From Mycobacterium sp. (GTDB taxonomy: Bacteria > Actinomycetota > Actinomycetes > Mycobacteriales > Mycobacteriaceae): a stretch of DNA of 42,220 nt. A program made the translations under genes and the position numbers. The notes beneath the pieces were generated by a model. The model worked only from the letters and a program-made list of their open reading frames with translations. It had not been told where the DNA came from and did no database searches. The stretch is from NCBI GenBank assembly GCA_020438865.1, contig JAGQTU010000029.1, positions 1 through 42,220 of the forward strand, written 5' to 3'. The number at the start of each line of letters is the position of its first letter. Positions within the stretch are counted from its first letter, which is position 1. Shown here piece after piece: positions 1-42,220 of this stretch.

Positions 1-334
1 ACAGCTGGCTCTCAAGATCCGCGGTCCCGATGTTCACCCGGGCGCAGCCGGTGGCCAGCGCGGCCTTCAGGGATTCGTCGTCGCGGATCCCGCCGGAGAG
101 TTCGACCTTGACGTCGAGGGAGCCGACCAGTTCGGCCAGCAGTTCCCGGTTGGAGCCGCGGCCGAATGCGGCATCGAGATCCACCAGGTGAATCCACTCC
201 GCGCCGTCACGCTGCCAGGTCAGCGCGGCGTCCAGCGCCGAGCCGTACTCGGTCTCGCTGCCGGCCTTTCCCTGGACCAGCCGCACGGCACGGCCGTCCA
301 CGACGTCGACGGCGGGCAACAAGATCAGTGCCAC
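1..334 (-). CDS. priA: PriA/HisA phosphoribosyl isomerase (N-terminal part, runs off left edge)
   Basis: Only the first ~111 codons are inside the window. The GTG at 334 opens with [18 protein letters not shown], the first strand of the HisA TIM barrel with the catalytic Asp of LPAVDVVDG, followed by [14 protein letters not shown]. HisA converts ProFAR to PRFAR in histidine synthesis. In actinobacteria without a separate trpF the same enzyme (PriA) also isomerises phosphoribosyl anthranilate, so a dual role is expected from the taxon rather than shown here. The start lies 4 nt after the hisH stop, so translation is probably coupled. The gene is the last visible member of the hisDCBH-priA operon. 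Confidence 0.93.
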
Positions 335-338
335 GTGT

Positions 339-967
339 TCACAACCCCTCAACCCAATTCGACAGCAGCGCCGCGCCGGCGTCGCCGCTCTTCTCCGGAT
401 GAAACTGTGTCGCCGACAGCGCACCGTCCTCCACCGCGGCCAGGAAGCGCACATGGTGGGTGGCCCAGGTCAGCAGCGCGTCCGGCGCACCCTCCCAGTT
501 CTGCGCGGCATAGGAGTGCACGAAGTAGAACCGGGTGTCCGGATCGAGCCCCTTGAACAGCAGGCTCCCGGGGGCAGCGTCGACGACATTCCAGCCCATG
601 TGCGGGATCACCGGTGCGTCGAGTCGGGTGACCGAACCGGGCCACTGACCGCAGCCCGGGGAGTCCACCCCGAACTCCACCCCGTGGGCGAACAGGATCT
701 GCATGCCGACGCACACCCCGAGCACCGGCCGGCCGGTCGCCACCCGGTCGGCGATGATCTGATCCCCGCCGATGCCGCGCAGCCCGGCCATACATGCCTC
801 GAACGCGCCGACCCCTGGCACCACCAGACCGTCGGCGCCGCGTGCCCGCTGCGCATCGGCTGTCACCTCGACGTCGGCGCCGACGCGTTCCAGCGCCCGC
901 TGGGCCGAACGCAGGTTGCCGGAACCGTAATCGAGGACGACGACCCGCTTGCTCCCCGAAGGTGCTG

Positions 968-971
<4 letters not shown>
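339..971 (-). CDS. hisH: Imidazole glycerol phosphate synthase, glutaminase subunit HisH
   Basis: This 210-residue class I glutamine amidotransferase supplies ammonia to HisF for the step from PRFAR to imidazole glycerol phosphate and AICAR. The triad is visible: nucleophile C87 in LGVCVGMQ, then H191 and E193 in QFHPEKS. The N-terminal [13 protein letters not shown] strand is typical, and the length matches the family. The GTG start at 971 overlaps the hisB TGA by 4 nt (GTGA), which fixes the start and indicates coupling. The partner hisF is not in the window and probably lies further left. Confidence 0.96.
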
Positions 972-4046
<3,075 letters not shown>

Positions 4047-4124
4047 CGGTTCAATTGTCCCCGATCGGTGCATCCGAATAAAAATCGCTTGGGCGCCGGC
4101 CGCCACGGCTTGGATACTGCGTCC
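4047..4124. promoter_or_regulatory. Divergent hisD / LysE-family promoter region
   Basis: A 78-bp spacer between two divergent starts. It has an unusually AT-rich core around 4077-4087 (AATAAAAATCG) in GC-rich surroundings. Toward hisD a GACAAT box ends 7 nt before ATG 4046. Toward the exporter a GATACT box (4113-4118) ends 6 nt before ATG 4125. Both arrangements suggest leaderless or nearly leaderless mRNAs. No attenuator or leader peptide rich in histidine was found, so his attenuation of the enterobacterial type is not indicated. Confidence 0.5.
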
Positions 4125-4760
4125 ATGCAATGGGACCTGTGGCTGGCCTTCGTCGGGGCCTCGATCGCGATCAGCGTCTCCCCCGGCGCCGGCGCGGTCC
4201 AGTCCATGGCCACCGGACTCAGCTACGGCCTTCGCCGTGGTTACTGGAACATCGCCGGGTTGCAGATCGGGCTCATGATGCAGCTGGCGGCGGTCGCGGT
4301 GGGCCTCGGGGCGGCCGTGGCCCAATCGATCGTCGCGTTCACCGTGATCAAGTGGATCGGGGTGGCGTATCTGGTCTACCTGGCCGTGCGGCAGTGGCGC
4401 ACAACCACCGGTGACCTGGGCGAACAGCTCAGTGCGGGATTCAGTGGCGGCCGGCTGGCCCTGCTGGTGCGGGGCTTCCTGGTCAACGTCACCAATCCCA
4501 AGGGCCTGGTGTTCCTGCTCGCGGTGCTGCCGCAGTTCGTGGTACCGACGGCGCCGCTGCTGCCGCAGTACCTCGCGATCGGGTCGACGATGGTGGCCGT
4601 CGACCTGGTGGTGATGGGCGCCTACACCGGGATGGCGGCGCGGCTGCTGCGCTGGCTGCGCACCCCGCGCCAGCAGACGGTGCTCAACCGGACCTTCTCG
4701 GGTCTGTTCGCCACCGCCGCGCTGCTGCTGTCGTTCGTGCGTCGCGGCGCGGCGGCATGA
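4125..4760 (+). CDS. LysE/RhtB-family amino-acid exporter
   Basis: 211 residues with about six hydrophobic segments. The N-terminal motif [20 protein letters not shown] corresponds to the SPGP...G signature of LysE/RhtB exporters, and [20 protein letters not shown] is the second conserved block. Such inner-membrane proteins export amino acids such as lysine, homoserine or threonine; the substrate cannot be read from sequence. The start is ATG 4125, 6 nt after a GATACT -10-like box. The stop overlaps the next gene (ATGA), so the two are probably cotranscribed. The position divergent from hisD does not show a role in histidine export. Confidence 0.88.
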
Positions 4761-5182
4761 TGGAGGTCATGTCCACCAAAGACCACCCGAACAACACCCC
4801 CGACGTGCCGATGAAGGTTCCGGTCTGGGCGGAGAACTTCCAGATCAAGTACCTCAACCCGATCATCAGCCCGCTCGCCAAACACTTGCCCGGGATGGCG
4901 ATCATCAAGCACCGCGGCCGGAGCTCGGGTGCCGCCTACGAGACGGTGGTGACGCCCTACCGCAAGGGCAACACGATCGTGATCCTGCTGATCCACGGCA
5001 AGACCAACTGGGTCAAGAACATCCTCGCCGCCGGGGAGGCCGACATCCACGTGCGGGGCCAGGATCTGCACCTGGTGAACCCGAGGGTGATTCCCGCGGG
5101 CACCGACGAACCGGGCCTGCCGCGGATGGCGCGCAGCCAGCTGCGCCGGGGCGTCGGGGCGTTCGCCGCCGACATCGCCTGA
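4757..5182 (+). CDS. Deazaflavin (F420)-dependent nitroreductase family protein
   Basis: 141 residues of the Ddn-like split-barrel family, whose members use reduced F420 to reduce quinones, nitroimidazoles and similar substrates. Signatures are [20 protein letters not shown] and [20 protein letters not shown], the usual Ddn pattern of an RGRxSG strand followed by a W-x-N-x-L-A-x-G helix. The ATG at 4757 overlaps the upstream TGA. An alternative ATG at 4769 has GGAGG only 2 nt away, which is too close to be convincing. The physiological substrate is unknown. A second family member lies at 32730-33167. Confidence 0.85.
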
Positions 5183-5186
5183 GCGG

Positions 5187-5218
5187 CTACATGTCCAGGC
5201 CGACTACATATCCAGACC
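5187..5218 (-). repeat. Tandem duplication of the nadC stop region
   Basis: On the minus strand GGTCTGGATATGTAG (5218-5204, the real end of nadC) is followed after 2 nt by GGCCTGGACATGTAG (5201-5187). The copies differ at two third-codon-like positions, with a period of 17 bp. Both spell GLDM-stop, but the second is in another frame and is not needed for termination. It looks like a short slippage duplication that has since diverged. Confidence 0.7.
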
Positions 5219-6061
5219 GATGTCGAGCACCCGCACCGAGTGGGTGAGCGCACCGACCGCCAGATAATCCACCCCGGTGCCGGCGTACTCGGCGGCGCTC
5301 TCCAGGCTCAGCCCGCCGGAGGACTCGAGTTTGGTTGCCGGAGAACGGGAGTCGCGGCGCTGGACCGCGATCTGGGTCTGCCACACCGGGAAGTTGTCGA
5401 GCAGCACCAGCTGGACGTCCTCGGCCAGGACCTCGTCGAGCTGCTCGAGGGTGTCCACCTCGACCTCGCACGGTAGGTCCGGCGCGGCCGCCCGAACCGC
5501 GCGCAGTGCAGCGACCACCGAGCCCGCGGCGGCGACGTGGTTGTCCTTGATCAGTGCGGCGTCCCCGAGACCGAGGCGGTGATTGACCCCGCCGCCGACC
5601 CGCACCGCGTACTTCTGCAGCAGGCGCAGGCCGGGCAGCGTCTTGCGGGTGTCGCGGATACTGGTGCCGGTCCCCTCGACGGCATCGACCCACGCCGCGG
5701 TCGCGGTGGCGATGCCGGACAGGTGACATACCAGGTTCAGCAGGGTGCGCTCGGCGGTCAGCAGGCCCTGTGTCGGCGCCTCGACCCGCAGTAGTACCGC
5801 TCCCAACTCCAGCCGGGTGCCGTCCTCGACCCGCTCGAGGACCCGGTATCCGTCGGGGCCGAGGACCTCGTCGAGAACCAACAGGGCGACATCGACACCG
5901 GCGGCCACGCCGGGCTCGCGGGACACCAGCGCGGCCACGGTCGTGGCGTCCTCGGGCACCGTGGCCAGGGTGGTGACGTCGGGTCCGTACCGCAGATCCT
6001 CGGCGAGCCCGCGTTGGATCGTCTCGCGGGCGGCGGCCAGCTCGTCGGCGCTCAGGTTCAT
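5204..6061 (-). CDS. nadC: Nicotinate-nucleotide pyrophosphorylase NadC
   Basis: 285 residues. Quinolinate phosphoribosyltransferase, the third step of de novo NAD synthesis (quinolinate plus PRPP to nicotinate mononucleotide). Signatures include AERTLLNLVCHLSGIATAT, TRKTLPGLRLLQKYAV, GGGVNHRLGLGDAALIKDNH and EVEVDTLEQ. The open frame extends far upstream inside nadB, but the start is ATG 6061, overlapping the nadB stop by 4 nt. The last codons, encoding GLDM then stop, are followed by a near-copy of themselves 17 bp further on (see repeat 5187-5218). Confidence 0.95.
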   Translation of the reverse strand: MNLSADELAAARETIQRGLAEDLRYGPDVTTLATVPEDATTVAALVSREPGVAAGVDVALLVLDEVLGPDGYRVLERVEDGTRLELGAVLLRVEAPTQGLLTAERTLLNLVCHLSGIATATAAWVDAVEGTGTSIRDTRKTLPGLRLLQKYAVRVGGGVNHRLGLGDAALIKDNHVAAAGSVVAALRAVRAAAPDLPCEVEVDTLEQLDEVLAEDVQLVLLDNFPVWQTQIAVQRRDSRSPATKLESSGGLSLESAAEYAGTGVDYLAVGALTHSVRVLDIGLDM

Positions 6062-7623
6062 GGAAGGCAGGCGACGGCCGGTTCGGCGTGCACGGTGCGG
6101 CTGACCGCCTGCGCCGGATCGGTGTCGGGGAAGTCGCTGCGATGGTGGCAGCCCCGGGTCTCGGTGCGGGCCTCGGCCGCCGCGGCGACCACCCGAGCGG
6201 TCGCGGTCAGCGCGGCGTCCTCGAACGCCGCGCGGCTGCTCATCGGCCGCGGCGTCGCGGCGGCCAGGGCATCGGCCAACCGTCGCAGCCCGTCGCCGTC
6301 GCGCACCACCGAGGCGTCCTGCGTCATCACCGACTGCAGCAGCTCGCGGTCGAGCGTATCCCGCTGTACCGGTTGCGCTTTGGCCATTGGAGCGTGTGCG
6401 GCCCAGGCATGCTCCGCCGCGAGGCGACCGGCGCGCCCACCGACGACAAGACCCTCGAGCAGGCTGTTGGAGGCCAGCCGGTTGGCGCCGTGCATGCCGG
6501 TGCGGGCCACCTCGCCGGCCGCGAACAGACCGTCCAGTTCGGTACGCCCGTACATGTCGGTGCGAACGCCGCCGCAGCTGTAGTGGGCACCGGGGACAAC
6601 CGGAATCGGCTGGGCGGTCGGGTCGATGCCGGCGGCGTGGCAGGCGGCGGTCACCGTCGGGAAGCGCTGCTCGAACCGCTCGATGGACCGGGCGTCGAGG
6701 TACACGCACTCGTCGCCGGTCTCCCGCAGCCGGGCCTCGATAGCCGCGGCGACGACGTCGCGCGGGGCCAGATCGCCCATGGGGTGCACCCCGGCGGTCA
6801 CCGAGTCGCCCCGGGCGTCGCGCAGCACCGCGCCCTCGCCGCGCAGGGCCTCCGTGATCAGCGGCCGCCGCCCGGTCGCGTAGCGGTCGAACAGCATGGT
6901 CGGGTGGAACTGGATGAACTCGATGTCACTGACGCCGACGCCGGCCCACAACGCCAGCGCGATCCCGTCGCCGGTGGAACCCTCGGGATTGGTGGTGGCG
7001 CTATAGAGGTGGCCGAGGCCGCCGGTGGCCAGGATGACCGACGGCGCGTGCACGACGCCGAAACCGTCGCCGTTGCGTACCAGCACACCGGTCACGGCCG
7101 CGCCGTCATGCAGGATCTCCAATGCGACGTGGTTGCGGCGGATATCCAGCGTTGCGGCGGCGTGGTCGAGGGCGCGCTGCACCTCGGCGCCGGTGGCGTC
7201 ACCGCCAGCGTGGATGATCCGGCGAATCGAATGGCCGCCCTCGCGGGTGAGCGCCCACCGACCGGGCGAACTCTCGTCGAATCGCGCCCCGTCGGCAACC
7301 AGGTCGGCCACCGCGCGATACCCGTCGGCGACGATGGAACGCACCGCCTCGGGATCGCACAGCCCGGCACCGGCGACCAGCGTGTCACGCACGTGGGCGT
7401 CGACGGAATCCTCGGTGTGCGGCAGCACTACCGCGATGCCGCCCTGGGCGTGGAACGTCGCCGTCTCGACGGCCTTGCTCAAAATGACTGTGCGACTGCC
7501 CTTCCGGTGCGCCGCCAGGGCCGCGGCCAGGCCGGCGACACCGGTGCCGATCACCACGACGTCGGCGCGCTGCTGCCAATCGACGCCGCCGCCGCCGAGC
7601 CCGCAGGCGAACCGGCGGGTCAT
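6058..7623 (-). CDS. nadB: L-aspartate oxidase NadB
   Basis: 521 residues. An FAD enzyme that oxidises L-aspartate to iminoaspartate, the substrate of NadA. The FAD Rossmann motif [16 protein letters not shown] lies near residue 22. The succinate-dehydrogenase/fumarate-reductase family blocks follow: [63 protein letters not shown] and [18 protein letters not shown]. The ATG at 7623 overlaps the nadA stop (ATGA), and the stop overlaps nadC. The C-terminal helical domain is complete. Confidence 0.95.
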
Positions 7624-8669
7624 TCGCCACCGCCGGGCTGGCCGATTTCGATCATTCGCTGCACGCTGGCCCGGGCCAGCCGGGCGGTCTTGGGGTCGAC
7701 GTCGACCTCGTCGGCACCCTCGACCAGGCACCGCAGCAATGCGGCGGGGGTGATCATCTTCATGTACTTGCACGAGGCGCGGTCGTTGACCGCCTGGAAG
7801 TCGATTCCCGGTGCGGCCCGGCGCAGTTGGTGCAGCATGCCCACCTCGGTGGCCACCAGGACCTGCTTGGCGTGTGAGGCCTTGGCGGCGTTGAGCATGC
7901 CGCCGGTGGACAGAATCTTCACCCGGTCGGCCGGGAAGGCGCCCTCACCGGCGAGGTAGAGCGCCGATGTGGCGCAACCGCATTCGGGGTGGACGAACAA
8001 CTCGGCGTCGGGGTGGCTGCGTGCCTGGGAGGTCAGCTCGTCACCGTTGATGCCGGCGTGGACATGACATTCGCCGGCCCAGATGTGCAGATTGGCGCGC
8101 CCGGTCATTCGCCGGACGTGCGCGCCGAGGAACTGGTCCGGGCAGAACAGCACCTCGCGGTCGGCCGGGATGGAGTCCACCACCTCGACGGCATTGGACG
8201 AGGTGCAGCAGATGTCGGTCAGCGCCTTCACCGCGGCGGTGGTGTTGACGTAGGACACCACGACGGCGTCGGGGTGATCGTCCTTCCAGGCCTGCAGTTC
8301 GGCGGCCGTGATGGAGTCCGCCAGCGAGCAGCCGGCCCGCTGGTCGGGGATCAGCACGGTCTTGTCGGGGCTGAGGATCTTGGCCGTCTCGGCCATGAAA
8401 TGCACGCCGCAGAACACGATGGTGTCCTCGGGCGCCTCGGCGGCGATGCGGGACAACGCCAACGAGTCACCGACATGGTCGGCGACGTCCTGGATGGCAG
8501 GCAGCTGGTAGTTGTGGGCCAGCAGCGTCGCACCACGCTGGGTGGCCAGCCGACGCACCTCGGCGGCCCATTCCTCGTCGCCGCTCACACCGGTGTAGCC
8601 ACCCGGGCCGTCGACGATCCGGGCGGCCAGCTCGCTGCCCGTCGCCGCTGCGCGATCCAAGACGGTCAT
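7620..8669 (-). CDS. nadA: Quinolinate synthase NadA
   Basis: 349 residues. A [4Fe-4S] enzyme that condenses iminoaspartate with dihydroxyacetone phosphate to quinolinate. The three cluster cysteines appear as C114 (RAGCSLADS), C201 ([10 protein letters not shown]) and C300 (DRASCKYMK). [20 protein letters not shown] and [12 protein letters not shown] are further family blocks. The frame is open upstream to 8741, but ATG 8669 has a near-perfect AAGGAGG 5-6 nt before it, which decides the start and gives the usual mycobacterial length. It is the first gene of nadABC, transcribed away from the NrtR palindrome. Confidence 0.96.
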
Positions 8670-8694
8670 GCCGCCTCCTTGTTCGTGATGCGAG

Positions 8695-8717
8695 GTTTTC
8701 GACTTATAATCGAAAAC
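8695..8717. promoter_or_regulatory. NrtR operator with overlapping divergent -10 boxes
   Basis: A perfect inverted repeat GTTTTCGA-N7-TCGAAAAC of 23 bp fills the space directly before the NrtR GTG. The 7-nt spacer and flanks hold TATAAT (8705-8710) on the plus strand and TATAAG (8708-8703) on the minus strand, good -10 boxes for nrtR and nadA respectively. A repressor bound here would block both promoters. The nrtR start would be 7 nt beyond its -10 box, predicting a leaderless mRNA, while nadA would have a leader of about 25 nt carrying its Shine-Dalgarno. Assignment to NrtR is by position and by the known habit of the family. Confidence 0.8.
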
Positions 8718-9410
8718 GTGATTCATACTAGCACTGAACATGAGGTGCTTGCCGTCGTATTCCAGGTTGGTGACGTCAGCTCCCGTAAACCCGCCCTTAA
8801 CGTGCTGTTATGGCAGCGCGCCATGGACCCCGAACGGGGCCGCTGGGCGCTTCCCGGCGGCCGGCTGAGCGACGACGAGGACCTGACGAGTTCGGTGCGG
8901 CGCCAGCTCGCCGAGAAGGTCGACCTGCGTGAGATTGCCCACCTCGAACAACTCGCGGTGTTCTCCGAACCGCGCCGAGTGCCGGGGGTGCGCACCATCG
9001 CGACCACGTTCCTGGGCCTGGTGCCCTCCCCCGCCCGGCCCGAGCTGCCGCCGGACACTCGCTGGCACCCGGTGAGCGACCTGCCCCCGATGGCCTTCGA
9101 CCACGGCCCGATGGTGGCCCACGCCCAGGCCAGGCTGGTAGCCAAACTGTCCTACACCAACATCGGATTCGCCTTGGCCCCAACGGAATTCGCCCTGTCC
9201 ACCCTGCGTGACATCTACGGCGCCGCGCTGGGCTACCAGGTTGACGCCACCAACCTGCAGCGGGTCCTGGCCCGCCGGGGGGTGATCACCCCCACCGGGA
9301 CGACCGCCCACCCGGGCCGCAGTGGCGGCCGACCGGCGGCGATGTACCGCTTCACCGACTCCCGGTTGCGGGTGACCGATGAGTTCGCCGCGTTGCGGCC
9401 GCCCGGGTGA
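8718..9410 (+). CDS. nrtR: NrtR/NadR, Nudix-derived repressor of NAD synthesis
   Basis: 230 residues: a Nudix-fold domain (about 5-140) plus a C-terminal winged-helix region ending in [16 protein letters not shown]. The Nudix box (residues 48-70, [10 protein letters not shown]...[10 protein letters not shown]) is degenerate: the catalytic RExxEExG pattern reads RQLAEKVD, with Glu to Gln, Glu to Lys and Gly to Asp changes. It should sense an NAD-related ligand such as ADP-ribose rather than hydrolyse it. NrtR proteins repress NAD biosynthesis genes, and nadABC is divergent across a palindrome. The GTG at 8718 abuts the operator, so autoregulation is likely. Confidence 0.9.
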
Positions 9411-9452
9411 GTCGACTGGATTCTTAGAGCCCTCTTAGGGTAGACAGGGGAA

Positions 9453-10790
9453 ATGGCTTTGGGCAGCGCAGCCGGGGCGGTCAGCCCGGAATGGATTGGC
9501 CGCGCACCGCACGAGGAGCTCGAGCGGGGCGCGCGCCCGGTGCTTCCGTCGAAAGACCCGTTCTTCACACCCCCGGCTGGCTTCGAACACGCCGAACCCG
9601 GCACCGTGCTGAGGTCCCGCGACGTCGAGCTGGGCTTTCTCGGCCTGATCCCGCAGAAGGTCAAGGCCACCCAGCTGCTCTACCGCACCACCGACATGAA
9701 CGGCCTGCCGCAGGCCACCGTGACGACGGTGCTGGTGCCCGCGGCGCACCGCCCCGACCACATCCGCCCGGTGGTGTCCTACCAGTGCGCCATCGACGCG
9801 GTGTCGTCCCGATGCTTCCCGTCGTACGCGATGCGCCGCCACGCCAAGGCGGTCGGCTCGCTGGCCCAGCTGGAATACCTGCTGGTGGCGGCCGCGCTGG
9901 CCGAGGGCTGGGTGGTGTCGGTGCCCGACCACGAAGGCCCCGACGGCATGTGGGGTGCCCCCTACGAGCCCGGTTACTGCGTGCTCGACGGGCTGCGCGC
10001 CACCCTCAGCTTCGAGCGGTTCGGCCTGGCCCCGGACAGCCAGGTCGGACTGTGGGGCTACTCCGGCGGCGGGCTGGCCAGCGCCTGGGCCGCCGAGATG
10101 CACGCGTCCTACGCCCCCGAGCTCAACATCGTCGGGGCGGTGCTCGGCTCGCCGGTCGGCGACCTGGGCCACACCTTCCGCCGGCTCAACGGGTCCTACC
10201 TGGCCGCGCTGCCCGCACTGGTGGTCTCCGCGCTGGCCAAGACCTACCCGGACTTGAACCGCGTGATCGAGCAGCACGCCACCGAGGACGGCCGCGAACT
10301 GCTGCGCCGGCTGGAATCCATGACCACCCTGGAGGCGGTCGTCCGGCTGTTCCGGACCGACATGGACGACCTGGTGCACCCGCCCCTCGAAGACGTGCTG
10401 GAGATGCCCGAGGTCCAGTACGTTTTCGAGAACATCAAGCTGGGCACCTCGGTACCCACTCCGCCGGTGCTGCTCGTGCAGGCCGTGCACGACTCGGTGA
10501 TCGCCGTCGACGACATCGACGAGCTGGCCCACCTGTACTCTTCCGGTGGCGCGCAGGTCACCTACCACCGCGACATGTTCAGCGAGCACATGCTGCTGCA
10601 CCCGATGTCGGCGCCCATGACGCTGCGCTGGCTCACCGACCGGTTCGCCGGGCGGCCCCTTGACGAGCACATCGTACGGACCAAGTGGCCGACCCTGCTC
10701 AACCCGATGACGTATGCCGGCATGTGGCGGCTGGGCGGCATCGTCGCCCGCGTGGTCACGGGCGGCCGGGTTCCGTTCCGCCCGCTGTGA
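9453..10790 (+). CDS. Lipase-family alpha/beta hydrolase (LIP family, Rv1592c-like)
   Basis: 445 residues resembling secretory-lipase (LIP) family hydrolases. The nucleophile is S204 in [15 protein letters not shown]. The probable acid Asp is in [13 protein letters not shown] and the probable His in [11 protein letters not shown]. No signal peptide is apparent, so it may be cytoplasmic or cell-wall associated by another route. Natural substrate unknown, probably an acyl ester. The ATG at 9453 follows AGGGGAA closely. The neighbourhood (nadABC, NrtR, lipase, DUF2567, bsaP, bioB) matches the M. tuberculosis order from memory. The last 35 bp overlap the convergent DUF2567 gene. Confidence 0.82.
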
Positions 10791-11523
10791 CCCACGGCGA
10801 CGTGGTGATCAGCGCCGGCGCCCCCAACGGATGCCGTTCCATCGCGGGCCAGGCGCCGAGATCGTCTCGTGGCGTGGCCACCGCGAGCAGGGCGTAGACC
10901 AGTGCGGCCAGCGCCGCGGGAAGCAACAGGGTCGCGGCGATCTGCAAGGGGGTGTGGCCGAAGAACACCGGGGGCGCTTCGGTGAGGTAGTGGATGCGAT
11001 TCTCCTGGCTCAGCGGTATCGCCTGGTGATCGACCGCGCCATAGCGCCAATGGGCAAGGGCCGCACCGACGCTCGTGGCCGCCGCCGCCGCGGCGACCTG
11101 ACCGATCCACAGTGCGGCCGCGATGACCGGGCCCCGGTGCGGCCGCCACTGCCAGACCAGCACCGCCGACACCACCGCCAGCATGGTCAGCAGCCCGATC
11201 ATCATGGCGCCGGCGACGAACAGATGGTCGGCCTCCTTGCCGAGGTAGGCGTCGACGCGCTCGCCCGAGCGGGTCAGCGCGACGATGGTGTGCACCGGCG
11301 GTGCCAGCCACGCCCACACCGCACCGAGAACGGCTCCGGTCACGGCCAGGCCGAGGACGACGATGCCCGCGGCGGCGCCGCGCGAGACGCGTGGGGCCCT
11401 CTGATCTTCGCCCGAGAGGCTCATCGGGGCCCTCCGCTCTTCGCCCGAGAGGCTCATCGGGGCCCTCTGCTCTTCGCCCGAGAGGCTCATCGGGGCCCTC
11501 CGCTCTTCGCCCGAGAGGCTCAT
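10756..11523 (-). CDS. DUF2567 membrane protein with repeated N-terminal start cassette
   Basis: Up to 255 residues. After four N-terminal 11-residue repeats MSLSGE(E/D)(R/Q)RAP come four hydrophobic segments: [20 protein letters not shown], the segment around [40 protein letters not shown], and one around [19 protein letters not shown]. It is recognisable as the Rv1591-type DUF2567 family; function unknown. The ATG at 11523 overlaps the bsaP stop (ATGA) and has GGAGGT 7 nt upstream. ATGs at 11490, 11457 and 11424 are also in frame and also preceded by purine-rich runs; the last would give 222 residues, close to the M. tuberculosis length from memory. The gene is third in the bioB operon. Its 3' end overlaps the convergent lipase gene by 35 bp. 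Confidence 0.75.
11392..11523 (-). repeat. Four tandem 33-bp repeats, each an in-frame start cassette
   Basis: Units begin at 11523, 11490, 11457 and 11424 (minus strand), exactly 33 bp apart, and are nearly identical. Each encodes MSLSGE(E/D)(R/Q)RAP and ends in AGGGCCCCG directly before the next ATG. In units 1 and 3 this reads GGAGGGCCCCG-ATG, a Shine-Dalgarno at normal spacing. Units 2 and 4 have CAG for CGG and a weaker AGAGGG. Because 33 is a multiple of three, copy-number change keeps the reading frame. A minisatellite (VNTR) of this kind is expected to be length-variable between strains. Confidence 0.9.
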
Positions 11524-11750
11524 CGCTGCACCTCCAGGTCCGTAGAGTCCACCCGGCCATGCCTCGAGCACCGCGCCCACCAACCGTCCGGGCGCACCTG
11601 CACGGTCATCCGGCGTCCACATTCGGCGCAGAACCGGGGCGGTTCCAGCCCGAGCTCCGCTGCAGTGGGCACCACGCTGCCCGCCGGCGCGCCGGTGTAG
11701 ACGTTGTAGACCCCGGCACCCAGCGGTGCGGGAAGTTCGTCGACCATCAC
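11520..11750 (-). CDS. bsaP: Biotin synthase auxiliary protein BsaP (Rv1590-like)
   Basis: 76 residues with a metal or Fe-S site C41-x2-C44...C61-x2-H64 (FCAECGRR ... RCSRHG) in the second half. Small proteins of this type encoded directly after bioB in mycobacteria have been reported as BsaP, needed by BioB to convert dethiobiotin to biotin; I use the name on position, size and cysteine pattern. The start is GTG 11750 or ATG 11747, 8-11 nt after the bioB stop. The stop overlaps the DUF2567 start (ATGA), so bioB-bsaP-DUF2567 is one operon. Confidence 0.8.
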
Positions 11751-11758
11751 CTGCTTTT

Positions 11759-12775
11759 CTACAGGCTGGCGTTCAAGGCCTTGATCGGCATCTGCAGATC
11801 GTCGAGCAACTCCAGGTCCGATTCGGCGGGTCGGCCCAGGGTGGTCAGGTAGTTACCGACGATGACGGCATTGATGCCACCCAGGATCCCCTGCTTGGCA
11901 CCCAGGTCGCCGAGAGTGATCTCGCGACCGCCGGCGAACCGCAGCATGGTGCGCGGCAGCGCCAGCCGGAACGCGGCAACCGCCTTGAGCGCCTCCGCGG
12001 CCGGCATCACCTCGAGATCGCCGAACGGAGTGCCCGGCCGCGGGTTGAGGAAGTTCAGCGGCACCTCGTGCGGGTCCAGTTCGGCGAGGTTGGCGGCGAA
12101 CTCGGCGCGCTGCTCCAGGGTCTCGCCCATGCCCAGAATGCCGCCGCAGCAGACCTCCATGCCCGCGTCGCGAACCATTTGCAGGGTGTCCCAGCGCTCG
12201 TCCCAGGTGTGGGTGGTCACCACGTTCGGGAAGAAGGACTTGGCGGTCTCCAGGTTGTGGTTGTAGCGGTGCACGCCCATCTCGGCGAGTCGGTCGACCT
12301 GCTCGGAGTTGAGCATGCCCAGCGAGCAGGCGACGTGGATCTCGACCTCGTTGCGGATCGCCTCGATGCCGGCGGCGACCTGAGCCATCAACCGCTCATC
12401 GGGTCCGCGGACGGCGGCCACGATGCAGAACTCGGTGGCGCCGGTCTTGGCGGTCTGCTTGGCGGCCTCGACCAGGCTGGGAACGTCCAGCCAGGCGCTG
12501 CGCACCGGGGAGGAGAACAGTCCGGACTGCGAGCAGAAGTGGCAATCCTCCGGGCAGCCACCGGTTTTCAAGCTGATGATGCCCTCGACCTCGACCTCGG
12601 GACCGCACCAGCGCATCCGGACCTCGTGGGCCAGGGCGAGGAGTTCCTCGAGCCGATCGTCCGGCAGTTGCAGGACCTCGAGCACCTGGGCCTGGGAAAG
12701 GCCTTCGCCGCGTTCGAGCACCTGCTCGCGCGCCGATGCAAACACGTCGGTACCCTGCGTGGCTGCCTGCGTCAC
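11759..12775 (-). CDS. bioB: Biotin synthase BioB
   Basis: 338 residues. A radical SAM enzyme that inserts sulfur into dethiobiotin. The SAM-cluster cysteines are C74-x3-C78-x2-C81 in [35 protein letters not shown] and [11 protein letters not shown] are strongly conserved blocks that include ligands of the auxiliary cluster region. The frame allows a GTG at 12781, but GTG 12775 (MTQAATQG) has AGGAGG (12788-12783) exactly 7 nt upstream, which decides the start. A BioQ operator and a TAACCT -10 box lie just upstream, so biotin-responsive repression is expected. Confidence 0.97.
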
Positions 12776-12801
12776 CCGCACTCCTCCTGCCGAAGACCGG
12801 A

Positions 12802-12822
12802 CTTGAACACCGTTCAGGTTAG
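12802..12822. promoter_or_regulatory. BioQ operator between bioB and bioQ
   Basis: The palindrome TGAAC-ACC-GTTCA (12804-12816) lies in the divergent bioB/bioQ spacer. It is flanked by a minus-strand TAACCT -10 box (bioB) and a plus-strand TAGGCT -10 box (12820-12825) 6 nt before the bioQ GTG. The 21-bp stretch 12802-12822 recurs without a single change at 15890-15910 before bioF. The pattern matches the mycobacterial BioQ box as I know it. It should repress both bioB and bioQ. Confidence 0.88.
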
Positions 12823-12831
12823 GCTAGCGGC

Positions 12832-13425
12832 GTGCAGCTGCACAAACGCGACGTGGTGGCCAAGGCGGCCGCGATCCTGGACAGCTACGGGATCGCGGAT
12901 CTGACCATGCGCCGGCTCGCCCGCGAACTCGACGTGACCCCCGGCGCGCTGTACTGGCACTTCGCCAACAAGCAGGAACTGCTCGGCGCGGTGGCCGATC
13001 GGGTGCTGGCCCCGGCATGCGCGGATCCCGAGCCGACCGGCTGGCGGATGCGTATCGAGGTGGTCTGCCGCGCGCTGCGCGACGCCCTGCTCTCCCACAC
13101 CGACGGCGCCGAACTGGTGTCGGCCAGTTTCGCGGCCGGACAGTCCCGCGCCGTCGAGCAGATTCTCGGCATCCTCGCCGAGGCGGCCGGCGAGGCCGGC
13201 GTGGACACCCCCCATCGGGTGCAGGCCGCCCGCACGGTGCTGCACTACGTCCTGGGCGCCACCGCCGACGAGCAGTCCCGGCTGCAGTGGGACGCCGCCG
13301 GGGCCGAGCTGCCCGAGCATCAGTCGGTGCTGTCCGGCGATCCATCGGCCGGCTTCGCCTTCGGCCTGCGACTGCTCACCGACGGGCTGGCCGCACAGCG
13401 GGTTAACACCGCCGAGTTGGGATAG
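12832..13425 (+). CDS. bioQ: TetR-family biotin regulator BioQ
   Basis: 197 residues. The N-terminal TetR helix-turn-helix occupies about residues 8-52, including MRRLARELDVTPGALYWHF, a textbook recognition-helix region. The C-terminal ligand/dimer domain is of the TetR_C type. Position divergent from bioB, and two identical palindromes before bioB and bioF, identify it as BioQ, the actinobacterial repressor of biotin synthesis. The GTG at 12832 lies 6 nt after a TAGGCT -10 box, predicting a leaderless, autoregulated transcript. It converges on the 2H-phosphoesterase gene across a long hairpin. Confidence 0.9.
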   Translation: MQLHKRDVVAKAAAILDSYGIADLTMRRLARELDVTPGALYWHFANKQELLGAVADRVLAPACADPEPTGWRMRIEVVCRALRDALLSHTDGAELVSASFAAGQSRAVEQILGILAEAAGEAGVDTPHRVQAARTVLHYVLGATADEQSRLQWDAAGAELPEHQSVLSGDPSAGFAFGLRLLTDGLAAQRVNTAELG

Positions 13426-13433
13426 GTCCGTTA

Positions 13434-13493
13434 TGCCCGGCTTCGAGCGACTCTTAGCCGGGTTGAACACCGATAGTCGCTCGAAGCCGGGCA
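13434..13493. repeat. Perfect 19-bp inverted repeat (hairpin) between convergent genes
   Basis: The arm TGCCCGGCTTCGAGCGACT (13434-13452) is perfectly complementary to 13475-13493, with a 22-nt loop. It sits 9 nt beyond the bioQ stop and about 30 nt beyond the convergent phosphoesterase stop, so a bidirectional terminator is the simplest reading, although no T-tract follows. The loop contains TTGAACACCG (13463-13472), identical to the first ten bases of the BioQ operator, but without the second half-site. It could also be a copy of a dispersed palindromic element. Confidence 0.8.
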
Positions 13494-13522
13494 CAACCGA
13501 TGCCTACCGACTCTCCCGGCGC

Positions 13523-14050
13523 TCAGCCGATCAGCACCCGCTCGATCCGCGCGTCCCCGTCCCACCGGCGCAGACCGACCACGGCGGCGCTGATATCGCC
13601 CGACAGACCCTCGGTCACGTCCAGCGCACGGGCCACCTGCTCGGCGGTGAAGCGGCGCCCGAGCGTCGCGTGCGGGGTCCAGTGCCCGGGCGCGCAGTGC
13701 GGGAAGGGCGCCTCCGGGGTGAAGGGCAAACAGTGGCGGTAGATGTCGCGGTGCAGGTCCAGCAGGTCGGCCGACGCCACGATCAGGCGCGCGAGCGTCA
13801 TCTTCCCGCCACCGAAGATCAGCGGGGCACCGATCACAACGGGTAGCGGAAAGCGCACCCGAAGCTCCGACAGCTCGGCGTCGACGTCCGGAAGGATACG
13901 GTCGGCCGCGACCACCGTGATGTGGGGTCGGTTGGTGTCCGACTTCACCCGCAACTGGCTGGGCAGCCCGGTATCGGCGAGCCGGTGCCACACGTTCCTG
14001 ATCGCGGCGTCACTGTCGTCATCGAGGAGTAGCTCGATCGAATGCGCCAC
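13523..14050 (-). CDS. 2'-5' RNA ligase-like 2H phosphoesterase
   Basis: 175 residues with the two H-x-T motifs of the 2H phosphoesterase (LigT/CPDase) superfamily: H43-I-T45 in NRPHITVVAA and H127-A-T129 in WTPHATLGRR. Such proteins hydrolyse or form 2',5' or cyclic phosphodiester bonds on RNA or nucleotides. The substrate here is unknown. The GTG at 14050 overlaps the bioD TAG by one base (TAGTG), so it is translated as the last gene of the bioAFD operon. M. tuberculosis has a similarly placed hypothetical gene after bioD (Rv1571, from memory). No direct link to biotin is visible. Confidence 0.82.
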   Translation of the reverse strand: MAHSIELLLDDDSDAAIRNVWHRLADTGLPSQLRVKSDTNRPHITVVAADRILPDVDAELSELRVRFPLPVVIGAPLIFGGGKMTLARLIVASADLLDLHRDIYRHCLPFTPEAPFPHCAPGHWTPHATLGRRFTAEQVARALDVTEGLSGDISAAVVGLRRWDGDARIERVLIG

Positions 14051-14724
14051 TACAGACCGGCGGCCCAGGCCGTGTCGAACGCCCGCGAACTGAACAAGGC
14101 GAAGTCGGTCGCCGACACCTTGGCCACCCCGGCGGGCAGCGCGGCACGCACCGGGGCCAGCCGGGCCAGCGCGTCGCGATTGGACTTCTCCGCGGCACCC
14201 GGGTCTGCGGGCCAGGATCCGATCACCAGGCCCGCGCACGGAACACCCTTGGCAGCAAGGGCCTCCAGCGTCAGCGCGGTGTGGTTCAGCGTTCCCAGCC
14301 CGGCCTCGGCGACGATCAGCGCCGGTGCGGCGAGTTCGATTGCGAGATCGCGCAGCGTCACACCGTCGGCGCCGATCTCCACCAACAACCCACCGGCACC
14401 CTCGACCAGGGTGAGCCCGCCGGGAGTGTCGGCGGCCCGGATGGCCGCCAGCAGATCCGAGCCCGATGGCAGCGGCAGGCCGGCCTCCTCAGCCGCCGCG
14501 ACCGGGGCCAGCGGCTGCGGGTAGCGGGCCACGCCGACCAGCCCGGTGACCCCGGCGAGCCGGCCGATCTCGGCAAGGTCGTCGTCACCGTCCGCGGTTC
14601 CGGTCTGTACGGGCTTGCACACCGTCACCGTGCGGCCGGCGACCCGGGCGTGGCAGGCCAGTGCCGCCGTCGCGACGGTCTTGCCGACGCCGGTGTTGGT
14701 GCCGGTGATGACGACGAAGCTCAT
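14050..14724 (-). CDS. bioD: Dethiobiotin synthetase BioD
   Basis: 224 residues. An ATP-dependent enzyme that carboxylates 7,8-diaminopelargonate to form the ureido ring of dethiobiotin. The P-loop GTNTGVGKT is at residues 8-16. CKPVQTG and [12 protein letters not shown] are the other active-site blocks. The frame is open further upstream, but ATG 14724 overlaps the bioF stop (ATGA), matches the family N terminus and fixes the start. Confidence 0.95.
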
Positions 14725-15869
14725 AGCCGCCGGGTACCCAGCACCGCGGCGAAAACCCGGCGAGCCAGTGCCATCTCGTCGTCGGTCAGTGTGGCGCGGG
14801 CGGTGAGCCGCAACCGGGAGGTCCCCGCCGGAACGGTCGGCGGGCGGAAACAACCCACCCGCACCCCGGCGTCCAGGCAGGCTGTCGCGGTGGCAACCGC
14901 GACATCGGGGTCCCCGAGGATGACCGACACCACCGCCGAATCGGGAGTTTCCGAAACGTCGCACATGGCCGCCAGCTGGTGGGCGCGGGTCATGACGGCC
15001 TCGGCCCGCCATGGTTCCCCGACCAGCACACCCAGCGCCGCGAGCGCGGCGCCGACGGCCGACGGGGTCAGCCCGGTGTCGAAGATGAACGTGCGGGCAG
15101 CGTCGATCAGGTGGGCGCGCACCGCGGCGGGGCCCAGCACCGCGCCGCCCTGGCTGCCCAGCGACTTCGACATCGTGGTGGTCATCACGACGTCGGGCGC
15201 GCCGGCCAGGCCGACCTCGTGCAGCAGACCCCGGCCCCCGGTCCCCCGCACGCCCAGGCCGTGCGCCTCGTCGACCAACAGCAGGGCGCGGTGCCGGCCG
15301 CAGACCTCGTGCAGCCGGCGCAGCGGCGCCAGCGCGCCGTCGGTGCTGAACACCGAGTCGGTGACGACCAGCGCGCGCTCCTCGTCGCGCGCCGCCAGCG
15401 CGGCCTCGACGGCATCGACGTCGTTGTGCGGCGTCACGACGACCCGCGCCCGGGACAACCGGCAGGCGTCCACCAGCGAGGCGTGCGCGAAGGCGTCGGA
15501 GATCAGCAGCGATCCCGGCCCGGACAGCGCGACCACCGCGCCGAGGTTGGCGGTGTATCCCGAGGAGAACACCAGCCCGGTCTCGGCGCCGACGAATTCG
15601 GCCAGCGCGGACTCGAACTGCTCGTGCAACTCGGTGTTGCCGGTCACCAGCCGTGAGCCGGTGGACCCCGCGCCCCAGGTGCGAAGCGCGGTTACACCGC
15701 CGTCGATCACCGCCGGGTGCTGGGACAAACCCAGGTAGTCATTCGAGGCCAGGTCGAGTTCGGTGGCCACCGCGGGCCGGGTGCGCAGCGACCGGCGCAG
15801 ACCCGCTTGCCGGCGCTGCTGCTCGACGGTGTCGAGCCAGGCAAGCGGCGAAAGACCGGCGCGGGTCAC
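14721..15869 (-). CDS. bioF: 8-amino-7-oxononanoate synthase BioF
   Basis: 382 residues. A PLP alpha-oxoamine synthase that condenses pimeloyl thioester with alanine. Signatures: [53 protein letters not shown], and the PLP-lysine segment [13 protein letters not shown]. The open frame extends far upstream, but GTG 15869 ([12 protein letters not shown]) has GAGGAG 6 nt before it and similarity begins there. A BioQ operator and TAACCT -10 box sit about 20-40 nt upstream, giving bioFD a promoter separate from bioA. Confidence 0.95.
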
Positions 15870-15889
15870 AGGCCACTCCTCGGGGGCGT

Positions 15890-15910
15890 CTTGAACACCG
15901 TTCAGGTTAG
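15890..15910. promoter_or_regulatory. Second BioQ operator, before bioF and over the bioA stop
   Basis: The 21-bp block is identical to 12802-12822 and contains TGAACACCGTTCA (15892-15904). On the minus strand TAACCT (15909-15904) is a -10 box for bioF and is immediately followed by the operator. The bioA stop codon TGA (15904-15902) lies inside the palindrome. Thus BioQ can repress bioF-bioD while bioA has its own upstream start, and read-through from bioA would meet bound BioQ as a roadblock. Confidence 0.87.
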
Positions 15911-17194
15911 TGCACCGGCGACGGCAACCATCGCCGAGGTGATCTGGGCGACCTCGTCCGGCGTGCAGATATACGGCGGCATCGCGTAGACGAGGTTGCG
16001 GAACGGCCGCAGCCACACCCCGTGGTCGAGGGCCACCGGGGTGGCGGTCTTGAGGTCGACGGACTCGTGGGTCTCGATGACACCGATGGCGCCGCGCACC
16101 CGCACATCGGCGACATTCGGCAGTGCCCGCGCTGGTTCCAGCCCGGCCGCCAGACCGGCCGAAACCTCGCTCACCCGCGCGCGCCAGTCCTGCCCCAGCA
16201 GCAATTCCACCGAGGCCACCGACACCGCACACGCCAACGCGTTGGCCATGAAGGTGGGCCCGTGCATCAGCGCACCGGGCCGGCCGCCGCTGATCGTCTC
16301 GGCGACCTCCACCGTGCAAAGAGTGGCCGCCAGCGTCACGTATCCCCCGGTCAACGCCTTGCCGACACACATGATGTCAGGGCTCACGCCGGCGTGGTCG
16401 GCCGCGAACAGCTCGCCGGTGCGCCCGAACCCCGTCGCGATCTCGTCGAAGACCAGCAGCACGTTGTGTTGGTCGCAGGCGGCCCGCAGTTCGATGAGGT
16501 AGCGCGGATCGTGGAACCGCATGCCGCCCGCGCCCTGCACCACCGGCTCGACGACGACGGCGGCCAACTCGTCGGCGTGCGCGGCGAGGCGGGCCTCGAA
16601 GGCCGCTACGTAGGTCGGGTCGTATTCGGTGGGCACCTGCGGGGCGAACACCTGCGGGACCAGCACGTCGCTCCACAGCGCGTGCATGCCGCCGTCGGGA
16701 TCGCACACGCTCATCGGCGTGAAGGTGTCGCCGTGGTAGCCGCCGCGCCAGGTCATCAACCGGTGCTTGTCGAACCGGCCACGGCTGCGCCAGTACTGCA
16801 GCGCCATCTTCACGGCCACCTCGATGGCCACCGAGCCCGAGTCGGAGAAGAACACGGTGTCCAGGCCCGCCGGCGTGATGTCCACCAGCAGTTGAGCCAG
16901 TCGGGCCGCGGGCTCGTGGGTGAGGCCGCCGAACATCACGTGGTTCATCACCCCGAGCTGGCGGGTCAGCGCGGCATCCAGGACCGGATGACCGTGCCCG
17001 TGCACGGCGGTCCACCAGGAGGCCATGGCGTCCAAGACGCGGATCTCGCGGCCGTCGCGCGCGAGTGTCAGCCAGGCGCCGTCGGCGCCGAGTGCGACCA
17101 CCGGCGGCATCGCCTCCGCGCCGATGGTGCTGTACGGATGCCAGATGTGTGCCGCATCGATCGCGCTGATCTGCTGCGGGGTCAACGCGGACAC
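15902..17194 (-). CDS. bioA: Adenosylmethionine--8-amino-7-oxononanoate aminotransferase BioA
   Basis: 430 residues. A PLP aminotransferase that uses S-adenosylmethionine as amino donor to make 7,8-diaminopelargonate. Blocks: [69 protein letters not shown], the PLP lysine in [10 protein letters not shown], and [18 protein letters not shown] 17194 is favoured over far-upstream starts because similarity begins there and a TAGGCT -10 box (17208-17203) lies 8 nt before it, a leaderless arrangement. No BioQ palindrome is visible before bioA, unlike bioF and bioB. Confidence 0.95.
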
Positions 17195-17223
17195 GCTTCG
17201 AAAGCCTAGTCGGGCGGCGACCC

Positions 17224-17287
17224 ACGTTGAGACCGCAGTGAGGGCGAGCATTTCGGCCGAAGATCGCCCCCAGTGCGGTCTCAACGT
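17224..17287. repeat. Long inverted repeat in the bioA / acyltransferase spacer
   Basis: Two 24-nt arms (17224-17247 and 17264-17287) pair at 22 of 24 positions. The arms begin and end with ACGTTGAGACCGCA / TGCGGTCTCAACGT. The 16-nt loop contains a perfect 10-bp palindrome TTCGGCCGAA (17251-17260). It lies just upstream of the bioA promoter and about 100 bp before the divergent acyltransferase gene, so it is not a normal terminator. It may be a dispersed mycobacterial palindromic element or a remnant at a site where M. tuberculosis has extra genes (Rv1566c-Rv1567c, from memory). Confidence 0.8.
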
Positions 17288-17392
17288 CGTCAGGTCGCGA
17301 AGGCAACCTTTGCTCGCCGGGGGCGCGGCTGGCCACGGCGGATTCGCTGCAGGTGAACCGACCGGGCGGGTTCGGTACATTGACGGGCGATC

Positions 17393-19561
17393 ATGATGAC
17401 CCTCACTCCGACCCGTCCGTCGGCAGCGCCCGCCGCTCGACCTGCACGGAACGCCGCGATGGGGACACGGACGTCGGGGTTCTACCGCCACGATCTCGAC
17501 GGCCTGCGCGGCGTCGCCATCGCGCTGGTTGCCGTGTTCCACGTGTGGTTCGGTCGGGTCTCCGGCGGCGTGGACGTGTTCCTGGTGCTGTCCGGCTTCT
17601 TCTTCGGCGGTTCGCTGCTGCGTACGGCCCTGAACCCGGACTCGACACTGTCCCCGGCCTCGGAGGTGCTCAGGCTCGTTCGCCGGCTGCTTCCGGCGCT
17701 CGTGCTGGTTCTTGCCGCGGCGGCGGCGTTGACGGTGCTGGTGCAGCCACAGACCCGCTGGGAGACGTTTGCTGATCAGAGCCTGGCAACCCTGGGCTAC
17801 TTTCAGAACTGGGAGCTGTCAGCCACCGCGTCGAACTATCTGCGGGCCGGTGAAGCCGTTAGTCCGCTGCAGCACATGTGGTCGATGTCCGTTCAGGGCC
17901 AGTTCTACATCGCGTTCCTCGCACTTGTCTTCGCGTTTGCCTTGCTGCTGCGCCGCCCGCTCGGCAAGAACCTGCGGATGGTCTTCATTGCGTTGCTGAC
18001 GGCCCTTACCGTCGCCTCGTTCGTGTTTGCTGTGATCATCCACCGCGCCGACCAGACCGCGGCCTATTACAACAGCTTCGCCCGGGCCTGGGAGTTGCTG
18101 CTGGGCGCCTTGGTGGGGGCGCTGGTCCCGTACATCACCTGGCCGATGTGGCTTCGCACGGCGGCGGCCGCGATCGGACTGGCGGCGATCGTCTCGTGCG
18201 GGGCGCTCATCGACGGCGTCAAGCAGTTCCCCGGTCCGTGGGCGCTGGTGCCGGTCGGCGCGGCGGTGCTGCTGATCCTGGCCGCCGCCAACCGGCAGTC
18301 GCATCCGTCGACCCGCGACCGGCTGCCGCTGCCCAACCGGCTGCTCGCCGCCGCCCCGCTGGTCGCCCTGGGGGCGATGGCCTACTCGCTGTACTTGTGG
18401 CACTGGCCGCTGTTGATCTTCTGGTTGGCCTACAGCGGTGACGCCCGCGCCGGATTCCTGCCGGGCACGGTCATCCTGCTGGTTTCCGGTGTGCTGGCCT
18501 ACCTGACCACCCGGTACGTCGAGGAGCCGCTGCGCTACCGCCGCGGCGCCGCCGCGCCCGCCCCGGTGGCGGTGCCGTGGCGTACCCGCCTGCGCCGCCC
18601 CACCATGGCGCTGGGCACCACGCTGGCGCTGCTCGGCGTGGCGCTCACCGCGACGTCGTTCACCTGGCGCGAGCACGTCATCGTGCAACGGGCCAACGGC
18701 AAGGAACTCCTCGGGCTGTCGTCGGCCGAGTACCCGGGTGCCCGTGCGCTGCTCAACCACGCCCGGGTGCCCAACCTGCCGATGCGCCCCACCGTGCTGG
18801 AGGCCAAGGACGACGTTCCGAAGTCGACCAGCGACGGCTGCATCAGCGACTTCGACAACGCCGGGGTGATCAACTGCACCTACGGTGACCCGTCGGCCAC
18901 CCGGACGATCGCCCTGGCCGGCGGCTCCCACGCCGAACACTGGATCACCGCGCTGGACGCGCTGGGCCAGAAGCGCCACTTCAAGGTCGTGACCTACCTG
19001 AAGATGGGCTGCCCGCTCACCACCGAGCAGACCCCGCTGGTGATGGGCGACAACCGCCCCTACCCGCAGTGCCACGAGTGGAACCAGCGGGTGATGGCCA
19101 AGTTGATCGCCGACCACCCGGACTACGTGTTCACCACCTCGACGCGGCCGTGGAACATCAAGCCCGGCGACGTGATGCCGGCCACCTACATCGGCATCTG
19201 GAAGACCCTGTCGGACAACAAGATTCCGATCCTGGCGATGCGGGATACCCCGTGGCTGGTGCGCAACGGCCAGCCGTTCTTCCCGTCGGACTGCCTGGCG
19301 AGCGGCGGCAACGCCTACTCCTGCGGCATCAAGCGCTCCGAAGTGCTCTCCGATCGCAACCAGACGCTGGATTTCCTCACCCAGTTCCCGCTGATGAAGG
19401 TGCTCGACATGAGCGACGCGGTGTGCCGAGCCGACTACTGCCGCGCCGTGGAGGGAAATGTGCTCATCTACCACGATTCTCATCACGTCTCGGCGACGTA
19501 CATGCGGACCATGACCCCGGAGCTCGGCAGGCAGCTGGCCGCGGCCACCGGCTGGTGGTGA
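17393..19561 (+). CDS. Acyltransferase-3 / SGNH fusion membrane protein (Rv1565c-like)
   Basis: 722 residues (721 if the second ATG is used). An OafA-type acyltransferase_3 membrane domain spans about 30-390, starting with [20 protein letters not shown] and ending before [12 protein letters not shown] linker helix follows. An SGNH hydrolase-like domain spans about 490-715, with GGSHAEHW (Ser about 511) and DSHHVS (about 693-698). Such proteins O-acylate exported glycans or lipids, the membrane part moving the acyl group and the SGNH part transferring it outside. The substrate is unknown, but the gene directly precedes the trehalose operon (41-nt gap, same strand). A TACATT box (17376-17381) is a candidate -10. 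Confidence 0.85.
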
Positions 19562-19590
19562 GTACGCCAGCGACCGGACCCGCGCGCCGA

Positions 19591-19596
19591 TAAGGT
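19591..19596 (+). promoter_or_regulatory. Candidate -10 box for leaderless glgX transcript
   Basis: TAAGGT fits the mycobacterial TANNNT consensus and is followed by 6 nt and then the glgX ATG (19603). No Shine-Dalgarno is seen, consistent with a leaderless mRNA. This would give the glgX-treY-treZ operon a promoter separate from the upstream acyltransferase. Confidence 0.45.
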
Positions 19597-19602
19597 CAAG
19601 TC

Positions 19603-21759
19603 ATGTCGTCGAGCAACCCAGCCAGCGGTTCAACGCTGATCACGGTGTGGCCCGGCACCCCGTACCCGCTCGGCGCCACCTACGACGGCGCCGGCACCAA
19701 CTTCTCGTTGTTCTCCGAGGTGGCCGAGAAGGTCGAACTCTGCCTGATCGAGAAGGACGGCACCGAGATCCGGGTCCGGCTCGACGAGGTCGACGGGCAC
19801 GTCTGGCACGCCTACCTGCCCACCATCACCCCGGGGCAGCGGTACGGATTCCGGGTCTACGGCCCGTGGGATCCCAGCGCGGGCCATCGTTGTGACCCGA
19901 GCAAGCTGCTGCTGGACCCCTACGGCAAGTCGTTCCACGGCGACTTCACCTTCACCCAGGCGCTGTACTCCTACGACCTCAATGCCGACGATCTGGCCTC
20001 CGGCGGCACCCCGCCGATGGTGGATTCGGCCGGGCACACCATGACCAGCGTGGTGATCAACCCGTTCTTCCACTGGGGCTCGGACCATCCGCCGCGCACC
20101 CCCTATCACGAGACCATCATCTACGAGGCGCACGTCAAGGGCATGACCCAGGCGCATCCGGGCATCCCCGAGGAACTCCGCGGGACCTATGCCGGCCTGG
20201 GCCACCCGGCGATCATCGACCACCTGAAATCGCTGAACGTCACCGCGATCGAGCTGATGCCGGTGCACCAGTTCATGCACGATCATCGGCTGCTCGACCT
20301 CGGGTTGCGAAACTACTGGGGCTACAACACGTTCGGCTTCTTCGCGCCGCACTACCAGTACGCCGCCACCCACCATGCCGGCGCTGCGGTCGCGGAGTTC
20401 AAGACCATGGTGCGATCGTTCCACGAAGCCGGCATCGAGGTGATCCTCGACGTCGTCTACAACCACACCGCCGAAGGCAACCATCTCGGGCCGACGATCA
20501 ACTTCCGCGGCATCGACAACGCCGCCTACTACCGGCTGCTCGACGGCGACCTGCGGCTGTACAAGGATTTCACCGGCACCGGCAACAGTCTCAACGCCCG
20601 GCATCCGCACACGCTGCAGCTGATCATGGACTCGCTGCGCTACTGGGTGCTGGAGATGCACGTCGACGGCTTCCGCTTCGACCTGGCCTCGACGCTGGCC
20701 CGCGAGTTCTACGACGTCGACCGGCTGTCGGCGTTCTTCGACCTGGTGCAGCAGGATCCGGTGGTCAGTCAGGTCAAGCTGATCGCCGAGCCGTGGGATG
20801 TCGGTGAGGGCGGCTACCAGGTCGGCAACTTCCCGGGGCTGTGGACGGAGTGGAACGGCAAGTACCGCGACACCGTGCGCGACTATTGGCGCGGCGAGGC
20901 CGCCACCCTCGGCGAGTTCGCCTCCCGGCTGACCGGCTCGTCGGATCTCTACGAGGACACCGGCCGCCGCCCGAGCGCCTCGATCAACTTCGTCACCTGC
21001 CACGACGGGTTCACCCTCAACGACCTGGTGTCCTACAACGAGAAGCACAACCTGGCCAACGGCGAGGACAACCGGGACGGCGAAAGCCACAACCGGTCCT
21101 GGAACTGCGGTGTCGAGGGCCCCACCGACGACCCGGAGATCCTCGCGCTGCGGCACCGGCAGATGCGCAACATCATGGTCACCCTGATGGTGTCGCAGGG
21201 CACGCCGATGATCGCCCACGGCGACGAGATCGGGCGAACTCAGCACGGCAACAACAACTCCTACTGTCAGGACAACGAGTTGTCCTGGATGGACTGGAGC
21301 CTGCGCGAGACCAACGCCGAGCTGCTCGACTTCGCCCGCAAGGTGACCGCCCTGCGCAAACATCACCCGGTGTTCCGCCGCCGGCGGTTCTTCGAAGGCG
21401 AGCTCATCCGCAGCGGCGACCAGGTCCGGGACATCGCCTGGCTCACCCCGGCGGGCACCGAGATGACGCATGACGACTGGGGCTCCGGCTTCAAGTGCGT
21501 GGCGGTGTTCCTCAACGGCGAGGCCATCACCGCGCCGAACGCCCGCGGCGAGCGGGTGGTGGACGACTCGTTCCTGTTGTGTTTCAACGCGAACAACGAG
21601 CCGGTCGACTTCGTCACCCCCGACGGCGATTACGCCGAGGAATGGACCGCCGTCCTGGACACCTGGCAACCCAGCGGCGACACCGATCTGTTGATCAAGG
21701 CCGGCGAGAAGATCACCGCCGCGCCCCGCTCGGTTCTTGTGCTTCAAAAGACCGCCTAG
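19603..21759 (+). CDS. glgX: Glycogen debranching enzyme GlgX/TreX
   Basis: 718 residues. A GH13 isoamylase-type enzyme that cleaves alpha-1,6 branches of glycogen, supplying linear glucans to TreY. The N-terminal carbohydrate-binding module spans about 15-150 (PYPLGATYDGAGTNFSLFSE). Catalytic residues: nucleophile D360 (VDGFRFDLAST), acid/base E396 (LIAEPWDV) and the transition-state Asp in VTCHDGFTLNDL. The first gene of glgX-treY-treZ, 17 nt before treY. Length and blocks are normal. It is also called treX when linked to treYZ. Confidence 0.95.
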   Translation: MSSSNPASGSTLITVWPGTPYPLGATYDGAGTNFSLFSEVAEKVELCLIEKDGTEIRVRLDEVDGHVWHAYLPTITPGQRYGFRVYGPWDPSAGHRCDPSKLLLDPYGKSFHGDFTFTQALYSYDLNADDLASGGTPPMVDSAGHTMTSVVINPFFHWGSDHPPRTPYHETIIYEAHVKGMTQAHPGIPEELRGTYAGLGHPAIIDHLKSLNVTAIELMPVHQFMHDHRLLDLGLRNYWGYNTFGFFAPHYQYAATHHAGAAVAEFKTMVRSFHEAGIEVILDVVYNHTAEGNHLGPTINFRGIDNAAYYRLLDGDLRLYKDFTGTGNSLNARHPHTLQLIMDSLRYWVLEMHVDGFRFDLASTLAREFYDVDRLSAFFDLVQQDPVVSQVKLIAEPWDVGEGGYQVGNFPGLWTEWNGKYRDTVRDYWRGEAATLGEFASRLTGSSDLYEDTGRRPSASINFVTCHDGFTLNDLVSYNEKHNLANGEDNRDGESHNRSWNCGVEGPTDDPEILALRHRQMRNIMVTLMVSQGTPMIAHGDEIGRTQHGNNNSYCQDNELSWMDWSLRETNAELLDFARKVTALRKHHPVFRRRRFFEGELIRSGDQVRDIAWLTPAGTEMTHDDWGSGFKCVAVFLNGEAITAPNARGERVVDDSFLLCFNANNEPVDFVTPDGDYAEEWTAVLDTWQPSGDTDLLIKAGEKITAAPRSVLVLQKTA

Positions 21760-21776
21760 CGGGAACAAGGCACGCT

Positions 21777-24080
21777 ATGGCCTACCCCGTGCTCTCCACC
21801 TATCGGTTGCAACTGCGCGGATCACAGAGCGGCGAGGCATTCACCTTCGCCGACGCGGAGAAGTTGCTCGACTATCTGAACGGGCTGGGGGTGAGCCATC
21901 TGTACCTGTCCCCCATCCTGACCGCGTCGCCGTCGTCGGCCCACGGCTACGACGTCACCGACCCGACGACGGTGTCGGGTGAACTGGGCGGCGCCGACGG
22001 CCTGGCCCGGCTGTCCGAGGCGGCCAAAGCCCGCGGTCTTGGCCTCGTCGTCGACATCGTGCCCAACCACGTCGGCGTGGAGACACCGGAGAACAACGCG
22101 TGGTGGTGGGACGTCCTGCGGCACGGCCGGGACTCGGAGTTCGCCTCGTTCTTCGACATCGACTGGGACCTGGACCCCGATGGCCGAATCGTGTTGCCGG
22201 TGTTGGGTTCCGACGACGACGTCGCCGGGCTGGCCGTCGACCGCGACGTCCTACGTCTCGGCGATCTCGCCTTCCCCATCGCCCCGGGCACCGACGCCGG
22301 CGCCGGCGCGCAGGTGCACGACCGCCAGCACTACCGGTTGGTCGGCTGGCGCAACGGGGCGTGCGGCTATCGCCGGTTCTTCTCGATCACCTCGCTGGCC
22401 GGATTGCGTCAGGAGGATCCGGCGGTGTTCGAGCGCACCCACGCCGAGGTGGCGCGCTGGTTCGCCGAGGGACTGGTCGACGGTGTGCGCATCGACCATC
22501 CGGACGGCCTCACCGACCCGGCGGGCTACCTGCAGATGCTGCGCCGACTGCTCGGCCCGCAGGCCTGGATCGTGATCGAGAAGATCCTCGCGGTCGGCGA
22601 ACCCTTGGACCTCAGCCTGCCGATCGGCGGTACGACCGGCTACGACGTGCTGCGCGAGGTCGGCGGGGTCTTCATCGATCCAGTCGGCGCCGAGGCGCTG
22701 ACCGCAATGGTGGACTCGGCGGGCTTCGAGTACGCGGCGGTCCCGGACATGCTGCGGGAGTTGAAGATTCGCACGACCACCGAGACGCTGGCCAGCGAGC
22801 TGGCTCGGGTGTGCCGGACCATCAGGGCGGAATCCGGCGCCGGCCATCCCCAGTTGGCCGACGCGGTGGCGGCGCTGTTGACCAACATCGGCGTCTACCG
22901 CTGCGAGTACCCGGTGCTCTCGCAGATCCTGGGCGTGGCCATCGGACACACCGCGGCGGCAGACCCGGGTCTGGCCGCACCGCTCGCGGTGGTGGCCACC
23001 GCGCTGGCCAACCCGGGCGGCGAGTCGGCCGCACGCCTGCAACAGCTGTGCGGAGCGATGACAGCCAAGTCGGTGGAGGACTGCTATTTCTACCGTGACC
23101 CCCGGCTGGTGTCGCTCAACGAAGTCGGCGGTGAGCCGCAGCTCTTCGGGGTCAGCGCCGCGGAGTTCCACCGCAGCGCCGCGGTGCGCGCCCGGCTGTG
23201 GCCGCAGACCATGACGACGCTGTCCACCCACGACACCAAGCGCGGGGAGGATGTCCGGGCCCGGATCGGCGTGCTGTCCCAGGTGCCGTCGCTGTGGGCC
23301 CAGTTGGTCGACCGCTGGGAGGCCCACACCCCCTCCCCCGACCCGCTGACCGGATTATTCCTGTGGCAGAACATCTTCGGCGTGTGGCCCGCAGACGGTG
23401 TGGTGAGCACAGAACTGCGGAGGCGGCTACATGACTACACCGAGAAGGCGATCCGCGAAGCGGCCGCCAAGACGTCGTGGAACGACCCCGACACCGGGTT
23501 CGAGCGGGCCGTGCACGGCTGGCTCGACGCGGTTCTGGACGGACCCGTCGCCACCGAACTCACCGAACTGGTCACCCAGTTGGAGCCGCACGCGCACAAC
23601 GACGCGCTCGGCCAGAAGCTGTTGTCGCTCACCGTTCCCGGTATCCCCGACGTCTACCAGGGCACCGAGTTGTGGGAGGACAGCCTCGTCGACCCGGACA
23701 ACCGCAGGCCCGTCGACTACGCCGAGCGGCTCACCGAGCTGGATCGGCTGGCGCACCCGAAGATTCGGGTGGTCGCGGCCGCCCTGCACGCCCGCCGCGA
23801 CCACCCCGACACCTTCCTGCACGGCGGCTATCTCCCGGTGCTGGCGACCGGTTCGGCCGCGGAGCACGTCGTGGCGTTCCTACGCGGTAACGACGTCCTG
23901 GTGGCGGTGACGCGATGGACGGTGCGGCTGCGCGAGCGGGGCTGGGCCGATACGGTGTTGGCGTTGCCCGACGGCACCTGGACCGACCGGCTCACCGGCG
24001 CGCGGCTGCACGGATCGGTTCACGCCGAGGATCTGTTCGGTTCGCTGCCGATCGCCCTGCTGGAGAAGGCCCATGACTGA
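21777..24080 (+). CDS. treY: Maltooligosyl trehalose synthase TreY
   Basis: 767 residues. A GH13 enzyme that turns the reducing-end alpha-1,4 link of maltooligosaccharides into the alpha,alpha-1,1 link. The start of similarity, STYRLQL, is the family hallmark. Other blocks: HGYDVTDPTTV, VVDIVPNHVG (near 91), nucleophile D240 in DGVRIDHPDGL, E268 in WIVIEKIL, LSTHDTKRGEDVRAR, and near the end VPGIPDVYQGTE. ATG 21777 has AAGG 6 nt upstream and follows glgX by 17 nt. The open frame upstream is fortuitous. The 3' end overlaps treZ by 8 nt. Confidence 0.96.
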   Translation: MAYPVLSTYRLQLRGSQSGEAFTFADAEKLLDYLNGLGVSHLYLSPILTASPSSAHGYDVTDPTTVSGELGGADGLARLSEAAKARGLGLVVDIVPNHVGVETPENNAWWWDVLRHGRDSEFASFFDIDWDLDPDGRIVLPVLGSDDDVAGLAVDRDVLRLGDLAFPIAPGTDAGAGAQVHDRQHYRLVGWRNGACGYRRFFSITSLAGLRQEDPAVFERTHAEVARWFAEGLVDGVRIDHPDGLTDPAGYLQMLRRLLGPQAWIVIEKILAVGEPLDLSLPIGGTTGYDVLREVGGVFIDPVGAEALTAMVDSAGFEYAAVPDMLRELKIRTTTETLASELARVCRTIRAESGAGHPQLADAVAALLTNIGVYRCEYPVLSQILGVAIGHTAAADPGLAAPLAVVATALANPGGESAARLQQLCGAMTAKSVEDCYFYRDPRLVSLNEVGGEPQLFGVSAAEFHRSAAVRARLWPQTMTTLSTHDTKRGEDVRARIGVLSQVPSLWAQLVDRWEAHTPSPDPLTGLFLWQNIFGVWPADGVVSTELRRRLHDYTEKAIREAAAKTSWNDPDTGFERAVHGWLDAVLDGPVATELTELVTQLEPHAHNDALGQKLLSLTVPGIPDVYQGTELWEDSLVDPDNRRPVDYAERLTELDRLAHPKIRVVAAALHARRDHPDTFLHGGYLPVLATGSAAEHVVAFLRGNDVLVAVTRWTVRLRERGWADTVLALPDGTWTDRLTGARLHGSVHAEDLFGSLPIALLEKAHD

Positions 24081-25794
24081 CTTCGCCGTGTGGGCACCGT
24101 TGCCCAAGCTGGTGCGACTCGACGTCGACGGAACGTTGCACGACATGACCGCCGACGATTCCTGGTGGCGCGCCAGCGTGGACTGCGCCGCCGATGCCCG
24201 GTACGGCTTCCTGCTCGACGACGACCCGGCCGTGCTGCCCGATCCCCGGTCCCCCCGCCAGCCCGACGGGGTGCACGAACGCTCCCAGCTGTGGGATCCC
24301 GCCGACGCGCGCTGGACCGATCAGCAGTGGCGCGGCCGCTCGATCGAGGGGGCGGTGATCTACGAACTGCACACCGGAACGTTCACCGCGGCAGGCACGT
24401 TCGACTCCGCGATCGACAAGCTCGACTACCTGGTGGACCTCGGCGTCGACTTCGTCGAACTGATGCCGGTCAACGCGTTCAACGGCACCCACGGTTGGGG
24501 CTACGACGGGGTGCTGTGGTACGCCGTGCACGAGCCCTACGGCGGCCCGGACGGTCTGGTTCGCCTGATCGACGCCTGCCATGCGCGCGGCCTCGGCGTG
24601 CTGATCGACGCGGTGTTCAACCACCTCGGACCGTCGGGCAACTACCTGCCGCAGTTCGGTCCCTACCTGTCGTCGGTGAGCAATACCTGGGGCGAAAGCC
24701 TCAATCTGGCCGGCCCCGATGCCGACGAGGTGCGGCGCTACATCATCGACTGCGCACTGCGGTGGATGCGTGACTTCCACGCCGACGGGCTGCGCCTGGA
24801 CGCGGTGCACGCCCTGGTGGACAACACCGCCATCCACATCCTTGAGGAGATGGCCGCCGAAACCGACGCCCTGTCAGCGGAGTTGGGACGCCCGCTGTCG
24901 CTGATCGCCGAAAGCGATCTCAACGACCCGCGGCTGATCACCCCGCGCGACCACGGCGGCTACGGGCTGACGGCACAGTGGGACGACGACATCCACCACG
25001 CGATCCACACCGCGGTGTCGGGTGAACGGCAAGGCTACTACGCCGATTTCGGCTCGATGTCGGCCCTGGCCACCACCCTGCGTAACGGCTATTTCCACGC
25101 CGGCACCTACTCGTCATTCCGGCACCGCCGCCACGGCCGGCCACTGGACAAGTCGCTGATCCCGGCCACCCGGCTGATGGCCTACACCTGCACCCACGAC
25201 CAGGTGGGCAACCGGGCCGTCGGGGACCGACCGTCGCAGAACCTGGACCACGGCCAGCTCGCCATCAAGGCGGCGCTGGCGCTCGGATCACCCTATACCG
25301 CAATGCTTTTCATGGGTGAGGAGTGGGCGTCATCACGCCCTTTCCAGTTCTTCAGCTCGCACCCCGAACCGGAGCTGGCCAGGGCAACCGCCGATGGACG
25401 CAAGGCGGAATTCGCCGACCACGGCTGGGACGCCGCGGAGATCCCCGACCCGCAGGACCCGGAGACCTTCCTGCGCTCCAAGCTGGATTGGGCCGAGGTC
25501 TCCGACTCCGAGCACGCCCGCATGCTCGGCTTCTACCGCGACCTGATCGCACTGCGGCACAGCGAACCCGCGATGGCCGACCCGTGGCTGACACAACTCA
25601 CCGTCGACTACGACGAGGAGCAGCGCTGGATCATCATGCGGCGCGGCCCGATCGCGATCGCCTGCAACTTGGGCGAGGAGCCGGTCCGAGTGCCCGTCAC
25701 CGGCGAGGTGTTGCTGCGGTGGGGCAAGACCGATGTCGCGCCCGACGGCGCGACCCTGCCCGGCCATTCCGTAGCGATCCTGCGGACTCCGTGA
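24073..25794 (+). CDS. treZ: Maltooligosyl trehalose trehalohydrolase TreZ
   Basis: 573 residues. A GH13 enzyme that releases trehalose from the maltooligosyl-trehalose made by TreY. A short N-terminal domain (FAVWAPLPKLVRLDV) precedes the barrel. Catalytic residues: D243 in DGLRLDAVHAL, E280 in LIAESDLND, and D376 in CTHDQVGNRAVGDR. The start overlaps the treY end by 8 nt (ATGACTGA), so expression is coupled. Trehalose is a precursor of mycolate-bearing glycolipids and a stress solute in mycobacteria. The operon ends here, and the next gene is convergent 32 nt away. Confidence 0.96.
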   Translation: MTDFAVWAPLPKLVRLDVDGTLHDMTADDSWWRASVDCAADARYGFLLDDDPAVLPDPRSPRQPDGVHERSQLWDPADARWTDQQWRGRSIEGAVIYELHTGTFTAAGTFDSAIDKLDYLVDLGVDFVELMPVNAFNGTHGWGYDGVLWYAVHEPYGGPDGLVRLIDACHARGLGVLIDAVFNHLGPSGNYLPQFGPYLSSVSNTWGESLNLAGPDADEVRRYIIDCALRWMRDFHADGLRLDAVHALVDNTAIHILEEMAAETDALSAELGRPLSLIAESDLNDPRLITPRDHGGYGLTAQWDDDIHHAIHTAVSGERQGYYADFGSMSALATTLRNGYFHAGTYSSFRHRRHGRPLDKSLIPATRLMAYTCTHDQVGNRAVGDRPSQNLDHGQLAIKAALALGSPYTAMLFMGEEWASSRPFQFFSSHPEPELARATADGRKAEFADHGWDAAEIPDPQDPETFLRSKLDWAEVSDSEHARMLGFYRDLIALRHSEPAMADPWLTQLTVDYDEEQRWIIMRRGPIAIACNLGEEPVRVPVTGEVLLRWGKTDVAPDGATLPGHSVAILRTP

Positions 25795-25826
25795 ACGCGA
25801 ACGCCGAGTTTGCTGCGACGGGTGAA

Positions 25827-26645
25827 TCAGCCCTTTTCGTGGAACCGGCCGTTGCGGCGCGGAAGTCCGGGAAGGAGGGCGGGTACCCGCTCGCGATAGC
25901 GGCGGTAGGGTTCACCGAGAGCGTCGACCAGGTCGTGTTCCTCGATCGGGATCGCGACGAAGATGTAAGCGGTCATCGTGACGGCAAACAGCAGATGACC
26001 GGCGGTCATGGTCGGGGTTGCCCAGAACGCGATCAGGAAGCCCAGCAGCAACGGGTGGCGGATCAAGCGGTAGGCGAAGACCTCCCGGAACCCCTTCTCG
26101 CCCTGCGGCTTCGCCCGCAGGAGATGCGCCACCTGACTCAGCCCGAATAGATCGAAGTGGTCGATCATGAACGTCGCAGCCAGCGCGGTCAGCCAGCCTG
26201 ATGCGGCCAGCACCGACACGGCCAACCGGGCCGGCGTCGGGCCCACCGACCAAACGGAGATTTCGATCGACCGCCACTGCCAGAACACCAGCGCCAGCGC
26301 CGCACTGGAGAGCAGGACGTAGGTGCTGCGCTCGATTGGAACGGGCACATATCGGGTCCACCACCGCTTGAAGGCCGGGCGGGCCATCACGCTGTGCTGT
26401 AAGGCGAACACGACGAGCAGTGCGACGTCGACGATGATCGACTGTGCCATTGGGGCTTCGACGGCACGGTCCACGGACCGCGGCACCGCGATGCCGGTGA
26501 CGAAGCCGACCAGGTAGACGAACGTGGCGAGGAACACGAGGTAGCTGCCTAGGCCGTACAGCAGTACCGCAATGCGACGCACCCCGGTCACCTGGTGTTG
26601 GGCGGGCATCGCACTGTGGCGCACCGGGCATTGGGAGTTGCTCAT
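25827..26645 (-). CDS. mddA: Methanethiol S-methyltransferase (MddA-like, NnrU/ICMT fold)
   Basis: 272 residues with about five to six membrane segments. Blocks HSVMARPAFKRWWTRYVP, ERSTYVLLSSAALALVFWQW and FDLFGLSQV, with a C-terminal RHPLLLGFLIAFW ... PIEEHDL ... GEPYRRYRERVP, match the isoprenylcysteine-methyltransferase-like NnrU family and specifically the MddA group. MddA makes dimethyl sulfide from methanethiol with S-adenosylmethionine. Recognition is by motif; the substrate has not been shown here. ATG 26645 has AAAGGA about 8 nt upstream and lies 22 nt after the FAD-oxidase stop, so the two form an operon. Confidence 0.8.
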   Translation of the reverse strand: MSNSQCPVRHSAMPAQHQVTGVRRIAVLLYGLGSYLVFLATFVYLVGFVTGIAVPRSVDRAVEAPMAQSIIVDVALLVVFALQHSVMARPAFKRWWTRYVPVPIERSTYVLLSSAALALVFWQWRSIEISVWSVGPTPARLAVSVLAASGWLTALAATFMIDHFDLFGLSQVAHLLRAKPQGEKGFREVFAYRLIRHPLLLGFLIAFWATPTMTAGHLLFAVTMTAYIFVAIPIEEHDLVDALGEPYRRYRERVPALLPGLPRRNGRFHEKG

Positions 26646-26667
26646 GATTGGATTCCTTTCGGGCCGG

Positions 26668-28044
26668 CTACAGCGCCGGTCGGATGTTCTGGTTGATGCG
26701 GAAGGTGTTGGCGGGGTCGTACTGCGCTTTGACCTCGGTTAGCCGCCGGTAGTTGGGGCCGTAGGTGGCGCGCACCCGGTCCTGACCTTCGTCCATCATG
26801 AAGTTGACGTAGGCGCCGCCGGCCGAGTGCGGGTGGGTGGCGTTCCAGTAGTCCGCCGTCCACCGCCGCAATGCGTCCGCGTTCGCCGGGTCCGGATCGA
26901 CGCCGGCGATGACCTGAGAGAAATTGACGTCGCGGTAGGCGAACGCGGTGTCGGTCTCTCCGACCCGGTGCACCGCTCCGTCGACCGGGTAGAGGTGCAT
27001 CGTGGAGTGCATCGTCGGCAGTTGCTCGGCGAAGCGGGCATGGGTCGCGACCGCCTCGTCGGAGATCGTCCGGAAGAAGTCGCCGCGCCAATACCACTGC
27101 AACCCTTTGGGATACAGGGCGTCGAAGGTCGACTGCAGCGCAGGGTAAGGCGCCTCACCGATGCCGTCGAACGCTGGCTTCATGGCTCGTACCGGGGCGA
27201 ACACCTCGTCGGCCCGGGCGGGGTCGCCCGTATAACACCAGACCACCGCACAGGCCTTCTGCAGGTGGAAGTCCGCGGGGAACGGGTCAGCCGGCGGAAC
27301 CGTCATCGCCGCGAAGAAGCCGTAGAGGTCCTCGTCCGCCGCGGGGAGGAAGTCGCGATACCAACTCAGGATCTCGGCCGTAGCCGACGCCGGCCACGCC
27401 GTCGGACCGCAGATCACCGTGTGGACCGGGTGCGCGCGGAAGGTGAATGAGGTGACGACGCCGAAGTTGCCGCCACCGCCGCGTAACGCCCAGAACAGAT
27501 CGGGGTGTTGCGACTCCGACGCGGTCACGATCCGTCCGTCGGCGAGGACCACCTCGGCCTCGAGCAGGTTGTCGATGGTGAGGCCAAACTTCCGGGATAG
27601 ATACCCGTGGCCGCCGCCGAGGGTGAGCCCGCCGACCCCGGTCGACGCGATGATGCCCGACGGCGTCGCCAGCCCGTGTGCGTGGGTCGCGGCGTCCACC
27701 TGCCCCCAGGTGGCGCCGCCCTGGACGCGAACGGTGCGCCCATCGGCGTCGACGTCGATGCGGTTGCGCCGGGACAGGTCGATGACGATGCCGCCGTCGA
27801 CCGTTCCGAATCCTGGGCCGTTGTGGCCGCCGCCGCGCACCGCGATCGTCAGTCCGGACCGCTGTGCGTAATCGAGAGCTGAAACGACGTCGTCGACCGA
27901 TCCGCAGCGGACGATCGCCGCCGGTCTCCTGTCGATCATCCCGTTGTGAACCGCGCGGGCCTCGTCATATCCCGGGTCGTCGGGCAGGATGACCTCGCCG
28001 CCGAGCCGAACTCCCGCACCACTGGTTGCATCGGCAACGCTCAT
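26668..28044 (-). CDS. Berberine-bridge-type FAD-dependent oxidase
   Basis: 458 residues. FAD-binding PCMH domain (about 35-210): RGGGHNGPGFG with H74, the usual site of covalent 8-alpha-histidyl FAD; GGATWGQVDAATHAHGLATP; GGLTLGGGHGYLSRKFGLTIDN; WALRGGGGNFGVVTSF. The C-terminal BBE motif is DPANTFRINQNIRP. At the place where bicovalent members carry a cysteine, this protein has SGIIASTGVGG, so only the His link is expected. It oxidises an unknown alcohol, sugar or secondary metabolite. ATG 28044 has AGGAGA 8 nt upstream, which decides it over the longer frame. First gene of a two-gene operon with mddA, divergent from the LAL regulator. Confidence 0.85.
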   Translation of the reverse strand: MSVADATSGAGVRLGGEVILPDDPGYDEARAVHNGMIDRRPAAIVRCGSVDDVVSALDYAQRSGLTIAVRGGGHNGPGFGTVDGGIVIDLSRRNRIDVDADGRTVRVQGGATWGQVDAATHAHGLATPSGIIASTGVGGLTLGGGHGYLSRKFGLTIDNLLEAEVVLADGRIVTASESQHPDLFWALRGGGGNFGVVTSFTFRAHPVHTVICGPTAWPASATAEILSWYRDFLPAADEDLYGFFAAMTVPPADPFPADFHLQKACAVVWCYTGDPARADEVFAPVRAMKPAFDGIGEAPYPALQSTFDALYPKGLQWYWRGDFFRTISDEAVATHARFAEQLPTMHSTMHLYPVDGAVHRVGETDTAFAYRDVNFSQVIAGVDPDPANADALRRWTADYWNATHPHSAGGAYVNFMMDEGQDRVRATYGPNYRRLTEVKAQYDPANTFRINQNIRPAL

Positions 28045-28148
28045 GCCGCCATCTCCTGATCGGTTGTGTGATGTATGCCGAAACGCTATGGCGCGCGGAC
28101 ATCGCGCGTCATGACCACAACAGAGCATTTCCAACGTTCGTCACGATG

Positions 28149-28160
28149 GTCAGATCTGAC
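28149..28160. promoter_or_regulatory. Candidate operator palindrome before the LAL regulator
   Basis: GTCAGATCTGAC is a perfect 12-bp palindrome in the 154-bp spacer between the divergent FAD-oxidase and LAL-regulator genes. A second symmetric element, CGCGCG-N5-CGCGCG, lies at 28092-28108. LuxR-type regulators bind short inverted repeats, so either could be the target. A TACGTT -10-like box (28187-28192) lies 6 nt before ATG 28199. Only position supports the assignment. Confidence 0.4.
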
Positions 28161-28198
28161 TATCGACCCGATGGCGGTTGCGCCGCTACGTTGTGGAA

Positions 28199-31099
28199 AT
28201 GGCGCAGTGGGTGCCGCCACCGCTTCCGGCTGAGTTTCTTGTTCGCCGCCGCGGCCCATTCGTGGGGCGCGCGGCCGAACTCGCGGTGTTCGAACAGGTG
28301 TGGCAGCGCGTCGAGGAAGGCGGCCGCCAGGTGGTGTTCATCGGCGGTGAACCAGGAGCGGGCAAGTCACGGCTGGCGGCTGAGATCGCCGGAACACTGG
28401 CCCAGCACGACGTCGCGGTCCTGGTCGGCAGTTCGACCGCCGATGCCGGAGTGCCCTATGAACCGTTCGCCGAGGCAATCGATCGATTGCTGGACGCCGA
28501 CCCCGACGGGTACTTTTCCGAACCGCTGGCAGATTCGGGACCGCAGTTGCGGCTGCTGTCGACCCGGCTGGATCGACACATGCCCGAGGACGGCGCACCG
28601 GACAAGTCGGGGTCGGGCCGCCGTCCGCTTTTCAACGCGTTGACGAGCTTCCTGCGACGCCTGGCCGACGACCGCCCGATCGCACTGATCCTCGAAGACC
28701 TCCACTGGGCGCAGCTTCCGACCCTGGCGATGCTCGAACACGTGGTGGCGGGTTGCGCCGACATACCCCTGCTGGTGGTGGCGACCTTCCGCACGACTCC
28801 ACCCGACCGATCCGACCAACTCGTCAGCCGGCTGGCGGAAATGCACCGCTTCGACGGCGTCCGGCGTCTGGATCTGGCGGGTTTGGACACCGATGCGATC
28901 GTCGAGTTCGTCCACCGGACCGGGGAGGTGAATCCCCCGGCGGCCCGCACGACCGCGGCACTGTTACGGGACAAGACCGGCGGCAACCCGTTCTTCCTCA
29001 CCGAATTGTTCAACGACCTGGAGAGCCGTGGCGGACTGGCCTCGTTGAGCTCACATCCGACCGTTCCGGCCTCGATCGGCGATGCCATCACCCGCCGACT
29101 GGCCGGGCTGGGCACCGGCGTACAGGAGATCATCGAGCAGGCCGCGGTGCTCGGCGAAACATTCGATCTGCCCGCGCTCATCGCAGGAAGCGACACCGAT
29201 GTCGCCGCGACGCTGGCCGCCGTCGACTCCGCCGAGGCGCTCGGCCTCATCCGGGCCGTGAGTGGCTCCGACGGCGACTTCTCGTTCGTGCATGCGCTGA
29301 CGCGCGAGGCCGTGATCGCCAAGATGCCGGCGTCCCGTCTGCGCATCATGCATGCGCGGGCGGCCAAAGCGCTGGAGCGACGCACCGATCGGTCCGTTGT
29401 TCCGCGCATCGCCAACCATTACCTGCTCGCACATGTGCTGGGCTATCACGAACAGGCATTGCGGTATGCCCGGGACGCCGCGCGGTTGGCCGAGCACAGC
29501 CTGGCCTACGAAGACGCGGCGAAATGGTACGAGCGGGCCGCCTTGCTTCCCGAGCTCGAATTGGCCGATCGGGCGGAGCTGGAGCTCGGCGCGGCCGCCA
29601 ATTGCGTCCGCTCTGGCGATTTCGCCCGCGCCCGCCGCATGTACGAGCGCATCAGCGCTGTCGATGCTCCGCTCATCCGGCTAGAGGCGGCGGTCGGCTA
29701 CGAAGATGCGAATTGGCGTCCGGGACTGGCGGACTCGAAGGCAGCCGATCTACTGGCGTCAGCGTTGGAGGCTTGCGGCCTGGACGCCGACGACCCGCGC
29801 TACCTACGGGCTCTCGGCAGCTTCGGCCGCGCGCTGGCATTCGCCGGCGAGACGACACGCGCCCGCGACATCAGCAACCTCGCGATCGACCACGCCCGCA
29901 AGGCCGGCGACCCGGCCGTCGTCTCGCATGCCCTGGAAACCAGCCTCTGGCACGGTCTCACCCCGGAGATGTGCGAAAGCCAGCTGGAGCGTTCGACTGA
30001 GCTGTCCCGAATATCGTTGTCGCGTCGCGATTATGAGGCGCTCGGTTCCGCATCGCACTTCCGCGCCCTGGCCAGCTACCAGGCTGGCCATGCCGAGGAA
30101 CTGGCCGCGTCTACCGCCGACATGCAGCGCGCAGGACAGTCGTCCGGGCAACCGTTCTTCAACTTCGTCGGTGCATGCGCCCAAAGCGGACTGGCGTTCC
30201 TGCGCGGCGATTTCCAGCAGGCAGAGCAGTGGGCGGAAATCGGCTTGCACACAGGGGGTCTACTCGGCGCAGACACCACTGAGGGGTCCTACGGGGTGCA
30301 GATGTTCATGATCCGCCGCGAAACCGGTGAACTCAGAAGGTTCAGCGGATTCGTGGACGGGAGCGAAGCGTTCACCGGCCGCTGGGTGCCCGGATTGCTG
30401 GCTCTTTACACCGAACTCGACTGCGAGGCCGGTATGGCCCGCGCCCTGGCCCACCTGCTCAGCCGTAATCTGCAGGAGCGCACCGGATACGCGCAGTGGC
30501 CGATGGAACTGGTCTTCATGGTCGAAGCGGCACTTCAGTTGGGCGACCGCGACGCCGTCGGTGCCCTGCAGCCCTTCGTCGCCCGTTACGAGGGCAAGAA
30601 CATCATGTCCGGCCAGTTCGTCGCGATCTTCGGCAGCGCCGACCGATATCTCGGCAGGATCGCGGCGTTTCGCGGCGACGAAGCCTGCGCGGAGCGGCAT
30701 TTCGCTGCGGCACTGGAGATGGATCGGCGGATGGGATCAGCGGTGCACGTGGCGGAGACCCTTGCCCGCCGAGCCTTCTTCGAGGCGGGTTGCGGTCGCG
30801 CCGAGCAGGCGCGGCGACTGGCCGAGGAGGCGCGCGTCATCGCCACGCCGATCGGCCAAGCCCGGGTGCTGTCCCTGGTGGGCGCACTGCTCAACAGTGG
30901 CCCGGACGGGCTCACCGAGCGGGAGATCGAGGTACTCCGGCTACTGGCCTCCGGGCTGAGCAACCGGGCAATCGGCGAACGGCTCTACATCAGCACCAAC
31001 ACGGCGGCGAATCACGTCCGCAGCATCCTACTCAAGACCGGAGCGGCCAACCGGACACAGGCGGCGATGTACGCCGCCGACCACGAAATGCTTTCCTAG
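28199..31099 (+). CDS. Large ATP-binding LuxR-family (LAL) transcriptional regulator
   Basis: 966 residues. The N-terminal AAA/NTPase domain has Walker A GGEPGAGKS (residues 49-57) and a Walker B-like IALILEDLHW (161-170). A long helical, TPR-like middle follows (about 380-880). The C-terminal LuxR helix-turn-helix starts near 904: LTEREIEVLRLLASGLSNRA followed by YISTNTAANHVRSIL. The architecture is that of LAL/MalT-type activators, which act when bound to ATP and an inducer. TTG 28178 and GTG 28193 are alternative starts; ATG 28199 is preferred because a TACGTT box lies 6 nt upstream. The divergent FAD-oxidase/mddA operon is the likely target. The inducer is unknown. Confidence 0.85.
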   Translation: MAQWVPPPLPAEFLVRRRGPFVGRAAELAVFEQVWQRVEEGGRQVVFIGGEPGAGKSRLAAEIAGTLAQHDVAVLVGSSTADAGVPYEPFAEAIDRLLDADPDGYFSEPLADSGPQLRLLSTRLDRHMPEDGAPDKSGSGRRPLFNALTSFLRRLADDRPIALILEDLHWAQLPTLAMLEHVVAGCADIPLLVVATFRTTPPDRSDQLVSRLAEMHRFDGVRRLDLAGLDTDAIVEFVHRTGEVNPPAARTTAALLRDKTGGNPFFLTELFNDLESRGGLASLSSHPTVPASIGDAITRRLAGLGTGVQEIIEQAAVLGETFDLPALIAGSDTDVAATLAAVDSAEALGLIRAVSGSDGDFSFVHALTREAVIAKMPASRLRIMHARAAKALERRTDRSVVPRIANHYLLAHVLGYHEQALRYARDAARLAEHSLAYEDAAKWYERAALLPELELADRAELELGAAANCVRSGDFARARRMYERISAVDAPLIRLEAAVGYEDANWRPGLADSKAADLLASALEACGLDADDPRYLRALGSFGRALAFAGETTRARDISNLAIDHARKAGDPAVVSHALETSLWHGLTPEMCESQLERSTELSRISLSRRDYEALGSASHFRALASYQAGHAEELAASTADMQRAGQSSGQPFFNFVGACAQSGLAFLRGDFQQAEQWAEIGLHTGGLLGADTTEGSYGVQMFMIRRETGELRRFSGFVDGSEAFTGRWVPGLLALYTELDCEAGMARALAHLLSRNLQERTGYAQWPMELVFMVEAALQLGDRDAVGALQPFVARYEGKNIMSGQFVAIFGSADRYLGRIAAFRGDEACAERHFAAALEMDRRMGSAVHVAETLARRAFFEAGCGRAEQARRLAEEARVIATPIGQARVLSLVGALLNSGPDGLTEREIEVLRLLASGLSNRAIGERLYISTNTAANHVRSILLKTGAANRTQAAMYAADHEMLS

Positions 31100-31102
31100 C
31101 AC

Positions 31103-31360
31103 TCAGATCTCGGCGGTCGTGCCGGTCGGCAACAGCCGGTCGGTGACTTCGACGATCACATCGGCGGGCAGACCGGCACGCGCGGCGGCGGTCCTGATGG
31201 CCTCTGGCGAGGGCGACTCGTACAGGCAGTAAGTCTTGCGGCGGTCGGCGGACAGAAACGAATACAGCCAGCGGACACCCTCTTCGGCGTTGAGCCGGTT
31301 GATTCCGTCGGCGATGTCCAGGCTGGGTTCGAGTTGCTCGGCATAGTTTCGTTCGACCAT
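31103..31360 (-). CDS. DUF4242 small protein
   Basis: 85 residues resembling the DUF4242 (nickel-binding-like, ferredoxin-fold) family: FLSADRRKTYCLYESPSPEA followed by IRTAAARAGLPADVIVEV. Function unknown. The start is ATG 31360. It converges on the LAL regulator gene with only 3 nt between the two stops. Because it faces the accessory block it could belong to it, but no shared promoter is visible. The 59-nt gap to ilvA (31361-31419) holds its promoter region, with a possible TAAGCT -10 box. Confidence 0.75.
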   Translation of the reverse strand: MVERNYAEQLEPSLDIADGINRLNAEEGVRWLYSFLSADRRKTYCLYESPSPEAIRTAAARAGLPADVIVEVTDRLLPTGTTAEI

Positions 31361-31419
31361 GAATATCGCGCACGGCGGCCCCCTCGTCAGATCGCTCTGA
31401 GCTTACCCGCGCGTCGGCG

Positions 31420-32700
31420 TCAGGTGAGGTAGCGGTAGGCCGGTGAACCCGGCTCCAGCGCCTCCACGTGCAGGCCGGAGGCGGCCATCCGGGCCCGCAG
31501 CCCGTCGAGGTCGGCGGCCGAGCTGAGCTCGACACCCACCAGCGCCTCCCCGGTCTCCCGGTTGTTGCGCTTGACGTACTCGAACAGGGTGATGTCATCG
31601 CCGGGGCCGAGTACCTCGTCCAGGAAACGGCGCAGCGCGCCCGGCTCCTGCGGAAAGTCGACCAGGAAGTAGTGCTTGAGACCGAGATGCACGAGCGACC
31701 GCTCGAGCACCTCGCCGTAGCGGGAGACGTCGTTGTTGCCGCCGGAGATCAGGCACACCACCGTCGCGCCCGGCGCCACCTCGGTCTCCATCAGGCCGGC
31801 TACCGCCAGCGCACCGGCCGGTTCGGCGATGATGCCCTCGTTCTGGTAGAGGTCGAGCATCGCCGTGCAGACCGCACCCTCGTCGACGGTGGTGACCGAC
31901 ACCATGTCGCCGGCCGCGGACAGGGCGAGGTAGGTCAGTGTTCCGGCTCGGTTCACCGCGGCGCCGTCGACGAACTGGTCGACGTGGTCGAGGGTGACCG
32001 GCTCGCCGGCGGCCAGGGCGGCCATCATCGCCGCCGCCCCGGCCGGTTCGATGCCGAGCACTGCGGTGTTGGCCGTCCGCTCGGCCAGGTAGGTGGTGAT
32101 GCCGGCGATGCAGCCGCCGCCGCCGACCGGGACGATCACCAGATCGGGTTCGGTCTCGAGCTGTTGCAGGATCTCGACCGCGATGGTGCCCTGCCCGGCC
32201 ATGGTGCGCGGGTCGTCATACGGCGGCACCAGGGTGGCCCCGGTCCGGGCCACGTCGTCGCGGGCGGCCGCGGCCGCCAGGTCATAGGTGGGACCGCCGA
32301 CGATGAGCTCGATGAACTCCCCGCCGTGGTAGCGGATGCGGTCGCGCTTCTGCTTGGGGGTCTTGGCCGGCACGTAGACCCGGCCGTGGACGCCCATCGA
32401 GCGGCAGGCCAGGGCGAACCCCTGGGCGTGGTTGCCCGCGGACGAACACACCACCCCGGCGCTCAGTTCCTGCTCGGACAGCTGCATCAACAGGTTGTAG
32501 GCGCCGCGCAGCTTGTAGGACCGGACGACCTGCAGGTCCTCACGCTTGAGGTAGACCTCGGCTCCGGTGGCCGCCGAGAGCCGGTCGCTGTACTGCAGCG
32601 GGCTCGCCGAGACCACGCCGGAGATGCGCGCCGCGGCCTCGTCGATGTCAGCCGCGGACAGCGGCGACGTTCGAGGGCTCTGGCTCAGTTCGGCGGACAC
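31420..32700 (-). CDS. ilvA: Threonine dehydratase IlvA
   Basis: 426 residues. A PLP enzyme that deaminates threonine to 2-oxobutanoate, the first step to isoleucine. The PLP lysine is K63 in VVRSYKLRGAYN. SSAGNHAQGFA and the phosphate loop VPVGGGGCIAG are present. A single ACT-like regulatory domain occupies about 340-426 (HYFLVDFPQEPGALRRFLDE), as in the short actinobacterial form, so allosteric control may differ from the two-domain E. coli enzyme. The start is GTG 32700. The gene is 29 nt downstream of the deazaflavin-dependent protein gene, probably cotranscribed. No T-box or leader peptide was seen. Confidence 0.94.
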   Translation of the reverse strand: MSAELSQSPRTSPLSAADIDEAAARISGVVSASPLQYSDRLSAATGAEVYLKREDLQVVRSYKLRGAYNLLMQLSEQELSAGVVCSSAGNHAQGFALACRSMGVHGRVYVPAKTPKQKRDRIRYHGGEFIELIVGGPTYDLAAAAARDDVARTGATLVPPYDDPRTMAGQGTIAVEILQQLETEPDLVIVPVGGGGCIAGITTYLAERTANTAVLGIEPAGAAAMMAALAAGEPVTLDHVDQFVDGAAVNRAGTLTYLALSAAGDMVSVTTVDEGAVCTAMLDLYQNEGIIAEPAGALAVAGLMETEVAPGATVVCLISGGNNDVSRYGEVLERSLVHLGLKHYFLVDFPQEPGALRRFLDEVLGPGDDITLFEYVKRNNRETGEALVGVELSSAADLDGLRARMAASGLHVEALEPGSPAYRYLT

Positions 32701-32729
32701 CGAACAATGGTGCCACTACCTGGGCCGAA

Positions 32730-33167
32730 TCAGGGAATCGGGGTGAGCACGAACACCGGGATCTGGCGGTCGGTTTTGCGCTGGTAGTCGGCGTAGTCGG
32801 GCCACGCCGCCACCGCGCGATTCCACCAGGTGGCCTTCTCGTCGCCGGTCACCTCGCGGGCCTCGTACTCGCGGGTCACGGTTCCGTCCTGGAGTTCGAC
32901 GCGTGGGTGGGCCTTGATGTTGTGGTACCAGACCGGGTGCTTGGGGGCGCCGCCCAACGAGGCCACCACGGCGTACTCGCCGCCGTGCTCCACCCGCATC
33001 AGCGGGGTCTTGCGGATCTTGCCGGTCTTGGCGCCGATCGTGGTCAGCAGGATGACCGGTTTGCCCTTGAGTTCGGTGCCCTCCTTGCCGCCGGAGGCCA
33101 TGTACAACTCGGCGTTCTCCCTGGCCCAGTCGGATGTGCTCGGTTCGTATTCTCCAGTCAGTGGCAT
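32730..33167 (-). CDS. Deazaflavin-dependent nitroreductase family protein (Rv1558-like)
   Basis: 145 residues. A Ddn-family F420 protein: [39 protein letters not shown] and [13 protein letters not shown] are the classic blocks (TGKxRxTPL and W-x-x-N-x-x-A-x-P). These proteins bind F420 and reduce or protect against quinones or xenobiotics. The start is ATG 33167: a TAGGCT -10 box (33180-33175) lies 7 nt upstream, making a leaderless mRNA likely, and the longer GTG start at 33197 would lie upstream of that box. It precedes ilvA. This is the second Ddn-family protein in the window. Confidence 0.88.
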
Positions 33168-33205
33168 GTCGTCGAGCCTACGTGCGCGAAGCGGCACGCC
33201 ACGAA

Positions 33206-33222
33206 TGTTAATATTGTCAACA
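33206..33222. promoter_or_regulatory. Operator-like palindrome O1 before tetR
   Basis: TGTTAA-TATTG-TCAACA fits the pattern TGTTRA-N5-TYAACA found again twice before the MFS gene. It ends 20 nt before the tetR ATG and sits in the spacer to the divergent Ddn-family gene. The AT-rich core may overlap the tetR promoter, so autoregulation is likely. A GGGGG run (33230-33234) serves as ribosome binding site. Confidence 0.75.
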
Positions 33223-33241
33223 TCAACCAGGGGGACGTCCG

Positions 33242-33895
33242 ATGACCACCCGCCGATCGCGCGCCGCGACCGACACCTACCACCACGGCAACCTGCGCCA
33301 AGCCCTGCTCGACCACGCGGTCGAGCTGGCCCGCACCGGCGGCCCGGACGCGGTGGTGTTGCGCGATGTCCAGCGGATGGCCGGTGTCAGCAACTCGGCG
33401 GCCTACCGGCACTACTCCGACCGCGGCGCCCTGCTGGGCGCGGTGACCGAATACGCCGAGTCCCGGCTGGCCGACGCGATGGTCGCCCGGTTGAACGCGG
33501 TGCCGGAGAAGGGCCCCAAGGCCAAACGCGCGGTGGACCGACTACGCGCCACCGGGCAGGGGTACATCGACTTCGCACTCGCCGAGCCGGGCCTGTTCCG
33601 GACCGCATTCGCCCACACCGAAACGGGCCGCGACACCCATGACCGCCGCGAGATCGCGAAAAGCGAAGTCGGCGAACATCATCCGTTCCAGATCCTGATG
33701 CGCACCATCGACGACCTGGTTGCCGCCGGGGTGCTCTCCCCCGACCGGCGAGACGGCCTCGACGAAGCGGCGTGGGCCGCGGTGCACGGATTGTCCACGC
33801 TGTTCATCGACGGCCCGTTGAGCGAGGCCGACGCGCAGCGCAAACAGCTGATCGCCGATCGTCTGCTCGACGCGATCGCCGTCGGCCTGCGCTGA
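33242..33895 (+). CDS. TetR-family regulator of the adjacent exporter
   Basis: 217 residues. The N-terminal TetR helix-turn-helix spans about 14-60: [18 protein letters not shown] followed by [19 protein letters not shown]. The C-terminal part resembles the WHG-type TetR ligand domain. It is followed by an MFS exporter 82 nt downstream on the same strand, with three matching palindromes around the two genes, so it most likely represses itself and the exporter until a drug-like ligand binds. The ligand is unknown. ATG 33242 has a G-rich Shine-Dalgarno. Confidence 0.9.
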
Positions 33896-33897
33896 TA

Positions 33898-33970
33898 ACC
33901 GCCTAAATGTTGACAGCATTTACATCGCATGCCATGCTCATCATGTTAACGGCGTCAACATTTAGGCGGT
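33898..33970. promoter_or_regulatory. Nested operators O2/O3 in a 17-bp-arm inverted repeat before the MFS gene
   Basis: ACCGCCTAAATGTTGAC (33898-33914) is perfectly repeated in inverse at 33954-33970, across a 39-bp spacer. Within it are two 17-bp sites of the same form as O1: O2 TGTTGA-CAGCA-TTTACA (33908-33924, one mismatch in the right half) and O3 TGTTAA-CGGCG-TCAACA (33944-33960). Their centres are 36 bp apart, so two TetR dimers could sit in a symmetric arrangement. The block ends 7 nt before the MFS ATG. Confidence 0.8.
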
Positions 33971-33977
33971 AGAGCCC

Positions 33978-35546
33978 ATGACCATCGATACCCGACCCAC
34001 CCGGGCCCCCCGCCCAGCACACGCTGCGCCGCCGCGGGTGCGGCCGATCCTCGTCCTGACCGTCGTCTTGGTGGCCGCGCTGGCCATCAACGTCGAGACC
34101 ACGATCGTGAACGTCGCGCTGCCGACGCTCAATTCGGCCCTCGGCGCATCCACCAGGGGATTGCAGTGGATCGTCGACGCCTACAACCTGGCCTTCGCCG
34201 CACTGGTGCTGGCCGGCGGCACCATCGGCGACAAGTACGGCAGGCGCGGCACCCTGATCGCCGGGTTGGCCCTGTTCGCGGCCAGCAGCGTGGGCGCGGC
34301 GTTGTGCACCTCCACCGGCGCGCTGATCGGAATGCGGCTGGTGATGGGGATCGCCGCGGCGCTGATCTACCCGACCACGCTGGCGATCATCACCGACACC
34401 TTCCGCGACCCGAAACAGCGGGCCGCGGCGATCGGCGTGTGGGGTGCGGTCACCGGTCTCGGGGTCGCCGTCGGTCCGATCATGGGCGGGGCGCTGCTCG
34501 AGTCGTTCTGGTGGGGCAGCCTGTTCCTGGCGTTGGTTCCGATCGCGCTGCTCGCCGCGCTCGGGGCACTGATGTTCGTGCCGCGCTCCCGCCCGGAGAT
34601 GGGCGCCCGGCTGGACCGCGGCGGCCTGCTGCTGTCGGTCGTGATGCTCGGGGCGCTGGTTTACACGATCATCGAGGCCCCCGGGCACGGCTGGACCGCG
34701 ACCCGGACCCTCGGCGGCTTCGGCGTGGCCCTGGTCGCGGCCGTCGCGTTCGTCTGGTGGGAACGGCGTCAGGAGGATCCGCTGATCGATGTCGGCCTGT
34801 TCGCCAACCTGCGCTTCAGCGCCGCCAGCGGCGCGGTCACGGTCGCCTTCTTCGCGCTGTTCGGCTTCATCTTCCTGATCACCCAGTTCTTCCAGTTGCT
34901 GCAGGGCTACGGCCCGCTGGAGACCGGGGTGCGGATTCTGCCGGTGGCCCTGTCCATCGCGGTTGGATCGGTGCTGGGAACGCGGCTGGCGGTGACGCGG
35001 ATCGGCACCAAGGCGGTGGTGTTCGCCGGGCTGATGATGCTCGCCGCGGCCTTCGCGTGGGTGGCGACCGTCAGCGTCGACGTGTCCTATCTGCAGGTCG
35101 CGCTGCAGATGGTGCTGCTCGGCGGTGGGCTGGGCCTGACCACGGCGCCGGCCACCGACTCGATTATGGGCGTGGTCCGCCCCGAACAGGCCGGCGCCGG
35201 TTCCGCGGTCAACGACGCGACCCGCCAGATCGGCGGCACCCTGGGCGTGGCGGTGGTCGGCAGCATCTTCTCCACGTTGTACATCCACCGGCTGTCCGAA
35301 AGCGCGATCCTGCGCGCCGCCCCGCAAGTCGCCCAGGACACCGCCCGCGAGGGCCTGGCCCAGGGGTTGGCGGTCGCCGCGCAGTCACCGGCTTCGGTGG
35401 CCCAGGCGCTGCGCGAGAATGTCAGCGACGCGTTCATGTCCGGCCTGCACGCCGGGTGCCTGACCGCCGCGGCAGTCTGCCTGGTGGGTGCGTTCTTCGT
35501 GCTCGCCGTGCTGCCCGCCCACCCGACTGCGGCGAGCCGGGCGTGA
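33978..35546 (+). CDS. MFS drug exporter, DHA2 (EmrB/QacA) family
   Basis: 522 residues with about 14 hydrophobic segments, typical of the DHA2 drug:proton antiporters. Motif A is GGTIGDKYGRRGTLIAG (about residue 75). Antiporter motif C-like is AIGVWGAVTGLGVAVGPIMG. The motif near helix 1, NVETTIVNVALPTL, corresponds to the DxTIVNVALP of the family with Asp replaced by Glu. It exports hydrophobic or cationic compounds; the substrate is unknown. The start is ATG 33978, directly after the TetR operator block. Confidence 0.92.
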   Translation: MTIDTRPTRAPRPAHAAPPRVRPILVLTVVLVAALAINVETTIVNVALPTLNSALGASTRGLQWIVDAYNLAFAALVLAGGTIGDKYGRRGTLIAGLALFAASSVGAALCTSTGALIGMRLVMGIAAALIYPTTLAIITDTFRDPKQRAAAIGVWGAVTGLGVAVGPIMGGALLESFWWGSLFLALVPIALLAALGALMFVPRSRPEMGARLDRGGLLLSVVMLGALVYTIIEAPGHGWTATRTLGGFGVALVAAVAFVWWERRQEDPLIDVGLFANLRFSAASGAVTVAFFALFGFIFLITQFFQLLQGYGPLETGVRILPVALSIAVGSVLGTRLAVTRIGTKAVVFAGLMMLAAAFAWVATVSVDVSYLQVALQMVLLGGGLGLTTAPATDSIMGVVRPEQAGAGSAVNDATRQIGGTLGVAVVGSIFSTLYIHRLSESAILRAAPQVAQDTAREGLAQGLAVAAQSPASVAQALRENVSDAFMSGLHAGCLTAAAVCLVGAFFVLAVLPAHPTAASRA

Positions 35547-35580
35547 ACCACCGGTAGCGGCACCGCCCACCCACATCCGA

Positions 35581-35600
35581 GGTTTCGGCTACCCGAAACC
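35581..35600. terminator. Hairpin GGTTTCGG-CTAC-CCGAAACC
   Basis: A perfect 8-bp stem with a 4-nt loop lies 34 nt after the MFS stop and 24 nt before the next start. It could terminate the tetR-MFS transcript (no T-tract follows) or be an operator for the small membrane-protein gene, whose TATCCT -10 box (35613-35618) is 12 nt downstream. Confidence 0.5.
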
Positions 35601-35624
35601 AAAGATGCGAGCTATCCTCAAACG

Positions 35625-35855
35625 GTGACCACCGTTGAGCATGTGCGTTCGACGATCGCCTCGACCGGATCGCAGATTCGGATCGCCGGGGTGCCCTGGC
35701 CGGTGTACAAGATCGTGGCGCTGGCGGTCGCGCTGATCGTGCTCATCGCCGTGGGAATCGCCACCGCCAGCGCGGCGCCTGCGGTGCTCACCGCCGCGGC
35801 GACCGGGACGCTGGTGTGGCTGGGCCTCGGCCTGGCCAACCACTCGAAGAGCTAG
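35625..35855 (+). CDS. Small membrane protein, unknown function
   Basis: 76 residues with two hydrophobic segments, around VYKIVALAVALIVLIAVGIA and PAVLTAAATGTLVWLGLGLA, ending in ANHSKS. The GTG start at 35625 lies 6 nt after a TATCCT -10-like box, suggesting a leaderless transcript. It resembles small actinobacterial two-helix membrane proteins, but I recognise no named family. Its TAG stop shares the palindrome CTAG (35852-35855) with the stop of the convergent SRPBCC gene. Confidence 0.75.
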   Translation: MTTVEHVRSTIASTGSQIRIAGVPWPVYKIVALAVALIVLIAVGIATASAAPAVLTAAATGTLVWLGLGLANHSKS

Positions 35856-36265
35856 CGTTCCAGGATCTTCTTCAGCGTCGCCAGGTCGGTCTTCACCGCC
35901 GCCCCGTCGGCGATGAACTCCACATCGCTCATGCCGGGACGGCGTCGCAGCGTGAACACCACCTCACACCAATCCGGCCCCGCGGGAACCACCCTCAGCG
36001 GGTTGAACACCGGCTCACCCGACGGCATCGTGACAACGTGGTCGAGCACCCCGAGTTCGTTCGTCGGACTGAATTCGACGGTGATCTCACCCATGGGTGA
36101 ACGCACCACCCAGTTCTCGCCGACCCGGGTCACCTGCCCCTCGGCCAGACCGGCGGCCCAGCGCGGCAGGTTCTCCGGGTTGGACGCGAACCGGTAGACC
36201 TCGGCGGCCGGTCGGTTGATCCAGGCGCTGATGTGTTGGGACTCGCCCGCCGTGTCATCGTCCAT
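35852..36265 (-). CDS. SRPBCC (START-like) family protein
   Basis: 137 residues from ATG 36265, or 143 from GTG 36283. Helix-grip fold pattern: ISAWINRPAAEVYRFASNPE, LPRWAAGLA, a run of beta strands, and a C-terminal amphipathic helix AAVKTDLATLKKILE. These proteins bind hydrophobic ligands such as lipids or polyketides; the ligand here is unknown. M. tuberculosis has a similarly sized gene (Rv1546) next to dnaE1, from memory. It is divergent from the membrane protein at 36292. Confidence 0.8.
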   Translation of the reverse strand: MDDDTAGESQHISAWINRPAAEVYRFASNPENLPRWAAGLAEGQVTRVGENWVVRSPMGEITVEFSPTNELGVLDHVVTMPSGEPVFNPLRVVPAGPDWCEVVFTLRRRPGMSDVEFIADGAAVKTDLATLKKILER

Positions 36266-36291
36266 CGGACCATCGTGGCCCACACACTGAG

Positions 36292-37035
36292 GTGATGGAC
36301 CCGGATCCGCCCCAGCCGCCCGAGAACCTCGCCCGGCGCGCCGAGCACGCGGCCGAACAAGCCGAGGCGTTGCTGCCCTCGTGGCTTCGGCCGGGCGACC
36401 CCGAGAGCCGGTGGCCGGTGCTGTTCGCGCTCATCACCGCGATCGTGGTGCAGCGGCTCATTCCGGAGCAGTACACGCTGGTGCCTCGGTGGCCGCTGAT
36501 CTCCCTGGAGGTCGCGCTGGTGTTGGTGCTGCTGGTGCTCAACCCCGTCAGGCTGAGCCGGTCCACCGTCACCGGCAAGTACGTCAGCTGGGTCCTGCTG
36601 GCGGCGATCACGGTGGACAACACCCTGTCGGCCTTCCATCTGGATCGCAAGATCGTGACCGGCGCCGTCAGCAACAACCCCGCAGTGCTGCTGGGCGGCG
36701 GCGCCGGGATCTTCGTCACCAACATCATCGTGTTCGGCGTCTGGTTCTGGGAGCTCGACCGCGGCGGCCCGTTCGCCCGCAAGGCCGGCGAAAACCCCTA
36801 TCCCGACTTCATGTTTCCGCAAATGAGCGGGGTCCCCGCCCAGGTGGCCAGGCCGGACTGGCGACCGACGTTCGTCGACTACCTCTACGTCAGCATCACC
36901 AACGTGATGGCGTTCTCCCCCACCGACACGATGCCGCTCTCGGCGCGCGCGAAACTCCTGATGACCGTGCAGGCGACGGTGGCGGTCTCCACCCTGGTGC
37001 TGGTGGTGGCGCGGGCGGTCAACGTCCTGCCCTGA
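36292..37035 (+). CDS. Multi-pass membrane protein, uncharacterised
   Basis: 247 residues. A charged, Ala/Glu-rich N-terminal helix (ENLARRAEHAAEQAEALL) is followed by about five hydrophobic segments: PVLFALITAIVVQRLI, LISLEVALVLVLLVLNPV, YVSWVLLAAITVDNTL, GIFVTNIIVFGVWFWEL and TVQATVAVSTLVLVVARAV. Conserved-looking stretches are YPDFMFPQM and DYLYVSITNVMAFSPTD. The last resembles the pore-proximal segment of some small channel-like and DUF1345-like proteins, but I cannot assign a function. The start is GTG 36292 or the adjacent ATG 36295. Confidence 0.75.
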   Translation: MMDPDPPQPPENLARRAEHAAEQAEALLPSWLRPGDPESRWPVLFALITAIVVQRLIPEQYTLVPRWPLISLEVALVLVLLVLNPVRLSRSTVTGKYVSWVLLAAITVDNTLSAFHLDRKIVTGAVSNNPAVLLGGGAGIFVTNIIVFGVWFWELDRGGPFARKAGENPYPDFMFPQMSGVPAQVARPDWRPTFVDYLYVSITNVMAFSPTDTMPLSARAKLLMTVQATVAVSTLVLVVARAVNVLP

Positions 37036-37099
37036 TCGGGGATCACCCGGGTCGTTCGCCGGGCGACGGCGCGACTACCGACGACGGCCCGCTGAGGCC

Positions 37100-37492
37100 T
37101 CAGTTGGCGATGTGGGCCACGGGGCGGTGAATGCCACAGCTACAGGCGTCGATCGACGGGCAGGTGCAGGCCATCCCCCACTCCACGACCTCGCGGGCCC
37201 GGGCCAAAAGGGCCATCTGCGAGTCGATTTCGGCCAGCTTCGCCTGCGCCAGCGCCCGGCTGGCCGGCCGGCCCGGCTCGTCGTCGGCGAACAGCAAGGC
37301 GATCTCCTCGAGCGAGAAGCCGGCGATCTTGCACATCCGGATGACCTCGAGTCGACTCAGGGCGGATTCGTCATAGCGCCGTTGGCCACCGACCCGTTGG
37401 GTGGCGGTCAGCAGGCCGATCTGCTCGTAGTAGCGCAGCGTGGTCGGCGCCACGCCGGCCCGGCGGGCGACCTCCCCGATCGTCATGGCCAT
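37100..37492 (-). CDS. MerR-family regulator with cysteine-rich tail
   Basis: 130 residues. The N-terminal MerR winged helix is TIGEVARRAGVAPTTLRYYE followed by QIGLL. Then come a dimerisation coiled coil (about 75-105) and a C-terminal sensor tail C109-T-C111-x5-C117-S-C119 with H122. The CxC-x5-CxC pattern differs from the CX2CXCX5C of SoxR and points to a metal or redox (Fe-S or thiol) sensor. ATG 37492 has GGGAGG 4 nt upstream. It is divergent from a PPOX-fold gene across a perfect 22-bp palindrome, its probable operator. Confidence 0.88.
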   Translation of the reverse strand: MAMTIGEVARRAGVAPTTLRYYEQIGLLTATQRVGGQRRYDESALSRLEVIRMCKIAGFSLEEIALLFADDEPGRPASRALAQAKLAEIDSQMALLARAREVVEWGMACTCPSIDACSCGIHRPVAHIAN

Positions 37493-37514
37493 CGAACCTC
37501 CCGCAAACCGGTGC

Positions 37515-37545
37515 TTGACTTAGAGTCAACTCTAAGTCCTTGACT
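37515..37545 (+). promoter_or_regulatory. MerR-type operator/promoter with 19-bp spacer
   Basis: The perfect palindrome GACTTAGAGT-CA-ACTCTAAGTC (37517-37538) lies between TTGACT (37515-37520, a good -35 box) and TTGACT (37540-37545, a weak -10 box). This gives the 19-bp spacer typical of MerR-activated promoters. Six nt further on is the ATG of the PPOX gene (37552), predicting a leaderless activated mRNA. The same palindrome would also control the divergent merR gene. Confidence 0.65.
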
Positions 37546-37551
37546 GGTGGC

Positions 37552-37989
37552 ATGGACACCGCACTGCCCCACAGCCGCTACGCCCTGCTGCGCACCTACC
37601 GCCGCGACGGCACCCCGGTCGACACCCCGATCTGGTTTCATCTGGACGGCCGCACGCTGGTCTTCCGCACCAAGGTGGGGCCGAAGACCAAGCGGCTGAC
37701 CGCCAACCCGCGCGTGGAACTGCGGGTCTGCGACCACCGCGGCCGGGCAGCCGAGTCCGCGAGCGCGGTCGCCGGGCGGGCCAGCCTGCTGTCCGGAGCC
37801 GAAGCCGAACGGGCCAACACCGCTCTGCACGACCGCTACGGCTGGCAGTACAACGTCGTTCCGTTGCTGAAGATCCCCGGCGTCACCAATGTGCACGCGG
37901 GCCTCCCGCTGCGCGAGAAGCTGCGGCGCGCCCGCGACCGCAACGTGTGGTCGGACAGCGCCATCGTGCGGGTCGACCTGGAGGGTTGA
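37552..37989 (+). CDS. PPOX-class (F420- or flavin-dependent) enzyme
   Basis: 145 residues of the pyridoxamine-5'-phosphate-oxidase-like split barrel: YALLRTYRRDGTPVDTPIWF, followed by DGRTLVFRTKVGPKTKRLTANPRVELRVCD split by short turns, then a C-terminal region with YGWQYNVVPL. Mycobacterial members of this class usually bind F420 or FMN and reduce diverse substrates, so the cofactor is an inference. A TTG at 37540 is an alternative start inside the operator; ATG 37552 is preferred. The gene is probably induced by the divergent MerR sensor. Its stop is 3 nt from the convergent dnaE1 stop. Confidence 0.8.
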   Translation: MDTALPHSRYALLRTYRRDGTPVDTPIWFHLDGRTLVFRTKVGPKTKRLTANPRVELRVCDHRGRAAESASAVAGRASLLSGAEAERANTALHDRYGWQYNVVPLLKIPGVTNVHAGLPLREKLRRARDRNVWSDSAIVRVDLEG

Positions 37990-37992
37990 GGG

Positions 37993-40900
37993 CTAACCGC
38001 CCAGGCAGCCCGGGCCGAGCAGGGCCTTGAGATCGCCCATCAGCGCCGAGGACGGTGTCACCCGCAGCGACTGGTCGAGTTCGAGTGTGGTGATGCGGTC
38101 CCCGCTGATCAGCCGCAGGTGGACCTGCGAGGTGCCTGGATGGCGCGCCAGCACCTGCTTGAGCGCCGACACCTTGTCGATGGTGCACTGCCGGGTCGGT
38201 AGGCTCACCGCCAGCGGCCGGTCCGCCCGGGCCCCCGAGAAGTCCGGCACCACCAGATCATTGGCGAACAGCGTGATCCGGTCGTCCTGGACCCGCACCT
38301 TCGCCCCGACCAGCACCACGGCGTCGTCGGCGATCTCGGCCCCGCACTGCGAGTACGCCTGCGGGAAGAACATCACCTCGATACCGCCGGTGAGGTCCTC
38401 CAACTGCGCTGAGGCCCAGGGCATTCCGTTCTTGTTCACGCGCCGGTTCACCCCGACGAGGATGCCGCCGACCCGTACCTGGGTGTCGTTGGGCACCTCC
38501 CCGCTGAGGATGGCCGGGATCTGGGTGTCCACCTGGTTGGCGAGCAGGTGGGCCACCCCGTTGAGCGGGTGGCCGGACACGTAGAGGCCGAGCATCTCGC
38601 GCTCCAGGGCGAGCTTGTGTTTGTCGTCCCACTCCTCGTCGGGCACCCGGATGGTGAAGACGGCGTCGGTGCCCGCGTCGGCGTCGCCGCCCCCGAACAG
38701 GTCGAACTGCCCGATCGCCTCGGCCTTCTTGGTGCCCAGCACGGAGTCCACCGCGTCGGTGTGGACCAGGAACAGCCCCTTGCGCGGGTGGTCCAGCGAG
38801 TCGAAAGCGCCGGCCTTGATCAGCGACTCGGTGACCTTCTTGTTGCAGGCCGCGATGTCGATCTTGTTGAGGTAGTCGGAGAAGTCGGTGTATTTGCCCT
38901 TGCCGGTTCGGGTGGCGATCAGCGAGCTCACCACGTTGGCGCCGACGTTGCGGATAGCGCCGAGGCCGAACCGGATGTCGGCACCGACCGAGGCGAAGTT
39001 CAACTCCGATTCGTTGACGTCCGGCGGCAGCACCGTGATGCCGAGCTTGCGGCAGTCCGCGAGATACACCGCGGCCTTGTCCTTGTCGTCACCCACCGAC
39101 GTGAGCAGGCCGGCCATGTACTCACCGGGATAGTTGGCCTTGAGGTAGGCCGTCCAGTACGACACCAGCCCGTACCCCGCCGCGTGCGACTTGTTGAACG
39201 CGTAGTCGGCGAACGGAAGGATGGTGTCCCACAACGCCTTCACCGCGCCGGCCGAGAAGCCGTTGGACTTCATTCCCTCGGAGAAGCCCTCGAACTCCTT
39301 CTCGAGCACCTCACGCTTCTTCTTGCCCATCGCCTTTCGGAGAATGTCGGCTCGGGCGAGCGAATAGCCGGCGACCTTCTGGGCGATGCGCATGATCTGC
39401 TCTTGGTAGACGATCAGGCCGTAGGTCTCGGCCAGGATGTCCTTGAGGGGCTCGGCGAGTTCGGGGTGGATGGGCTTGATCGCCTGCCGGCCGTTCTTGC
39501 GGTCGGCATAGTCGTTGTGGGCGTTCATGCCCATCGGGCCGGGGCGGTACAGCGCGAGCACCGCGACGATGTCCTCGAACCCGGTGGGTTGCATGCGGCG
39601 CAACAGATCTCGCATCGGGCCACCGTCGAGCTGGAACACACCGAGGGTGTCCCCGCGGGACAGCAGCTCGTAGGTCGCGGGGTCGTCCAGCGACAGCGAC
39701 TCGAGCACCAGGTCGACACCGCGGTTGGCCTTGATGTTGGCGATCGCGTCACCGATGATCGTCAGGTTCCGCAGCCCGAGGAAGTCCATCTTCAACAGGC
39801 CGATGGCCTCGCACGACGGGTAGTCCCAGCCGGTGATGACCGCGCCGTCCTGCGGGCGCTTCCACAGCGGGATCGCGTCGATCAGCGGTTCGGAGCTCAT
39901 GATCACCGCGCAGGCGTGCACACCGGCGTTGCGGACCAGGCCCTCCAGCCCGCGGGCGGTCTCGTAGATGGTGCGCACGTCGGGGTCGGTGTCGATCAGG
40001 CCGCGAACCTCGGCGGCTTCCTTGTACCGCTCGTGGTTGGGGTCGGTGATCCCCGACAGCGGGATGTCCTTGGCCATGATCGGCGGCGGCAGCGCCTTGG
40101 TGATCCGGTCGGCGATGGCGAAGCCGGGCTGCCCGTAGTGCACCCGGGCGGAGTCCTTCAGCGCGGCCTTGGTCTTGATGGTGCCGAACGTGATGACCTG
40201 GGCCACCCGGTCGCTGCCGTACTTCTCGGCGGCGTAGCGCACCATCTCACCGCGGCGGCGGTCGTCGAAGTCGATGTCGATATCGGGCATCGACGCGCGT
40301 TCGGGGTTCAGGAACCGCTCGAACAGCAGACCGTGCTCGATGGGGTCGATGTCGGTGATCCGCAGCGCGTAGGCCACCAGCGAGCCGGCGGCCGAACCCC
40401 GGCCCGGACCGACCCGGATGTCGACCGAGCGGGCGTGGTTGATCAGGTCGGCGACGATGAGGAAGTACGACGGGAAGCCCTTGTCGCAGATGACCTCGAT
40501 CTCATAGGCCGCGCGTTCGGTGTAGTCGGCGGGCACCCCGTCGGGGAACCGCCGCGCCAGGCCGCGGTCCACTTCGAGGCGCAGCCAGCTGGCCTGGGTG
40601 TGGCCCTCGGGTACCGGGAAGATCGGCATCCGGTCGCGCGGCGTCCACACGTCGGCATAGGACTGCACCCGCTCGGCGATCAGCAACGTGGAGTCGCACG
40701 CCTCGGGAATCTCGGCGTCCCAGAGCTGGCGCATCTCGGCGGCCGACTTCAGGTAGTAGCCGTCGCCGTCGAACTTGAACCGGTTCGGGTCCGACAGGGT
40801 CTTGCCGGTCTGCACACACAGCAGGGCCTCGTGATTGTGGGCGGCGTCGCGGGTGACGTAGTGGCAGTCGTTGGTGGCCAGCGGCCGGATGCCGAGCTTG

Positions 40901-41526
40901 CGGCCAACCTCGAGCAGCCCGTCGCGGACCCGGCGTTCGATGGACAGCCCGTGGTCCATCAGCTCCAGGAAGTAGTTGTCCGGGCCGAAGATCTCGCGCC
41001 ACCGCGCGGCCGACTCGAGCGCCTCGCGATCGTGGCCGAGGCGCAGCCGGGTCTGCACCTCGCCTGAGGGGCAGCCGGTGGTGGCGATGATGCCCTCGGC
41101 GTGCTCGGCGATGATCTCGGCGTCCATCCGCGACCACTTGCCCAGCTGACCCTCGAACGAGGCCCGCGACGAGAGCCGGAACAGGTTGCGCAAACCGATG
41201 GCGTTCTCGGCCACCATCGTCAGGTGGGTGTAGGAACCGCTGCCGGAGACGTCGTCGCTCTTCTGGCCCGGGTCACCCCACAGGATGCGCCGGGTGTCGA
41301 AACGGGAAGCGGGAGCCACGTACGCCTCGACGCCGATGATCGGTTTGATGCCGACTTTGGTGGCCGCGTTGTAGAACTCGCTGGCACCGAACATGTTTCC
41401 GTGGTCGGTCATGCCGATGGCGGGCATCTCCAGGCGCTGGGCCTCGGCGAGCATGGGGGTGATCTTCGCCGCACCGTCCAGCATCGAGTACTCGGTGTGG
41501 TTGTGCAGGTGCACGAAGCTATCCAT
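37993..41526 (-). CDS. dnaE1: DNA polymerase III alpha subunit DnaE1
   Basis: 1177 residues. The replicative polymerase. The N-terminal PHP domain ([13 protein letters not shown] at residues 6-18, then MTDHGNM) keeps its metal-binding histidines, consistent with the PHP proofreading exonuclease of mycobacteria. Polymerase core: [14 protein letters not shown], catalytic [13 protein letters not shown] (about 412-424), and [11 protein letters not shown]-terminal features: a beta-clamp motif QFDLF (about 938-942), an OB-fold ([18 protein letters not shown]) and a tail domain. Start ATG 41526; a TAGACT -10 box (41541-41536) lies 9 nt upstream, so the leader is very short or absent. Full length and intact. 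Confidence 0.97.
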
Positions 41527-41551
41527 AGGCCCGTCAGTCTAGGGCCGCCGG

Positions 41552-41573
41552 GCGACACCATCCGGCGTGTCGC
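41552..41573. terminator. Hairpin GCGACAC-N8-GTGTCGC upstream of dnaE1
   Basis: A 7-bp perfect stem with an 8-nt loop lies in the 94-bp gap between the upstream SecD-like gene and dnaE1, both on the minus strand. It lies before the dnaE1 -10 box, so it may end transcription of the upstream gene. There is no T-tract, so the call is tentative. Confidence 0.4.
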
Positions 41574-41620
41574 ACCCCGTGTCCGGTAAGTCGGGTTGCC
41601 GGGTTCTCGGACCGCGCGGG

Positions 41621-42205
41621 TCAGGTGCCGTCACGCAGCAGCCGGGCGATCTCGGCGGCCTGCTCGGCGGCCACCTCACCGGACATCTGCAGGGTCTGGC
41701 CGTCGATGGGCTGGGTGATGTTGGGCGCCCACACCACCAGCCCGCCCCGCATGAACGCGGCCTGCTGACCGATGTGGGCGGCGGTGAACCGGGCGAAGTC
41801 GGACTGCGATTCGGCGGTCAGGGACAGCTGCACGGTGTAGCCGTTGGCCAGCGGGTTCATGAAGGAATCCGCGTTGGTCAGCTGCAGCCGGACCTCCTCG
41901 GGACCCAGCTCGTAGACGGCGGTGCGGGTGATGTCACAGGTTCGCAGCGGCTGGTTCGGTGGTGTCGGGACCACCGGCGGACACTCCTCCGGCTTGGTCA
42001 CGAAGGCGGCGCGCACCGGGCGGACACCCAGGGGCTTGATGGTGAGCACCGGCGTGGTGCTGGTGGTCGGAGCGACGGGGGCTGCCTGTTCGCGGTGGCG
42101 GGGTGCCAACAGGGCACTCAACAGCGGCACCACGATCGCCGCGATGGCGAGCGCCGCGGTGATCGCGATCAGGATCCGCCGGTTGCGGCGGGCGGTGTCA
42201 GCCAT
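41621..42205 (-). CDS. Membrane-anchored SecD P1-head-like protein
   Basis: 194 residues. One N-terminal signal-anchor helix (ILIAITAALAIAAIVVPLLS, about 10-32) is followed by a Pro/Thr-rich linker and an extracytoplasmic domain of about 130 residues. The domain has RTCDITRTAVYELGPEEVRL, GYTVQLSLTAESQSDFARFT and GGLVVWAPNITQPIDGQTLQ, a layout like the SecDF P1 head subdomain. Two cysteines (EECPPV and RTCDIT) could form a disulfide outside the cell. Function unknown. The start is ATG 42205, 15 nt from the window edge, so the upstream promoter cannot be judged. Confidence 0.78.
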   Translation of the reverse strand: MADTARRNRRILIAITAALAIAAIVVPLLSALLAPRHREQAAPVAPTTSTTPVLTIKPLGVRPVRAAFVTKPEECPPVVPTPPNQPLRTCDITRTAVYELGPEEVRLQLTNADSFMNPLANGYTVQLSLTAESQSDFARFTAAHIGQQAAFMRGGLVVWAPNITQPIDGQTLQMSGEVAAEQAAEIARLLRDGT

Positions 42206-42220
42206 CGGCGCCGGCCGGCT

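Follow-up and report, generated by a model that had tools for sequence, protein, structure and literature searches.

MIRUs sit at overlaps between stop and start codons (DTGA sites) and lie in the direction of the genes. REP elements (Y1/RAYT transposases) are short, non-autonomous, and present in many copies per genome. The available text of one paper states the MIRU unit size as 46–101 bp (PMC3914561), and in the available text of another, on the MIRU-VNTR upstream of fpg1 in M. tuberculosis, the authors relate the length of the repeat to mRNA level (PMC2734929). This report makes it reasonable to ask whether extra starts alter output, and it proves nothing for the element described here. 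Our subject is a tandem array of 33-bp units on a stop/start overlap between bsaP and a DUF2567 gene, found in a window that is the whole 42,220-nt stretch of Mycobacterium sp. DNA analysed.

The array at the bsaP/DUF2567 junction

Four 33-bp units lie on the minus strand at 11392–11523, each with an in-frame ATG, and TRF reports a repeat of period 33 at 11393–11525 (4.0 copies, 96% matches, score 245). On this strand, bioB (biotin synthase, 11759–12781; TIGR00433, E 3.7e-110) is followed by bsaP (biotin synthase auxiliary protein, the upstream junction partner, 11520–11747; NCBIfam NF052237, E 9.9e-25) and then by the DUF2567 gene (255 aa, 10756–11523; Pfam PF10821, E 4.4e-71), the last two also delimited as open reading frames (ORFs). 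The first DUF2567 ATG (11523–11521) overlaps the BsaP TGA (11522–11520) in an ATGA, and the repeats encode DUF2567 residues 1–44. As delimited from the sequence, TRF, and ORFs, copy 1 spans 11491–11523 and carries the overlapping ATG, and copies 2, 3, and 4 span 11458–11490, 11425–11457, and 11392–11424. The first-pass annotation had described four in-frame units that each open with ATG and had set them on the overlap with bsaP, and both descriptions agree with what we found.

That annotation also had each unit end in a purine-rich run 6 nt before the next ATG, and placed a native GGAGGT 7 nt upstream of the first start. The runs are present, at slightly shorter distances. Read from the minus-strand sequence and supported by pairing energy, GGAGGT (11530–11535) stands 6 nt upstream of the first ATG, and GGAGGG in copy 1 (11496–11501) stands 5 nt ahead of the copy 2 ATG, with similar runs (GGAGGG or AGAGGG) closing copies 2 and 3. 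A run followed by an ATG is found for three units; the fourth has diverged (GAAGATC, then CCACGC) and no ATG comes after it. Predicted pairing of the four window starts with the 16S tail is −13.0, −12.2, −7.7, and −12.2 kcal/mol. Across sampled bsaP/DUF2567 junctions, 32 internal starts average −5.87 kcal/mol and 132 native starts average −5.63. The internal values run from −2.8 to −12.2 kcal/mol, so the earlier picture of a ribosome-binding/start cassette is right as to in-frame units with an ATG and too general as to a strong Shine-Dalgarno run.

The next in-frame ATG, GTG, or TTG past the array is a GTG within the first hydrophobic segment of the DUF2567 protein (codon and segment both judged by eye). 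Because no such codon lies between the array and this segment, one of the repeat ATGs is very likely the start of DUF2567 translation, and several of them may be used. Elsewhere in the window, at 35869–35910, TRF also detected a 21-bp tandem repeat in two copies, which has no match to the core of the 33-bp element.

Empty and filled sites

The core of the element reads ATGAGC-N6/7-GCGAAGAGC, followed by ~11 nt that end in CG ahead of the next ATGA. The pattern ATGAGC-N(4–10)-GCGAAGAGC has 14 exact copies on 7 contigs of the window's genome, and it is above chance because the reversed pattern, used as a control, has 0. With the array as query, blastn found five places in this genome, the array itself included. 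By reading, the element opens at five of the seven places in the genome on the ATGA with which the upstream gene ends: at the bsaP/DUF2567, sulfite reductase/cysH, and argF/argR junctions, and directly behind an NHL-repeat gene and a TetR gene. At the sixth, the Alpha-E/transglutaminase junction, the upstream stop comes earlier than the element, and the seventh is a single in-frame copy within the MurT ligase gene (L006, contig C33). After the NHL-repeat gene (L002, ~1400–1600, contig C318), several 32-bp copies are interrupted by a masked stretch.

We then compared the bsaP/DUF2567 junction across 134 loci (71 + 60 + L270, L274, and L306; L112 yielded no junction). A recount reduced an initial 132 to 122 distinct sequences by removing 9 duplicates and a second match that was false (L337); copies in these were counted allowing up to 4 substitutions. 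Of these, 23 carry 1–5 copies, all beginning on the overlap, and 99 carry none. The first-pass annotation had proposed comparing copy number across relatives, and the number indeed varies from 0 to 5. Its suggestion that the array grew from the gene's own first codons fared worse. An ordinary coding tandem repeat, produced by slippage from the N-terminus of the DUF2567 gene, would account for copies that are here 33 bp long and in frame, yet 99 of 122 junctions lack the unit altogether, and the same DNA occurs at unrelated genes and in other frames. We therefore regard this origin as very improbable and rejected local slippage of native codons on the strength of the interspersed copies and the empty junctions.

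Copy number differs even between close relatives. M. septicum has 1 copy at the junction, while records named M. peregrinum have 2, 3, and 2, and two loci (L088 and L089) carry 2 and 3 copies despite 97.6% identity over their 327-bp upstream flank. The element probably entered this site on more than one occasion, because four loci (L321, L322, L330, and L344) bear the other core type there. On a weakly supported junction tree, presence and absence require at least 8 changes; these concern part of the junction set, since the tree has 113 rows and leaves out 9 short-flank loci, 7 of them repeat-bearing. A second site also occurs in both states. At the sulfite reductase/cysH junction, 5 of 30 loci are filled (L400, L402, L407, L411, and L423), and three more (L416, L420, and L427) resemble decayed copies by eye. 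Here, L402 differs from the empty L403 and L417 by 32 bp cleanly inserted at GCG^ATGAG and bounded on each side by GCGATGAG.

Given these sites and the spread of the pattern across genomes, the array likely derives by tandem amplification from a short interspersed repeat. This repeat would be non-autonomous, insert into stop/start overlaps (CG^ATGA) or be tolerated there, bring an ATG and often a Shine-Dalgarno-like run, and rebuild the overlap. This reading draws directly on the sequence, its distribution, the empty and filled junctions, and the variation in copy number. The repeat would be mobile: a 33-bp unit would have landed on the bsaP/DUF2567 overlap and may then have multiplied to four by slippage or recombination. 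Each unit would supply an ATG, often together with a purine-rich stretch resembling a Shine-Dalgarno sequence. An insertion that restores the −4 stop/start overlap could leave the downstream gene translationally coupled. The repeat may thus enter or survive at such overlaps because the overlap, often along with a ribosome-binding site, is rebuilt.

Unit anatomy, siting, and spread

Tandem periods were tabulated over 138 distinct tracts. With the 21-nt core, the period is 32 bp in 32 cases (18 from array L263 alone), 30 bp in 9, and 33 bp in 3; with the 22-nt core, it is 33 bp in 21 of 21, 17 of these at the bsaP/DUF2567 junction. The 32-bp unit is a closed 11-codon micro-ORF whose TGA overlaps the next ATG, whereas the 33-bp unit (22-nt core, as in the window) stays in frame, so that every copy lengthens the protein by 11 residues. 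Ten arrays with a 32-bp step had enough flank to show what precedes them, and in 9 it is an ORF of 172 codons or more that ends in the ATGA. L263, whose genome belongs to a different family of the order, has nineteen tandem 32-bp copies, likewise preceded by an ORF of 172 codons or more. L279 differs from these junctional 32-bp arrays in having five in-frame copies at a 30-bp period inside an ORF.

A gene-frame caller built on codon and Markov models was too weak (217 of 300 correct on its own training pieces), so siting was judged by ORF closure against control sites. The sampled loci are non-random: they follow search listings and chosen well-assembled genomes, and likely include a few chance matches. 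Within the genus (Mycobacterium taken broadly), the start falls on an ATGA that closes an ORF of at least 100 codons for 45 of 95 elements, compared to 79 of 478 control CGATGA sites (p = 5e-10). The next DTGA stands at +32 in 21 of 95 elements and in 2 of 478 controls. Outside the genus, significance is reached for the +32 spacing (14/33 vs. 0/47) and not for the preference for ATGA closure (8/33 vs. 5/47, p = 0.09).

The remaining 50 of the 95 genus elements lack a long ORF that ends in their first ATGA, and some copies have no clear downstream start or lie inside genes (MurT, L006; L279). Such placement away from clear junctions is what would be expected if this were only a selfish or neutral repeat, surviving where 32- or 33-bp insertions harm least, with its ATG and purine run as by-products that have no effect on expression. 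Copy number that is free to vary, and varied spacers that in some cases pair weakly with 16S rRNA, fit that explanation as well. However, predicted pairing with the 16S tail is stronger for distinct spacers that run up to a start than for the remaining ones (mean −5.06, n = 78, vs. −3.47, n = 93; p = 3e-5), and a next DTGA at +32 is far more frequent than at control sites. Compared to their own shuffles, the start-ending spacers have a small numerical Shine-Dalgarno excess (−5.06 vs. −4.53). On balance, a purely selfish or neutral repeat seems to us unlikely, and a repeat that inserts or is tolerated at overlaps and rebuilds them is preferred.

The core itself is tightly conserved, its two commonest forms making up 83 and 35 of 200 distinct contexts. 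This could also indicate that the core is bound by a putative regulator acting on DNA or RNA and has been multiplied at selected genes, with the start overlap pointing to post-transcriptional control. The available text on Beggiatoaceae proposes start-proximal heptamer repeats as regulator sites (PMC4679880). Still, many copies lie away from starts, the flanking genes that we could name have no evident function in common, and an Rfam search of the window returned no match. We consider a multiplied regulator site improbable. Hairpins predicted in the core are weak ones only.

Most named DUF2567 orthologues are from Mycobacterium, Mycolicibacterium, or Mycolicibacter, hence our broad reading of the genus. 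The core pattern occurs in 137 of 198 genomes of the genus, with a maximum of 90 copies per genome, and single matches may be due to chance because the reversed control gives 11 matches over all 198. In an order-level survey, the pattern was present in 76 of 298 genomes. Genomes of three families (f2, f6, and f12) have many matches, and in other genera of the same family 2 of 20 genomes have one match each, which is the control level (a control match in 5 of 20). At class level, 14 of 296 genomes contain an exact match to the 22-mer of the commoner 21-nt core type, comprising 12 of 18 from the genus and 2 of 278 others. A related pattern, followed in three genomes, contributed little more than genome G057 did.

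Two vehicles for the repeat were considered and rejected. Y1/RAYT transposases are not associated with it (25 of 36 vs. 112 of 162 genomes, p = 1, over the 198 genus genomes), and the window's genome, which is 90.9% complete, has no match to a Y1 transposase. For carriage by phages or plasmids, blastn with the 161-bp array (E 0.01) gave no match in 72,556 plasmid and 50,697 phage records, and viral contigs contained no exact match to the 22-mer of the commoner 21-nt core type. A loose pattern gave at least 120 stretches in viral contigs, each with one match, which were taken as chance and excluded from all counts.

Longer and composite forms of the element were found in other actinomycete families. 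By a fuzzy match, of which at least one call (L267) looks false, a second module lies upstream of the core in 25 of 45 distinct contexts outside the genus and in 7 of 163 within it. Seven of 21 long units are 77–83 bp, a length of 2 mod 3, and form one micro-ORF of 26–28 codons that ends in the next ATGA; the rest are 75, 84, or 85 bp, or are shorter stretches that our script seemingly anchored badly. A related longer form, from a genome in a different family of the class, lies between rplE and rpsN (L449, ~1490–1575, minus strand). One genus genome has four 54-bp in-frame units with a related core (L028, 12–240) at the head of an MlaD-domain, Mce-like gene, in an array that stands at a contig edge and may be cut by it.

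Tentatively, and with less confidence than for the insertion at overlaps described above, we suggest that MIRU-type translation-coupling elements may not be confined to mycobacteria and may be one form of actinomycete-wide mobile start cassettes. The full 77–83-bp form, one micro-ORF running from DTGA to DTGA, would be found in other families, where even the gap from rplE to rpsN holds a related copy. From its last module, a stripped 32/33-bp form would have arisen and spread through Mycobacterium, contributing leader peptides or N-terminal repeats along with additional starts.

If insertion at overlaps is correct, a minimal mobile cassette can enter the tightest intergenic spot with coupling unbroken, and its copy number would add start sites or N-terminal residues. 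The variable counts in near-identical strains then offer a natural experiment in translation coupling, and the pairs of empty and filled junctions make the movement and tolerance of MIRU-like repeats directly testable. The cassette would also call for caution in annotation, as start sites and N-termini are uncertain at such junctions.

Comparison with described repeats

Like REP elements, the repeat is short, non-autonomous, and multi-copy. It differs from them in having a core with weak predicted hairpins only and in lacking an association with Y1 transposases. The TAACTGA repeats of Beggiatoaceae, as described in the available text, are similar in that they are short direct repeats just 5′ of the starts of many genes, with a patchy occurrence across distant lineages, but they are heptamers without an ATG of their own (PMC4679880). 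The MIRU-VNTR upstream of fpg1 is likewise a variable tandem repeat between adjacent genes, reduced to a few bases in most other species according to the available text (PMC2734929). By contrast, its units are described there as 55- and 79-bp composites between genes rather than in-frame start cassettes. Among the matches listed in our literature search, no publication describes an ATGAGC-N6/7-GCGAAGAGC repeat.

The closest comparison is with MIRUs themselves, and the first-pass annotation was apt in drawing it. The MIRU10 primer has no exact match in 396 genus genomes, and its single near match comes without a tandem array. At 33 bp here and 30–33 bp in the tandem arrays of the genus, the units fall short of the 46–101 bp stated for MIRUs, a range that is reached by the related 54-bp units (L028) and by the 77–83-bp units outside the genus. 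The internal ORF of MIRUs, with a stop that overlaps the next start at −4 nt, is shared by the 32-bp units and by 7 of the 21 long units, whereas it has no counterpart in the window's 33-bp units, which read through in frame. As to siting, 45 of 95 elements start at an ATGA that closes an ORF of 100 or more codons (79 of 478 controls do) and the other half do not. Because the units are shorter than those of MIRUs and the 33-bp units close no ORF, we call the element MIRU-like and do not call it a MIRU. It shares with MIRUs the features of being interspersed at many loci, tandem, variable in number, and often placed at start codons.
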